From the NCBI RefSeq assembly GCF_000215935.2, contig NZ_AFNU02000004.1, forward strand, positions 1 through 64,000: DNA of 64,000 nt. The letters are read 5' to 3'. The position numbers and the translations under genes were made by a program. The DNA is from Haloplasma contractile SSD-17B (GTDB taxonomy: Bacteria; Bacillota_I; Bacilli_A; Haloplasmatales; Haloplasmataceae). Shown piece by piece: positions 1 to 64,000 of this stretch; position 1 is the stretch's first letter; every line of letters begins with the position of its first letter. The notes beneath the pieces were generated by a model that made no database searches, was not told where the DNA came from, and was given only the letters and a program-made list of their open reading frames with translations.

Positions 1-600
1 CAAATCCTTGTTTCCGTTGTCAACACTTTTTATGTTGTTTTTTGTCGAATTCATTGATGTGTATTTTTGATGACAACTCTTAATATTATACACGATTTTA
101 ACAGATTGTCAACCATTCAGTCCTATGATTTTAGAAAATTTATTGAACGCAACATCTCTCAATAGCAAGAACTATTATACCAAGTTATCCGTATTTGTCA
201 ATTAGTATCTGATGGAATATCTTGTGTTATTACATAGACTTAATCTTGATTATAAACAATCACTGTCAGATCAATTGAATTTTGTATAACCAGCATTATA
301 GTGTGATATAAGATTCATATCATATGCGTATAATGTTTACTCTAATTTTAAACTTTTAACGCATGAACTATTATATCAATTTTAAAACAATTGTCAATTG
401 GTATTGTTTAGTAACGATTGTAGACTATAAAGTTAAATGCCCATCTTTCATCATGTGAAAGTTCGTCATGTTGCCTGAACTATTATACCAAGTTAAACTC
501 TAAAGTCAATTGGTATATTATAGTGGTCAGTGTGTACTTACACATAAAAAATTTTAACGCATGAACCATTATATCAACATTTAATAATATGTCAATTGGA
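1..600 (-). promoter_or_regulatory. Tandem sigma-A promoter array reading leftward out of the window
   Basis: Read on the minus strand, five complete promoters occur with identical 16-bp spacers: -35/-10 at 107-112/85-90, 196-201/174-179, 392-397/370-375, 504-509/482-487 and 590-595/568-573. Four have TTGACA and one TTGACT; all have TATAAT. A sixth TTGACA at 18-23 has its -10 beyond position 1. Four of them share the start-region sequence TATAATRGTTC just after the -10. No ORF lies between them. Stacked near-consensus promoters with a common discriminator are typical of rRNA operons, so the transcript probably encodes rRNA and/or tRNA left of the window. That identity is inferred, because the transcribed gene is not visible. 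Confidence 0.85.
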
Positions 601-1010
601 ATTAATTAGAGAACTACATAATAGGCATAGACCTCAATCCTTATATTATTAAAAGCACACATAAATCGATATAATAATAACCTATCTGAAATAGATTATA
701 TTCAGTAACTTTATGCTATTCAGCTACTGTGATTGTACAAGACCTTGTAACGGCATGACATCTTAACCCAATAGACAGAATCAATTGATACTCTAGTGTA
801 ATTACAATATAATAATAAGAATAATTATTCTCTAAATCTAATATATTCACATCGACTGAAATTATACATAATATTGATCAATTATTTGAGATATTCCCAT
901 CGATTGTTTTATGTGTAAATTTAAGTTTTTAAATATAATTAGGCTATTGCCATTCATATTAAATTTTACTACGATTCGTTTGCGATATACAATGAACAAT
1001 TTTAGACAAA
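601..1010. other. AT-rich spacer without recognisable gene
   Basis: This spacer separates the promoter array from the rpsI terminator. I see no ORF with a ribosome binding site, no further TTGACA/TATAAT pair and no strong hairpin in it. Confidence 0.5.
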
Positions 1011-1037
1011 TAAAAAAGCGCGATACGAATACCGCGC
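1011..1037 (-). terminator. rpsI-rplM operon terminator
   Basis: On the minus strand a GCGCG...CGCGC stem with a short loop is followed by six T residues, 17 nt after the rpsI stop. It ends the rplM-rpsI transcript and separates it from the leftward promoter array. Confidence 0.9.
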
Positions 1038-1053
1038 ATAATTTATTTCTGAA

Positions 1054-1446
1054 TTAACGTTTCGAGAACTGTGGAGCACGACGAGCACCTTTAAGACCGT
1101 ATTTCTTACGTTCTTTAGCTCGAGGGTCACGTGTAAGCATTCCTGCTTTTTTAAGAACAGAACGATAATCTGCATTTACTTCTAGTAAAGCACGAGCAAT
1201 TCCTAAACGGATTGCACCAGCTTGTCCTGTCATTCCGCCACCATTTACATTTACATATACATCGAAAGTATCAGTAGTTTCCGTTAGCTCTATCGGTTGT
1301 AACACATCTAAACGAGTAGCTGCGTTAGGTGTGTAGTCTTCAAAAGGACGATTGTTAACTGTGATTTTCCCTGATCCAGGTACTAAACGAACACGAGCAA
1401 TAGAGCTTTTACGTCTACCGGTTCCTAAATATTGTACTTTTGCCAT
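1054..1446 (-). CDS. rpsI: 30S ribosomal protein S9 (uS9)
   Basis: S9 sits in the head of the 30S subunit, where its C-terminal tail reaches the P-site tRNA. The 130-residue product has the family N-terminus ([14 protein letters not shown], residues 9-22), the central [13 protein letters not shown] stretch and the basic C-terminus ending in FSKR, whose final Arg contacts the P-site tRNA anticodon stem-loop. It is full length. It follows rplM after a 19-bp gap with a GGAGG site, so the two are one operon, as in Bacillus. The start ATG is fixed by this site and by the family N-terminus. Confidence 0.97.
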
Positions 1447-1465
1447 ATCTTATTGCCTCCTTTAT

Positions 1466-1903
1466 TTAGCCACGAAGCTCATAAACTTCAGGATTTTGAG
1501 CAGCGTGTGGATGTTCGTTTCCAGTGTAAACAAATAATTTCTTTGCCATCTTACGTCCTAGTTTACCATGTGGTAACATACCTTTAATAGCTAACTCTAA
1601 CATTCTTCCAGGATGTTTTTGGTTCATTTCTTTAGCAGTCTGAACCTTTAAACCTCCATTGTATTGTGAATGACGGTAGTATAATTTTTTGTTCCATTTG
1701 TCTCCAGTTAATTCGATTTTTTCTGCATTGATGATGATCACATTATCTCCAGAATCTACGTGTGGAGTATATGTTGGTTTATGCTTCCCGCGTAATAATG
1801 TAGCAACTTCTGTAGCTAAACGTCCTAAAGTTTTACCTTCAGCGTCTACTACATACCAGTTATGCTCAATAGTTTGCGCGTTTGCCATGAATGTTGAACG
1901 CAT
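1466..1903 (-). CDS. rplM: 50S ribosomal protein L13 (uL13)
   Basis: L13 is an early-assembling 50S protein bound to 23S rRNA. The 145-residue product aligns from end to end with Bacillus L13, including the extended MRSTFMANA start, [29 protein letters not shown] and the PEVYELRG C-terminus. The start is supported by AGGAGG 6 nt upstream. It is the first gene of the rplM-rpsI operon, with its own promoter and a leader of about 85 nt. In Bacillus these genes follow truA; here truA lies about 44 kb away. Confidence 0.97.
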
Positions 1904-1990
1904 AGTTATTTCCTCCTATAAATATATTTAATAGTCCTATAATTTTATAGGGGCTGTAAAAGTGGGAGCTCTTACTTATGTACCATCTAA
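1904..1990 (-). promoter_or_regulatory. rplM 5' leader, candidate L13 autoregulatory leader
   Basis: The transcript starting near 1985 would carry an untranslated leader of about 80 nt. It contains a perfect short hairpin (CCTATAA, AA loop, TTATAGG) just before the ribosome binding site, and an upstream G/C-richer block. Firmicutes rplM genes are known to carry a structured L13 leader that feeds back on the operon. I cannot verify the covariance consensus by eye, so the assignment rests on position and on the hairpin. Confidence 0.45.
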
Positions 1991-1991
1991 T

Positions 1992-2020
1992 ATAATATAA
2001 CTTCCTCTACTAAATGTCAA
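1992..2020 (-). promoter_or_regulatory. rplM promoter
   Basis: Minus-strand TTGACA at 2015-2020, a 17-bp spacer and TATTAT at 1992-1997. It is the only good sigma-A match upstream of rplM. Confidence 0.8.
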
Positions 2021-2383
2021 TATTATTTTGCCTATATATTATAGTTTTATTAAATTAATAAAATTTAACTGATTTTAATGTTTATTGACTTAAAAGTAAA
2101 TCTCCAATAAAAATCAGCCACTGTACAATGATACCATTATTTATAATATAATCAAGTTGTAATTTTATGTATTTTTATTTTTATTTCTAATTCTATGTAT
2201 AAAGGATTAATTTACTGTTTAGAAATCAAGTGCCCTCTCTGTAATAGGGCTAGCAACCAGTTTGTTCCTCATTTCATTATCAATAAGTCATAATTTGCAT
2301 AAAAGTATTCCTTTTTAGAATTAAGTATTTATTTTAGCATCTGTGTCTTCTTACTAAAAGACCAAGATTATGTGCGTTAGTAT
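2021..2383. other. Spacer between metG and the rplM promoter
   Basis: AT-rich spacer holding the region downstream of metG. The only structure is a weak GCCCT...AGGGC hairpin near 2231-2250 with no T-tract. I found no supported gene and no convincing metG terminator. Confidence 0.4.
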
Positions 2384-4351
<1,968 letters not shown>

Positions 4352-4393
4352 TTATTTACGCTTTTTAAACGCTTATTTCTATAATTTTTAGAT

Positions 4394-4428
4394 AAATAAA
4401 AAAATCGCCCACAAAAAGGGACGATTTA
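4394..4428 (-). terminator. T-box terminator upstream of metG
   Basis: On the minus strand the stem AAATCG-T-CCC / GGG-CGATTT is followed by seven T residues. The T-box sequence overlaps its 5' arm, so pairing with uncharged tRNA would favour the antiterminator. Confidence 0.9.
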
Positions 4429-4640
4429 AATCGCGGTACCACCCTAGTTTACATTATAAAAATGTACACCTCGGAATCTTAACGCGATTAACGAACTTTC
4501 TTACTAAGTTTCAGAAAATTAGCTCCGGAGCCATCTTCAGTAACAGTTGCTTGCCCATTTCCACCGTCAGGGTTCTCTATTAAGCGCTTGTTTACCTACT
4601 CTTTCCATCATTGCCTTTAATTTACTATACTATTAATTTA
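4394..4640 (-). ncRNA. T-box riboswitch leader of metG
   Basis: The leader holds the hallmark T-box AGGGTGGTACCGCG (within 4429-4445), whose TGGTACC core includes the bases that pair with the NCCA end of uncharged tRNA. Upstream it has a stem I-like start (AAAGAGTAGGT) and an AGAGAACC...GGTGG apical segment. The downstream gene is metG, so the specifier should be AUG. Candidate ATG triplets occur in the leader after the GGTGG segment (GAAATGGG and GAAGATGG), but I could not fold stem I well enough to choose. Expression is expected to rise when tRNA-Met is uncharged. Confidence 0.92.
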
Positions 4641-4663
4641 ACCTATTCGAATACCTATGTCAA
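4635..4663 (-). promoter_or_regulatory. metG T-box promoter
   Basis: Minus-strand TTGACA at 4658-4663, a 17-bp spacer and TAAATT at 4635-4640, placed just upstream of the first leader nucleotides. Confidence 0.7.
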
Positions 4664-4914
4664 TATGCTAAACAGTTTTTAATAAAATTAATATATTAGT
4701 TATTATATTCGTATGTGTATTTTTTATGACATGAAACTTTAAAATGTGTATTCGCACCAATATGGTTGAAAATGATTTCTACTTTATACAAAGTGAAATA
4801 ACTGAGGATTAAAGTTTTTCTATACTATTTTTAAAAATTCTTTCCAGTTATAATTATAACTAAAGTTTTTTTATTAAATACCATGTTAAGTTATAATTTT
4901 ATATTTTTTCAAAT

Positions 4915-5225
4915 ATCATTTTATCAAGTATCATTAATATTTATTATACTCTATTTATTAAAATACATCACTATAAAACCTAGTCGTATTCTCTATCAAG
5001 CATCATTAACCCTAAGCTTATATCTAAAATAATCGTCACTGTAACTCTTAATAAAGGTGATATCAATCTCAAAATTTTAACTCAGGATTTTCACTTCTTA
5101 TCAAGCATCATTAACCCTAAGCTTATATCTAAAACAATCGTTATTGTAACTTTTAATAAAAGTAATCGATCTCATAATTTTTACTTCTTATCATACATCA
5201 TTATTACTCTTAACCTTATATTGTT
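4915..5225. repeat. Four diverged copies of a TATCAAG-CATCATTAA repeat
   Basis: The unit TATCAAGCATCATTAAC begins at 4994 and 5099, where the two copies stay similar for about 75 bp (through AAGCTTATATCTAAAA and TAATAAA.GT). Weaker copies start near 4921 (TATCAAGTATCATTAA) and 5189 (TATCATACATCATTA). Spacings are about 73, 105 and 90 bp. The repeat is noncoding in every frame on both strands. I do not recognise the family. Confidence 0.8.
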
Positions 5226-5250
5226 TTCAAATATAAGCATGATTATTTTA

Positions 5251-5352
5251 TAAAGTCTTGATTAAACTCTATAATCATTCATTATATAAGTCTTGATTGA
5301 ACTCTATGATCAGCCATTATATATTGATTTAACATTATGATCAGCCATAATC
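5251..5352. repeat. Three imperfect tandem copies of a 31-35-bp unit
   Basis: Consecutive units carry (AAGTC)TTGATT(A/G)AACTCTATGATCAGCCATTAT. The first two are 35 bp apart (AAGTCTTG at 5253 and 5288); the third is shortened and 31 bp further on. TATGATCAGCCAT is identical in the last two. The array lies between the ald terminator and the repeats at 4.9-5.2 kb and is noncoding. Confidence 0.8.
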
Positions 5353-5376
5353 TGATTGACTTAGACTTTATGCAAA

Positions 5377-5420
5377 CAAAAAAAGCCACTATTCTCTTCC
5401 CCAAGGAATAACGGCTTTTT
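5377..5420 (-). terminator. ald terminator
   Basis: Minus-strand stem AAAAAGCCGTTATTC / GAATAGTGGCTTTTT with an 11-nt loop and a T-run, about 45 nt after the ald stop. Confidence 0.95.
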
Positions 5421-5466
5421 AGTAAACTATTTCTATCTATGGTTTATGAATCATATGTGTTTAAAT

Positions 5467-6579
5467 TTAAAATAATGAGGATGCTTCTTTGTAGTCATAT
5501 CCTAAGGATTGTGCAACACCTTTGTAGGTAACGTGTCCTTTTAGCGTGTTGATTCCTTTGTATAATGACTTATCTTGTAGACATGCATCAATATATCCTT
5601 TGTTAGCTAGTGCTAATCCTTGACGAAGTGTCGCATTTGTTAATGCTTGAGTTGATGTACGAGATACTGCTCCTGGCATATTTGCTACTGAGTAATGTAA
5701 TACTCCGTGCTTTTCGTATACAGGATTGTCATGAGTTGTTATTCGGTCGATCGTTTCTATACATCCACCTTGATCGATTGCAATATCTACAATTACAGAA
5801 CCTTGCTTCATCTTTTTAACCATGTCTTCCGTAACTAATTTTGGAGCTTTGGTTCCAGGAATTAGTACAGCACCAATTAATAAGTCAGTATCTTTTAATT
5901 CCTGCTCTAAATTATATTCATTAGAGTATATTGTATTAATATCGTCTCCAAATACATCATCTAGGTAACGTAGACGATCTAGGTTAATATCTAAAATTGT
6001 TACTTTAGCTCCTAACCCCATTGCCATCTTAGCAGCATTTACACCTGCAACTCCACCACCTACGATTGTAACTTTTCCTCTAGGAGTTCCCGGTACACCG
6101 CTTAGTAAGATTCCTTCTCCACCATAGTGGCGAACTAAATAATGAGATCCCATTACCACTGATAAGCGCCCTGCTACTTCACTCATAGGCGTTAATAAAG
6201 GTAGTTTACGATCTGGTGTTTCAACTGTTTCATAAGCAATACCTGTTACTTTAGAATTAACTAAAGCTTCTGTTAGTTTTGGTTCTGCTGCTAAGTGTAA
6301 ATAAGTATATAGAAGTAAGTCTTCTCTGAAATACTGATACTCACACTCTAGTGGTTCTTTAACTTTGATTACCATTTCTTGAGCCCAGGCATCAGAAGCG
6401 CTTTCAACAATAGTCGCACCCGCTTCTACATATTCTTCATTTGTGTAACCTGAACCTAGTCCTGCATTTGTTTCAACAAATACTTCATGGTTATTTGCAA
6501 CAAACTGCCTAACTCCCGCAGGCGTCATAGAAACACGGTTCTCATTATTCTTAATCTCCTTAGGTATTCCTATTTTCAT
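5467..6579 (-). CDS. ald: Alanine dehydrogenase
   Basis: It catalyses reversible NAD-dependent deamination of L-alanine to pyruvate and ammonia. The product is 370 residues: R15 in KNNENR, K74 in VKEP and H95 in YLHLA match the substrate-binding and catalytic positions, and a Rossmann motif [13 protein letters not shown] lies near residue 170. An ATG 24 nt further upstream is in frame, but it lies ahead of the GGAGGG site that spaces correctly to the ATG at 6577-6579, and family members begin MKIGIPKE, so the shorter start is chosen. It is monocistronic with its own terminator, and a cre-like palindrome lies about 100 nt upstream. Confidence 0.96.
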
Positions 6580-6680
6580 ATCGATCCCTCCTAATATTTT
6601 CAACCGAATTATTTTTCAACTCTATTTTAACATCAAAGTGCAAGAATTAACACTGTTTTCGAGTAAAAAACAAAAGTTTT

Positions 6681-6693
6681 TGTAGCGCTTACA
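6681..6693. promoter_or_regulatory. cre-like palindrome upstream of ald
   Basis: TGTAGCGCTTACA is a near-palindrome resembling a CcpA site, one base shorter than the 14-bp consensus core. It is listed because similar sites occur near pgk, gpmI and tpiA. Confidence 0.4.
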
Positions 6694-6816
6694 TTTTATA
6701 GTAAAAAAACAACATTTTATGGTTATTTTTGCATTAAAATCCCTTGTTTTTAACTGCATTTATTATGACTATAATTGATTTTTAAATTATGAATTTATAA
6801 ACCAATTTTAAACAGA

Positions 6817-6875
6817 AAAATTGCCGAATAAAAGTTGTAGAGTTAAGCCTCTACTATTATTCTTATTCAGCAACG
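6817..6875 (-). terminator. Terminator of the small membrane protein gene
   Basis: Long imperfect hairpin on the minus strand: outer stem TTGCTGAATAA / TTATTCGGCAA and inner stem GTAGAG / CTCTAC, followed by TTTTT. It lies about 115 nt after the stop at 6990. Confidence 0.8.
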
Positions 6876-6989
6876 TTTTCATGTATGATATTTATTTCAC
6901 AATATGTTCGTACGTCCCTATAAGTCTAAAAAATAATGTCATCAACTTTGTCTGAGTCGTTAATAAGAAGTTACATCCATCATGCATTA

Positions 6990-7217
6990 TTACTGAAACG
7001 CGAGTCTTAGTAGTCCTAATATTGGGAAGTACCACTCACCACCCCAAATACCGACTAAAATCACAAATAACAGTAAGCCGACTATAGTTGCAATTCTCCG
7101 CATATTATTAGTCATTAAATTAAATACATGTTCAATTAATAAGCCGATAATTGGGGTCAGAATTATGATCACCCACATAAACAAAATTTCATTATCTGCA
7201 GCTTTCTTTTTTGGCAT
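6990..7217 (-). CDS. Small two-helix membrane protein, function unknown
   Basis: The 75-residue product starts with a charged MPKKKAADNE segment. Two hydrophobic helices follow, at about residues 11-32 and 43-62, and a short WGGEWYFPILG loop precedes the C-terminus. A GAGGTGATT site 5 nt before the ATG and the terminator downstream support it as a real gene. I recognise no family. It stands alone between ald and pgk. Confidence 0.75.
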   Translation of the reverse strand: MPKKKAADNEILFMWVIIILTPIIGLLIEHVFNLMTNNMRRIATIVGLLLFVILVGIWGGEWYFPILGLLRLAFQ

Positions 7218-7767
7218 TAGTTAATCACCTCAATAACTTTCTTTATAAATAGGTTTCTCTTAATAGTATATTTTATTATCTGAACGTTTAAATCATTCAT
7301 AAATTGTCGAGTTAAGCGGTTATATTTCAAACAAATCGTTGTCTATTTAATGTACATGCTTTAAAAATAAGGATCGATTCTTAGAAAAAATTCTAAAGCT
7401 ACAATACCTTGATCTCAACATACTCATTATAAAGCACTAACATATACATCATAATCGATATTTATTTAACGTTTATACACGTGCTACAAGTTAAGAAACT
7501 GTAATCTATATACATTTAATAAAACAGATGCAATTAATGTAGATCAAGAAGGAGCATTAGTTCCATACCACCTACTCATACTTATCATTAAACCATTGTA
7601 GCAATCCACCTCTAAATACTAAATAAATGGACTATAAATCGACATCATAACTAGACAATTTTAGACAATTTATATATCAGTTTACTTGGAATGAGTTTTC
7701 CACAGGTTGTGTATAAAGTAGAAATTCAATAGAACTGTTATCTAATTTTTTAAAGGTATTAAGGTAT
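7218..7767. other. 550-bp spacer between the small membrane gene and the pgk terminator
   Basis: Apart from the DnaA-box-like inverted pair at 7695-7715 I see no gene, promoter of good quality or repeat here. Confidence 0.5.
7695..7715. promoter_or_regulatory. Inverted pair of DnaA-box-like nonamers
   Basis: TTTTCCACA on the plus strand faces TTATACACA on the minus strand across 3 bp. Both fit the relaxed DnaA-box consensus TTWTNCACA. A similar pair lies at 44107-44126. Binding by DnaA is inferred from the motif only. Confidence 0.45.
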
Positions 7768-7807
7768 TAAAAAAGCAGATTCTAAAATACGTTCTAGAAT
7801 CTGCTTT
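7768..7807 (-). terminator. pgk terminator
   Basis: Minus-strand stem AAAGCAGATTCTA / TAGAATCTGCTTT with a 10-nt loop followed by TTTTTT, 16 nt after the pgk stop. Confidence 0.95.
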
Positions 7808-7822
7808 AAGTCTATTATAAGA

Positions 7823-9010
7823 TTACTTATTGTCTACTGCTTCAATACCTGGCAACTCTTTACCTTCTAAGTATTGTAATGATGCTCCTCCACCAGTTGA
7901 GATATGAGAGAATTCATCAGCAAAACCTAATTGCATCGCTGCTGCTGCACTGTCTCCTCCACCGATAATTGTAGTTGCATCTAATTTTGCGATTGATTCA
8001 CATACTCCAATCGTACCTTTTGCAAAGTTCTCCATTTCGAATACACCCATTGGGCCATTCCAAACAACAGTCTTCGCTCCGTTTAATTCACTTGCAAATA
8101 ATTCAACAGACTTAGGACCGATATCTAATCCCATTTCGTCATTAGCAATTTCATCTACAGATACAACTCTTTGCTCTGCATCGTTTTTAAATTCTTTTGC
8201 CGCTACTGTATCAATCGGAAGTACTAATTTGTCTCCGGCTTTCTCTAAAAGTTCTTTCGCCAGTTCAATACGGTCTTCCTCAACTAATGAGTTCCCGATA
8301 TTTTTACCTTGCGCTTTAAGGAATGTAAACATCATTCCTCCACCAACTAATACTTTATCTGCTGTGTCTAATAAGTTTTCAATAACTCCAATTTTATCTG
8401 AAACCTTTGCTCCACCTAAAATTGCAACAAATGGACGTCCTGGGTTATCAACTGCTCCACCAATAAATTCAATTTCTTTTTCTAAAAGGAATCCTGCCGC
8501 TGTTTCCAAATTAGATGCAATTCCAACATTTGATGCATGGTTACGGTGAGCTGTACCAAATGCGTCATTTACGAATACGTCTCCAAGTGATGCCCAGTAC
8601 TTACCTAGTTCTGGATCATTCTTCGATTCTTTCTTTCCATCTAAGTCTTCAAAACGCGTGTTTTCAAATACAAGAACTTCCCCATTTTTTAATTCATTGA
8701 TCGCAGACTCTAATTCAGCTCCACGTGTTTCAGGAACAAACGTAACGTCTTGATTCAATAATTCAGATAATCTAGTCGCTACTGGCTTTAATGTTTTAGA
8801 CGCTTTATCCTCTTCTGTCTTAATTTTACCTAAGTGTGAGAATAGAATCGCCTTACCACCATTTTCTAAAATATACTTAATAGTAGGTAATGCTGCTACT
8901 ATACGGTTATCATTTGTAATTTCTCCATCTTTCATTGGTACATTAAAGTCTACACGTACTAATACGTTTCTACCTTTTACTTCAATATCGCGAACTGTCT
9001 TCTTTGCCAT
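7823..9010 (-). CDS. pgk: Phosphoglycerate kinase
   Basis: It transfers phosphate from 1,3-bisphosphoglycerate to ADP in lower glycolysis. The product is 395 residues. The N-domain shows [12 protein letters not shown] and the basic substrate patch SHLGK; the C-domain shows NGPMGVFE and [13 protein letters not shown]. The open frame extends 21 codons further upstream, but AAGGAGG spaces correctly only to the ATG at 9008-9010 (MAKKTV...), the usual family start. It is monocistronic here, unlike the gapA-pgk-tpiA operon of Bacillus. Confidence 0.97.
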
Positions 9011-9295
9011 AATACGGTTCCTCCTTATATTTTTTCCAATTATTATTATAATTTTTTTAGCACCAAATATCAATTAATAAATGATTTTCTTCACAAGATA
9101 GCGTTTTCTTTTTTGTGGGAAATGTAGAATTTAATAAATTTAAAATCTAGACTACCTGTAGAACATCAAAAACTGGATTTGGTTACGAATTAATAAACTT
9201 AATAGTTCTTTGATTTACACATTATTATTATAAATAAATTGCTTAATTTTATTTTGAATTCGATTAACTTTAAGAACTAACATCTAACCTGTAAT
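9011..9295. other. Spacer between pgk and cinA with a cre-like site
   Basis: AT-rich. At 9095-9110 lies AAGATAGCGTTTTCTT, a near-palindrome resembling a CcpA binding site (minus-strand core GAAAACGCTATC), about 90 nt upstream of pgk. No other structure is evident. Confidence 0.4.
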
Positions 9296-10534
9296 CTACA
9301 ATTTTATTTCTTTTAACTTTTTATACAGTGTATGCAATAGTGTTAACGCAGCCTGTGTTCTTATTTTCTTCCTAGAACCCTTAAAGTTATATTTATAAAC
9401 ATCGGTATTTCCATGAATCGTAATCGCCATATACACTAGGCCAACTGGTTTTTCCTTCGTACCACCTGTTGGTCCTGCAATACCCGTTACCGATAATCCA
9501 ACATCTGTATTTAACAGTTGGGTGATTCCTTTACTCATTTCCTCTGCCGTTTCTTTTGAAACCGCACCATAAACGTTTAGCGTTTCTTCCTTTACACTAA
9601 GTCGTAAGACCTTCGCTTCATTGCTATAGGTAATACACGATTCAAGTAATGCACTTGAACTACCAGGCACATCCACAATCATTGATGACAACAGTCCACC
9701 TGTACAAGATTCAGCAATCCCTAGAGTTAAGCCCTTGTTTTTCAACAAGTCAACAACATGCTCATTAATAAACTTCGACTGATCACCAATTATAAAATCA
9801 GTCATTATATTTTCAAATTCTTGACTCGCCTTATTTAGTTCATTCTCATAACCCACGACTGATTTATCAACTGTTAAAATAAAGTCGATAGATCCAACAC
9901 TAGCATAAGGTGCGATTTCTACATTCAAAAACTTTTTATAAAGAGGCTCTAACATCTCCTCAGCATGCGACTCTCCAATCCCCATCGTACGATACAATTT
10001 ACTTACAGTAGATGGTTCATGAGACATCCTTAATTTTGGTATCACGTAATCTAAAAACATAGGATTTAATTCGCGAGGTGGCCCCGGCAACATGATTATA
10101 GTTTGATTATTTTTTTCAAAATACATTCCTGGTGCAGTTCCATTTTTATTAATAATAACCTCAGCAAGTTTTGGATATCGCGCCTGTTTAATATTTGTCT
10201 TTGGCATTTCACGCCCCGATTGTTTAAAGTAACTCTCAATTTGATTTACAATTTCCTCATTTACAACGAGCGCTTCATTAAAAAACTCAGCAATCGATTC
10301 ACGCGTAAGATCATCGACCGTTGGTCCTAATCCACCAGTCGTAATGACCAAATCCGAATGACTGTATAAATAGGTTAGCGCTGATTTAATCTCACTGGCA
10401 TAATCCTTTACTACTAAATGAGACTTAATATCAAAACCAAGCTTATTTAATTCTTTTGATATAAAACTGGCATTTGTATTCACGGTTTTTCCTTTTATAA
10501 CTTCATTGCCTATTCCTAAAATTGAAATTCTCAT
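9296..10534 (-). CDS. cinA: CinA-family protein: MoaB-like domain fused to a nicotinamide-nucleotide amidase
   Basis: The 412-residue product has an N-terminal MoaB/MogA-like domain (GNEVIKGKTVNTN near the start, TTGGLGPTVDD near residue 70, PGPPRE near 155). The C-terminal PncC domain has AESCTGG near residue 264 and VTGIAGPTGGT, and in characterised homologues deamidates NMN to recycle NAD precursors. A GTG nine bases upstream overlaps the ribosome binding site, so the ATG at 10532-10534, spaced 5 nt from AGGTGA, is preferred. In Bacillus cinA precedes recA; here it stands alone between pgk and a small membrane gene. Confidence 0.94.
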   Translation of the reverse strand: MRISILGIGNEVIKGKTVNTNASFISKELNKLGFDIKSHLVVKDYASEIKSALTYLYSHSDLVITTGGLGPTVDDLTRESIAEFFNEALVVNEEIVNQIESYFKQSGREMPKTNIKQARYPKLAEVIINKNGTAPGMYFEKNNQTIIMLPGPPRELNPMFLDYVIPKLRMSHEPSTVSKLYRTMGIGESHAEEMLEPLYKKFLNVEIAPYASVGSIDFILTVDKSVVGYENELNKASQEFENIMTDFIIGDQSKFINEHVVDLLKNKGLTLGIAESCTGGLLSSMIVDVPGSSSALLESCITYSNEAKVLRLSVKEETLNVYGAVSKETAEEMSKGITQLLNTDVGLSVTGIAGPTGGTKEKPVGLVYMAITIHGNTDVYKYNFKGSRKKIRTQAALTLLHTLYKKLKEIKL

Positions 10535-10784
10535 AACGATCACCTAACTCTTAGTTTGTTACTAATAGTATATAACAATACGGTGGAAAAATATAGCATT
10601 TAACTGAATTAAACGCCTGCCAGAGATTGAGCACTCCATAACTACTTGACACCGATCCTTTTATAAACTGAATTGTTAATAATTAGTACCCTAATCAGTA
10701 TGCTTTACTACGTATTACCTTAAGATCAGCATTAATAATGTCTCTGTTAGTGAAGTTTGTTGTTATTTAATACTCTTATAGATA

Positions 10785-10813
10785 TTTACAGGTTTGAATG
10801 AAATTGCTATAAT
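10785..10813 (+). promoter_or_regulatory. Promoter of the 66-residue membrane protein gene
   Basis: TTTACA at 10785-10790, a 17-bp spacer and TATAAT at 10808-10813, 32 bp before the ATG. Confidence 0.8.
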
Positions 10814-10845
10814 GACTGTATAATTAATAGAAATGAGGGGATATA

Positions 10846-11046
10846 ATGAAATTAGATGTTTTAAATTACATTATTACGTTATTAGGTGCAATTGTCATGG
10901 TTGTTTTTGTTATACTTGGATTAACAAAATGGAACGCAGATTTACTAATGATATTACCTGCAACAGTAGCAGGTGGCTTCATTTTTGCATCAGGATATTT
11001 TGGGATAAATATGAATCGAAAAAAAGTAAACTCAGACTTAGAATAA
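10846..11046 (+). CDS. Small two-helix membrane protein, function unknown
   Basis: The 66-residue product has helices at about residues 6-26 (NYIITLLGAIVMVVFVILGL) and 35-54 (MILPATVAGGFIFASGYFGI), with a charged C-terminus. It has a promoter, a GAGGGG site and its own terminator, and is one of only four plus-strand genes. No known family is recognised. A longer overlapping frame starting at 10833 lacks these signals and is a shadow. Confidence 0.75.
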   Translation: MKLDVLNYIITLLGAIVMVVFVILGLTKWNADLLMILPATVAGGFIFASGYFGINMNRKKVNSDLE

Positions 11047-11055
11047 GCATTACTA

Positions 11056-11085
11056 AAGAGAGGCTTCAAAAGGAAGCTTTTTTTA
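11056..11085 (+). terminator. Terminator of the 66-residue membrane protein gene
   Basis: Stem GGCTTC / GAAGCT with an AAAAG loop and seven T residues, starting about 10 nt after the stop. Confidence 0.85.
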
Positions 11086-11561
11086 TTGGAACAATATTTT
11101 ATTATTACGTTTGGAAACTTCTGCGTATTTCGTTCCTTTGAAAACACAATTGCTGTGAACTAAAAACTCTTCTATTTTATCAGTATGACTTAAGTCCTTA
11201 TATTTTTCTAACCACTTATACCAAGTAACATAGTTCTGTAAATGTTTAGTAGATACTCCTTTGAATCGGTCTATCCATGACTTAAAGCGACTATGTAATG
11301 AGTTAACACTATTGATATGATAAATTCCATTTTTATAAGTGCCTGATTTAATAATCTTGTGTTCTAAATTATACTTTTCTGCCAATGTTCTATACCCCTT
11401 AATACCATCTGAACAGAGAATAGATGCACCATTTATTTTATCACTGAAAACTTTTTCAACTATCTCAGTTTTGATACGACCATTATTGGATACTGTCTGA
11501 TTTCATCTTGTTTAAACTTAGGAAGAATTTTAAATTGCTCAATAAACACTTTAACATCCAT
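11083..11561 (-). pseudogene. Decayed IS1595-family transposase with internal deletion
   Basis: The last 100 codons (11083-11385), and codons upstream in the same frame, carry the C-terminal DDE/N-type transposase core: ILCSDGIKGY and HINSVNSLHSRFK...RFKGVSTKHLQNYVTWYKWLE, characteristic of IS1595 transposases. A separate N-terminal piece starting at ATG 11559-11561 (MDVKVFIEQFKILPKFKQDEI...) is in another frame and stops early near 11460. The middle of the protein, with its zinc-binding part and first catalytic Asp, is missing, so a deletion joins the two near 11500. No terminal inverted repeats were identified. Confidence 0.85.
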
Positions 11562-11901
11562 ATACTCATTCCTTTCCAAAATCTGTATATGTATGTTATA
11601 CCACGATTAAGGAAAATTATGTTATATAGCAACACTCATCACTAACACAGCATTAATAATAATATGCACCCTGAATAAAAAACACTCTTACTAATTAAAT
11701 GCGTATAATTACTGCCGTATTCTTAAGTTGAATTGAATCGAACTAATCACCTGACATCAATACCGAAAACTTGCGCATTTTTAAGTCTTTGTCAATAGTT
11801 GGGGCGCACGAATCTATGGTGCTCCTCATTTTTACTTTATTGTCCTATTCATAAGTCAAATCGCATTAAATGAATGATCTAACAACTACGATCACATTAA
11901 T
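11562..11901. other. Spacer between the transposase relic and the gap terminator
   Basis: At 11801-11826 an imperfect GC-rich hairpin (GGCGCAC / GTGCTCC with one mismatch) stands out from the AT-rich surroundings and is followed by TCATTTTTA. It may be a relic of an IS end. I see no gene. Confidence 0.4.
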
Positions 11902-11936
11902 AAAAAAACTCGTGCCAATTTACTCAGCACGAGTTT
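11902..11936 (-). terminator. gap terminator
   Basis: Minus-strand stem AACTCGTGC / GCACGAGTT with an 11-nt loop, followed by seven T residues. Confidence 0.95.
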
Positions 11937-11950
11937 GATTGTATAATTAA

Positions 11951-12964
<1,014 letters not shown>

Positions 12965-13025
12965 TTAGATTTTCATGAAATTGACCCTAAGTGAATTAAT
13001 TCACAACGGGCCATACCCACTAAAT

Positions 13026-13077
13026 ATTTTACACCTATTAGCCATTTTTTTCAAGATGATTGACCTATATTTGTCAA
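13026..13077 (-). promoter_or_regulatory. gap promoter with adjacent inverted repeat
   Basis: Minus-strand TTGAAA at 13049-13054, a 17-bp spacer and TAAAAT at 13026-13031. Directly upstream, TTGAC-N8-GTCAA (13060-13077) forms a perfect 5-bp inverted repeat that could be an operator. Its regulator is unknown. Confidence 0.6.
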
Positions 13078-13167
13078 TGAATGGGTTTTCATTTTCGTTT
13101 TTGCTGTGTTCAGTTGTGTTAAACTATCATTTCATATTTTTTGTCGTAATTTATAATTTATTCATAA

Positions 13168-13614
13168 TTACTTATTTAAAAACTCTTTAACGAATTTATT
13201 CACTTTTGAACCTTCTGCCTTCCCTTTTACCTTAGGCATTAATTTAGACATGACACTTCCCATATCCTTCATCGATGTTGCTCCAATTTCTTCACATGTT
13301 TCCTGTACAACTTGCTTTATTTCATCATCTGATAATTGTTCTGGAAGATAAGCTTGTAAAACCTGTAATTCTGCTTTACTTTTTTCTACTAAATCTTCTC
13401 TGCCACCTTTTTCAAATTCAGTAATTGAATCTTTACGCTGTTTCACTTCTCTTCCAATTACCTCAATGATTTGTTCATCCTTAACTTCTTCTAGTCCTTT
13501 GTCAATACGTTCCTTATCAACCGCTGACTTTAGTAGTCGTATTACAGATAATCGTTCTTTATCCTTGGCTTTCATAGCCTCTTTCATATCTTTTTTAATT
13601 TGATCCATTAACAT
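13168..13614 (-). CDS. yqeY: YqeY-like GatB/YqeY-domain protein
   Basis: The 148-residue product matches Bacillus YqeY over its whole length: a helical N-terminus (KDKERLSVIRLLKSAVDKE), the middle ELKQRKDS-like element, LPEQLSDDEI, and the MPKVKGKAEGSKVNKFVKEFL tail. The tail resembles the domain that GatB uses to hold tRNA, so a tRNA-linked role is often assumed; the function is not established. The first ATG is preferred because AAGGAGA is 8 nt upstream. It stands alone, without rpsU beside it. Confidence 0.92.
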   Translation of the reverse strand: MLMDQIKKDMKEAMKAKDKERLSVIRLLKSAVDKERIDKGLEEVKDEQIIEVIGREVKQRKDSITEFEKGGREDLVEKSKAELQVLQAYLPEQLSDDEIKQVVQETCEEIGATSMKDMGSVMSKLMPKVKGKAEGSKVNKFVKEFLNK

Positions 13615-13903
13615 AGTAATGTTCTCCTTTCAATGTCGTTTTATTTATTAATAATACGAGTCACTGTTCAAAAGTAAATTTTATCGTTTAATCTTTTATT
13701 GATTACATTGATAATCATTCGTTAATCACAAGTGATCGTATTCATTAACTACAATAATCATACTAAATAAATGCTTTTTCTAAAAGTAAATTACATGATT
13801 TAGGCAGAATTATATCATCTATAATTTCATATAGATAGAATTCCATCTTTTAATAACAAAACAAAATAGAAATGTTTTTGAGTTCACTTAATACCTATAA
13901 TCA
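13615..13903. other. Spacer without recognisable feature
   Basis: AT-rich spacer between yqeY and the six-helix membrane protein. No supported gene or hairpin. Confidence 0.4.
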
Positions 13904-14758
13904 CTACCACTTATTAGTATAGTCAAATTCAGTGTCTATCAACCATTGTTCCTCTTTAAAATGCACGCGATTTATATTAATTGTATAGATAACATGAATA
14001 ATGATATATAAAACAAATAATGACGATAATAAAATCATAACAGGAATCTCAACCACTAAAGTCTCTACCTTGAACATAGCGATTGACATGTAATCTCCTT
14101 TTGCTACAAAGTATTTATACACTAAACCAACAAGAAATGCATTTAAGATCATAAACGTAAAGAATTGTAGTGACCTAGCAAACATTTTAAGTGAAAATTT
14201 CCTTGCCACTTGAAACGTCCACACTTTTTTAACCTTTAACGGTCCGATTATATAAACGAAAAACAGGTTTATACCAATATAACCAAAAATCAAATTCAGA
14301 AATAACTCTACTAAGAAATGATCGGATAAATCATACACTCTTACAAATGCAATACTTAATTCTCGAGACAGTATAATGATACTTATAGAAATGATCAGCA
14401 AGAACATATTTCCTAAGTGTTTAAATACATTATCAACTGGTATCTGGTTATAAAGATCTCTTTTCTTTTCCATAAGTGTTTTACGATCTAATCTTTCTTC
14501 TTCAGTCTGCATAATAAAGTTAATCGCCACTTTCGTAACAAGGTAATAGATTAGAACGGATAAAATTACAATAACAATGACAAAAAAGAGATAGATATTA
14601 ACTAAATTCGTATCGTCAACATCCGTTATTCCATTAAGTATAGGAACGAACAGTTTAACCATTCCGTACCCTAATCCGCCCATAAAAAGATATCCAATGA
14701 TGTGCTTAAAAAATTCTTCTATTCCTTCTACGATACATTCACCAAATGATACTTTCAT
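13904..14758 (-). CDS. Six-helix membrane protein of unknown function
   Basis: The 284-residue product has about six hydrophobic segments, near residues 20-40, 53-75, 116-136, 146-176, 193-215 and 228-258. A charged cytoplasmic-type loop (TEEERLDRKTLMEKKRDLYNQ) lies after the second. No signal peptidase site or transporter motif is seen. GGAGGAGAT precedes the ATG. It is flanked by long spacers and appears monocistronic. I do not recognise a family. Confidence 0.75.
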   Translation of the reverse strand: MKVSFGECIVEGIEEFFKHIIGYLFMGGLGYGMVKLFVPILNGITDVDDTNLVNIYLFFVIVIVILSVLIYYLVTKVAINFIMQTEEERLDRKTLMEKKRDLYNQIPVDNVFKHLGNMFLLIISISIIILSRELSIAFVRVYDLSDHFLVELFLNLIFGYIGINLFFVYIIGPLKVKKVWTFQVARKFSLKMFARSLQFFTFMILNAFLVGLVYKYFVAKGDYMSIAMFKVETLVVEIPVMILLSSLFVLYIIIHVIYTININRVHFKEEQWLIDTEFDYTNKW

Positions 14759-15318
14759 TCAATCTCCTCCATTTCCGTTTCTCTATACGATAAACCCTAT
14801 TACTATATAATTTCTATTTAACCAGTCATATACCCTCGTAATTCGACCACTGTACCCGTCATCATTAGGCGGTATGACTAAACTACTTAACTACCACATG
14901 ACTGTATGACTTAGTTCAAATGTTTTATGATTAATATCTTTGAATAGAGGTTTAAACTGAGTCATCTTTCTTAATCACCTATATTCTATTATATAACATG
15001 TGTAGTCATTTGTAATGTATATTTTACATTTAATTCCACTGCTCTATTTGATTATAATAATTAGTTATGATTATGAAACAGGTCGTTATTATAGAAGTCT
15101 TGAATTAAAAATTTACGACTCTATTAATAAGGTTTACTATCTAGTTAAACTAATATGGTAACTTGATCATAATCTCTTAATTTTTTTACACTTGATTCTC
15201 TCTCTATATAAAGAGTAAGTATTAGAGTGATTGTTTTAATTTAATCTCACTTCTATTATTTTATTGATCAGTTCACTAGATAATTCCCAAGAACTATCCG
15301 TTACTAAATAAACTATAA
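14759..15318. other. 560-bp AT-rich spacer
   Basis: It holds repeated TATGACT/CATGACT words around 14873-14910 but no ORF with a ribosome binding site and no strong hairpin. I see nothing else. Confidence 0.45.
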
Positions 15319-15319
15319 T

Positions 15320-15366
15320 AAAAACCTCTAAATCATTTTGAGTGCTATTTTGATTTAGAGGTTTAT
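15320..15366 (-). terminator. Terminator of the NatAB-like operon
   Basis: Minus-strand stem AAACCTCTAAATCA / TGATTTAGAGGTTT with a 15-nt loop, followed by T-rich sequence. The plus strand also has a T-rich tail. Confidence 0.9.
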
Positions 15367-15420
15367 TTTATCAAGTACAAGAATGTTAAAATTATAAAGT
15401 TAGTAACTCTATAATTAGTA

Positions 15421-16731
15421 TTAACGGTTGAACATTACCTTTTCACTCCTAAACATTTTTTGCATGATATAAATCAATACGAACGTGTATAAAAGTGTTG
15501 ACCCAATTGTGATCAAGTATTTTAATAGTGATAAATCATTATGACCAAAAATTGCTTTCAAGGTAACAATTGTATTGTATATAGGAACAAGATGCATACT
15601 GGTGCTCGTCGAATCCCCTTGACTAAACATGGTCATCATTGGAATTGCTATTACGGCAATATAGATTGGAGCCATTAAAGTTCCTGCTTCTTTAACTGTT
15701 TTTGCATAAGTCGAAACAATACTAATTAACCCGACTATGAGTAACACAGTTGTTAACATAACCCCTAAAATCATGATAAAGTCGAGAACTGTATACGAGA
15801 AATTCATATTCGTTAATCCCTCACCATCTGTCATGTTTCCTAAACTAGGAAGCGCAGCAACAATCCCAATAAATGATGCAAGTGAACTTAATAGTGCTAG
15901 TATAGAAATACTGATCACTTTTCCTAAAGCAACATGGCTTCTCTTAACTGGAGTTATCAGTAACGTAGCAATTGTACCACGTTCTTTTTCACCTGCAATT
16001 GACTCAATACCAACACCCATTGCCCCTGCCATTAAATAAATAACAATTAACATTGGTAGAATCATCGCTAAGAACTGGCCACTTTGCTTCTCTTCACTAC
16101 CGATTGGCTCGTTATCTTCAATATTAAACACATTTAGTTCACCATATTTATTCGCTAACAAATCTTGTTCATATGTATTTAATATTGCATTAAACTTGTT
16201 ATGAGCTTGATTTGAATAGTTTTCATTAAAATTATATAGGATTGAAATACCTGGTTTTTCAGTTTGATCATCTTTTAAATCTTCTGCTGAAGTATTAGTA
16301 AAGTGAGTAATGTAACTCTCTAACTCATCATCGAACACAACTAGAAGATCTAATTCACCATTTTGAATCTCTGTTTTGTAGTCTGATAACTTATTAGATA
16401 ACTCGTTTTCAGTAAACGTTCTATAGGTTACATTCATATTAGTCGTATGTCCTACATAGGTATCCCCATCTTCATCCGCCTCCTCCTCGAGAGCCTCATC
16501 AAACACAACCAAACCCTCATAGAACTCTTTAAAATCTTCGGTTGCATTTACGACTATAACCTTCGAAACATGAGTCTTTACATCCTCCGCTTCATTCTTA
16601 GCTGACATTCCCATTAAAAAGTAAATGAAAAAGATACTAACAGGAGGTAGAAGGAATAGAGAAAATACCATCCGTTTATCTGTAAATACTCGTGTTAACT
16701 CCTTCTTAATCATCGTCATTATATTCGTCAT
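15421..16731 (-). CDS. ABC-2 type permease, NatB-like
   Basis: The 436-residue membrane subunit has one helix near residues 24-40, then a large extracytoplasmic domain of about 190 residues, rich in Asp and Glu. A five-to-six-helix block follows from about residue 222 (MILPMLIVIYLMAGAMGVGIESIAGEKERGTIATLLITP). The GEKERGT coupling element and architecture match NatB/CcmB-like ABC-2 exporters. The start ATG overlaps the ATPase stop (TAATG) with AAGGAGGT 8 nt upstream, so the two are translationally coupled. The substrate (sodium, drug or other) cannot be read from sequence. Confidence 0.88.
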   Translation of the reverse strand: MTNIMTMIKKELTRVFTDKRMVFSLFLLPPVSIFFIYFLMGMSAKNEAEDVKTHVSKVIVVNATEDFKEFYEGLVVFDEALEEEADEDGDTYVGHTTNMNVTYRTFTENELSNKLSDYKTEIQNGELDLLVVFDDELESYITHFTNTSAEDLKDDQTEKPGISILYNFNENYSNQAHNKFNAILNTYEQDLLANKYGELNVFNIEDNEPIGSEEKQSGQFLAMILPMLIVIYLMAGAMGVGIESIAGEKERGTIATLLITPVKRSHVALGKVISISILALLSSLASFIGIVAALPSLGNMTDGEGLTNMNFSYTVLDFIMILGVMLTTVLLIVGLISIVSTYAKTVKEAGTLMAPIYIAVIAIPMMTMFSQGDSTSTSMHLVPIYNTIVTLKAIFGHNDLSLLKYLITIGSTLLYTFVLIYIMQKMFRSEKVMFNR

Positions 16732-17519
16732 TATACCGTACCTCCTTCATCCGCTTTTACCCGCTTATAAATTTTGAAAAAGGCATCTTCTAAATCAATT
16801 GCTTCCTGTTCTTTAAGAATTTCATCAAGAGAACCGATTGTTCGTATTTTTCCATCAATTAAAATTCCAATTCGGTCACATAACTTAGATGCAACACTCA
16901 TAATATGAGTTGAAATGATTATTGTTTTCCCTTCATTACGAAGTTCTTCTAAATAATCAGTGACCGTTCTCGCTGTTAAAATATCCAATCCATTTGTCGG
17001 TTCATCAAATATGATAATAGGAGGATTATGAGAAAGCGATACAGCAATTGAGATTTTTTGCTTCATCCCTGTGGATAACTGACTGATCTTTACTTCCTTA
17101 AATTTGTCAACTCCAAATTTCTTAAACAAAATTTCTTTGCGCTCTTCAATTTCTTTATCATTTAAACCATATAATTTAGCAAAATAATTAAAGATGTAGT
17201 TAGGAGTAAAGTGATCCTCTAACTTTAACTCATTGGTTAAGAATGATAAGTAGGAACGCGCCTTATCTTCCTCTTTTACTACACTTACATCACCATCTAC
17301 AAGTATATCTCCACTATTTGGTTTGATAAGCGTCGATATACATCTTAAAGCTGTCGTTTTACCTGCTCCATTAGGACCTAGCAACCCAAAGATTTCACCT
17401 GGCTTCACATCAAAACTAATATCATCTACTGCTATTTTTCGACTATCCGTTGTATGTTCTAATTTCATTTGTTTTTTACTAAGTTTAAACTCCTTAGTCA
17501 GTCCTTTAACTTTTAACAT
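16731..17519 (-). CDS. ABC transporter ATP-binding protein, NatA-like
   Basis: The 262-residue ATPase has Walker A GPNGAGKTT at residues 48-56, a Q-loop-containing segment around SFLTNELKLEDHFTPNYIFNYF, the signature LSTGMKQ, Walker B IIIFDEPTNGLD and the H-switch STHIMS. NatA-type proteins power ABC-2 exporters such as the Na+ extrusion pump NatAB. It is the first gene of a two-gene operon and shares 1 nt with the permease. The terminal part (EEDAFFKIYKR-like) is typical of the NatA branch. Confidence 0.9.
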   Translation of the reverse strand: MLKVKGLTKEFKLSKKQMKLEHTTDSRKIAVDDISFDVKPGEIFGLLGPNGAGKTTALRCISTLIKPNSGDILVDGDVSVVKEEDKARSYLSFLTNELKLEDHFTPNYIFNYFAKLYGLNDKEIEERKEILFKKFGVDKFKEVKISQLSTGMKQKISIAVSLSHNPPIIIFDEPTNGLDILTARTVTDYLEELRNEGKTIIISTHIMSVASKLCDRIGILIDGKIRTIGSLDEILKEQEAIDLEDAFFKIYKRVKADEGGTV

Positions 17520-17647
17520 AAATTCACCTCTTTATTATAACGTCCATTTAATTATATCATAATAGTTCCCATAATATAACAATCCTATGTATGATCTTAA
17601 TGAGACAGGTAATTGTATATATCTTTATTATGCAATTGCTATATAAA

Positions 17648-17700
17648 AACGAGCCTACTATACCGTCAATGAAACCGTATAGTGAAAGCTCGTCTTTTTT
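17648..17700. terminator. Bidirectional terminator
   Basis: Stem ACGAG ... CTCGT enclosing ACTATAC / GTATAGT, with T-runs on both strands. On the minus strand it ends the 77-residue gene at 17699. Confidence 0.85.
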
Positions 17701-17932
17701 ACTTCATTAAAAGTATTACAGTTAAAATAATAATAAACGATAAAATTAAACGCGTAATAACATGATACTGATTAAATATCGATAACTTATCCTTTTTCTT
17801 TTTTAAATAAAAAACATACAATAACGTTGTTATTACAACATAGGATAAAAACCATATAAAATATTCAACTATTAAATGTTCCTTAAAAATCAATCCTACA
17901 TTTACATTTGAGTTAAGAATTAAATGCACCAT
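17699..17932 (-). CDS. Small two-helix membrane protein, function unknown
   Basis: The 77-residue product has helices near residues 20-43 (VEYFIWFLSYVVITTLLYVFY) and 57-76, separated by a basic KKKKDK loop. The ATG at 17930-17932 is chosen because GGGGGA is 6 nt upstream; an in-frame TTG two codons earlier lacks spacing. No family recognised. It stands between the ABC operon and htrA. Confidence 0.6.
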   Translation of the reverse strand: MVHLILNSNVNVGLIFKEHLIVEYFIWFLSYVVITTLLYVFYLKKKKDKLSIFNQYHVITRLILSFIIILTVILLMK

Positions 17933-18178
17933 AGACAATCCCCCAATTTAACTATAATCTACTTGTATTTTACTACGCATTGTTACAACATATCTGTAAC
18001 ATAATAACGAATCATACCCCTACCCACTACGTATTATACAAAATATATTATGTCGAAAATTGTCAAAGTACGATTTGAGCACTCAAATTAACCTAATTTT
18101 AACAATGAAACAATACATAATCAATATTCTTACCTCTCTATTACAGACATTCCCCTCATTTATGGATCCACTTTTTAT

Positions 18179-19273
18179 TTACTGAACCTTATCTGCTTCT
18201 AGTTCAAACTCTAATCTTATTTCCTTTTCTCCTCTCAAAACAGTAAACGTAACCAAGTCGCCTACTTCATAACTATATAATTTTAACTTAAAATGACTAT
18301 TATCTAAAACCGCTTCACCATCCACCTGCGTGATGACATCACCAGTCCTAAGTCCTTGCTGCTCTGCTGATGAATTTTCCACCACATCAATTATATAGAC
18401 ACCATTTTCAGCATCTACTATATTGGCTGATGTTCTTTCTGCATCAGTTAAACTCGTTAAACTAACTAACCTTACCCCTAAGTATGGTCGAATTACTTTC
18501 CCATACCGTTCTATATCTAACGTGATTCTCTTTACGAGGTTTGTAGGAATCGAAAATCCAATTCCTTCAACTTCACTCGATGCTATTTTCATTGAGTTTA
18601 TCCCTACTAAATTACCCTTTAAATCAACAAGTGCCCCGCCACTATTCCCTGGATTGATCGCAGCATCTGTTTGCAATACTTGTGCATACCAATCATCATC
18701 CCCATCGCGATTAATATCGATTGGCACCAGTCTCCCTGTTGACGATACAATGCCCAAAGTGGATGTCCCATAGAGTCCTAGAGGATTCCCAATGGCAACA
18801 ACAAAATCTCCTACCTTTATTGCATCAGAATCAGCAAATGTAATTCTATGATCAATCGTCCCTTTCTTAATTCGTACAACCGCCAAATCCGTGATTAGAT
18901 CCTCACCAATTAATTCACCCTCTACCACTTCTTCATTATTAAACATGACTTCATACCGAGTACCCTCATTTATAACATGTTGATTTGTAACAATATAAGC
19001 ATAGTCGTCTGTCAACTTATAAATAACACCAGACCCCGTACCAACTTGCTTATCTCCCGAATAATTAACAATCCCCACTACATTAGGGGCAGCGTGATCA
19101 ATAGATTCCGACACACTCGAATTAATTGAGACAGTATATAACCTATTTTTATGTGCTGTCAGCGTTGGTGCATAGCTTGCTAAATAATCATTGGTAAAAA
19201 ATAAATAAACAGAACTTCCTCCAACTGTTATTCCAAATACGATTGCTAGAAATAAAATTGTAAATTTCCTCAT
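18179..19273 (-). CDS. HtrA/DegP-family serine protease, membrane anchored
   Basis: This S1C protease is expected to act at the outer face of the membrane on misfolded proteins. The 364-residue product has an N-terminal anchor helix (residues 4-26), then a trypsin-like domain with the complete triad H99 (TNQHV), D129 (TDLAV) and S211 (NPGNSGGALV), and one C-terminal PDZ domain from about residue 265 to 355. It is slightly shorter than Bacillus HtrA because the cytoplasmic N-terminus is missing. GAGGAG precedes the ATG. It is monocistronic; no CssRS-type kinase lies nearby. Confidence 0.93.
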   Translation of the reverse strand: MRKFTILFLAIVFGITVGGSSVYLFFTNDYLASYAPTLTAHKNRLYTVSINSSVSESIDHAAPNVVGIVNYSGDKQVGTGSGVIYKLTDDYAYIVTNQHVINEGTRYEVMFNNEEVVEGELIGEDLITDLAVVRIKKGTIDHRITFADSDAIKVGDFVVAIGNPLGLYGTSTLGIVSSTGRLVPIDINRDGDDDWYAQVLQTDAAINPGNSGGALVDLKGNLVGINSMKIASSEVEGIGFSIPTNLVKRITLDIERYGKVIRPYLGVRLVSLTSLTDAERTSANIVDAENGVYIIDVVENSSAEQQGLRTGDVITQVDGEAVLDNSHFKLKLYSYEVGDLVTFTVLRGEKEIRLEFELEADKVQ

Positions 19274-19436
19274 AGTTTCTCACTCCTCAAAAGGAATTTA
19301 AATGCATCTAGTTTCGATTTTCGATACTTATATTCTTTTACATATTCAGTATTACATACGAAGAAAGTTCACAATCGCGTATGCATTCCTCATAAATTTC
19401 TTTAATAGCTACAAAATATAAAAATAATAATAATAA

Positions 19437-19520
19437 ACATCTAATAAAAAAGGAGACTTAATCACGCTAAGTCCATTTAACATCTAATAAAATTGACTTA
19501 GTTACAATAAGTCCTTTCAA
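19437..19520 (-). terminator. Two near-identical hairpins in tandem, putative feoA terminators
   Basis: A 43-bp unit (CATCTAATAAAA...GACTTA-N7-TAAGTCC-TTT) occurs twice, giving hairpins at 19455-19473 and 19495-19513. On the minus strand the first is followed by TCCTTTTTTATT and the second by AATTTTATT. They lie about 330 nt beyond feoA, so their link to that gene is uncertain. Confidence 0.6.
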
Positions 19521-19596
19521 TCTATTAGTATGTTCAACCCGTTTCCTTGTTATATGTCGATTGAAAAAGTTTAAGTTAACTATTAAGTTTCGTTCT

Positions 19597-19764
19597 TTTT
19601 CCCACAGGTTAATCCCCTGCTTATAATCAATAATGCATAATTGAGTATGTTCTCAGTATTATATAACTTGGCCACCATACTCTTTTTAATCTATTTTTTC
19701 GTCATTACGTTATAACCTTTCCCACAGGTTAATCACCTACTTTTAATAAATAACACATACCTCT
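19597..19764. repeat. Direct repeat of about 45 bp, copies 120 bp apart
   Basis: TTTCCCACAGGTTAATC followed by CCTGCTTATAATCAATAA or CCTACTTTTAATAAATAA occurs with CCCACAGGTT at 19601 and 19721, exactly 120 bp apart. It is noncoding. The core resembles the TTTTCCACAGGTT site at 7695. Confidence 0.75.
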
Positions 19765-19848
19765 ATATCCCGCTATTAACTGCACAATTTACCTATTGGG
19801 TTAGCTTAATTCATACCTCAAATAAACTAACCCTGAAACGTCAACTCC

Positions 19849-20073
19849 CTAAGTAACATTAATGAATTTACTTTCTTCCCTTCGAAGTGCAATTTTGACA
19901 CGGTAATCTACATTGTAAACCGTTAAGTTTTCCCTTTGTCCTTTTCGAACCACCTGTACAGATGCATTCGGTTTTAGTCCTAACGAAAGCAATCGTTCCT
20001 TAAAATAGGAAACTGCCTCTAATGATATTACTGTTACCGTTTCACCTATCTCAACATCACATAACTTTCTCAT
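19849..20073 (-). CDS. feoA: FeoA-domain protein
   Basis: The 74-residue product is a single SH3-like FeoA domain: LCDVEIGETVTVISL, then RLLSLGLKPNASVQVVRKG and a final RVKIALRREESKFINV. FeoA assists the ferrous iron transporter FeoB in many bacteria, but no feoB is in the window, so it may act alone or serve a distant transporter. The ATG at 20071-20073 follows GGAGGGG; the in-frame TTG upstream is part of the binding-site region. It is divergent from a DtxR/MntR-type regulator, suggesting metal control. Confidence 0.85.
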   Translation of the reverse strand: MRKLCDVEIGETVTVISLEAVSYFKERLLSLGLKPNASVQVVRKGQRENLTVYNVDYRVKIALRREESKFINVT

Positions 20074-20159
20074 AAATAACCCCTCCAACTCTTACTGTAG
20101 AACAAAATTAGTATAAGACCTCACATTAAAAGTTCTATCTAAAAATTAGGTTTTCTTAT

Positions 20160-20195
20160 AATTAACAGTGTTAGGCTAGACGTTTGTCTACTACA
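20160..20195. promoter_or_regulatory. Candidate metal-regulator operator between feoA and the DtxR-family gene
   Basis: TTAGGCTAGAC at 20171-20181 resembles a DtxR/IdeR half-site and overlaps the perfect inverted repeat TAGAC-GTTT-GTCTA. A further ATTAGGTTTTC lies about 30 bp to the left. The site sits in the shared spacer of the divergent genes. Binding is inferred from sequence and position. Confidence 0.45.
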
Positions 20196-20293
20196 AAGTA
20201 TGTGTTAATTGTCTTTTTTGCTACTGAACACTAATAATTTAGGCACTACTAACATATGCTTTACTATCAATAATAAAGGGATGGGTAGTTTCT

Positions 20294-20773
20294 ATGTTAA
20301 ACAATCATTTTTTCACATTCTCAGAATCAATGAAACGAGATAGTAAACTAACAGCAAGTGAGGAAGATTACATTGAAATGATTTACAGATTATGCGTTGA
20401 GGGAAGTGGGTATACAAGAGTAAGTGATATTGCGATTTCACTTCATGTTAAACCACCATCTGTTTCAAATATGTTAAAGCGTCTTTCTCAAAAAAAGTTA
20501 ATCAAGCATGCCGATTACGGCACAATAGAATTAACGGACTCGGGTCAAGAAATAGGTTGTTATCTATTAGAACGTCACAAAATCGTAGAACGTTTTTTAA
20601 AAATTCTAAAAATCAAGGATCAACAACTGTTTGAAGATACTGAAAAAATAGAGCATACAATTAGTAATGAAACGTTGGAATCCTTGCGTAAGCTTGTCCT
20701 CTTTTTTGAACACCATGATGATTTATTACAGCGTTTCTATAATTTTACGTCCGTTCAACAGCATAAGCAGTAA
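20294..20773 (+). CDS. DtxR/MntR-family metal-dependent transcriptional regulator
   Basis: The 159-residue product has an N-terminal winged helix (LTASEEDYIEMIYRLC ... TRVSDIAISLHVKPPSVSNMLKRLSQKKLIKHADYGTIELTDSG) and a C-terminal dimerisation/metal-binding domain with ERHKIVERFL and EKIEHTIS. The helix pattern and length match MntR/DtxR short members without an SH3 domain. Such proteins repress Mn or Fe uptake genes when metal is bound. The only binding site is a weak GGGATGGG, so the start is fairly sure but not certain. It is divergent from feoA. Confidence 0.88.
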   Translation: MLNNHFFTFSESMKRDSKLTASEEDYIEMIYRLCVEGSGYTRVSDIAISLHVKPPSVSNMLKRLSQKKLIKHADYGTIELTDSGQEIGCYLLERHKIVERFLKILKIKDQQLFEDTEKIEHTISNETLESLRKLVLFFEHHDDLLQRFYNFTSVQQHKQ

Positions 20774-20791
20774 GATTTACTGCGCACATTA

Positions 20792-20828
20792 AAAGGAAGC
20801 AGGCTAACGAGTTTGCTTCCTTTTTTTA
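20792..20828 (+). terminator. Terminator of the DtxR-family gene
   Basis: Stem AAGGAAGCA / TGCTTCCTT with a 13-nt loop and seven T residues, 18 nt after the stop. Confidence 0.9.
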
Positions 20829-20838
20829 ATCTACCACT

Positions 20839-21330
20839 TTACTTTATGATCTTAGTTAGTCGATTCTTTATAAATATAAGAACATGATAAAGGACCGTTA
20901 TATATGTAATTGAAAAAGCAGTTATAATTATTACTTGCAATAAAATACTTGATAAATTGATTCCAATAACAGGTATTCCTAGTAAGTAATTTGCTACAAG
21001 TAATGTTCCTGTTAAAACAAATGACGTTAATGTAACTATGATTATCTTACGATCAAATTTCTGTTCAGTTACACCTAACATCAATCCAATTAAACCATTT
21101 GTTAGCATGAACATAATTGACTCATGTATGCTAAATATAAAAACAATGAAAGCTGTTACTATATAACTTATTAATCCAATTTTAAAACCTCTTCGAGCAT
21201 TTAAATAGATTGGCACTGTACTTAGAGTTGTTAACATAATAAATATTTCTGATATAAAAATGGGGATTAACTGAAAAATTGCAGCTATTGAAGATAACAT
21301 CGCTCCTTCTGTAATATTTTTAATTTTCAT
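20839..21330 (-). CDS. Putative ECF transporter S component
   Basis: The 163-residue, about five-to-six-helix protein begins MKIKNITEGAMLSSIAAIFQLIPIF and has the small-residue-rich helices and PIYLNARRGFKIGLIS loop seen in substrate-binding S components of energy-coupling-factor transporters. It has no signal peptide. If correct, it would use the shared EcfA1-EcfA2-EcfT module encoded at 47.3-49.9 kb. The vitamin or metal recognised cannot be told. GGGAGG lies 11 nt before the ATG. An alternative reading is a YybS/DUF2232-like membrane protein. Confidence 0.55.
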   Translation of the reverse strand: MKIKNITEGAMLSSIAAIFQLIPIFISEIFIMLTTLSTVPIYLNARRGFKIGLISYIVTAFIVFIFSIHESIMFMLTNGLIGLMLGVTEQKFDRKIIIVTLTSFVLTGTLLVANYLLGIPVIGINLSSILLQVIIITAFSITYITVLYHVLIFIKNRLTKIIK

Positions 21331-21804
21331 ACATCGTTCCTCCCATAGACTCTCTTACTATATACTATGAATTTAACTGATTAGTTTTAACTAATTTTAG
21401 TAGTTAGCATTCAATTGTGCGAATATAATTAAGTATCTATAGTAAAATAGCGGAAATCTATAGGAACTCAGTCTATAACCTAATGCAATACAAGTTTCCC
21501 ACCTAAACCACACCCGTGTTAGGTTTATACTGAACGCTAATCTAATTTGAATGTTAACACAAAAACAGAAAGAATCTCACTTAATTCCTTTCTGTAATCA
21601 TTATATGCTTGTTCCTTCATAAGTAACTCATATCTTATTGATATGTTTATTTACTTTTATCTAGTTTTTCTATATAATTATAAATAGTTCATTATATGGT
21701 ATTTTCTTACAATTATATTGTATATACGTATATAGTTAATTGACTTTATAATCTGTTGACTATAACTATATACAATGACTTACTATAATCTTGGAGGGTT
21801 TATT
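21331..21804. other. Spacer with two inverted repeats
   Basis: At 21504-21526 TAAACC-N11-GGTTTA flanks a CAC/GTG inner pair. At 21560-21594 a minus-strand hairpin (ACAGAAAG...CTTTCTGT followed by TTTTTG) looks like a terminator but has no minus-strand gene upstream. No supported ORF. Confidence 0.5.
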
Positions 21805-22878
21805 ATGAAAAAAGTTGCATCACTATCATTAATAGGGATCAGTATCCTACAATTTATTCTAGGTTTATCTAAGCTTATTATGTTTTATACGTTTAACGAC
21901 GGTAGATTTTATTCTTATCGAGTTTTTAATTCTTTCAGGGTTTGGGAACTTTTCAGATATTCAAATTCTTTACTCTTACTATTAACAATTGTTATGTTTT
22001 CGATCCTAATATTTAGTTATACAAAATATAATAATTTTATTCTTATACCGGGTATTTTATATATTATATTTAGTCTATTAGGTATTGTTATATTCGGAAC
22101 CTCCGTATTTACTTGTTTAGGTATTGTTTTTCTTATTTTAGCTTTCATTTTGATCAAACCCTATATCAAAACTTCCTATATTCCATTAATAACTGCTCTT
22201 ATATTCTATTCACTATATGCTATTTTAGTCGGTAGAAGATTTAGTTTATTGCATTATTATATGGATCATTATGGAACGTTTTCCTTTAATCTTATTCCAG
22301 TCTTTCAGCTATTCATTCTAGTCACTTACAGTTTGTTTTTAGTAATATTCTTATTAAACTATATGAATGAGACAGATCAAATTCCGTCTACGACTACAGA
22401 CAGAGAACTGATTACAAGTGATTCATTGGGACGTATTGGAGCAATTCTCAATCTATTAAGTGGTGTAGTAGGAATTCTTAGTAGTATTATTATATTAATT
22501 CTTATTTTTACAACTTACTCATTTGATATAAATTACACATTGGGAGGACTTCTCTCAATCTTACTACTAGCATCTTTAGTATTAAACAGCATTTCAATCG
22601 TTTATAATACCGACTTTTTAAAAGGAAACCAGGATAGTAAAATGAAGGCCATTATCTTTGGTATTATAACAGGTTCAATCCTAGGTTCTATTCTTATCTT
22701 ATTATCGAAACCTGAAGGAGAATCTACATTTAATAACACACAACAACCTAATCCCTATAGTACTGAGGATCAGACGATTAATAGGCTCTATAAATATAAA
22801 CAAATGCTAAATGATGAGTTGATTACAGAAGAAGAATTCAACGATTTAAAAAAGAAACTTTTATCTGAATTAGACTGA
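21805..22878 (+). CDS. Polytopic membrane protein with C-terminal SHOCT-type helix
   Basis: The 357-residue product has about eight or nine hydrophobic segments through residue 310. A soluble tail of about 45 residues then ends in NRLYKYKQMLNDELITEEEFNDLKKKLLSEL, the short C-terminal helical SHOCT pattern often found in oligomeric membrane proteins. The ATG at 21805 follows GGAGGG by 7 nt; an earlier in-frame start is rejected. It has its own terminator. The function is unknown. Its plus orientation in a minus-strand neighbourhood suggests an accessory gene. Confidence 0.8.
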   Translation: MKKVASLSLIGISILQFILGLSKLIMFYTFNDGRFYSYRVFNSFRVWELFRYSNSLLLLLTIVMFSILIFSYTKYNNFILIPGILYIIFSLLGIVIFGTSVFTCLGIVFLILAFILIKPYIKTSYIPLITALIFYSLYAILVGRRFSLLHYYMDHYGTFSFNLIPVFQLFILVTYSLFLVIFLLNYMNETDQIPSTTTDRELITSDSLGRIGAILNLLSGVVGILSSIIILILIFTTYSFDINYTLGGLLSILLLASLVLNSISIVYNTDFLKGNQDSKMKAIIFGIITGSILGSILILLSKPEGESTFNNTQQPNPYSTEDQTINRLYKYKQMLNDELITEEEFNDLKKKLLSELD

Positions 22879-22904
22879 AAATCTTATTAGCCTAATTTAG
22901 ATAG

Positions 22905-22953
22905 CAAAAAGACGTAAGATTACTATAATTAGAATCTTGCGTCTCTTTTTATT
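22905..22953 (+). terminator. Terminator of the SHOCT membrane protein gene
   Basis: Stem AGACGTAAGATT / AATCTTGCGTCT with one wobble, followed by a C and TTTTT, 27 nt after the stop. Confidence 0.9.
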
Positions 22954-23129
22954 TCAGTTAGTATATCTTATTCAAACTTTATTCTACTTCAACACGTCTA
23001 CATTATAAATTTATATCTAAGTTCGTGATATAAACACACAGCAAATATTTACTTTAAGGTCTGGAGACTGTCTAGGTTATTAATTCATTACTTAACATAA
23101 AAATAATGAGTTAAAAACTTTCATATAAT

Positions 23130-23178
23130 AGAAAGCGTAAGGACACCAACTCATGTGGCCCTTACGCTTTTTTTATTT
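23130..23178. terminator. Terminator between convergent genes, end of spermidine operon
   Basis: Stem AAAGCGTAAGG / CCTTACGCTTT. The plus strand has seven T residues after it; the minus strand has CTATTATA. It lies 11 nt beyond the speB stop and probably ends both the spermidine operon and any plus-strand readthrough. Confidence 0.8.
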
Positions 23179-23188
23179 AACAAATCAT

Positions 23189-24043
23189 TTATTTTGTAAT
23201 AGCTAACATTAATTCTCTTAATGTTTTACACGCTACTGCCGTTGACTTTCCTGTTTGATCGTAGTGCGGTGATAACTCTACTACATCAGCACCTACTACA
23301 TTTAAATCTCTAAACATCAATATTGCATCTTGCAAATCATGGAATGTAATACCTCCTGGTTCAGGAGTTCCTGTTCCTGGAAAGACAGAAGGATCTAATA
23401 CGTCTAAATCAATCGTGATATAGACCGGTTTTCCTTTAAGGCTTGCTACGGCCTCTTTCAATCCTTCTAATGTAAACTTATTTAACTGCGTGTGCGTTTC
23501 TGCCCATTTGAATTCCTCTTTTAATCCAGAGCGAATTCCAAATTGATAAATCCGACCATCTCCAACGAATTCCCATGCGCGTTTCATTACAGTAGCATGC
23601 GATAATTTCTCTCCCGCATAGTCATCACGAAGATCGGTATGAGCGTCTAACTGTATAATATGTAAATCCTCATACGTCTCACTTAAGACTTTTATCGGGG
23701 AATACGATAATAAATGCTCGCCACCAATCATAACGGGTAATTTTTTAGCCTCTACAATTTTACGTGTAAATGCCTCAATTGTATCTAAAACTCGCTTTGG
23801 ATTTCCAAATGTTAATTCTAAGTCACCCGCATCAAATACCTTAGAGTCTTCCAAATCCCTATCTTGATATGGACTATAGGTCTCTAATCCATACGATTCA
23901 TTACGAATCACGGTAGGAGCAAAGCGTGTTCCCGGTCTGAATGATGTTGTCCCATCAAATGGAGCGCCAAATAAAACTAACTTTGCATCATCGAATTCTT
24001 CTTCACATCCGATAAATGTCATTGTACTTTTATTCATCATCAC
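23189..24043 (-). CDS. speB: Agmatinase
   Basis: It hydrolyses agmatine to putrescine and urea, the second step from arginine to spermidine. The 284-residue ureohydrolase has the metal-binding motifs GGEHLLSY, QLDAHTDLRDD and TIDLDVLDPSVFPGTGTPEPGG. It overlaps the 3' end of speE by 14 nt, with AAGGAGATG inside speE. Three consecutive in-frame starts (GTG, ATG, ATG at 24041-24043, 24038-24040 and 24035-24037) are possible; the outermost is given and the protein differs by at most two residues. It is the last gene of the speD-speA-speE-speB operon. Confidence 0.95.
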   Translation of the reverse strand: MMMNKSTMTFIGCEEEFDDAKLVLFGAPFDGTTSFRPGTRFAPTVIRNESYGLETYSPYQDRDLEDSKVFDAGDLELTFGNPKRVLDTIEAFTRKIVEAKKLPVMIGGEHLLSYSPIKVLSETYEDLHIIQLDAHTDLRDDYAGEKLSHATVMKRAWEFVGDGRIYQFGIRSGLKEEFKWAETHTQLNKFTLEGLKEAVASLKGKPVYITIDLDVLDPSVFPGTGTPEPGGITFHDLQDAILMFRDLNVVGADVVELSPHYDQTGKSTAVACKTLRELMLAITK

Positions 24044-24884
24044 TCTCTAACATCTCCTTAACATAGTTCGGTAAAAAGAAGCAACCTACATGTAAATCTG
24101 TATTGTAATAGCGAGTTGTGATGCCAAAGTTATTCCACTGATCGACTTGAACATCTTTTATAGGGTCATACTTCTTAGAGGCAAATCCAAATAGCCAATG
24201 CCCTGATGGGTAAGTTGGTATATGCGCCTGATATACCCTGCTAATAGGGAAAATCTTTTTAATTTTCTGATGTGATCGTTTCATTTCTCTTGCATAATTT
24301 TCATAGTATGGACTCTCGTGTTGATTTACAAGAATTCCTTCTTCTGAAAGTGCCTTGTAGCAGTTATTATAAAAATCAACTGTAAATAGTCCTTCACCAG
24401 GTCCAATTGGGTCAGTAGAATCTACGATTATAAGGTCGTATTCTCCTTCTTTACCCTCAACAAACTTAACTCCATCTTCAAAGTATAAATTAACACGTTC
24501 ATCTTCAAGTTTTGAAGCAGTGATTGGTAAATGTTCCTGACATAGACGAACAACCATCTCATCTATTTCAACCATATCAATTTGTTCAATATGCTTGTAT
24601 CGTGTCAATTCGCGAACGGTCCCACCGTCTCCTGCTCCAATTACTAATACCTTTTTAATATTTGGATTTGTTGCTAAAGCTACATGCGTGATCATATCAT
24701 GGTAAATAAATTCGTCTTTCTCATTTACCATCATTAATCCATCTAACGTAAAGAATCGTCCAAACTCCTTTGATTCAAAGAAGTCAATTGTTTGAAACTC
24801 ACTTTGTCCTGAAAAAAGTTGTCGTTCTACTTTTATCGAAAATCGTACTTCATCCGTGTGTTCCTCTGTGTACCATAATTCCAT
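24030..24884 (-). CDS. speE: Spermidine synthase
   Basis: It transfers the aminopropyl group from decarboxylated S-adenosylmethionine to putrescine. The 284-residue product has the family start MELWYTEEHTDEVRFSIKV, the nucleotide-binding GAGDGGTVREL, the acidic VEIDEMV and the catalytic-loop sequence VDSTDPIGPGEGLFT. GAGG precedes the ATG. It follows the decarboxylase gene after a 16-bp gap and overlaps speB, giving tight coupling. Confidence 0.96.
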   Translation of the reverse strand: MELWYTEEHTDEVRFSIKVERQLFSGQSEFQTIDFFESKEFGRFFTLDGLMMVNEKDEFIYHDMITHVALATNPNIKKVLVIGAGDGGTVRELTRYKHIEQIDMVEIDEMVVRLCQEHLPITASKLEDERVNLYFEDGVKFVEGKEGEYDLIIVDSTDPIGPGEGLFTVDFYNNCYKALSEEGILVNQHESPYYENYAREMKRSHQKIKKIFPISRVYQAHIPTYPSGHWLFGFASKKYDPIKDVQVDQWNNFGITTRYYNTDLHVGCFFLPNYVKEMLESDDE

Positions 24885-24900
24885 TTTATTAGCCTCCTAA

Positions 24901-26355
24901 TCAATCATTTAATAATACTTTTATATGGTTAACCTCTCGGTCTTCTGTACCGGTCAGCATACTTCCCATTTTTTTAGCGTATAGAATATAGTCGAGTGCT
25001 TCCTCGCTAATTTTTTCTCCAGGTGATAAGATTGGAATACCTGGTGGATAGCACATAACAAACTCTCCACTAATATGTCCTACACTGTCTTCAATCCTAA
25101 GCATCTCTTTATCCGCATAAAAGGCTGCACGAGGCGATTTCACGACAGTCGGTGCTATAAATTCAGCTCTAAGATTTAGTGTCGAATCTTTTTTGTATTT
25201 CTCCTTAATATCCTTAAGAGCCTGAACTAAACGATCTATGTTCTCATACGTATCGCCTACACTAATAATTGCTAATATATTATTCGCATCTCCAAATTCA
25301 ATTTGAATATTATATTCATCTCTTAACAAGTCATATACTTCAAATCCCGCTAATCCTATTTCTACAGTATTGATGCTTAACTTTGTAATATCATAATTAT
25401 GCACGGTATCATTATTGATCATTTCTTCACCGAATGCATAATAATCTCCTATTGCATTCACTTTTTCTCTAGCATATTTAGACAGTTCACATACGCGACT
25501 AATAATTTCTTCGCCGTCTATAGCTAACATCTTACGTGTAATATCTAAACTAGACAATAGTAAATAAGAAGAACTCGTTGTCTGTGTAAGATTTATAATA
25601 CTTCTTACGAAATCAGTATCTAGTCGTTCACTATTTATAAGTAAAGCGGAACTCTGGGTTAATGATCCACCCGTTTTATGTAAACTGAGTGCAGCCATAT
25701 CAGCTCCTAAGTGAATTGCTCCACTAGGTGTCTCCTCTGTAAAATAAAAATGCGTTCCATGTGCTTCATCGGCTAAAACATACATATCATGCTTATGAGC
25801 TAGGTTTATAATCTCTTTTAGATTCGAACAAATGCCATAGTATGTCGGATTAATTACAAAGATTGCCTTTGCATCCGGGTTATTCTTTATCGCTTCTTTT
25901 ACATTGTCTACTGACATTCCAAGTGATATCCCTAACTTTTCATTTATTCCTGGGTCGATGTAGACAGGTGTAGCACCACTAAGAATTAAAGAATTAATAG
26001 CAGACTTGTGAACATTTCTAGGCATAATTATTTTATCACCTGATTTACAAACTGACATAATCATAGCTTGTACAGCTGATGTAGTACCATTCACCATGAA
26101 GTAGGCATAATCAGCTCCAAATGCATCTGCCATTAACAACTCTGCCTCTTTAATTACACTTGTAGGATGACATGCATTATCAAGTGGCTTCATTGAGTTC
26201 ACATCAATTCTCATGACATCTTCACCTAAGAATTCAGTCAACTCCCTATTTCCTCTTCCGTGTTTATGACCAGGAACATCAAACGGCACTACGTTTCGAT
26301 CCCTGAAGGCTTTTAATGCTGTATATATGGGTGTTTGTGTTTGATCGTATTTCAA
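24901..26355 (-). CDS. speA: Orn/Lys/Arg decarboxylase family protein, probable arginine decarboxylase
   Basis: The 484-residue product is a fold-type I PLP enzyme of the major-domain/C-terminal-domain architecture found in Bacillus SpeA. It has VPGHKHGRG near the N-terminus, NGTTSAVQAM, LADEAHG (D197) and SLHKTGGSLTQ, with K227 as the PLP lysine. Family members decarboxylate arginine, lysine or ornithine. Co-location with agmatinase and spermidine synthase favours arginine, giving agmatine. Start is a TTG with GGAGGTGAT about 7 nt upstream. The CadA-type wing domain is absent. Confidence 0.92.
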   Translation of the reverse strand: MKYDQTQTPIYTALKAFRDRNVVPFDVPGHKHGRGNRELTEFLGEDVMRIDVNSMKPLDNACHPTSVIKEAELLMADAFGADYAYFMVNGTTSAVQAMIMSVCKSGDKIIMPRNVHKSAINSLILSGATPVYIDPGINEKLGISLGMSVDNVKEAIKNNPDAKAIFVINPTYYGICSNLKEIINLAHKHDMYVLADEAHGTHFYFTEETPSGAIHLGADMAALSLHKTGGSLTQSSALLINSERLDTDFVRSIINLTQTTSSSYLLLSSLDITRKMLAIDGEEIISRVCELSKYAREKVNAIGDYYAFGEEMINNDTVHNYDITKLSINTVEIGLAGFEVYDLLRDEYNIQIEFGDANNILAIISVGDTYENIDRLVQALKDIKEKYKKDSTLNLRAEFIAPTVVKSPRAAFYADKEMLRIEDSVGHISGEFVMCYPPGIPILSPGEKISEEALDYILYAKKMGSMLTGTEDREVNHIKVLLND

Positions 26356-26374
26356 CTTTAAATCACCTCCAAGC

Positions 26375-27202
26375 TTAATCTCTTGTTAAATCTGGTATAT
26401 TCATACCATAGAAAATTTCGACCATTTCTCTATTAAGTCGCTGCTTTATTTCATAGCGATCTTCTTCACTTAAATCTTTTGAATCCAGGTTAAATAAATA
26501 GTTGTCTAAATTAAAGTCCTGAAGCATCATCTTTGTATGGAAGATATTTGAATGATGTAGATTCACATCGATTAAGTTATATCGCTTTAGCAAATCATAC
26601 TGTATGTAATCCTGAATCGAATTAATATTATGATCTAGATAATGTTTTGTTCCATCCACATCACGCGTAAACCCTCTAACGCGGTAATCAATTGTAATCA
26701 CATCTGAATCAAAACTTTTTATTAAGTAGTCTAATGCTTTAATAGGAGAAATCATCCCACAGGTCGATACATCAATATCCACTCTAAACGTACTGATATT
26801 ATTATCAGGGTGACTCTCAGGATACGTATGGACAGTCACGTGACTCTTATCTAAATGTCCCACAACCGAATCGCGTCTTGGCATAATTTGACCTTGGTTA
26901 CACGATGGGTCTAAGACGTAAACTGGTACTTCTTCTTCAGAGATTAATAATGTTACACTTGCCCCTTGAGGATCATAATCTTGTTTTGCAATATTTAACA
27001 CACTTGCACCAATCATATGAGTAACCTCTGTTAGAATTTTCGTTAGACGTTCTGAATTATATTGTTCATCAATATATTCAATATAAGCATTCCGATCTGC
27101 CTCTGTTTTTGTATAACAAATATCATAAATGTTAAAACTGAGGGTCTTTGTTAAGTTATTAAATCCATATAGTGTTATTTTTTCACTTTTATTTTTTTCC
27201 AC
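26375..27202 (-). CDS. speD: S-adenosylmethionine decarboxylase proenzyme, class 1A type
   Basis: It makes decarboxylated SAM, the aminopropyl donor for SpeE. The 275-residue proenzyme is the long E. coli-type form, not the about 125-residue form of Bacillus: [20 protein letters not shown] at the start, [13 protein letters not shown], and the self-cleavage segment [15 protein letters not shown]. Cleavage between K119 and S120 would create the pyruvoyl group. The start is GTG with GGGAG about 10 nt upstream. It is the first gene of the operon, with 19 bp before speA. Confidence 0.94.
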
Positions 27203-27640
27203 AACGCATACACTCCCTACTTTTATGCATATTCTTTATTTTTATACGATATAAGTTTACTATATATAAACTAATTGTTTATTTTATTTAAACAAACTAA
27301 TAGTATTTTATTACATTTAGCACCCAAATGCAATAATAATTATTAACTTTTTTTAACTTTTTTATGTACCTATTGAATCGGTATAGATGTGTATTCACTG
27401 TTTTTAAACGTCTATAATAAATTAAGGCTTTTTTGCACAAAAAATGAATAAGTAATTCAATCCGTTATATCTACTATAACTAGATTTTTACTATATCTCA
27501 AGGTTTATACTATGTACTTAATTTATTGTTCTAGTATTCAAAGACCTAACAATGTATTTCTATTTTAGTGTAAGAGATATCTTAATATTTATCCGAAGTC
27601 ACACATTTTTATTACATTACATTAAAATTGTTATATAACT
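27203..27640. other. AT-rich spacer upstream of the spermidine operon
   Basis: It must contain the speD promoter, but no near-consensus -35/-10 pair stands out. No ORF with a binding site. Confidence 0.4.
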
Positions 27641-27672
27641 AAAAGGTCATAAGGTATATACCCTATGACCAA
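27641..27672 (-). terminator. Candidate terminator downstream of the GNAT gene
   Basis: Near-perfect minus-strand hairpin GGTCATAGGGTA / TACCTTATGACC with a T-rich TTTTAG tail, about 140 nt beyond the stop at 27813. Confidence 0.6.
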
Positions 27673-27812
27673 TATTTATCTATTTTTCTTTCTCATTTTC
27701 ATCAATCTAAGAAGGTGTGCAATTAGCACGTCATTTTTTTTATTTTTAATAAATAAATTCTATTCCTACTAATGTTTCTATACGTCATGTATTTAACTAT
27801 AGTCTGTCGATA

Positions 27813-28250
27813 TTAGGAAACCTCATGGTACATAACAATAGCATCTTCATATTTTGTCTCATTAATCGGCTCTTCATTGATATAAAATTCATCTTTTGGA
27901 AAATCTTTAAATCCAAGCGTTTCAAACAACTCTTTTATATGCTCCGTAGTAATTATAATAAATACGGTTTTAATATGATTATCTTTTAACTTATCAAAGA
28001 ACTTATCATACATTTTATATAGGTAATCACGATCAACTTCCTTGTTGAAAATAAAGTACCGAATTAAAGCACGTTTTCTGAACATACCATAACTGATCAT
28101 TCCAATCACTTCATCATCATCTAATATAATGACCGCATTATCAAACAGTTCATCTTCAATTGTTTTTAGTCGACCAATACCATCTAAAAAGTTGTAGACC
28201 TTATCGTAATCTTCTGTTTCGTATTCTTTTATCGTTATGTTATCGCACAT
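27813..28250 (-). CDS. GNAT-like acetyltransferase domain protein
   Basis: The 145-residue product has the alpha/beta pattern of an N-acetyltransferase: an N-terminal ITIKEYETEDYDKVYNFL strand-helix, DDDEVIGMISYGMFRKRALIRYFIF and VFIIITTEHIKELFETLGFKDFP near the C-terminus. The Q/RxxGxG/A acetyl-CoA loop is not obvious, so activity is uncertain. The ATG at 28248-28250 is chosen because GGGAGGG is just upstream; the longer frame has no signal. That binding site is part of a hairpin that follows spoIIR. Confidence 0.65.
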   Translation of the reverse strand: MCDNITIKEYETEDYDKVYNFLDGIGRLKTIEDELFDNAVIILDDDEVIGMISYGMFRKRALIRYFIFNKEVDRDYLYKMYDKFFDKLKDNHIKTVFIIITTEHIKELFETLGFKDFPKDEFYINEEPINETKYEDAIVMYHEVS

Positions 28251-28283
28251 AAAAAATCCCTCCCATGTATTAACATATGGGAG
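28251..28283 (-). terminator. Hairpin between spoIIR and the GNAT gene that covers the GNAT ribosome binding site
   Basis: Minus-strand stem CTCCCAT / ATGGGAG with a 10-nt loop is followed by GGATTTTTTATG, the GNAT start. It looks like an intrinsic terminator, and its 3' arm includes most of the GGGAGGG site. It could limit both readthrough and translation of the GNAT gene. Confidence 0.7.
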
Positions 28284-28290
28284 AGCTTCT

Positions 28291-28893
28291 TTAATTATTA
28301 CCAAACCAATCCTTAAATTTCTCTATAATTAAAAATGAATATTCAATTTCATGTTCTTCGTCTATTTTCGTCACATTTCCCGATTCATCAACTGCAAGAT
28401 CGACTAAACAGAGTGGTGGAAATAAAACACACCACCAATTATCTCCCTCACCTTCACCTAGATAAATATAAATTGAATCATAAGTACCTGCTGGATAAAC
28501 AGTATCACCATAAACCTTTTTTGGAAACTCTGTACGGCCATAGTCGACACTATAGTTCATATCCTCAAAACCATGCTCTTCTAACGCGTCATTTACTAGC
28601 TGACTTAAATCGTCTTGGCTATCATAGATCACTTCTCTAGCTTCTTGATAGTTGGCTTTATCTTTTAGTTTTGGTTCTAAATAAGTGATTACTTCATCAC
28701 GAATTTCTGTTTTAATTTGTTGGTCAATTTCAGAGTTGCTATTAGCTACAATTCTTAATCTGACCGCATCTTTTGGGATTGTTACTTCATCCGCTTGGGA
28801 AACTTTCAAATTCATTTTATTTTGAAATGCAATAAACACTGCAAATAATAAAATCAAAATTGTAAAACCGCGTCCACGTTGCATCCATATCAC
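28291..28893 (-). CDS. spoIIR: Stage II sporulation protein R
   Basis: In Bacillus the forespore-secreted SpoIIR triggers SpoIIGA to process pro-sigma-E in the mother cell. The 200-residue product has an N-terminal membrane/signal helix (residues 9-25), then the conserved VRLRIVANSNSEIDQQIK, PKKVYGDTVYPAGTYDSIYIYLGEGEGDNWWCVLFPPLC core diagnostic of the family. It is full length. The start is uncertain: a GTG (28891-28893) lies too near the AAAGG site, and ATG at 28882-28884 lies 12 nt from it. Its presence implies sporulation ancestry. Confidence 0.93.
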   Translation of the reverse strand: MIWMQRGRGFTILILLFAVFIAFQNKMNLKVSQADEVTIPKDAVRLRIVANSNSEIDQQIKTEIRDEVITYLEPKLKDKANYQEAREVIYDSQDDLSQLVNDALEEHGFEDMNYSVDYGRTEFPKKVYGDTVYPAGTYDSIYIYLGEGEGDNWWCVLFPPLCLVDLAVDESGNVTKIDEEHEIEYSFLIIEKFKDWFGNN

Positions 28894-29378
28894 AAACCTT
28901 TCAATATCTTATATAGTATGTTTTATTGTCGGTTATTTTCAATGGACATTATGGCATTTTAATTACTATACTATGCATATTCAATTATATTTTTACTCAA
29001 GTACGATTTATTGTAAATGTAATCGAATCAAATATTGTCAATAAACTAAACATTCAGTCTATTTTACAAGAGATTTGTCTACTAAAAACTGCCCTTACGA
29101 AAAAATTTCGAGTGGACTTTTTAAATGAGCACTTTTCTCCCTTTTTATATAATTACAACCCTTTTGTATTGGACCACCTATTCGCTTCTTTTTAATAGAA
29201 AAATGACATCATGTATACTATAGGAAAATTACATGTATCTGCTACTTGTATGTATTAACTCTCGGTTAATAAACTGTGCTTTATTTACTAACAGAGTTAT
29301 TTATTAAGCAAAGTTTTTTTAACTCAGATAATAAATAACCTATATATAAACTAGTTTATACTTTTTTCATTTTTCCAA
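28894..29378. other. Spacer between spoIIR and the gpmI terminator
   Basis: About 485 bp, AT-rich. An 89-codon plus-strand frame lies here but begins with TTG and has no binding site. No convincing spoIIR promoter was found. Confidence 0.4.
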
Positions 29379-29414
29379 TAAAAAAACATCTTCCCTTATA
29401 TAAGAGAAGATGTG
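29379..29414 (-). terminator. gpmI terminator
   Basis: Minus-strand stem ACATCTTCTCTTA / TAAGGGAAGATGT followed by TTTTTT. Confidence 0.93.
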
Positions 29415-29439
29415 ATCATAATCATTTATATATAATTGA

Positions 29440-30987
29440 TTATTTTTTGATGAGTAGACTCTTTCCATCCATTTCATCAGGTTGTTTTATTCCTAAGTAT
29501 TCAAGCATTGTTGGTGCTAAATCACCTAAAATTCCACCATCACGGATATCAATTGTTTTGTCTGTAATGATTAATGGAACAGGGTTTGAGGTATGAGCAG
29601 TAAATGGATTTCCATCGTCTGCTACTAATTTTTCAGCATTTCCGTGATCAGCTGTAATTAGTGATACGCCACCTTTAGCTTCAATAGCTTCAACTACTTT
29701 AGAAAAACATTCATCTACTGTTTCAACAGCCTTAATTGCAGCATCAATTACACCAGTATGTCCTACCATATCACAGTTTGCAAAATTAAGAACAATTACA
29801 TCCGGTGTATCTGTTTCAATTTCCTTTAACACAGCATCCGTTACTTCGTATGCACTCATTTCAGGCATTAAGTCATATGTTTCAACCGTAGGAGAGTCAA
29901 TAAGGATTCGTTTTGACCCTTTAATTTCCTTATCAATACCACCATCGAAAAAGAATGTAACGTGAGCATATTTTTGAGTTTCCGCTATACGAAGTTGTTT
30001 TAGACCTTCATTTGAAACAACCTCTCCGAATGTATTCGATAAACGTTGTAATGGGAATGCAATATCTGCTTTAACACTTTCAGCATAGTGCATCATACTT
30101 ACAAAATAAACATCTTTTGGTCCCTTAGATGGATCTAATGCTGGCTTTCCTTCCTTACGATAGTTAGCCACATTTTCTGGATTCGAAATTGCTGTTGATA
30201 ATTGAATAGCACGGTCGGGACGGAAGTTAGCAAAAATAACGGCATCTTCATCACGAACCATTCCATCTTCACAAACAACAAATGGTAAAACAAATTCATC
30301 TAAAATATCATTGTTGTACGATGCTTCGATTCCTTCTTTAGCTGATTTATACTTCTCACCCTTAGCAATTGTCATCGCATCGTAGGCTTTTTGTGTTAAG
30401 TCAAAGTTTTTATCTCGGTCCATTGCATAGTAACGGCCAGAAACTGTAGCAATTTTACCAATTCCTATTTCATCCATATTTTCTTCAAGCTGTTCTACGT
30501 ATCCTAAAGCAGACTTAGGACCTACATCACGACCATCTAAGAAGGCATGAACATAAACGTCCTCTAAACCTTTTATCTTAGCTAGTTTTAATAATGCCGC
30601 TATATGATCAATGTGTGAATGAACTCCACCGTCTGATAAAAGTCCAAACAGATGTAATTTCGTTCCTTTTTCTTTAGCATGGTTGATTGCTTTAGTAAAG
30701 TATTCGTTTTCAAAAAATTGTCCAGTACGAATATCGATATTAATACGTGTTAATGATTGATAAACAACTCTTCCGGCACCGATATTTAAATGCCCTACTT
30801 CACTGTTACCCATTTGTCCTTCAGGCAACCCAACTGATTCTCCACTCGCTCCTAAAGTACTATTTGGAAATTCGTTTACGTAACGATCAAAGTTTTTAGT
30901 GTTTGCTAACTTAAACGCATTACCTGGATAATCCTTTCCATAAGCAACACCGTCTAATATAATTAAAGCTACTGGTTTTTTTGTCAT
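29440..30987 (-). CDS. gpmI: 2,3-bisphosphoglycerate-independent phosphoglycerate mutase
   Basis: This Mn-dependent enzyme interconverts 3- and 2-phosphoglycerate. The 515-residue product belongs to the alkaline phosphatase superfamily: D12 in LIILDG, phosphoserine S62 in [18 protein letters not shown] near residue 122, and the C-terminal metal ligands in [12 protein letters not shown] and TADHGNAE. The usual DGFG/DGWG after the first metal Asp is DGVA here. GAAGGAGG precedes the ATG. It is monocistronic, with a cre-like site 80 nt upstream. Confidence 0.96.
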
Positions 30988-31066
30988 GAATTGTTACCTC
31001 CTTCTACACAATTATAGTATACAAATATATTATTTTTAATACAATACATAAGCATAATAAATCACA

Positions 31067-31082
31067 ATGAAAGCGTTAATAT
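31067..31082. promoter_or_regulatory. cre-like site between gpmI and the GH13 gene
   Basis: ATGAAAGCGTTAATAT matches the catabolite-responsive element consensus WTGNAARCGYWWWCAW at 15 of 16 positions. It is 80 nt upstream of gpmI and about 260 nt upstream of the divergent GH13 gene, so either could be the target. Confidence 0.55.
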
Positions 31083-31210
31083 GTTAACGATTTATTTCAA
31101 TAAATTCATTTTTACCTATTATTTTATCAATTATACATAAAATAATAATTGTTAACCTACAACGTTATAAATAAGTAATTAGTTACATACAACAAATTCT
31201 TTCCAATACG

Positions 31211-31239
31211 TTAATTTTGTATAATTCTGGTGGTATAAT
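31211..31239 (+). promoter_or_regulatory. Candidate promoter of the GH13 gene
   Basis: TTAATT at 31211-31216, a 17-bp spacer and TATAAT at 31234-31239. The TGG directly before the -10 makes it an extended -10 promoter. Confidence 0.55.
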
Positions 31240-31343
31240 TATCATGTGTATTTAAAAGAATTGTTTATATAAGTGATATACAATCAATAATAGTGTATTA
31301 TGTATGCAACTAATCGTATAAACAACAGGAAGGGAGCGTTTTG

Positions 31344-33482
31344 ATGGCTAATAAAAGTTCAAAAACTAAAGAAATAAGTAAGCTACTTGAATTAAAAGAC
31401 ATCTTGTCTAATAAAGTTAACCAGAATGATGTTTTTAACTATTCGGTTCCTGATTTATGGAATGCATGGGACTATAATGGTAGCGAAATGGTTAAAACAG
31501 ATTGGGGAGAGTTACTGGTAAATCCATATAATTTCTACCATGAAGTCATTAACTCATATATTCTGCCAAGTAAAAAAGCTGATAAAGATTATACGAAGTC
31601 ATTAAGCAAAATTAATAAGAATTCCAAGATTGACTCTGAAGATTATTTAGGTGGAGATTGGATTAAACAAAGTATTGTTTATTCAATCATGATTCGAACG
31701 TCTACATCATGGGATCACGATCGTACAGGTGATTTAGAGATAGAAAACTTATACTCGCTTAAGGAGACAGGTACGTTTGTTAAGACAATCGCTTTATTAC
31801 CACTTCTTAAAAAAATGGGTATTGATACAATTTACATGTTGCCTATATCTAAGTTCTCATTAAAAGATAAAAAAGGTGAATTAGGTTCTCCATATGGAGT
31901 ATCAAACTTCTTTGATTTAGATCCTAACTTAAAAGACCCAATTACAGGGGATGAATTCACAGTTGAAGATGAATTTAGAGCATTTGTAGAAGCATGTCAC
32001 ATGTTAGATATGCGAGTTATGATAGACATCATCCCTCGTACGAACTCAGTAGAAAGTGACTTAATTGTAGATCATCCTGAATGGTTCTACTGGATTGAAA
32101 AAGATTCATACAATGACTACTTCCCACCAATGGTACCGGGAGTCGGATCTACAGTGAGTCCGAAAAAACAATATATGCCAAAAGTATATCAATCTGAACA
32201 AGTTTGGGATCACATTTCTAAATTCTCATTTGCTCCAAATATTGTTGATCCAAACAAATGGGAAGATTTAGTTAAAGACTATCTCAAAAAAGAAAATGCT
32301 AGTATCATTGAAATGATCGAAGAGGCATTTGGACTAACGATTGCACCTGCTTTCTCTGATCATATAAATGATGTTCAGCCACCATGGACAGATGTTACAT
32401 TCTTTAGAATGTACTTAGACCATCCAAATGAAACAAGAGAATACTTAAAAGATAAAAGTGTACCACCTTATATCTTATTTGACACAATTAAATCAAATCT
32501 ATATAAAGGTGATCAACCAAATAATGAACTATGGGAACTCCTATCAGATGTCATTCCATATTATCAAAACAAGTACGGAATTGACGGTGCCAGAATTGAT
32601 ATGGGACACGCACTTCCGAGTGAATTATTAAATATGATCATTAAAAAGGCACGCGACAATGATCCTGATTTCTGTTTTATTGCAGAAGAATTAGAAGCAG
32701 AAAATGCAGAAACAGCTCGCAACCTTGGATATAACATGATTATCGGGAATGGGTTCACAGAGGAGCCACGCACTTATGAACATAGACTACATGCATTCAT
32801 GTATGATTCAAGAAACTTACCGTGCCCTGTGTTCGCATGTGGTGAAACACATGATACACCGAGACTTGCAGCACGTGAAGGTGGAAGAAATCTATCTAAA
32901 ATGCTAACTATTATGAATATGTTTATGCCAAATGGGGTTCCATTCATAAACTCAGGTCAAGAAGTTTATGAAACACAACCAATGAATACTGGATTAGATA
33001 GTCGACCGAATGAGCAATACATGTTAGATCAAAATGATCGTTACTACGGTAAATTAGCATTATTTGATAAGTTTGCTATACATTATCTAAATCATATGCG
33101 ATGGGATCTTGCAGATAACCTTGATAAGGTATCTAAAATCCGTAGCCAACATTTAGACACGTTTACGAATCTTGAGAACTTCGTTCCAATCGGATTTGAA
33201 CATCCAGGAATTAATGCTATTGGATTTGGATATGTTGAGGCTTTAAAAAAAGGTCAGGAATCTGATAATGTATTCCTTGTAATTGCTAATACAGATCCAC
33301 ATAATGAAACGCATACGAACGCAAATCTACAAGAGCTACGTAAGGTATCAGGTAACCAGGCAAAACAAGGACGTCAATTATACTCTATTCATGAAGGTGA
33401 ACGAGAAATCTTTGACTTTGATCACTCATGGAACCTAAACTTACACTTACAACCAGGAGAAGTACGTATCATTAAACTTTAG
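31344..33482 (+). CDS. GH13 alpha-amylase-superfamily protein, GlgE-like layout
   Basis: The 712-residue, signal-less protein has an N-terminal region of about 110 residues, then a (beta/alpha)8 glycosidase domain from IKQSIVYSIMIRTSTSWD, and a short beta C-domain. GH13 catalytic residues are all present: nucleophile D419 (DGARIDMGH), acid/base E448 (FIAEELE) and stabiliser D504 (GETHDTPR). Domain order and the DMRVMIDIIPRTN / DHPEWFYWI stretch resemble GlgE maltosyltransferases more than secreted amylases; the substrate is unknown. The ATG at 31344 follows AAGGGAG by 7 nt. It is an isolated plus-strand gene. Confidence 0.85.
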   Translation: MANKSSKTKEISKLLELKDILSNKVNQNDVFNYSVPDLWNAWDYNGSEMVKTDWGELLVNPYNFYHEVINSYILPSKKADKDYTKSLSKINKNSKIDSEDYLGGDWIKQSIVYSIMIRTSTSWDHDRTGDLEIENLYSLKETGTFVKTIALLPLLKKMGIDTIYMLPISKFSLKDKKGELGSPYGVSNFFDLDPNLKDPITGDEFTVEDEFRAFVEACHMLDMRVMIDIIPRTNSVESDLIVDHPEWFYWIEKDSYNDYFPPMVPGVGSTVSPKKQYMPKVYQSEQVWDHISKFSFAPNIVDPNKWEDLVKDYLKKENASIIEMIEEAFGLTIAPAFSDHINDVQPPWTDVTFFRMYLDHPNETREYLKDKSVPPYILFDTIKSNLYKGDQPNNELWELLSDVIPYYQNKYGIDGARIDMGHALPSELLNMIIKKARDNDPDFCFIAEELEAENAETARNLGYNMIIGNGFTEEPRTYEHRLHAFMYDSRNLPCPVFACGETHDTPRLAAREGGRNLSKMLTIMNMFMPNGVPFINSGQEVYETQPMNTGLDSRPNEQYMLDQNDRYYGKLALFDKFAIHYLNHMRWDLADNLDKVSKIRSQHLDTFTNLENFVPIGFEHPGINAIGFGYVEALKKGQESDNVFLVIANTDPHNETHTNANLQELRKVSGNQAKQGRQLYSIHEGEREIFDFDHSWNLNLHLQPGEVRIIKL

Positions 33483-33493
33483 TCCTTAACTAT

Positions 33494-33531
33494 AAAAAGA
33501 ACAGGTTTATTTTAAAAACCTGTTCTTTTTT
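33494..33531. terminator. Bidirectional terminator
   Basis: Stem AAAGAACAGGTTT / AAACCTGTTCTTT with an 11-nt loop. Seven T residues follow on the plus strand and TTTTTAT on the minus strand. It serves the GH13 gene and the 48-codon gene opposite. Confidence 0.93.
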
Positions 33532-33570
33532 TATTTGTTATTTGTGCATCATGTAAAACTCTAGTATTAT

Positions 33571-33717
33571 TTAATAACTCTTTTTACTACTATTATTAGC
33601 ATAACCGTTATTTACTTTATGTTCATTTACATCGCCAATAAAGCCTTTTACCTTTTCCTGCTCATTTATTTTAAGTAGTTCCTTTAATGTTTTTCCAAGT
33701 ACCTTATGTTCATTCAT
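33571..33717 (-). CDS. 48-residue hydrophilic protein, function unknown
   Basis: A short frame of 48 codons starts at ATG 33715-33717 with AGGGGTG 8 nt upstream and ends in TAA at 33571-33573. It starts MNEHKVLGKTLKELLKIN and ends NNGYANNSSKKSY. It is highly charged, has an amphipathic N-terminal half and repeats the tetrapeptide NEHK (residues 2-5 and 31-34). The bidirectional terminator follows 40 nt downstream. A possible -10 (TATAAT, 33756-33761) is upstream. I recognise no family; a small spore-type or regulatory peptide is possible but unproven. Confidence 0.65.
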   Translation of the reverse strand: MNEHKVLGKTLKELLKINEQEKVKGFIGDVNEHKVNNGYANNSSKKSY

Positions 33718-33754
33718 TGTGTACACACCCCTAAAGATAGTTACTATTTATAGT

Positions 33755-34040
33755 TATTATAATCCACTACAGGTAAGGATTAGATAAGAATTTGTCAAAA
33801 GATTCTTTTTTATTTGAAAATTAGTAACTCTGTTAATGAATGTTATCGATATTACAACATGGTCACACCTATAACTTAATCAATCTGCGTGTAAAAAAAT
33901 TAGTAATCAATATATAATAAGTAAAGTTAAGGTGCATTTATTATTTTTATTAAATTACCATAAACAATAAATTATTTCCAATGTCCAAATTTCATGTAAA
34001 TTATAAAATCTAATAAAAAAAATCTCTATACTACTTTTTA
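33755..34040. other. AT-rich spacer right of the 48-codon gene
   Basis: No gene is supported. A TATAAT at 33756-33761 on the minus strand may serve the 48-codon gene. Confidence 0.35.
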
Positions 34041-34180
34041 AAAACCCGTAAAACGGGGTGAGGCCACACCTTAAAGTAGGTGTGGCCTCATAAAATATTA
34101 GGGGGGTAAATATGTTATGTGAGTTTTGGGGGGATATATTATAAAGGGTAGGATTTAGTGTAAACTTGCGTTTACACATA
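34041..34180. other. Unusual structured G-rich spacer element with three hairpins
   Basis: It contains a perfect 13-bp stem TGAGGCCACACCT / AGGTGTGGCCTCA (34059-34090), the CCCGT / ACGGG hairpin (34045-34057) with a T-run on the minus strand, two G6 runs (34101-34106 and 34128-34133), and a perfect 8-bp stem GTGTAAAC / GTTTACAC (34158-34177). The base composition is strikingly richer in G and C than the surrounding spacer. Read leftward, the first two hairpins could terminate the SGNH hydrolase transcript. Whether the whole is an RNA, a mobile-element relic or a terminator complex is unclear. Confidence 0.6.
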
Positions 34181-34197
34181 TATTATGACGTGTTTAC

Positions 34198-34755
34198 CTA
34201 TAAATTATTACACAAAATTGAAATTTTTTTAAAAATTTTTTTATAACCGACTTTTGAAAGGTGAATCCCATCAATTGAGTAGACTTTATCAAGCCTATTC
34301 TCTTTTTTTAAGTCAGCATTTAAATCCACATAAATCATCTCATTTTCAGTACTTAACATCTTTATATATTGATTCATATGATCGATTGTATCGTTTAGCT
34401 CATCTACAATCGTGTTGGCTATGAAATAGCCCTCACAAACTGGTAGGATTGATAGGATAAAAATTTCAGTATTATCGTTTAAATTTAGTGTTAGGTTTTT
34501 AACGATTGATTTATACGTTCTTTCTATATCAATTTTAGGATTTCTTCCATGGTTTGAATGATTCAGAAGTATATCATTAATTCCGATAAGTAAAAATACT
34601 CGCTCTGGGTTAATTTTATACAAATCATCTAGGCGCGCGATAACATCAAGTGTTCGATCTCCACCTACTCCTTGATTATAACTATACTTTAATTTATTTA
34701 ATTCCTTAAATTGTTCTATTAATGAATCTCCTATGAAAACACTCTTTTTTGTCAT
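34198..34755 (-). CDS. SGNH/GDSL-family hydrolase
   Basis: The 185-residue cytosolic-type esterase has the four SGNH blocks: FIGDSL with S11, GVGGDRT with the Gly, GIND with N60, and DGIHLS with D162 and H165. Members of this length deacylate lipids, sugars or acyl-CoA; the substrate cannot be read. GAGGAG precedes the ATG. It stands alone between the structured spacer and the tpiA terminator. Confidence 0.88.
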   Translation of the reverse strand: MTKKSVFIGDSLIEQFKELNKLKYSYNQGVGGDRTLDVIARLDDLYKINPERVFLLIGINDILLNHSNHGRNPKIDIERTYKSIVKNLTLNLNDNTEIFILSILPVCEGYFIANTIVDELNDTIDHMNQYIKMLSTENEMIYVDLNADLKKENRLDKVYSIDGIHLSKVGYKKIFKKISILCNNL

Positions 34756-34808
34756 ATATTTAAAAACTCCTCATAACAGGCATTATTGAAAAAATAAGAT
34801 CTATATAT

Positions 34809-34861
34809 AAAAATACGATGAGCACGATCATAACCGGTATGATGTGTTCATCGTATTTTTA
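34809..34861. terminator. tpiA terminator
   Basis: Long stem AATACGATGAGCAC / GTGTTCATCGTATT enclosing ATCATA / TATGAT, with T-runs on both strands. Confidence 0.92.
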
Positions 34862-34867
34862 TTCATA

Positions 34868-35650
<783 letters not shown>

Positions 35651-35693
35651 CTACATTGCCTATTATACTACAGCATTCTAAAATAACAAAGTC

Positions 35694-35709
35694 TAGTAAG
35701 CGCTTTTGT
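35694..35709. promoter_or_regulatory. cre-like sequence upstream of tpiA
   Basis: TAGTAAGCGCTTTTGT matches the cre consensus at about 13 of 16 positions, with the central GCGC intact. Confidence 0.35.
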
Positions 35710-35777
35710 TATTTTTTTCTAATTTTTCTTATTTCTTTATCATATGCAGAGCAATTGTGCTTTACATATTGTTTATC

Positions 35778-36572
35778 TTATGCGATGCCTTCGTTTTCAT
35801 TATATTCATTCCATAGTAATTTATTTATAATGGTTACATTTTGTTCTCTTAAATATTTTATAGATGCTTGAATAACATAGGAATTACTAGGCGTATTTTT
35901 AACAAAATAATCATATCCTAACAACTGATGTGCAAAGTAATTATACTGCTTTTCTAACGAACGTTTTAAGCATGTTCTTATTGCTCGTTCTACACTGGCT
36001 TTACTTACTCCATACTTTTCTGCCGTTACTTTATAAAACATCATGACACCATGATTTAGAATATTTTTATCTTTATAACAATCGTGTAGTATCGTAGATA
36101 GATATTTGTAACCTACATAGCGTGTTTTTAATCCTAGCATCTCTAACAGATGTTTGATCTCATATTCCAAATTAAAGTGTTTATTTTTTTGTAAATTTAC
36201 ATCTTTATTTATATGATATATGATGTTAAATAAAGTCTTACTATTAATTTCTGCAGTTGAAATATAATCTATACCTATTTCATATGCTTTTGAGATAATG
36301 TACTCACTTATAAAGCTTAAGAGTACAATAATTCGTTTTGGCCGTTTACTCATCCTGTTCAACAATGTATTCAATGTCATCAAACCTGCATCTAGTATTG
36401 AATCTTTTACAATTAAGAGATCATACTCTTTTTCAAGTATTTTCTCATTTAAGTCTGCACTTGTTAAAGCATAGTCATCTAAGTGATATGAAACTGAATA
36501 TTCGAACTCTTCTTTTAAATTATGTATAAAACCAATATCATTATGTGCAATAAAAATACTTTTTTCTTCCAT
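35778..36572 (-). CDS. Spo0A-like response regulator with degenerate receiver domain
   Basis: The 264-residue product ends in a Spo0A-type DNA-binding domain from about residue 134: LLEMLGLKTRYVGYKYLSTILHDCY, EKYGVSKASVERAIR and QLLGYDYFVKNTPSNSYVIQ line up with the conserved sigma-A and DNA-contact helices. The N-terminal receiver-like domain has lost its phosphorylation site: the acidic pair becomes H10-N11, the phospho-acceptor Asp aligns with K56, and the conserved Lys is gone. It probably works without Asp phosphorylation. The ATG at 36570-36572 follows GGAG by 8 nt. It is monocistronic and could be a paralogue of a true Spo0A elsewhere. Confidence 0.85.
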   Translation of the reverse strand: MEEKSIFIAHNDIGFIHNLKEEFEYSVSYHLDDYALTSADLNEKILEKEYDLLIVKDSILDAGLMTLNTLLNRMSKRPKRIIVLLSFISEYIISKAYEIGIDYISTAEINSKTLFNIIYHINKDVNLQKNKHFNLEYEIKHLLEMLGLKTRYVGYKYLSTILHDCYKDKNILNHGVMMFYKVTAEKYGVSKASVERAIRTCLKRSLEKQYNYFAHQLLGYDYFVKNTPSNSYVIQASIKYLREQNVTIINKLLWNEYNENEGIA

Positions 36573-36691
36573 GCTACCATCTCCTACCACATCTATATAC
36601 CTACATTATAGCTCTTTTTAAAAAAAATGTAAAAATATACCTTAACTTCTAATAATTTAAATATAAATCTAGATTACTCGCGTTTTACATA

Positions 36692-36722
36692 GAAAAGGCT
36701 AGTTCAATGAACTAACCTTTTA
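36692..36722 (-). terminator. Terminator of the DUF3137-lemA operon
   Basis: Minus-strand stem AAAAGGTTAGTTC / GAACTAGCCTTTT, 10 nt after the lemA stop. Confidence 0.88.
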
Positions 36723-36731
36723 AATATATTA

Positions 36732-37280
36732 TTAAAATTTAATTTCTACATCTTCCTTCTTACGCTCTTCAGCTTCAAAGAAATCTCTTTCAGAAAAATG
36801 TAACATACCTGCTACAATATTAGATGGAAATACACGACATCTTTGATTGAATACTGACACGTTCGCATTATATACTCGTCTAGCAGCTTGTAAATGTTCT
36901 TCTACATCATTTATCGCAAATTGTAAATGCTTAAAATTTTCATTTGCCTTTAAATCTGGATATTGTTCTACAACGACGTTAATTGCATGCATCGCTTCAT
37001 TCATTTGTGAAACCATTTCTTGCTTTTCTTTTAATGATGCACCTTTATTCGGTGTTCTCATGCTAACTACTTTTTCCAATGTTTCTTTCTCATGCTTAGC
37101 ATAACCCTTAACAACCTCAATCATTTTAGTAAGGACATCAAAACGCTTTGTTAACGCTACATCAATACCAGATTCAGCCTCATCGATTTTGATGTTTGTT
37201 CGTTGTAATCCATTGTAAGTAGTAGCAAACCACAATACAAGTATACCTACTACTATTAATACAGGAATAATCCAATCCAT
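36732..37280 (-). CDS. lemA: LemA family protein
   Basis: The 182-residue product has one N-terminal transmembrane helix (residues 4-20), followed by the helical LemA domain: TYNGLQRTNIKIDEAESGIDVALTKRFDVLTKMIEVVKGYAKHE, QYPDLKAN and the RRVYNANVSVFNQRCRVFPSNIVA block that defines the family. The biochemical role is not established. It lies 14 bp after a DUF3137 gene with AGGAGG between them; the two families are often paired. Confidence 0.93.
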   Translation of the reverse strand: MDWIIPVLIVVGILVLWFATTYNGLQRTNIKIDEAESGIDVALTKRFDVLTKMIEVVKGYAKHEKETLEKVVSMRTPNKGASLKEKQEMVSQMNEAMHAINVVVEQYPDLKANENFKHLQFAINDVEEHLQAARRVYNANVSVFNQRCRVFPSNIVAGMLHFSERDFFEAEERKKEDVEIKF

Positions 37281-37294
37281 AATATAAATCCTCC

Positions 37295-38188
37295 TTAGTC
37301 TTTCTTAAATATTTTTATATTTAGCTTTAATTCATGCACAATATCTTTGATTAGTTCTAGATCTCGCATTTGTTCCTCAATTATTTGTCGATCAAATGGT
37401 TTAAATAAAGGTGGTTCAAACGTGTCTTTATTGTTATATAGGGCCACGTGAAGTTGGTTTTTAATGAAACTAAAATAAATATGTCCTGGATTCGCTCGTT
37501 CTAATTCTTTCATGCGTTCCATCAAACTTGGCGTTAATACATAGAAAGCCTCATGCTGATCTGAAGAAAATGTATTAAACCGCTTATTAAATTCTATATC
37601 CTCTAGTTTAGTACGCTTTACTTTATATTCACTGCCGAACCATGGAAGGTTAGGTGATCCTCCCTCTCTAACTTGGATTAAACCATTGAACTCTTTATTA
37701 AACTCAAAGATAAACCATCTCCCGTGAAAAATTGTTGTATAACTTGTATGTGTCTTTCCATCTTTATCACGTCTTACATGTTTTTCTTCCATATTAACAT
37801 CCGCACACTTAAAGTCTACGCCATCAATTTTACCATACAACAGATCCTCTGTTTTATACCGATCTGGTCGCTTGAATAATTTACTACTATTCGTAATTGA
37901 TTCACTGAGTCCTTCTTTGTAGTTATAATTAATACCTTCATCAAATTCCTTTAGCATCATTGGCATAAATTCATTTTTAAATTGATTCTTATATGCTTTC
38001 GATTTTGGTTCACATATAATGACACTTACGATTACCGCTACTATAAAAGCCCCTACTGTGTATGTAACATCTCCAAACAATAAGCTAATTAACACAACAC
38101 CTAGCGTAACAAGTGCAGAAATCATTATAGCTTTCAACACAGACTTACGTTTAAGTTCTAATTCATTAATAATTTGGTCGTAATTCAT
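37295..38188 (-). CDS. DUF3137 family membrane protein
   Basis: The 297-residue product starts with a cytosolic helix, has two transmembrane segments (about residues 20-37 and 43-59), and then a soluble domain with the DUF3137 pattern: DLLYGKIDGVDFKCADVNM, FHGRWFIFEFNKEF and FYVLTPSLMERMKELE. Function unknown. It is the first gene of the operon with lemA. TAGGGGGTGA precedes the ATG. Confidence 0.85.
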   Translation of the reverse strand: MNYDQIINELELKRKSVLKAIMISALVTLGVVLISLLFGDVTYTVGAFIVAVIVSVIICEPKSKAYKNQFKNEFMPMMLKEFDEGINYNYKEGLSESITNSSKLFKRPDRYKTEDLLYGKIDGVDFKCADVNMEEKHVRRDKDGKTHTSYTTIFHGRWFIFEFNKEFNGLIQVREGGSPNLPWFGSEYKVKRTKLEDIEFNKRFNTFSSDQHEAFYVLTPSLMERMKELERANPGHIYFSFIKNQLHVALYNNKDTFEPPLFKPFDRQIIEEQMRDLELIKDIVHELKLNIKIFKKD

Positions 38189-38334
38189 TATTTCACCCCC
38201 TACTTCTCTATCTCTATTATAGCACTTTCTCTAATTAACGGCAAAATATATTTCCAAAATTTACAAAATAAAATTAGACTTTACTACATAACATTATATG
38301 CTTCATTTATTTCAATTTATCCTTAATAAAGTAA

Positions 38335-38363
38335 AAATCCCCCGTTTTTATGGGAGATTTTAT
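38335..38363 (-). terminator. Terminator of the HPr-like gene
   Basis: Minus-strand stem AATCTCCC / GGGGGATT followed by TTT. Confidence 0.85.
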
Positions 38364-38425
38364 TTTATGCTAATGTTCTTTATTATGTTAATTATATAAT
38401 ACTAAATTATGTTTTAAATAAATTA

Positions 38426-38674
38426 TTAATCTACACAAATCTCGATGAATTTATTGATCGCTTCTTCCCGGTCGTCACCTTCAACAATCAATTCAACCTC
38501 TTGATTTGAAGGTACACTCAGTGATACAAGTCCTAGGATTGATTTAGCATCAACTGTCTTATTACGATATTTCATTTTGATACTAGATTCAAAATTACCT
38601 AGTACATTAACTAACTTCATCGCTAATGTTGGTGTAAGATCTTTTGTAAACGTAACTATTTTTTTAGTTTCCAT
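38426..38674 (-). CDS. HPr-like protein lacking the active-site histidine, Crh-like
   Basis: The 82-residue product has the HPr fold pattern, with KTVDAKSILGLVSL matching the regulatory-serine region and S45 aligned to Ser46. The active-site loop is lost: His15 aligns with T14 and Arg17 with T16 (DLTPTLAMKLV). It therefore cannot carry phosphate in the PTS but could be phosphorylated by HPr kinase, as is Crh of Bacillus, the CcpA cofactor in which His is Gln. CGGAGGAG precedes the ATG. It is monocistronic, without the yvcJKL neighbours seen in Bacillus. Confidence 0.85.
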   Translation of the reverse strand: METKKIVTFTKDLTPTLAMKLVNVLGNFESSIKMKYRNKTVDAKSILGLVSLSVPSNQEVELIVEGDDREEAINKFIEICVD

Positions 38675-38824
38675 ATTCTATCTCCTCCGTTTATTAAGTT
38701 AGGTTTTCCCCTAATCTTATTTTATTCCAAATTATAGTATAAAACTACCTGTTTGCGTTTTCAATCTAAAAGATAACGTTTTACATGTATTTTTCTATAA
38801 AATTCGTGATTTATCATATTAATA

Positions 38825-39583
38825 TTAACTCTCAGAATTAGCACGTCTCATAAACATATCTGATACCTCGTCTGTATACTCTGTCCCTTTATCATACTTA
38901 TAAATATAGAGAGGAGGTAAAATCTTGAGTCCTCCTGGGTTACTTTTCTTTCCTTCAATTAATATTGTGTTTGCATCTTTACCTGGTCTAGGATATACGA
39001 AACGAAGGCGTTTAGGATGGATCTGATACTTAGTCATGATTTCAAGAATCTCTACTAATCGATCAGGTCGATGTACCATTGCAAACGTACCACTATTCTT
39101 CAGTAATAACATTGTTTCTTTAATTACATCATCTAGTGTCGCTTTAACCTCGTGCCTCGCTATTGTTAAATAATCGTTTTTATTTATATTGCTATCCTCT
39201 TTCACTTTAAAAAATGGTGGATTACACGTAACTAAATCGAATTGGTGATGGCCGATTCGTTTATTGATTCCTTTTAGGTCTCCTTGTACAATCGTAATCT
39301 GTTTGTGTAAATCGTTTAGTTCAATATTTCTTCTTGCTAGTGAAACGGATTCTTCTTGAATTTCTACTCCTGTGATCGCTGCCTTTGTTCTCAATGATAA
39401 CATTAATGGAATCGGCGCATTACCTGCTCCTAAGTCAACTATTTTTTTTACTTTTTGATTAATTGAGACAAAGTTAGAAATCAGGGTTGAATCTAGTGAG
39501 AAATGAAACATATCTGTTCTCTGAATGACTTTGAGTCCATCATAGCCAAAGAGATTATTTATTACTTCATTGTCTTTTAACAT
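38825..39583 (-). CDS. yabB: YabB/TrmN6-like tRNA (adenine-N6)-methyltransferase
   Basis: The 252-residue Rossmann methyltransferase has VDLGAGNAPIPLMLS (SAM motif I), the acidic GVEIQEESV and the N6-adenine signature CNPPFF. Homologues modify A37 of tRNA-Val. It follows yaaT as in Bacillus, where yabA sits between them; yabA is absent here, and a terminator separates the two. Confidence 0.9.
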   Translation of the reverse strand: MLKDNEVINNLFGYDGLKVIQRTDMFHFSLDSTLISNFVSINQKVKKIVDLGAGNAPIPLMLSLRTKAAITGVEIQEESVSLARRNIELNDLHKQITIVQGDLKGINKRIGHHQFDLVTCNPPFFKVKEDSNINKNDYLTIARHEVKATLDDVIKETMLLLKNSGTFAMVHRPDRLVEILEIMTKYQIHPKRLRFVYPRPGKDANTILIEGKKSNPGGLKILPPLYIYKYDKGTEYTDEVSDMFMRRANSES

Positions 39584-39701
39584 AGTTCCACGTTCCTTTA
39601 ATATTTCTCATATTATTTTATGAATTCTTCTATGAATTAAACATACCTTTAATATTTAGTATTTATTATCTAATTTACATACACTCTCTGTCTGGCCTAA
39701 A

Positions 39702-39732
39702 GAAAAACTACTGATTATGTCAGTAGTTTTTA
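39702..39732 (-). terminator. yaaT terminator
   Basis: Minus-strand stem AAAACTACTGA / TCAGTAGTTTT with a CATAA loop and T-run. Confidence 0.93.
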
Positions 39733-39737
39733 CCGGT

Positions 39738-40769
39738 TTATTCCTCTAAAGCCTTTAGTTCATCATCTATATCATTTTCATCATCATCATGACCATTTGA
39801 TAAACGCTTTAACTCGTCGATATTAATTTTCTTAATAATTTGTTCGTCATCCTCAATCATACTTACTTTGATGTTTTGAGTAACTGCATTTACACCAATT
39901 ACTCTAGCGTTTATATTACCTACCATTACTGTTTCTCCAACTTTAGGAAGAATATGAGACATCTCTTCATAATATTCTGATTCATAACGTAAACAACAAA
40001 GTAGTTTTCCACACGCACCTGATATTTTTTGTGGATTAAGTGAGAGATTCTGCTTTTTAGCCATTTTAATCGATACTGTGTCAAAATCTCCAAGGAAGGT
40101 ATTACAGCATAGTACTCGACCACATGGTCCTAATCCACCTATATACTTAGCTGCATCTCTTACTCCAATTTGGCGTAATTCAATTCGCGTCTTAAATATA
40201 GATGCTAGTTCTTTGACCAGTTGTCTAAAGTCTACACGGTTTTCAGCGCTAAAATAGAAGATTAGTTTTGTACGATCAAATGTATATTCACAACTTAATA
40301 AATTCATATCAAGTTTATGTTTTTTTATGAGTCCATTACATGTATCCATGATTGTAGGTTCTTCTTCTTTATTTTTATTATAATGTGTGATATCACGCTC
40401 TTCTGCTTTTCTTATGATCGGCTTAAGTGGTAAGAATACTTCTTCTTTTGATACGGCCTGTATAGTCGTGACAACTTCTCCAAACTCAATACCTCTAACT
40501 GTCTCAACTAATACCTGGTCATTAATTGATAAATCTAAGTCTCTTGGATCAAAAAAGTATTTTTTTCCCACACGTTTAAAGCGTACACCTATAACGTTAT
40601 AACGGTCTTGTTTGCTATGCTCTTTTCTATCTTGTGTTTCTTTTTCTTTCTTTATTTCATCTAACTCTTTTAATAAAGTGTCCTGATCCTTTGGTCTACT
40701 ACCACATTTATGAGAATGATGATTTTGACCCTTATTCTTAGGTTTATTATGTCTTTTCTTATTCGCCAC
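39738..40769 (-). CDS. yaaT: PSP1-domain protein YaaT/RicT
   Basis: The 343-residue product has a basic N-terminal tail, a PSP1 domain from about residue 60 (YNVIGVRFKRVGKKYFFDPRDL), the two cysteine clusters GPCGRVLCC and GACGKLLCC, and an acidic C-terminus. In Bacillus, RicT with RicA and RicF binds Fe-S clusters and affects RNase Y, sporulation and competence. GTG at 40767-40769 is preferred because GGAG is 8 nt upstream; ATG at 40773-40775 is only 2 nt away. It follows holB as in Bacillus. Confidence 0.92.
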   Translation of the reverse strand: MANKKRHNKPKNKGQNHHSHKCGSRPKDQDTLLKELDEIKKEKETQDRKEHSKQDRYNVIGVRFKRVGKKYFFDPRDLDLSINDQVLVETVRGIEFGEVVTTIQAVSKEEVFLPLKPIIRKAEERDITHYNKNKEEEPTIMDTCNGLIKKHKLDMNLLSCEYTFDRTKLIFYFSAENRVDFRQLVKELASIFKTRIELRQIGVRDAAKYIGGLGPCGRVLCCNTFLGDFDTVSIKMAKKQNLSLNPQKISGACGKLLCCLRYESEYYEEMSHILPKVGETVMVGNINARVIGVNAVTQNIKVSMIEDDEQIIKKINIDELKRLSNGHDDDENDIDDELKALEE

Positions 40770-40924
40770 GTTCATCACTCCTTTAGTGACTTTTAATTTA
40801 AATGATTTAAGTTGGTTTCTCGTTATCATTTATTTATCTATTTAAAATTTTTTATTTATCGTTGACTTCTATTATTGAATCACTACAAATATAGAATTAA
40901 AAACATATTAGTAACACCCTTAAT

Positions 40925-41902
40925 CTATGTTTTTAGTGTGATCATTAATTGATCTAAAAGCAGTGATAAGTTAGCATTGTAGTTTAATTTGATTTTAGCG
41001 TTTAATATTGAATTTATATTTTGAATGATTTTATCTTGATTATATGTTGTTGACGCTAATCGAATTAGTTCCTTCTGTGATTGAAAGGTTATACTCTGTT
41101 TTCCTAACATAACCTTTTGAATATCACGATTGTATTCAAGCAATAAGTCTAAGAACCATTCCACTAATTTTTTATTTTTTGAAGCATAAAACTTTTGCCT
41201 GTCGAGTAACAGTAGAGGCTCGGTGTTCTTTTTGATTAAAGCTTCTTCAATCTCAATTACTAAATCAATTATATTTAATAAATCCTTATCGTCGCTTATG
41301 TCGAATGCAACATTTATATCGTTTGTCATTGTTGACACAATTGTAGCGATTTCTTCTGTTGTTCCATGTTCAGTTAAATATTGAATCATTCTTTTACGCG
41401 GAACTGTTTTAAATGAAAGAACCTGACACCTAGAAGTAATCGTTGGAAGAATGCGATGAATCGTCTCCGTTATTAAGATAATATAGGTATCTTGTTTTGG
41501 CTCCTCTATAAATTTTAACAAACTATTGATTGCATTAACAGACATACGATCAATATGCTCAATTATATAAACTTTCGGCCCTTTTTCTAATGTCGTTTTT
41601 GTGTATTCTTCTTGCAAGAACAAGATTTGTTCTTTTTTTATGGTATTACCATCCGGTGAGATTACAATAACATTTGGATGATTCTGATGCATAATACGAC
41701 TACAGTTTAAACAATCATCACATGGTTTTGCATTATCTTTGCAATACATCATTTTAGCAAACTCGATGGCTATGGCCTTTTTCTGTGTGCCCTTTTCACC
41801 TTCAAAGAGGTAGGCATGTGATAAACGATTCTTTTTATAGCTATTTTTTAACATCTTTACAATATGTGGTTGTATATCATTATATTGTTCAAACGACATC
41901 AT
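40925..41902 (-). CDS. holB: DNA polymerase III delta-prime subunit
   Basis: The 325-residue clamp-loader subunit has the AAA+ module with a degenerate Walker A (GEKGTQKK, lacking the normal GKT), as expected of delta-prime, a zinc module CDDCLNC with a preceding Cys, IDRMSVNAINSLLKFIEEP, and SRC near residue 160. The ATG at 41900-41902 follows AAGGG by 6 nt; an ATG two codons upstream is too near, and the next codon is also ATG. It lies 48 bp after tmk; yaaQ and yaaR, present between them in Bacillus, are missing. Confidence 0.93.
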   Translation of the reverse strand: MMSFEQYNDIQPHIVKMLKNSYKKNRLSHAYLFEGEKGTQKKAIAIEFAKMMYCKDNAKPCDDCLNCSRIMHQNHPNVIVISPDGNTIKKEQILFLQEEYTKTTLEKGPKVYIIEHIDRMSVNAINSLLKFIEEPKQDTYIILITETIHRILPTITSRCQVLSFKTVPRKRMIQYLTEHGTTEEIATIVSTMTNDINVAFDISDDKDLLNIIDLVIEIEEALIKKNTEPLLLLDRQKFYASKNKKLVEWFLDLLLEYNRDIQKVMLGKQSITFQSQKELIRLASTTYNQDKIIQNINSILNAKIKLNYNANLSLLLDQLMITLKT

Positions 41903-41950
41903 ATTCATCCCTTACTCATTTAAATCCTTCATTTATTCCAAATATTATTA

Positions 41951-42592
41951 TTATTTCAGTTGATCGTTTATTGTTTTTAATATAATTGCCTCTACTTCAT
42001 GAACGACTTGATCTATTTCTTTACTGGCATCGACCTTTACAATTCGGTCTTTGAATCGTTCATTAATAATACTATAACCCTCATGAACCTTCATATGAAA
42101 GTCTAATTTCTCCATATCAAGTCGATCTAGCTTGTCCTTACTTCTTCCTGCGTTGATTCTAGCAAGTCCTACTTCAGGATTTATATCAAGATATATTGTT
42201 AAATCAGGTAGCATATCATCTATAGCAAACTGATTAACAGAATATACATCATCAATTCCAATTTCTCTCGCATATCCTTGATACGCAAGCGAGCTATCCA
42301 CAAAACGATCACATAATACATGCTTTCCGCTTGTAACAGCTGGAACTATTTTTTCTACTAAGTGTTGACGTCTAGACGCGGCATATAATAGTGCTTCTGT
42401 ACGCTCGTCCATTTTAGTGTTCTCCGGGTTTAATATGATTCTTCGAATTTGCTCTGAGATATCAATTCCACCTGGCTCACGTGTTAAAATGTGAGTAATA
42501 TTCTTGTTTACTAATCTATTTGATACTTCCTTAATTACTGTTGTCTTTCCTGCACCATCTGGTCCTTCTATTGTTATGAATAATCCTTTCAT
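41951..42592 (-). CDS. tmk: Thymidylate kinase
   Basis: It phosphorylates dTMP to dTDP. The 213-residue product has the P-loop GPDGAGKTT at residues 10-18, the DR motif TREPGG and the LID region with [15 protein letters not shown]. The arrangement is the Gram-positive type. A weak AGGG-like site precedes the ATG. It heads the tmk-holB-yaaT set. Confidence 0.96.
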
Positions 42593-42870
42593 GTAATTCC
42601 CTACTTTCTCGTATTACTCTCATTTATCTATTATCTCATAAAAACCCTTTTTTTTAAATGTTTTTTTGTGTTTTTATCCATTGTAATCATTTATTACATT
42701 GAGTATAACATTTTTTTAGGACTATTTTTTAAAAATTCATATAAGGTTTGTTTTTATAGTGTTTTAGACTATGAAATAAGTGATTCCTTAATTTAGTTAC
42801 TTCGATACTATAGCATATAATCCATTATTACATACACCTATATTATTTAGTTTTATAGGCTTATATAATA
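42593..42870. other. Spacer between ldh terminator and tmk
   Basis: AT-rich, with long T tracts near 42650-42670. No gene or clear promoter seen. Confidence 0.35.
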
Positions 42871-42908
42871 TAAAAACACTACTTGTCTATACAACAAGCA
42901 GTGTTTTA
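42871..42908 (-). terminator. ldh terminator
   Basis: Minus-strand stem AAAACACTGCTTG / CAAGTAGTGTTTT with a 9-nt loop and T-run. Confidence 0.93.
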
Positions 42909-42930
42909 ATTTAAATTATAATTTATTTGT

Positions 42931-43881
42931 TTAATAACCAATCTCCTTGATCATATCTTTTAGGATATTCGCACTCTTTTTAAATCGTTCTTGATCTGAC
43001 TTTGTTAAGTTTAATTTAATAATCTCTCTAACACCACTTCTGTTGATAATACATGGAATTCCAATGTAAAGATCGGTTACACCGTAGTAGTCATCGACAA
43101 GGCTTGAAATCGTATAAATGCTATTCGAGTCATTTAATATCGCTTTTGTAACCTGTGCTAAAGACATTCCTATACCATAATACGTTGCTTTTTTACGCTT
43201 TATAATTTCATATGCCGCATCTCTAACATCTTTATATATCTGATCCAAGTCCTCATATTTATACTCATCATGCTCATTGATCACATCGAGTAAAGGTTTT
43301 ACACCAATTGAAGCATTGCTCCATATAGGAAATTCACTATCGCCATGTTCTCCAATAATATAGGCATGAATATTTTTACTGTTAATATTTAAGTAATCTG
43401 ATAACTCATAACGTAATCTGGCAGAATCTAAAGTCGTTCCTGAACCAATTATTTTGCTCTTATCTAACCCTGATTCTTTATAGGCGACATAGGTCATTAC
43501 ATCAACAGGGTTTGATGCGATTAATAAAATACCATTAAAACCTGATTTATCAATTTCTCCTATAATCCCTTTCATGATTTTCTTGTTTTTATGAACCAAA
43601 TCTAATCTTGTTTCCCCTTCTTTTTGATTCGCACCAGCAGTTATTACAATAATGTCAGCACTCTCACAGTCATCATATGTTCCTGCCCATATTTTAATAT
43701 TCTTAGGTGCAAAAGCCATTCCATGATTTAAATCCATAGCTTCCCCTTCTGCTTTATCATGATCTATATCAATTAATACAAGTTCATCTGATATTCCTTG
43801 ATTAAGCATTGAATACGCATAACTCATTCCTACAAATCCTGTTCCAATCAATACAACACGTCTTATATCATCATGTATCAT
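42931..43881 (-). CDS. ldh: L-lactate dehydrogenase
   Basis: It reduces pyruvate to L-lactate with NADH, regenerating NAD in fermentation. The 316-residue product has GTGFVGMSYAY, LIDIDHDKAEGEAMDLNHG, the NADH-loop arginine-containing GETRLDL, the ASNPVDV loop and catalytic His in GEHGDSE. An in-frame ATG 45 nt upstream is passed over because AGGAGG is spaced 9 nt to the ATG at 43879-43881. Monocistronic. With ald it indicates two ways to dispose of pyruvate. Malate dehydrogenase is disfavoured because the loop is GQ/NQKEGETR of LDH type. Confidence 0.93.
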   Translation of the reverse strand: MIHDDIRRVVLIGTGFVGMSYAYSMLNQGISDELVLIDIDHDKAEGEAMDLNHGMAFAPKNIKIWAGTYDDCESADIIVITAGANQKEGETRLDLVHKNKKIMKGIIGEIDKSGFNGILLIASNPVDVMTYVAYKESGLDKSKIIGSGTTLDSARLRYELSDYLNINSKNIHAYIIGEHGDSEFPIWSNASIGVKPLLDVINEHDEYKYEDLDQIYKDVRDAAYEIIKRKKATYYGIGMSLAQVTKAILNDSNSIYTISSLVDDYYGVTDLYIGIPCIINRSGVREIIKLNLTKSDQERFKKSANILKDMIKEIGY

Positions 43882-44106
43882 TTTTAAATGCCTCCTAATT
43901 CTTTTCTGTTTATTAGTGTAACCCATTAACGGTGGTTTTATTTGCTACGATTTTGATTACTTTCCACCTATTTACGAAGTATCAATACTCTATTTAATCA
44001 CCAATTTATTATATCCTGATCTTTCTCTAATATAGTTACACAAATTCATCTTTTTAATGACTTCCTAATCTTACCTTTTTAAATCAAAATCGTAAATAAA
44101 TTTGCT

Positions 44107-44127
44107 TAATCCACACCTTGTGGAAAA
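44107..44127. promoter_or_regulatory. Second inverted pair of DnaA-box-like nonamers
   Basis: TAATCCACA on the plus strand (one mismatch to TTATCCACA) faces TTTTCCACA on the minus strand across CCT. The layout matches the pair at 7695-7715. Confidence 0.4.
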
Positions 44128-44192
44128 CTATTTATAGGTGTCTATAAATAAAAAGATTCATCAGCACTCGCTGTTGTTATTTAAATCTATAG

Positions 44193-44242
44193 AACAGAGT
44201 TTTTACCCTGCTTATATGATGATTTTATATCTGTAAAACATT
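44193..44242. repeat. Diverged spacer repeat, copy 1
   Basis: ACAGAG(T/C)(T/C)TTTAC followed after 4-5 nt by TATATGATG(C)ATTTTAT is shared with the spacer sequence at 46309-46358. Both are noncoding and on the same strand. Confidence 0.45.
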
Positions 44243-44342
44243 ACGTGTAGTATTTTATTACTTATTATAAGATCATGTCTATTCAAAATCGATCGTTTAT
44301 GACTGCATATGACACCAGGTTTCATTAATTTATTAAACAGAA

Positions 44343-44368
44343 AGAGGAGATATAGAACCTCCTCTCAT
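44343..44368 (-). terminator. uvrX-yolD operon terminator
   Basis: Minus-strand stem GAGGAG / CTCCTC with a 9-nt loop and TTTC tail, about 40 nt after the stop. Confidence 0.75.
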
Positions 44369-44404
44369 AATAAATTGCTGTTTAATTTTCCGTGTACAAA
44401 TACT

Positions 44405-44731
44405 TTATTTTATTTTAAGGTCAATTATATTTTTAAAAATTAATCGTTTTTCTTTTCCCTTATAATTAACAATTAATAAATGATTCATACGATCAATTTT
44501 ATTAATTGTACAAGTCACATCATAAAAGTAACCTTTATGAAAATAGTTAATTATAATTTCTTCCTGACTATTATAGGCATCAATTATTTTTTCATTTATT
44601 TCTTCAATTTGTTCCTCACTAAGAATTGGTCTTGGCTTCTTGTTTATTTCATTCATAAGATCACCTATATACTGAGACTGTTCCGTTAATGCAGCAAAGG
44701 GTTGCCACTTGACCATTTTACGATGAGCCAT
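44405..44731 (-). CDS. yolD: YolD-like protein
   Basis: The 108-residue product has the YolD-like start MAHRKMVKWQPFAAL, KPRPILSEEQIEEINEKI and a C-terminal beta domain. In Bacillus YolD and YqjX genes sit beside Y-family polymerases UvrX and YqjW, as here: it follows uvrX after 74 bp. Its role is not established. The SOS operator upstream of uvrX probably also controls it. GGAGG precedes the ATG. Confidence 0.88.
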   Translation of the reverse strand: MAHRKMVKWQPFAALTEQSQYIGDLMNEINKKPRPILSEEQIEEINEKIIDAYNSQEEIIINYFHKGYFYDVTCTINKIDRMNHLLIVNYKGKEKRLIFKNIIDLKIK

Positions 44732-44805
44732 CTTATTTTCCTCCTTACATTTTTCTTATCCACTTAACTAGTTTTGTTTAAAATCATTAGTATTCTTATC
44801 CGTTT

Positions 44806-46086
44806 CTACGTAGCCCTATAATCAGGATGATCCTCTATATCTTTATAGTGCCCACCTATTAACTTGTTACGCACGCGTGCCGTTCCTTCCTTTTGATATG
44901 AAGTCGCACGTAATAATGCATTTTTTCCAAACTTATGCCTGATTTCATCCATTGCATAGGCTAATCGCTTATCCTTTAATCGATTTTTAAATAAATCGAG
45001 TTGTGTATGCGAATCATCCGATAAATTCCCTATACTAACTGAAATACGTCTTATAGGGCGTCCATCATAATACTTATCGAATATTTTTTCGCATGCTGTA
45101 TACATTTCATCTGTTAAATTTGTCGGTTCATTTAACGTAATTTGTCTTGAAAACCCTCCACCAGTTTCCTTAGAATAACCAATCGATAAATGAAGCGTTC
45201 TTCCTACTTTTTGTTTCATTCTGATTCGCATTCCTAATTCTTCGAGTTGTTCTAACATGACAACTTTAACATTATAAAAATAGTCTTTAAATAACGTTTG
45301 ACCAATCCCATAATTCTTTTCTTTACATTTGTGAGGTTCACTAATTATACTAAAATCAATTCCATGACTATGGTGATACAGTTCCTCACCGATAATCCCA
45401 AGTTTCTTACTTAACTTATTAATATCGTATTTTGCAATATCTCCTACCTTATAAATTCCCATGTTATTTAATGTTTGTTCTAACCTTTTACCGATTCCCC
45501 ACATTTTACTTAATGGAGCGATTGGCCAAAGCTTTTCTTTCACATTTTCATACGTAAAGTGTGCGATTCCATTTTTATTTTTTTTGGCCTCATTATCTAG
45601 TGCTAACTTGGCTAGCAACATATTTGGTCCAATCCCGCATGCAGATGGAATCCCCGTCTCGCTCAAAATGTCATCCATGATAATAGTAGCGAGCTCTTCC
45701 TCACTTTCAGCAAAGAGGTGCATGGTCTCCGTCACGTCTAAAAAACTTTCATCAATCGAATATATATGCAAATCCTCATTAGGAACATATTTTAAAATAA
45801 CCCGTACTATACTTTGCGAGATTTCTAAATACTTCTTCATTCTAGCAGGAACTAACAATAAATCATCTAGTTTAGGTATTTCAAAAAGTCTACACCTTGA
45901 CGTTCCCGTTACTTTTTTTAATGGTGGTGTCTGAGCCAAACATATGCTTCCTGGTCTTTTCAAATTACCAATAACAGCCAACTTCACATTCATAGGATCT
46001 AAACCGCGCAATACACATTCACAGCTCGCATAAAAACTCCTTAAGTCGATACATAGAATATTTCGTTTCTTTGGGTACTGTACCAT
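44806..46086 (-). CDS. uvrX: Y-family DNA polymerase, UvrX/YqjW type
   Basis: It is a translesion polymerase. The 426-residue product has catalytic D14 in CIDLRSFYAS, the second acidic pair in YSIDESFLDVTE, helix-hairpin-helix elements (MWGIGKRLEQTLNNMGI, VGDIAKY), a little-finger domain and a clamp-binding motif QLDLF near residue 366. UvrX-type members have ECVLRGLDP and the PPLKKVTGTSRC segment in place of the DinB consensus. Expression is expected to be SOS-inducible because a LexA box overlaps the promoter. GGAGG lies 11 nt before the ATG. Confidence 0.94.
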   Translation of the reverse strand: MVQYPKKRNILCIDLRSFYASCECVLRGLDPMNVKLAVIGNLKRPGSICLAQTPPLKKVTGTSRCRLFEIPKLDDLLLVPARMKKYLEISQSIVRVILKYVPNEDLHIYSIDESFLDVTETMHLFAESEEELATIIMDDILSETGIPSACGIGPNMLLAKLALDNEAKKNKNGIAHFTYENVKEKLWPIAPLSKMWGIGKRLEQTLNNMGIYKVGDIAKYDINKLSKKLGIIGEELYHHSHGIDFSIISEPHKCKEKNYGIGQTLFKDYFYNVKVVMLEQLEELGMRIRMKQKVGRTLHLSIGYSKETGGGFSRQITLNEPTNLTDEMYTACEKIFDKYYDGRPIRRISVSIGNLSDDSHTQLDLFKNRLKDKRLAYAMDEIRHKFGKNALLRATSYQKEGTARVRNKLIGGHYKDIEDHPDYRAT

Positions 46087-46111
46087 TCTCTCACCATCCT
46101 CCGAACAAAGG

Positions 46112-46125
46112 CGAACATATGTTTG
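46112..46125. promoter_or_regulatory. LexA (SOS) box upstream of uvrX
   Basis: CGAACATATGTTTG fits the Gram-positive LexA operator CGAAC-N4-GTTYG at every position. It lies just downstream of the -10, where bound LexA would block initiation. Confidence 0.92.
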
Positions 46126-46130
46126 TTTAT

Positions 46131-46159
46131 ATTATATGATGATATGAGGGTAAAATCAA
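46131..46159 (-). promoter_or_regulatory. uvrX promoter
   Basis: Minus-strand TTGATT at 46154-46159, a 17-bp spacer and TATAAT at 46131-46136. Confidence 0.88.
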
Positions 46160-46490
46160 CCTATTTTAGATTGAAAGTTTTGACAAAATATTTAGACGGT
46201 TAACGTACTAAACATATTTATCCTAGTAATAAGAATGCTGAATTAATGGTCGAATGTCATTTAAAGTTCAACTGATTCACTATGTTTTGTTTAAAATAGA
46301 TTGTTTAATACAGAGCCTTTACATTACCTATATGATGCATTTTATGTTAATAAACTAATTAAGTCGTATTATTTACAATACGAGAGTAATAGACTTTCTC
46401 ATGGTATTTTTAGATAAATTTAATTGATTGATGAATGCGAAAATCCCACTACAACGATCTAACATCGATTAGGTTCTTTTACACAGCCAA
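46160..46490. other. Spacer between uvrX and truA terminator
   Basis: No gene. The stretch 46309-46358 is the second copy of the diverged spacer repeat described at 44193. Confidence 0.4.
46309..46358. repeat. Diverged spacer repeat, copy 2
   Basis: ACAGAGCCTTTAC then TATATGATGCATTTTAT, alignable with 44193-44242. Confidence 0.45.
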
Positions 46491-46491
46491 A

Positions 46492-46523
46492 TAAAAAAAC
46501 GCTCATTATATAAATAAGCGTCA
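46492..46523 (-). terminator. truA (ECF operon) terminator
   Basis: Minus-strand stem ACGCTTATT / AATGAGCGT followed by seven T residues, 11 nt after the truA stop. Confidence 0.92.
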
Positions 46524-46532
46524 TTACATTCT

Positions 46533-47276
46533 TTAATTATATTCTACATTCATAAGGTATAAGCCCTGCGGTTCAGCGGTATAACCAGCGTTACTACGGT
46601 TTTTAGTATCAAATATAGTTTCAATCGTAGTGTCATCGCGCTTATTCATTCCAATCTCAATTAATGTTCCTACCATAATTCTGACCTGATATCTTAAGAA
46701 TCCTGTTCCACGAAAAATGATTGTTACATTACCGTTATCTTCAACTATTTTAGCATCATGAATGGTGCGTTCTTTATCCTTTAGTGGATGTTGATCAGAT
46801 GAAAAGCCTGTAAAATCATGAGTACCTATAAAGTATTGAATTGCATGTTTCATCTTATTCACATCTAATGGTTGATTAATAAAATTACAATACCGTGCTT
46901 TAAAGGGATCATACTCATTTAATGAGATATGGTAGTGGTATTCTTTGCAAACCGCATGAAAGCGAGAATGAAAATCTTTAGATACTTCCTCCATCTGTCT
47001 GATATAAATATCAAACGGCAACTTCCTATTTAATATATCTTTCCAACGCTCTAGAGGAATTGGTAAATCTGTATCAAAATGAAATACTTGACCTAGAGCA
47101 TGTACACCTGTATCCGTTCTCCCAGAAGAATGTATGGTAATATCCTTTTGATGTAGTTTTTGAAATAAGCGTTCTATTTCATATTGTACAGTGCGAACAT
47201 GTGTCTGGGCTTGTCTTTGGTAGCCATTAAATGAGGAACCATCATACTCTACGATACATTTAATACGCCTGATCAT
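46533..47276 (-). CDS. truA: tRNA pseudouridine synthase A
   Basis: It modifies uridines 38-40 of the tRNA anticodon arm. The 247-residue product has VEYDGSSFNGYQRQ, the catalytic Asp in SGRTDTGVHA and FRYQVRIMVGTLIEIG-like motifs near the end. The ATG at 47274-47276 follows TGGTGA by 8 nt and leaves 8 bp after ecfT; an upstream in-frame ATG would overlap ecfT without a good site. It is the last gene of the ECF operon, as in Bacillus, but rplM does not follow. Confidence 0.94.
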   Translation of the reverse strand: MIRRIKCIVEYDGSSFNGYQRQAQTHVRTVQYEIERLFQKLHQKDITIHSSGRTDTGVHALGQVFHFDTDLPIPLERWKDILNRKLPFDIYIRQMEEVSKDFHSRFHAVCKEYHYHISLNEYDPFKARYCNFINQPLDVNKMKHAIQYFIGTHDFTGFSSDQHPLKDKERTIHDAKIVEDNGNVTIIFRGTGFLRYQVRIMVGTLIEIGMNKRDDTTIETIFDTKNRSNAGYTAEPQGLYLMNVEYN

Positions 47277-47284
47277 GCAATTTT

Positions 47285-48094
47285 TCACCATCCAAACTCT
47301 AGTCTATATAGAACAAGTAATGCAGTGACTACTAGAAAACTTGTTAAATATAAGTAATCACGTAATTTTAGTTTTAATTGGTTTAATCGAGTACGTTCTT
47401 TTCCTGGTATATATCCACGTGCCTCCATAGCATTAGCTAAGTCTTCAGCACGCTTAAAGGAGATTATAAACATCGGCACGAGTAATGATACGATTTGAAG
47501 TACCTTTTCCTTCAGTTTCCCATCTGTGAAATCAGCACCCCTAGACGTTTGTGCCTTCATAATTTTTTGTGTCTCTTCTAATAAAGTCGGAATAAAACGC
47601 AATGAAATCGAGATCATTAGTGCTAGTTCTGCAGCAGGAAACTTAATGATTTTTAACGGACTAAACACCGACTCTAATCCAACCGTTAAATCCGTTGGTT
47701 TTGTGGTAAAGGTTAATAACGACGTGAAACTTACAATTAAGATTAACCGTAATATGATTTGAGCTCCTCGAGTAAGTGCACCTTCGTGTATCTTAACGAC
47801 ATCAAATATAGTTACAAGCACATCACCTTCTTTTATAAAAAAGAGATTCAGAACAAATGTAAAGAGCATTAAGAAAAAAATTGGTCTTATACTTCTATAG
47901 AAAAACTTTAGTGAAATTCCACTTGTTAAAATAACGATTAATGAAAATAGGGTAATAATCCCGTATGTCCAGTCTTTTGCTAAAAATATGATCACAATAA
48001 AAGTAAATGTTCCGATTATTTTAATTCTTGGATCTAACCGATAGAACCATGAGTCTCCTTGTAAATACTGTCCTAATTTAATATTATCTAACAT
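47285..48094 (-). CDS. ecfT: ECF transporter transmembrane component EcfT
   Basis: The 269-residue membrane scaffold links the two ATPases to exchangeable S components for vitamins and metals. It has about five helices, LDPRIKI near residue 20, and the coupling-helix motifs ARG-like QTSRGAD and ANAMEARGYIPG. The ATG at 48092-48094 is 6 nt from GGGGA; an ATG two codons upstream lies too near it. The S component is not in this operon; the protein at 20839-21330 is a candidate partner. Confidence 0.92.
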   Translation of the reverse strand: MLDNIKLGQYLQGDSWFYRLDPRIKIIGTFTFIVIIFLAKDWTYGIITLFSLIVILTSGISLKFFYRSIRPIFFLMLFTFVLNLFFIKEGDVLVTIFDVVKIHEGALTRGAQIILRLILIVSFTSLLTFTTKPTDLTVGLESVFSPLKIIKFPAAELALMISISLRFIPTLLEETQKIMKAQTSRGADFTDGKLKEKVLQIVSLLVPMFIISFKRAEDLANAMEARGYIPGKERTRLNQLKLKLRDYLYLTSFLVVTALLVLYRLEFGW

Positions 48095-48107
48095 AGTCAT
48101 TCCCCAT

Positions 48108-49070
48108 TTACTTCTTGAATTTATTTATTAAGTCAGTTGCTAACGATTGAGAATCTTGTGCATATGGATCAAGTTTTGTTCCGGTTGTCTGTTCTATATA
48201 ATCTCTAATCTTAACAATATCCGGTAATCCAAGTTCATACTGTTTTAACATCTTAGGATCTTTAAATAAATTAGCAGGTGCATCATCATTTACAATCTTT
48301 CCTTCGCTCATAACAATTACACGATTTGCATATTTATGAACCTGATTCATATCATGAGTAATTAGTATAATCGTTTTATTATGTTCCTTATATAAGTTGT
48401 AGAACATTTTCATCATTTCATTTTGACCATTTGGATCTAAACCTGCAGTTGGTTCATCTAAAATTAAAATGTCAGGATCCATTGCAAGAATCCCTGCAAT
48501 TGCAACGCGCCTCATCTGTCCTCCACTTAGATTAAGGGGAGATTTTTGTAATAACTCTTTGCTAAGTCCGACAACTTCAATGACATGACTAGCGATTTTT
48601 TTTGCTTCTTCCTTAGAAACACCAAAGTTCATTGGTCCAAACATGATATCCTTTTCAATTGTTTCTTCAAATAACTGATATTCAGGAAATTGAAACACCA
48701 GTCCTACCTTTTGTCTAATATGATTTAACGATTTCTTTTTTTTATCTTTACGTTTTTGTTTTTTCCTTTTATTCTTTTCTTGTTTCTTGTTTTTAGTACT
48801 AAATACTTCTGTACCTAGTATATTCATATGCCCATTTGTAGGTTTTAATAAGGCATTCATGTGTTGGATTAACGTTGATTTTCCAGATCCTGTATGACCT
48901 ACTACTGCTGTATAGTCACCTAAATTTATTGTTAAATTCACATCATCTAGCGCTAAGAGCTCCCTTGATGAATCTTCAGCATATTTAAAGTATACATGAT
49001 TAAATACAATTCCATTACGTTCTAAATACGTTTCATTATTCTTTTTTTGATCTAGTTTTGTTTTTTCCAT
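48108..49070 (-). CDS. ecfA2: ECF transporter ATPase EcfA2 with Lys-rich insertion
   Basis: The 320-residue ATPase has Walker A GHTGSGKST (58-66), Q-loop FQFPEYQLF (Q127), signature LSGGQ, Walker B ILILDEPTAGLDP and the H-switch THDM. It is about 30 residues longer than usual, mainly because residues 92-113 form a run of Lys, Arg, Gln and Asn between Walker A and the Q-loop. It overlaps ecfA1 by 19 nt with GGTGAG inside that gene. Confidence 0.94.
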   Translation of the reverse strand: MEKTKLDQKKNNETYLERNGIVFNHVYFKYAEDSSRELLALDDVNLTINLGDYTAVVGHTGSGKSTLIQHMNALLKPTNGHMNILGTEVFSTKNKKQEKNKRKKQKRKDKKKKSLNHIRQKVGLVFQFPEYQLFEETIEKDIMFGPMNFGVSKEEAKKIASHVIEVVGLSKELLQKSPLNLSGGQMRRVAIAGILAMDPDILILDEPTAGLDPNGQNEMMKMFYNLYKEHNKTIILITHDMNQVHKYANRVIVMSEGKIVNDDAPANLFKDPKMLKQYELGLPDIVKIRDYIEQTTGTKLDPYAQDSQSLATDLINKFKK

Positions 49071-49882
49071 AATGCTCTCACCAAATCTTCCGTATTGATA
49101 TATAACTCGTCAATTATTTGTTCTTCCATTAAACGTTCTGATAGTTTTACTGGTAATGGAACATCTAATCCTGCTGATAGCATCAATTCTTTATCAATTA
49201 AGATATCTTGTGGGTTACCTGTAGCTATGACTTTTCCTTCTTTCATAATGACTAATTGATCTGCTAAGCAAGCTTCATGTAGATCATGTGTAATCGAAAT
49301 AATGGTTTTATCTCCGTCATCTTTTAAGTGGTTGATTAACCCTACTATATCATCTCTACCTTGTGGATCTAACATCGAAGTTGATTCATCAAAGATTAAA
49401 ACTTTTGAATCAAGAGCTAGTGCACCAGCAATTGCTACACGTTGCTTCTGGCCTCCACTTAATAAGTGAGGTTCCTGATTTAAATAGTCATTCATGTTTA
49501 CCTTAGATATATACGTATCAATTCGTCTTATCATTTCATCCCTTGGAATTTGTTGATTTTCCATCCCAAATGCAATATCATCGCGTACTGTTGAACCAAC
49601 AAATTGATTGTCAGGATTTTGGAAAACTAATCCAACTTTAGCGCGGATATCATAAACAGTTTCCTCTGAAAGTTTCGTTCCATCAACGACAATTTCCCCA
49701 GTCCTAGGTGCTAAAAGACCAATAATTAGTTTTGATAAAGTTGATTTTCCTGAACCATTATGTCCAAGTATACACGTCCATTTATTTCGCTTAATTGATA
49801 AAGATAGGTTATTAATTACTTTTTTATTTTTTTCATATGAAAAGACTAAATCGTTTATTTCAATGATATTACTACTATCCAT
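49052..49882 (-). CDS. ecfA1: ECF transporter ATPase EcfA1
   Basis: The 276-residue ATPase has Walker A GHNGSGKST, Q-loop FQNPDNQFVG, signature LLSGGQKQRVA and Walker B VLIFDESTSMLDP with the DES variant typical of EcfA1. AGGAGG precedes the ATG. It follows the NusG-II gene after 28 bp and leads ecfA2-ecfT-truA. Confidence 0.94.
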   Translation of the reverse strand: MDSSNIIEINDLVFSYEKNKKVINNLSLSIKRNKWTCILGHNGSGKSTLSKLIIGLLAPRTGEIVVDGTKLSEETVYDIRAKVGLVFQNPDNQFVGSTVRDDIAFGMENQQIPRDEMIRRIDTYISKVNMNDYLNQEPHLLSGGQKQRVAIAGALALDSKVLIFDESTSMLDPQGRDDIVGLINHLKDDGDKTIISITHDLHEACLADQLVIMKEGKVIATGNPQDILIDKELMLSAGLDVPLPVKLSERLMEEQIIDELYINTEDLVRALWKKQN

Positions 49883-49910
49883 ATATAATCCTCCTAGCAG
49901 GTCCTATAGT

Positions 49911-50360
49911 TTACACTACTGCATCTCGGTCATCGTTTTGATCATCATCTGGAGCTTCTTCGGAAGGCTCAATTACGACACTTAATTTATGTGGAATACA
50001 TACAATCGGAAGATTTGACACATTAACAAAACCTTGATGTACATCTACTTTAGCTGGGCAATCAGCATCAATAACTTCTACACCATTATCATGAATATAG
50101 ACAAGGTTATAATCATAATCATCCTCAGGAAGATCCATTTTATCTGTTTCCTGTATATCTATAAATTCTCCATCTTTTGTTTTTACGAGATATTTTACAT
50201 TTGTATTTTCATTTAGTTTTACTTCCATTACGACATCTTGATCGACCTTGATTAATACGACTCTGCTTGCACTTTCATCGCTGAAAAAATGATATCCCAA
50301 ATAAAGAAGTCCTGCTGACACTAATGCAATGACTATGATTATTAAATCACCTTTTTTCAT
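49911..50360 (-). CDS. NusG domain II-containing protein
   Basis: The 149-residue product has an N-terminal membrane helix (residues 5-24), then a NusG domain II fold: VVLIKVDQDVVMEVKLNE, DADCPAKVDVHQGFVNVSNLPIVCIPHKLSVVI, and an acidic tail of DDDQNDDRD. Cys in ADCP and VCIP are conserved in the family. Function unknown; homologues often accompany electron-transport or isoprenoid genes. Here it heads the ECF operon. AAGGTGAT precedes the ATG. A TATAAT at 50399-50404 may be its -10. Confidence 0.85.
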   Translation of the reverse strand: MKKGDLIIIVIALVSAGLLYLGYHFFSDESASRVVLIKVDQDVVMEVKLNENTNVKYLVKTKDGEFIDIQETDKMDLPEDDYDYNLVYIHDNGVEVIDADCPAKVDVHQGFVNVSNLPIVCIPHKLSVVIEPSEEAPDDDQNDDRDAVV

Positions 50361-50404
50361 TAAATCACCTTCATTCTATATATATATACAATAAATTAAT
50401 TATA

Positions 50405-50793
50405 ACAAATAAGACTTTAAAAAAACACTATTTTCATTATATATTTAATAATTAGACTGTTTTATGATTCATATATTAGTTTTGTCATATTATAATAATC
50501 TATCAGTTTTAATTGATAAAATAACTTACACACCATTAAAATGATAATTTTTTATGTCTGTAATATTGATACGCACATATCAATATTTTTCATTGGTTTA
50601 GTAGATGATAAAGTTCTATTAGAAAGAGTAATCACTATTAACTTTTATACTATGGACTTTCAAATTGATAGATCGTAACGATTTTATCTTGAAAATATGA
50701 AAATTATTTCAGTATATAGAGAAAATACATAATAATAACAGGATTCACTAACTGAGCCTTTCTAATAGGAGTCATATATATATACACAACAAA
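50405..50793. other. Spacer upstream of the NusG-II gene
   Basis: At 50562-50587 a perfect 10-bp stem AATATTGATA / TATCAATATT with a CGCACA loop is followed by TTTC on the plus strand, a terminator-like hairpin with no plus-strand gene. No ORF is supported. Confidence 0.5.
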
Positions 50794-50817
50794 AAAGGAC
50801 ACAAACGTGTCCTTTTA
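50793..50817 (-). terminator. Alpha operon terminator after rplQ
   Basis: Minus-strand stem AAAAGGACAC / GTGTCCTTTT with a GTTT loop and T-run. Confidence 0.93.
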
Positions 50818-50836
50818 ATATAGTCAAATATTTAAG

Positions 50837-51205
50837 TTATACTAACTCAATAAATACCATAGGAGATGCGTCACCTTGACGAGGTCCTATTTTAATTATT
50901 CTAGTATATCCTCCATTACGCTCAGTATAACGAGGCGCAATATCTGCGAATAATTTCTGTACTGCATCTTGATTTGTTTCTACATTCGCTACCTCTTTAC
51001 GTACGAAAGAAGCTGCTTGGCGACGAGCATGAATGTCACCACGTTTACCTAGAGTAATTAATTTGTCCACTACTCTACGTAGTTCTTTTGCACGTGTTTC
51101 AGTAGTCTGAATACGTTCATTTATAATTAAATCAGTTGCAAGGTCTCTTAACAATGCTTTACGTTGTGAACTTGTACGACCTAATTTACGATATCCTCTA
51201 GCCAT
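50837..51205 (-). CDS. rplQ: 50S ribosomal protein L17 (bL17)
   Basis: L17 lies near the peptide exit tunnel rim. The 122-residue product is full length: [26 protein letters not shown] at the start, [15 protein letters not shown]-like middle and [16 protein letters not shown] at the end. AAAGGAGG precedes the ATG. It is the last gene of the ribosomal cluster, 39 bp after rpoA. Confidence 0.97.
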
Positions 51206-51244
51206 CGTATGGTCCTCCTTTCATAATGATGTATAATTATGAAA

Positions 51245-52219
51245 TTAATTACGACGGAAACTTAGTCCTAATTCATTTAATTTATCTTTTACTTCTTTTA
51301 ATGACTTTTTACCTAAGTTTCGGACTTTCATCATGTCCTCTTCCGATGTATTTGATAATTCATGAACTGTATTGATTCCAGCTCGTTTCAAACAATTATA
51401 TGAACGCACTGATAAATCTAAGTCATCAATGCTCATCTCTAATATCTTATTCTTGCTATCTTCTTCGCTTTCTACCATGAATTCAGCCATTTTAGCTTTA
51501 TCATTTAATTCAACGATCACGTTTAAATGCTCAATCAATATTTTAGATGATAAGGCAATTGCTTGCTGAGGTTCGATACTTCCGTTAGTAAAAATTTCAA
51601 TAATTAGTTTATCATAATCTGCATCTTGTCCGACACGAGTTTTTTCAACATCATATTGAACACGTTCGATTGGAGTATAAATTGAGTCAATCGCAATCAT
51701 ACCAATTTCCTCGTTATATCGTTTATTATCCTCTGCTCCTACGTATCCACTTCCGCGTCGTGCATAAAGGGTCATATCGAGTGAACCGCCTTTAGAAAGT
51801 GTTGCAATATGTAAGTCTTGATTAATAACCATGACCTCATTATCATGCTCGATATCAGCTGCTGTTACAGGTCCTTCTCCTTCTTTAAAAATTCGAAGTT
51901 CCTTTACAACAGGTTCCTTTTCTTCTTCATCTAGTTCTTCTTCGTCAGCGTCTATATCTAAGATAAGATTCTTAAGATTTAAGATGATTGTTGTGACATC
52001 TTCTAAAACACCTTCGATTGCTGAAAATTCATGTTGTACCCCTTCAATCTTAATGTTCGTTACAGCTGCCCCAGGAAGAGATGATAGTAGGATTCTTCTT
52101 AATGAGTTTCCTAAAGTAACACCATATCCTCGCTCTAATGGCTCAATAACAAATTTACCATAATATTCATCACGTGAATATTCTTCTATTTTAATGTTAG
52201 GTTTTTCAAATTTTAACAT
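51245..52219 (-). CDS. rpoA: RNA polymerase alpha subunit
   Basis: It dimerises to nucleate RNA polymerase and contacts UP elements and regulators through its C-terminal domain. The 324-residue product has the NTD ([33 protein letters not shown]-like) and the CTD from about residue 254 ([46 protein letters not shown]). The acidic run [14 protein letters not shown] near residue 92 makes the NTD slightly longer than in Bacillus. AAGGAGG precedes the ATG. Confidence 0.97.
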
Positions 52220-52285
52220 AATAGCATTAGCCCTCCTTTTTAAAAGTTTGCCCCTCGCTCTTACATATTTGGATTGTGTTGTGTT

Positions 52286-52678
52286 TTATCCACGAGGACG
52301 TTTCGGAGGACGACATCCGTTATGAGGAACAGGTGTAACGTCCTTGATTGCTGTAATATCTAATCCAGCAGCTTGTAGCGATCTGATTGCAGCTTCACGC
52401 CCAGGACCAGGTCCTTTTACTGATACTTCAACTTTAAGCATTCCTGACTCCATAGCAGCTTTTCCTGCAGCTTCAGCAGTCATCTGAGCAGCGAATGGAG
52501 TTGACTTACGAGAACCTTTAAATCCTAAGGCACCTGCACTAGACCATGCAATAGCATTTCCATGCTCATCAGTTATAGTAACAATTGTATTATTATAAGT
52601 CGAATGAACGTGTGCCATTCCTGAAGGAATATTACGCTTCACACGACGCTTACGATTACGAACTTGTTTACGAGCCAT
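52286..52678 (-). CDS. rpsK: 30S ribosomal protein S11 (uS11)
   Basis: S11 lines the mRNA exit channel on the platform. The 130-residue product has [37 protein letters not shown] and the C-terminal [15 protein letters not shown]. The start follows AAGGAGG. It is 21 bp after rpsM in the standard order. Confidence 0.97.
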
Positions 52679-52699
52679 AGTGTTTGACCTCCTTCGCTA

Positions 52700-53065
52700 T
52701 TATTTTTTCTTGTTAGCTACAGTACGTCTTGGACCTTTTCTTGTACGAGAATTATTCTTCGTTTTTTGTCCACGTACTGGTAAACCTCTACGGTGACGGA
52801 TTCCTCGGTAACTACCGATTTCCATTAATCGTTTTATATTCAGTGACGTTTCTCTTCTTAAGTCACCTTCAACTTTAACTTTGCTTACTTGTTCACGAAT
52901 TCGTGTTAACTCATCTTCTGTTAAATCACGAACACGTGTTTCTTCGGAAACGTTAGCAGCTTTTAAAATTTCTTCAGCTGTACCTTTTCCGATTCCAAAA
53001 ACATATGTTAATGAAATGACAACACGTTTATTACGTGGTATATCTACACCTGCGATACGTGCCAT
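52700..53065 (-). CDS. rpsM: 30S ribosomal protein S13 (uS13)
   Basis: S13 is in the 30S head and forms intersubunit bridges. The 121-residue product starts [26 protein letters not shown], and has [30 protein letters not shown] and a basic tail. AGGAGGTG precedes the ATG. Confidence 0.97.
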
Positions 53066-53081
53066 TCATATGCACCTCCTG

Positions 53082-53198
<117 letters not shown>

Positions 53199-53233
53199 TC
53201 AAAACCTCCTTCTTCGTTCTGGAGTACATTAAG

Positions 53234-53452
53234 CTATTTATGTCTGTAAGTAATACGGCCACGTGTTAAGTCGTATGGTGACATCTCTACAGTCACTTTA
53301 TCACCTGGTAAAATGCGTATGTAGTTCATACGGATTTTACCAGAAACGTGCGCCAAAATTTGATGACCATTTTCTAGTTCAACTTTAAACATTGCATTAG
53401 GTAGTGTATCTACTACAACAGCTTGAACCTCAATTACATCCTGTTTAGCCAT
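53234..53452 (-). CDS. infA: Translation initiation factor IF-1
   Basis: IF-1 occupies the 30S A site during initiation. The 72-residue OB-fold protein has the family sequence throughout: [53 protein letters not shown] precedes the ATG. It sits between map and rpmJ, as in Bacillus. Confidence 0.97.
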
Positions 53453-53474
53453 AGATAACTCCTCCTTTAAACAC

Positions 53475-54221
53475 TTATAATTGTGTTAAAATTTCGTATC
53501 CATCATCTAAAATAACAATAGTATGCTCGAAATGAGCACATAATTTCTTGTCAGCCGTTATGACTGTCCAATTATCAGGTAACATTTTCACATAGCGTTC
53601 ACCCTGGTTAACCATTGGCTCAATTGCTAGTGTCATACCTTTTTTAAGTCTAGGACCTTTACCTGGTTTCCCAAAGTTTGGTATAGCTGGATCTTCATGA
53701 AGTTCCTGTCCTACACCATGCCCTACAAATTCTCTTACGATTGTATATCCATTATCCTCTGCATACTTTTGTATAGCATGAGAGATATCTTGTAATCTAT
53801 TGCCAGGCTTCGCTTCAGCGAGTCCTTTGAATAGAGATTGTTCTGTGACGTCAAGTAGACGCTGTGATTCTTGAGATATAGTTCCTACAGGATATGTCCA
53901 TGCTGAATCACCGTGGTACCCTTTGTAATAGGCACCGATGTCAATAGAGATAATATCTCCATCTTTTAGTTTTCTTTTTGAAGGAATACCGTGAACTAAT
54001 TCCTCATTAATTGAAACGCAGATACTACCAGGAAAACCATTATACCCTTTAAAACTTGGAGTTGCATTATGACTTGTAATAAGATCTTCTACAATCTGAT
54101 CAAGTTCTAAGGTTGTGATTCCTGGCTTAATATGTTTTTTAAGCTCATTATGAGCTATAGCAACAATACGACCTGCTTCTCGCATAATATCTATTTCGCG
54201 TTGTGTTTTACAAATAATCAT
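53475..54221 (-). CDS. map: Methionine aminopeptidase, type I
   Basis: It removes N-terminal Met from nascent proteins. The 248-residue pita-bread enzyme has the metal ligands in [38 protein letters not shown] and EPMV, plus the final FEHTIV. It begins directly after the adk stop, with an AAAGG site inside adk. Confidence 0.96.
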
Positions 54222-54893
<672 letters not shown>

Positions 54894-56243
54894 TTATTTT
54901 ATAAATCCAGTGTATTTACGTTCTTTCGATTTTGTTTCAATTTGCTTCGCTACTTCAATTGCAACACCAACAACGATTAGTAAACTTGTTCCACCGATTT
55001 GTACTGATGGTGGAAGATGTAAGAATTTTCCTAATAATATAGGAAATACAGCAATAATTACCAAGTATGTTGATCCAACAACTGTTGTTCTGGCTAATAC
55101 ACCAGAAATATAGTTTTCTGTTTCTCTTCCAGGTCTTATACCTGGTATATATGAACCTTGTTTTCGTAGATTATCACTAATTTTCTCAGGACTAACTTGT
55201 ATAAATGAATAGAAGAACGAGAATAAATAAATCAGCACAATATATAATATGAGACCAAGTGGTTCTTGATTATTAAAAATATAATTTAGCCATCTATTCG
55301 CTGCTCCTGCAGGGAAAAATCTGATAATAGTAAGAGGCAAACTCACTAGAGTAGCTGCAAAGATTACAGGAATAACTCCAGCTGAATTCAATTTAATCGG
55401 AATATGTGCATCTTTCTTACCAGATAAATTAGCTGCATTTCCTCTATTAGCGTATTGAATTGGTATCTTACGCACAGAACTGTGCATAAAAATAACCGCA
55501 AGAATAATTAATACAAGTAAAATGATACCTGAAACAAAAATTAATCTAGATTGTAGTTCTGTATATGTAAATGTTACAGTTGGTAAATTTTCTATATAAT
55601 CATTAATATAGTATAAATCATTGAACAATTTAGGGAAACTTGAAATAATTCCGGCTGCAATGATCATTGATGTACCATTTCCAATTCCCTTAGCAGTAAT
55701 TTGGTCGGCTAGCCATAGTAAGAAGGCTGTACCAGCTGTCATTACAATTGCAATATATACATATTTAAGCGGTGTCGCTTCTCCCATTATAACTGGTAAT
55801 TGATAGTTAAAACCAAACGAAATAGCTAAAGATTGTACAAATGCTAAGAATAGCGCTAAGTATCTTGTAGCTTGATTTAGTTTTTGTCGACCAGTTTCAC
55901 CTTCATCTTTCCACTGGGCAAACAAAGGTATAATATCCATTTGAAGTAGTTGTATTACGATTGATGCTGTGATATAAGGACTTACCCCAAGTGCAATAAT
56001 TGAGAACTGTTTTAAAGAACCTCCACTAATCGCCTGAGCCATCGCTCCAGTTTCACCAAGTTTATTAAAGGCTTCTGCAGCCACTAATTGATCTATGAAT
56101 GGGGCAGGGATATATGTTAATAATTTATATACTAATAGTGCGAATAAAGTAAAGAAAATTCTCTTTGATAAATCTTTATCCTTAAATACTTTTACTATAG
56201 AATTACTCACATTTTTTAAACCTTTTCCTAATGTATTAGACAT
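54894..56243 (-). CDS. secY: Protein translocase subunit SecY
   Basis: SecY forms the translocation channel. The 449-residue product has ten predicted helices, the SGGSLKQFSIIALGVSPYITASI plug/TM2 region, and the cytosolic loop PIQYANRG used for SecA/ribosome contact. It shares 1 nt with rplO (TAATG) with GAGGTGAT upstream, so they are coupled. It is slightly longer than the 431-residue Bacillus SecY owing to the N-terminal tail and loops. Confidence 0.97.
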   Translation of the reverse strand: MSNTLGKGLKNVSNSIVKVFKDKDLSKRIFFTLFALLVYKLLTYIPAPFIDQLVAAEAFNKLGETGAMAQAISGGSLKQFSIIALGVSPYITASIVIQLLQMDIIPLFAQWKDEGETGRQKLNQATRYLALFLAFVQSLAISFGFNYQLPVIMGEATPLKYVYIAIVMTAGTAFLLWLADQITAKGIGNGTSMIIAAGIISSFPKLFNDLYYINDYIENLPTVTFTYTELQSRLIFVSGIILLVLIILAVIFMHSSVRKIPIQYANRGNAANLSGKKDAHIPIKLNSAGVIPVIFAATLVSLPLTIIRFFPAGAANRWLNYIFNNQEPLGLILYIVLIYLFSFFYSFIQVSPEKISDNLRKQGSYIPGIRPGRETENYISGVLARTTVVGSTYLVIIAVFPILLGKFLHLPPSVQIGGTSLLIVVGVAIEVAKQIETKSKERKYTGFIK

Positions 56244-56683
56244 TAGATCACCTCAACATTCCCTCCGGCAGCTTCAATTTTTTCACTAGCTGCTTTAGAT
56301 ATTTTATTAACTTTAACAGTCAGTTTTTTCTGAATATCCCCATTAGCTAGTACTTTTACCCCATCTCTTAACTTACTTATGATTCCAGTTTCTAATAGTA
56401 ACTCAGGAGTTACTACAGCACCTTCGTCAAAACGATTCAATTGATCTAAGTTAATAATTGAGTATTCTTTACGGTTAATATTTGTAAATCCACGTTTCGG
56501 TAAACGTTGGAATAAAGGCATTTGTCCACCCTCGAAACCTGGGCGAGTTCCTCCACCAGAACGAGCGTTTTGACCTTTATGACCTTTACCGGCAGTTTTA
56601 CCAGTTCCAGCTCCATGTCCACGACCGATACGTTTTTTATTTTTACGTGATCCTTCAGTACGTTTCAATTCATGTAATTTCAC
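56243..56683 (-). CDS. rplO: 50S ribosomal protein L15 (uL15)
   Basis: The 146-residue product starts [38 protein letters not shown], the Gly-rich basic tail that penetrates 23S rRNA, and has [13 protein letters not shown]. Start is GTG with AAGGAGG 9 nt upstream. It precedes secY. Confidence 0.97.
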
Positions 56684-56700
56684 AACAAGACACCTCCTTG

Positions 56701-56883
56701 TTATTTTTCTTCAACTTTAACTAAATGAGAAATCGTGTTGATCATTCCACGTACATTCTCATTATTTGGCTTAACAACAACTTTATTAGGTCTTGTTAAT
56801 CCTAAAGCTTCCGCTGTTTTTCTTTGATTTGGTTTAACACCAATTAAACTTCTCACTAAAGTAATTTCTAATGTATTTTCCAT
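56701..56883 (-). CDS. rpmD: 50S ribosomal protein L30 (uL30)
   Basis: The 60-residue product has the [28 protein letters not shown] pattern that defines L30. AAGGAGGG precedes the ATG. It is between rpsE and rplO. Confidence 0.96.
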
Positions 56884-56897
56884 TTGGAGTTCCCTCC

Positions 56898-57401
56898 TTA
56901 TCCTAAGATTTCCTCTACTGACTTGCCACGTAATGCAGCAACACTCTCAGCAGTTCTTAATTCAGCTAGTCCTTGGACTGTTCCACGAACCATATTGATT
57001 GGTGTGTTTGACCCTAATGATTTAGATAGGATGTCTTGAACACCAGCTAATTCTAATACAGCACGAACAGGTCCACCAGCAATTACCCCTGTACCAGGAG
57101 CAGCAGGTTTTAATAGAACTCTACCTGATCCGTATCTACCTATAATCTCATGAGGAACCGTTGTTCCAACCATAGGAACTGTAATTAAGTTCTTTTTAGC
57201 AGTTTCAATAGCTTTTCTGATTGCATCTGGTACTTCTTGCGCTTTACCAGTTCCGAATCCTACATGACCATTTTTATCTCCAACAACTACTAGTGCAGCA
57301 AAACGGAATCTACGTCCACCTTTTACTACCTTAGTAACACGATTTATTGTAACTACACGTTCTTCTAAATTTAAGTTGTTAGGGTCGATAATTTCACGCA
57401 T
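56898..57401 (-). CDS. rpsE: 30S ribosomal protein S5 (uS5)
   Basis: S5 helps accuracy and mRNA unwinding at the entry channel. The 167-residue product has [30 protein letters not shown] and the C-domain [42 protein letters not shown] precedes the ATG. Confidence 0.97.
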
Positions 57402-57419
57402 CGATTTTCCCTCCTTTGA

Positions 57420-57782
57420 TTAAAATTGTAATCCTGCTTCACGAGCAGCTTCAGCTAATGCTTTGACACGACCGTGGTAAATATATCCACTTCTGTCAAA
57501 TACAACGCTTTTGATACCTTTTTCTAGAGCTTTTTCAGCAATACGTTTTCCTACTGCTTTCGCCGATTCAACATTTGAACCTTTAGGCATATTTGCTCCT
57601 TTATCTAAGGTTGAAGCACTAACTAATGTTTCACCTTTTAAATCATCAATAATTTGCGCATAGATGTTTGTGTTAGAACGATAAACGTTTAAGCGTGGCA
57701 TTTCAGTAGTACCTGAAATTTTCTTGCGTACACGTAAATGTCTTTTCTTACGTACATCATTGCGTGACGGTTTCTTGATCAT
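57420..57782 (-). CDS. rplR: 50S ribosomal protein L18 (uL18)
   Basis: L18 binds 5S rRNA. The 120-residue product has a basic N-terminus ([14 protein letters not shown]), [18 protein letters not shown] and [33 protein letters not shown] lies about 11 nt before the ATG. Confidence 0.97.
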
Positions 57783-57807
57783 AACCTAGGCCACTCCTTT
57801 CTTATTA

Positions 57808-58347
57808 TTATTTAGCAGTTTTTCCTTCTTTACGACGAACACGTTCTCCAACATAGCGGATACCTTTACCTTTATAAGGTTCAGGAGATCGTAATGAACG
57901 AATATTTGCAGCAAATTCTCCTACAAGTTGCTTGTCAGTACCTTTAATAATAATTTGAGTATTCTTAGGTACTTCAACTTCTAAGCCTTCAGGAATAACT
58001 ACTTCCTCAGGATGTGATTTTCCTAGTTGAAGTGTTAATTGCTTTCCTCTAAGCTGTGCACGATAACCTACACCAATAATTTCTAATCGCTTTTCAAAAC
58101 CTTCGTTTACACCTGTAACTAGGTTATTAAGAATAGCTCGTGTAGTTCCATGCATTGTTCGATCCTTCTTTGATTCACTCGGACGAGTAATTACAACCTC
58201 ATCTTCTAGAATTTCGAATTTCATATCTTTATTAAATGTGAACTGTAATTCTCCTTTAGGTCCTTTAACTACTGCTTTGTTTTCTTCATCAATAGTAACG
58301 GTAACACCTTTAGGTAAGTTTACAGGTTTTTTTCCTATACGAGACAT
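57808..58347 (-). CDS. rplF: 50S ribosomal protein L6 (uL6)
   Basis: The 179-residue product has the two tandem L6 domains: [19 protein letters not shown] at the start and [23 protein letters not shown] in the second, ending [28 protein letters not shown] precedes the ATG. Confidence 0.97.
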
Positions 58348-58379
58348 TTACATCGCACCTCCTGTCCGAAATTTACTAA

Positions 58380-58778
58380 TTACCAAACGTAAGCTAGTAC
58401 TTCTCCACCAATTTGCTTTTGACGGGCTTCTCTATCAGTAATAATACCTTGAGAAGTAGAAATAATTGCAACTCCTAAACCATTTAATACTTTAGGAACA
58501 TCGTCTGTCTTTGCGTATACTCTTAACCCGGGCTTTGAAATACGCTTTAGGCCTTTAATAACACGCTCATTCATTTTACTATATTTTAAATATACTCGTA
58601 AAATACCTTGTTTATTATCTTCGATGTGTTCTACATCATTAACGAAACCTTCATCTTTTAATAATTGCAATATTTGAAATTTTACTCTTGATGCTGGCAT
58701 TTCTACTACTTCATGACGCATTTGGTTAGCATTCTTAATACGTGCTAACATGTCAGCAATAGGGTCTGTCATAACCAT
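58380..58778 (-). CDS. rpsH: 30S ribosomal protein S8 (uS8)
   Basis: S8 binds 16S helix 21, and in E. coli the homologue represses the spc operon. The 132-residue product starts [17 protein letters not shown], as in Bacillus, and ends with the RNA-binding [31 protein letters not shown] is 8 nt before the first ATG. Confidence 0.97.
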
Positions 58779-58821
58779 TGATATTTCCTCCTTCCCATAA
58801 ATGAGAAATTAAAATTTATAT

Positions 58822-59007
<186 letters not shown>

Positions 59008-59024
59008 TTATTTGCGCCTCCTTT

Positions 59025-59564
59025 TTATTTTTTGAATGGCATTCCTAATTGGCTCAATAATTCGCGACCTTCTTCATCAGTGTTAGCAGTCGTAACAATA
59101 ACAATATCCATCCCACGAACTTTATTTACTTTATCGTAATCAATTTCAGGGAAGATTAATTGTTCTTTAACACCTAATGTATAGTTTCCACGTCCATCAA
59201 AAGCCGATTTAGAAACTCCCATAAAGTCACGAACTCGTGGTAAGGCAATTGTAACTAATTTATCTAAAAAGTCAAACATACGCTCTCCACGTAATGTAAC
59301 TTTGCAACCAATAGGCATTCCTTCACGTAATTTGAACCCTGCAATTGATTTTTTTGCTTTAGTAACTACTGGCTTTTGACCTGTTAATAAAGTCATTTCA
59401 TTTACAGCATCGTCTAATAGTTTTGAATTCGCAATTGCGTCTCCTACTCCCATATTTACTACGATCTTTTCGATTTTAGGTGTTTCCATAATAGAGTCAT
59501 AATTAAATTTATCCATTAATGCAGGAATTACTTCTTCTTTGTATTGCTTGTACAAACGGTTCAT
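59025..59564 (-). CDS. rplE: 50S ribosomal protein L5 (uL5)
   Basis: L5 binds 5S rRNA and contacts P-site tRNA. The 179-residue product has [58 protein letters not shown] and [20 protein letters not shown] precedes the ATG. Confidence 0.97.
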
Positions 59565-59591
59565 CTAGGTTGTACCTCCCTTCAAGGCTGA

Positions 59592-59945
59592 TTAATATGC
59601 GGGATTATTTGGGTCATCAAGGATTTCTCCTGATGCGTTTTTCCCTTTAGAATAGCGAACCTTAACCTGGTTTCCTTTTTTATCTTCTACAAATTTGTAT
59701 CCAACACGAACAGGTTGGTTAGTTTTTGGGTCGATTGGCATTACGTTTGAATTTGCTATTGGTGCTTCAAATTCAACAATACCTCCATCAGGATTCATTT
59801 GAGATGGTTTGGTATGTTTTTTTACAGTATTGATCCCTTCGACTACCACTTTATTTTGCTTGCGTAATACTTGTTGTACTACACCTTGTTTACCTTTATA
59901 CTTACCTGATATTACCTGTACTTTATCACCTTTTTTTACATGCAT
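59592..59945 (-). CDS. rplX: 50S ribosomal protein L24 (uL24)
   Basis: L24 initiates 50S assembly. The 117-residue product starts [21 protein letters not shown] (KOW motif). An earlier GTG in frame coincides with the AGGAGG site, so ATG at 59943-59945 is used, matching the family start. Confidence 0.96.
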
Positions 59946-59987
59946 TGAACATCGCACCTCCTAATTTAAAGGTTAAAAATTAACGAC

Positions 59988-60356
59988 TTATAAAACTTCT
60001 GGAGCTAATGAGACTATACGCATATAATTGTTTTCGCGTAATTCTCTTGCCACAGGCCCAAAGATACGTGTCCCTCTTGGCGACTTATCATCACGAATAA
60101 TTACTGCAGCATTATCATCAAACTTTATATAAGAACCATTATCTCTTCTTACTCCACTTTTAGAGCGAACAATAACAGCTTTAATAACGTCACCTTTTTT
60201 AACCATACCACCTGGGGCAGCTTGCTTAACTGTGGCAACGATCACATCACCTATATTGGCATATCTACGTCCTGATCCTCCTAGTACTTTAATAGTTAGA
60301 ATTTCTCGAGCACCTGAGTTATCAGCAACTTTTAAACGGCTTTCTTGTTGAATCAT
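59988..60356 (-). CDS. rplN: 50S ribosomal protein L14 (uL14)
   Basis: The 122-residue product is full length: [33 protein letters not shown] and [34 protein letters not shown]. It lies at the subunit interface. AAAGGAGG precedes the ATG. Confidence 0.97.
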
Positions 60357-60397
60357 GGTTTGGACCTCCTTTCAGCCTTTCAGTATCTATTATTGGT

Positions 60398-60658
60398 TTA
60401 AATAATAACGGATTCCTCTAATACTTCTACTAATCGGAAACGTTTAGTTTTCGAAAGCGGACGAGTTTCCATGATTTTCACCTTGTCGCCAACCTTCGCA
60501 CTATTTTGTTCATCATGTGCAGTGTATTTTTTAGAGTACTTAACACGTTTATGATAAAGAGGATGTTTTCTGTATGTTTCAACAAGTACTTTTATTGTTT
60601 TATCCATTTTGTCAGAAACTACTGTACCGACGTATACTTTACGACTTTTACGTTCCAT
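60398..60658 (-). CDS. rpsQ: 30S ribosomal protein S17 (uS17)
   Basis: The 86-residue OB-fold protein has [43 protein letters not shown] and [21 protein letters not shown]-type sequence. AGAGGAGG precedes the ATG. Confidence 0.97.
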
Positions 60659-60676
60659 ATAATAGAACCTCCTCTC

Positions 60677-60895
60677 TTATTTGCGCTCACGAATATTTAA
60701 TTCTCGTTCACGTATAACAGTTTTCATACGAGCTATATTTTTCTTAACAGTCTTAATACGAACTGTATTTTCTAATTGTCCAGTCGCTAGTTGAAAGCGT
60801 AAATTGAACAATTCTTCTTTTAATTCATCAATTTTATCAACTAATTGGTCGTTGTTTAAGCTATTGATATCGTTCATAAACTCTTTAGCTTTCAT
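60677..60895 (-). CDS. rpmC: 50S ribosomal protein L29 (uL29)
   Basis: The 72-residue two-helix protein has [42 protein letters not shown]. The frame is open 11 codons further, but ATG at 60893-60895 (MKAKEF) fits the family and follows GGTGAT. It overlaps the end of rplP by 11 nt. Confidence 0.96.
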
Positions 60896-61319
60896 TAGTA
60901 TCACCACCAACGTCTTCTCGTTTAACAATTTTCGTCTTTACAGGTAACTTATGTGAAGCTAATCGAAGTGCCTCTCTTGCTATTTCCTCAGAAACACCAC
61001 CAACTTCGAACATAACTTTACCTTCTTTAACTACAGCAACCCATCCTTCAGGAGCACCTTTACCAGAACCCATTCGGACTTCTAATGGCTTAGCTGTTTT
61101 AGCCATGTGAGGGAAAATTCGAATCCATACTTTACCAGTACGCTTCATGTAACGTGTCATAGCAATACGAGCAGCTTCTATTTGGCGGTTTGTAATCCAA
61201 GCACCAGTTGTTGCTTGTAATCCGTACTCACCAAAGTCTACCTTTGTACCACCTTTTGCTTTTCCTTCATACTTTATACGATGAGGACGACGGTATTTCG
61301 TACGTTTAGGCATTAACAT
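60885..61319 (-). CDS. rplP: 50S ribosomal protein L16 (uL16)
   Basis: L16 sits by the A-site and peptidyl transferase centre. The 144-residue product starts [14 protein letters not shown] and has the conserved [19 protein letters not shown]. It lies 2 bp after rpsC. Confidence 0.97.
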
Positions 61320-61321
61320 GT

Positions 61322-62041
61322 TTATTTCCCCTCCTTCTTGTTATTAATTCTTTTCTTACGACGGTTATTATTATTAGGACGATCAGATCTTTCGTTTTTG
61401 TTCACACCATTTTTAGTTGGTAGAACTTCTCCTTTATAGATCCAAACTTTAACACCTAATTTACCGTATGTTGTATGTGCTTCAGCAATTGCAAAGTCGA
61501 TATCAGCACGTAATGTTTGTAAAGGAACATTTCCTTCACTGTATCCTTCAGAACGAGCCATTTCTGCTCCTCCTAAACGACCTGAAATTAACGTCTTAAC
61601 ACCTTTTGCTCCTGCTCTCATTGTACGTTGAATCGCCTGTTTTTGAACACGACGGAATGATGCACGATTTTCTAATTGATAAGCAATGTTTTGAGCAACT
61701 AAAGTAGCATCTAAGTCAGGTCTTTTAACCTCTAAGATGTTAATGTAGATCTGCTTTCCAGTCGCTTTTTGTAAATGTTTAACTGCAACATCTTTAATTG
61801 AACCTTCGCGTCCAATCACCATACCTGGCTTTGCAGTAAATATCGTAATTTTTACTCGTCTTTTATCACGTTCGATTTCGATACTTGAAACCGCAGAGTT
61901 TTTATAATAATTTTCTAGATACTCACGTATCATTATATCTTCATGTAATAAGTTTGCATAGTCTTTTTCCGCATACCAGCGTGATTCCCAGTCTTTGATT
62001 ATACCAACACGCAAACCTACTGGACTAACTTTTTGACCCAC
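61322..62041 (-). CDS. rpsC: 30S ribosomal protein S3 (uS3)
   Basis: S3 forms part of the mRNA entry channel. The 239-residue product has [24 protein letters not shown], the KH-domain [10 protein letters not shown], and a basic Asn/Arg/Lys-rich tail of about 30 residues that is longer than in Bacillus. Start is GTG with AAAGGAGGG upstream. Confidence 0.97.
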
Positions 62042-62061
62042 GGTGTATCCCTCCTTTTCAA

Positions 62062-62394
62062 TTATTTTTCAGTCACTACAACTGTAATATGACTTGTACG
62101 TTTGTTTATTAATCCTGCACGACCTTGTGCGCGAGGACGGAATCTTTTTAATGTAGGTCCTTCATTTACATAGGCTTCTTTTATATATAATTGATTAGGA
62201 TCTATGTTTAAATTATGTTCAGCATTTGCAATTGCAGATTTTAGAACTTTTTCAACTATAGGAGAGGCCTTCTTAGGAGTTAGCTTTAAAATAGCGAATG
62301 CTTCTCCAACCTGCTTCCCTCGAATTAAATCAGCTACTAGTCTTACTTTACGAGGAGCAACACGAACTGTTTTTGCTATAGCTTTAGCTTCCAT
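62062..62394 (-). CDS. rplV: 50S ribosomal protein L22 (uL22)
   Basis: L22 lines the exit tunnel. The 110-residue product has [23 protein letters not shown], and [24 protein letters not shown] (beta hairpin). AGAGGAGG precedes the ATG. Confidence 0.97.
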
Positions 62395-62415
62395 TCTTAA
62401 ATCCTCCTCTCAACG

Positions 62416-62694
62416 TTATCGTTTCGCTTTTTTGTCTTTTTTATCATGCCCATGGTAAGTACGTGTAGGTGCAAATTCACCTAATTTATGTCCTACCATA
62501 TCTTCTGTTACATATACAGGAACATGTTTACGTCCGTCATACACAGCAATTGTGTGTCCCATAAATTCAGGGAAAATTGTTGAACGACGAGACCATGTTT
62601 GAATTACTTTCTTTTTGTCAGCTTTGTTCATTTCTTCTACTTTTTTCATTAAGTGTTCATCACAAAAAGGTCCTTTTTTAAGAGAACGTCCCAT
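62416..62694 (-). CDS. rpsS: 30S ribosomal protein S19 (uS19)
   Basis: The 92-residue product has [47 protein letters not shown] and [20 protein letters not shown] precedes the ATG. Confidence 0.97.
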
Positions 62695-62752
62695 TAAAGT
62701 TCCTCCTTTCGCCTCCTAGGGTATTTCCTAACGTTTGGTAACGTTCGTAGCG

Positions 62753-63589
62753 TTATTTTTTCTCATTACGACGACGAACAATATATTTATTAGACGCTTT
62801 TTTCTTATTACGTGTTTTAAGACCAAGAGTTGGTTTACCCCATGGACTCACTGGTGACTTACGTCCGATTGGAGTACGTCCTTCTCCACCACCATGAGGG
62901 TGATCGTTAGGGTTCATTACAGAACCACGTACAGTTGGTTTGATACCTTTCCAACGTTGACGTCCTGCTTTACCTACGTTTACTAGCTCATGATATTCAT
63001 TTCCTACTACACCAACAGTTGCTCTACATGTAGCAAGAATTTTACGACTTTCTCCAGATGCTAAACGCACAAGAACATAGCGTTCCTCACGTCCTTGAAT
63101 TTGAGCAGATGCTCCAGCTGAACGTACTAATTGTCCACCTTTTCCTGGTTTCATTTCAATATTATGAATCATAGTACCAACAGGGATGTTTTTAAGTGGC
63201 ATAGCATTTCCTACTTTAATATCCACTTGTTCTCCTGAGTAGATTTCCATTCCTACTTTTATCCCTTTAGGAGCTAGAATGTATCGTTTTTCTCCATCCG
63301 CATAGTTTATTAAAGCGATGTTAGCAGAACGGTTTGGATCGTATTCGATCGTAGCAACACGCCCAGGTACACCATCTTTATTACGTTTGAAGTCAATTAT
63401 ACGATATTTACGTTTATGTCCCCCACCGTGGTGACGAACCGTAATTTTACCTTGGTTATTTCGACCAGATTTTTTGTTTAATGGTGCCAGTAATGACTTT
63501 TCAGGTGTGTCAGTAGTAATTTCAGCATTTGTTAATGTAGTCATATTACGACGACCATTTGTGGTTGGTTTATACTTTTTAATTGGCAT
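62753..63589 (-). CDS. rplB: 50S ribosomal protein L2 (uL2)
   Basis: L2 is needed for subunit joining and peptidyl transfer. The 278-residue product has [34 protein letters not shown] and the C-terminal [19 protein letters not shown] with the conserved catalytic-region His. AAGGAGG precedes the ATG. Confidence 0.97.
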
Positions 63590-63629
63590 CTAACTTACCT
63601 CCTTTTACGTTAGATATACGTTTGTAAAT

Positions 63630-63914
63630 TTATACTTCGAATATCTCGATTGAGTTACCTTCTTTTAGTTTAACAATAGCCTTTTTTACAGCAGGCGTGT
63701 ATCCTTGATAGCGACCAACGCGACGTTTTTTAGGTTTAACATTCATAATGTTTACCTTTTCTACTTCAACATCAAAACGTTCTTCAACAGCATACTTAAC
63801 TTCTAATTTATTTGCATTACGATCGACCTCAAACGTATATTTGTTTTCAGCCATCATATCAGAAGACTTTTCTGTGATTATTGGGCGCTTTATAACATCT
63901 CTAGAGTCTCTCAT
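63630..63914 (-). CDS. rplW: 50S ribosomal protein L23 (uL23)
   Basis: L23 is the docking site for SRP and trigger factor at the tunnel exit. The 94-residue product has [15 protein letters not shown] and [40 protein letters not shown]. The ATG shares its A with the rplD stop (TAATG), with GGAGG inside rplD. Confidence 0.97.
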
Positions 63915-64000
63915 TATGCAAGCACCTCCTCAATTTTACTAACAGCATCTTGAGTCATAACCAGTTTGTTATAATTTAAAATATCTAGTACATTAATTTT
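63914..64000 (-). CDS. rplD: 50S ribosomal protein L4 (uL4), C-terminal fragment cut by the window
   Basis: The last 28 codons are present, in frame to the window edge: [20 protein letters not shown] followed by KIEEVLA, matching the C-terminus of L4 (Bacillus ends DAVEKVEEVLA). Stop TAA at 63914-63916 overlaps the rplW start. The rest of the gene, and rplC and rpsJ, should lie just to the right. Confidence 0.92.

Follow-up and report, generated by a model that had tools for sequence, protein, structure and literature searches.

Results

Locus and domain organisation

The gene studied here lies in a window of 64,000 nucleotides, the whole stretch of Haloplasma contractile DNA that was analysed, and encodes a Spo0A-like pseudo-receiver transcription factor. 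It occupies positions 35778..36572 on the minus strand, with an ATG at 36572 and a stop codon that ends at 35778, and its translated product is 264 amino acids long. The coordinates given in the first-pass annotation were correct, and translation assigns the coding sequence to the minus strand. The next gene downstream is tpiA, encoding triosephosphate isomerase (34868..35620, minus strand), and the upstream neighbour is a lemA-like gene (36732..37280, minus strand).

Pfam identified a Spo0A_C DNA-binding domain (PF08769) at residues 139–241 (35850..36158, minus strand), with a score of 58.4 bits against a cut-off of 25 and coverage of profile positions 1–104 of 104. Residues 1–126 (36195..36572, minus strand) form an N-terminal pseudo-receiver domain with a predicted (beta-alpha)5 fold. 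Response_reg (PF00072) was not matched in the Pfam search of the window protein, the exception among the eight orthologs described below, seven of which do match it. Against TIGR02875, the Spo0A equivalog model, the protein scored 55.3 bits over residues 15–243, below the cut-off of 200.

Orthologs in the Haloplasmatales

One ortholog per genome was found in all eight Haloplasmatales genomes examined, that of the window and seven relatives. The relatives' contigs that bear it carry the host names Haloplasma contractile, Inordinaticella fortuita, and uncultured Haloplasmataceae or Bacilli. The relatives' proteins share 29–33% full-length identity with the window copy. The gene lies between the lemA-like gene and tpiA in every one of these genomes, with an extra open reading frame intervening on the lemA side in one of them (G006), and the gap to tpiA is ~20–160 bp. 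A profile built from the eight orthologs was searched against 395 genomes sampled from the class. No ortholog was found in these genomes outside the Haloplasmatales; the best other protein scored 103 bits, which is in the range of canonical Spo0A, and the clade members score 347–433 bits. The eight orthologs form one clade in a tree of the DNA-binding domain (support 100/98) and also in a quick receiver tree (SH-aLRT 100).

In the two closest pairs of orthologs dN/dS is ~0.12 (G002–G007) and 0.16 (G001–G006), and in a more distant pair (G003–G005) it is ~0.3. Since synonymous change exceeds replacement change throughout this range, the gene is under purifying selection. The protein evolves ~3–6 times faster than canonical Spo0A (dN of 0.117 and 0.226 vs 0.039 and 0.036). 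A phage origin was considered and is not supported: no relative occurs in viral contigs, and unannotated phage records gave weak matches of ~22–25% identity.

Loss of the phosphorylation residues

The first-pass annotation had described a receiver that cannot be phosphorylated, with substitutions at the Asp pair, the phosphoacceptor Asp and the conserved Lys. We aligned the orthologs with canonical Spo0A proteins and with a B. subtilis Spo0A sequence; the conclusions are the same against the Spo0As taken from the genomes. H10-N11 (36540..36545, minus strand) align on the acidic Asp-Asp pair, K56 (36405..36407, minus strand) on the phosphoacceptor Asp without a gap, and A107 on the conserved Lys. 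All three substitutions are thus borne out, and the alignment places no Asp at the acceptor site. A further loss, absent from that annotation, affects the conserved Thr/Ser, whose position is taken by L85 in the window copy (36318..36320, minus strand). All five receiver signature residues are replaced, by H10, N11, K56, L85 and A107, and the window copy therefore lacks the residue set of a phosphorylatable receiver. The codons for A107-E108-I109 (36246..36254, minus strand) correspond to Lys-Pro-Phe in canonical Spo0A, hereafter K, K+1 and K+2.

The same replacements recur across the order. The two positions of the Asp pair are His and Asn in all eight orthologs, and the acceptor position is Lys in all eight, so that Lys is fixed there order-wide. 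The Thr/Ser position is Thr in the other seven orthologs. The conserved Lys is lost in every ortholog, with Ala, Leu, Val, Tyr or Phe instead; K+1, Pro in Spo0A, is Asp, Glu or Asn; and K+2 is Ile, Val or Met, compared with Phe in nearly all canonical copies. The aromatic residue at K-3 is replaced by Ile or Val and the Pro at D+4 is absent, again in all eight. By comparison, the main canonical Spo0As taken from these genomes retain the Asp pair, the acceptor Asp, Ser and Lys.

Only 11 of the 119 receiver columns are invariant among the eight orthologs, yet they include both positions of the Asp pair and the acceptor position (hypergeometric p ~6e-4). Against the drift of most of the receiver, the constancy of H10, N11 and K56 suggests that the pocket has a role. 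A shifted register with D57 as the acceptor was also examined. It is unlikely, because residue 57 is Asp in four orthologs and Asn in the other four; K56, by contrast, never varies and closes beta3.

Predicted fold

In an AlphaFold2 model computed with the eight orthologs, beta strands and alpha helices alternate in the N-domain, K56 closes beta3, and pLDDT is mostly 75–90 over residues 1–120. With 27 sequences the mean pLDDT is 86 for the whole model, and across the two models residues 1–120 are mostly at 75–95. Foldseek aligned the N-domain with the phosphorylated Spo0A receiver 1qmp (TM 0.79), in agreement with the receiver-like domain assumed in the first-pass annotation, and the C-domain with the Spo0A effector domain 1fc3 (TM 0.76, 30% identity). 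The models do not place the two domains reliably with respect to each other (pTM 0.47–0.54). Between the K position and the DNA-binding domain's first conserved Gly there are exactly 40 amino acids in all eight orthologs, vs 42–57 in the canonical Spo0A copies compared, and this short linker of fixed length suggests a fixed domain arrangement. The C-terminal tail of the orthologs is ~10 residues longer than in canonical proteins and forms a single long helix in the model (residues 230–261).

DNA-binding domain and 0A boxes

The first-pass annotation held that the DNA-binding domain keeps the Spo0A signature. This is right as far as the motifs go, since KASVERAIR, LLGYDYF and NTPSNS are all present in the translation. 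It does not extend to the recognition helix, which is altered, nor to the Spo0A_C scores, which are ~58–65 bits for the eight orthologs vs 147–151 for canonical copies of the same order. The predicted recognition-helix region, a helix in the model and located also by alignment, spans residues 191–208 (KASVERAIRTCLKRSLEK; 35949..36002, minus strand). In B. subtilis numbering, E213 and R217 are kept in all eight orthologs, R214 is Lys in seven of the eight, and changes common to the clade are R211 to S, H218 to T, S or L, and A219 to C.

The core of the 0A box is TGTCGAA. Near the window gene only partial matches with one mismatch were found, most of them inside the coding end of the upstream lemA-like gene. 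Upstream of spoIIE in the eight genomes there were scattered single-mismatch matches, none of note.

Base-contacting residues have been established for Bacillus Spo0A (cited in PMC3485338), and the isolated canonical DNA-binding domain is described there as binding its sites without phosphorylation, which makes phosphorylation-free binding by the window protein plausible. DNA binding by the clade is a prediction, and the Lys at R214 in seven of the eight orthologs and the differing neighbouring helix residues count against it.

Promoter context

A candidate sigma-A-type promoter, TTTACA-17-TATAAT (11/12), lies in the gene's own upstream gap (36605..36633, minus strand). Visual inspection of the regions upstream of the G001, G004 and G006 orthologs showed elements of the form TTGAAT/TTGATT-17-TATAAT. 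Chance alone yields many promoter-like sites in AT-rich DNA such as this (11 found in the region vs 8.5 expected), so this recurrence is suggestive only. The gap to lemA is only 9–21 bp in G002 and G007, which suggests co-transcription. By eye, a cre-like sequence (AGTAAGCGCTTTTG; ~35690–35715 of the window) was also seen within an inverted repeat, just upstream of a promoter-like site of tpiA.

Other Spo0A proteins and sporulation genes

The host assembly (3.40 Mb, 34 contigs) encodes four Spo0A_C proteins including the window copy. A second, canonical spo0A, for which the first-pass annotation had proposed a search, was found on contig C1 downstream of a spoIVB-like sequence, a neighbour identified by eye; the window gene, with its lemA-like and tpiA neighbours, is not beside spoIVB. 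Two further copies lie on contigs C15 (L003), with a full pocket, and C2 (L002), with a D-H pair, the acceptor Asp and the Lys, and without the D+4 Pro. These three host proteins pass TIGR02875 with 328 (C1), 255 (C15) and 230 bits (C2). Canonical Spo0A is present in each of the eight Haloplasmatales genomes.

Degenerate pockets were also observed elsewhere. A Spo0A copy in another Haloplasmatales genome (L023, G004 contig C163) carries S-D-G-G in place of the Asp pair, with Asn as its acceptor residue and Leu where the Lys would be; its pocket was lost independently. In genomes of family f19, within the same class, L097–L105 are full-length Spo0A-like proteins of ~214–270 amino acids with degraded receiver pockets and a spacing of 36–40 amino acids. 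Their pocket residues are other than the H-N...K of the Haloplasmatales clade, and they group apart from it in the receiver tree. They probably represent a separate origin of a pseudo-receiver Spo0A, and with these degenerate copies the pocket has probably been lost more than once in the Spo0A family. Shorter reading frames of ~85–200 amino acids on bacterial contigs (L106, L108–L110, L113–L115, L075 and L077) hold little beyond Spo0A_C and resemble the receiver-less phage homologs discussed below.

SpoIVA and a SpoIIE-like protein are encoded in all eight Haloplasmatales genomes, an order that NCBI assigns to the Mollicutes. The window itself carries spoIIR, for stage II sporulation protein R (28291–28893, minus strand; TIGR02837, 169 bits). 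Together these genes indicate that a sporulation programme probably exists in the host. Spo0B was not found in the host genome, where SPOB_a gave only a sub-cut-off match in a 20-amino-acid frame. In two relatives SPOB_a matches above the cut-off were rejected, as they fall in long open reading frames (393–519 amino acids) that are sensor-kinase-like. The first-pass annotation had called the protein freed from the phosphorelay. Every Asp-phosphorylation residue is indeed absent, but with no Spo0B found a phosphorelay may not exist in the host at all, and we have dropped that wording.

Discussion

The window protein has the same domain order as canonical Spo0A (TIGR02875; PF00072 and PF08769) and is homologous to it over the full length (hhalign, 241 columns, E 6e-16). 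It differs in being without the five phosphorylation residues, in a shorter and fixed hinge, in a longer C-terminal helix and in an altered recognition helix. Judged from the aligned residues, the chemistry of Asp phosphorylation is gone and a conserved replacement pocket stands in its place. Since the phosphate-accepting pocket has been replaced by fixed conserved residues, the protein must be controlled in another way.

We favour, at somewhat better than even confidence, an old and selected Haloplasmatales paralog of Spo0A whose pseudo-receiver is locked in a signalling-competent shape, whose DNA binding is independent of phosphorylation and whose output is set by its amount. The locked pseudo-receiver would hold the DNA-binding domain through the short linker of fixed length, and binding to DNA would need no phosphorylation and would probably involve either other sites than the canonical 0A box or a wider range of them. 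Output would follow from the level of protein supplied by a housekeeping-type promoter and might be adjusted by a partner or ligand, and the protein probably acts beside canonical phosphorylated Spo0A rather than instead of it. The shared changes at K+2, K-3, D+4 and in spacing, together with the putative sigma-A-type promoter, are in keeping with a regulator that works independently of phosphorylation and is governed by its amount, a partner or a ligand; the promoter and the conserved activating-type substitutions only lean towards regulation by ligand or amount. Ala, Ile, Leu or Val at K+2 push CheY to active conformations and are enriched in pseudo-receivers (reviewed in PMC12632262), and the losses of the K-3 aromatic and the D+4 Pro follow pseudo-receiver trends in all eight orthologs. 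Carried over from CheY, the K+2 argument suggests an active conformation.

The invariant His-Asn-Lys pocket makes ligand binding the main rival. Here the pocket would bind an anionic metabolite or nucleotide in the place of the phosphoryl group and so switch DNA binding, an unlikely reading, in favour of which three pocket residues are held constant in a drifting receiver, ligands of pseudo-receivers are known (JadR1, RedZ, CikA, KaiA and ShkA; PMC12632262) and a glycolytic gene, tpiA, adjoins in all eight genomes. The known ligands in that review mostly bind other surfaces, however, the adjacency of tpiA may be merely genomic, and the Lys and His could just stabilise the fold. A wider version, distinctly unlikely, is an order with two Spo0As, one phosphorylated and a phosphorylation-free sister whose His-Asn-Lys pocket senses an anionic metabolite and thus conveys nutritional state to a Spo0A-type regulon, bypassing histidine kinases. 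We regard it as improbable that the protein instead raises or lowers the sporulation threshold by forming mixed dimers with canonical Spo0A or competing for its sites: the canonical protein, SpoIVA and the SpoIIE-like protein do occur alongside it in each genome and the DNA-binding domains are homologous, but the recognition helix differs at several clade-shared positions and no 0A box was found near the window gene.

Covalent switching elsewhere in the domain, by phosphorylation of D12, D57 or the Thr85 of the orthologs or by modification of Lys, would have a precedent in the modified pseudo-receiver regulator GlnR (PMC12632262), and seven of the eight orthologs offer a Thr at that position, with Asp or Asn following K56. 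It is very improbable, as D12, D57 and T85 each fail to be conserved in all eight, the window copy has Leu at the Thr position and residue 57 is Asn in half of the orthologs. We give next to no credence to a functionless duplicate of Spo0A in decay. The faster protein change would be expected of one, but the gene is intact and syntenic in eight of eight genomes with dN/dS well below 1 and an invariant pocket, and a pseudogene was rejected on the grounds of dN/dS, synteny and invariance.

Several percent of receiver domains are pseudo-receivers (PMC12632262), and the kind is therefore already known. The window protein resembles the atypical response regulators ChxR, HP1043, GlnR, FrzS, RitR and JadR1 in having a receiver fold without the phosphorylation residues; like it, they mostly have a DNA-binding output, are orphan genes and show similar K+2, K-3 and D+4 changes (PMC12632262). 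It differs from them in that its output domain is Spo0A_C, Spo0A being unmentioned in that review, and in the acceptor substitute, which is Lys here and most frequently Glu in Asp-less receivers. Phage-carried Spo0A homologs have been reported that are without a receiver altogether (PMC10294663). They are alike in that a Spo0A DNA-binding domain is uncoupled from phosphorylation, whereas the window protein retains a conserved full receiver fold and its gene is chromosomal and syntenic. Our literature search, which covered mainly papers outside subscription, found no description of a pseudo-receiver or paralogous Spo0A.

Decision-making by phosphorylation has its textbook example in Spo0A. A conserved sister that has the receiver fold minus its chemistry means that this lineage split its Spo0A family into phosphorylated and unphosphorylated regulators. 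What switches bacterial pseudo-receivers is still an open question (PMC12632262), towards which the family offers an invariant pocket, a natural control in the canonical paralog of the same cell and, for swap experiments, the well-studied B. subtilis Spo0A.
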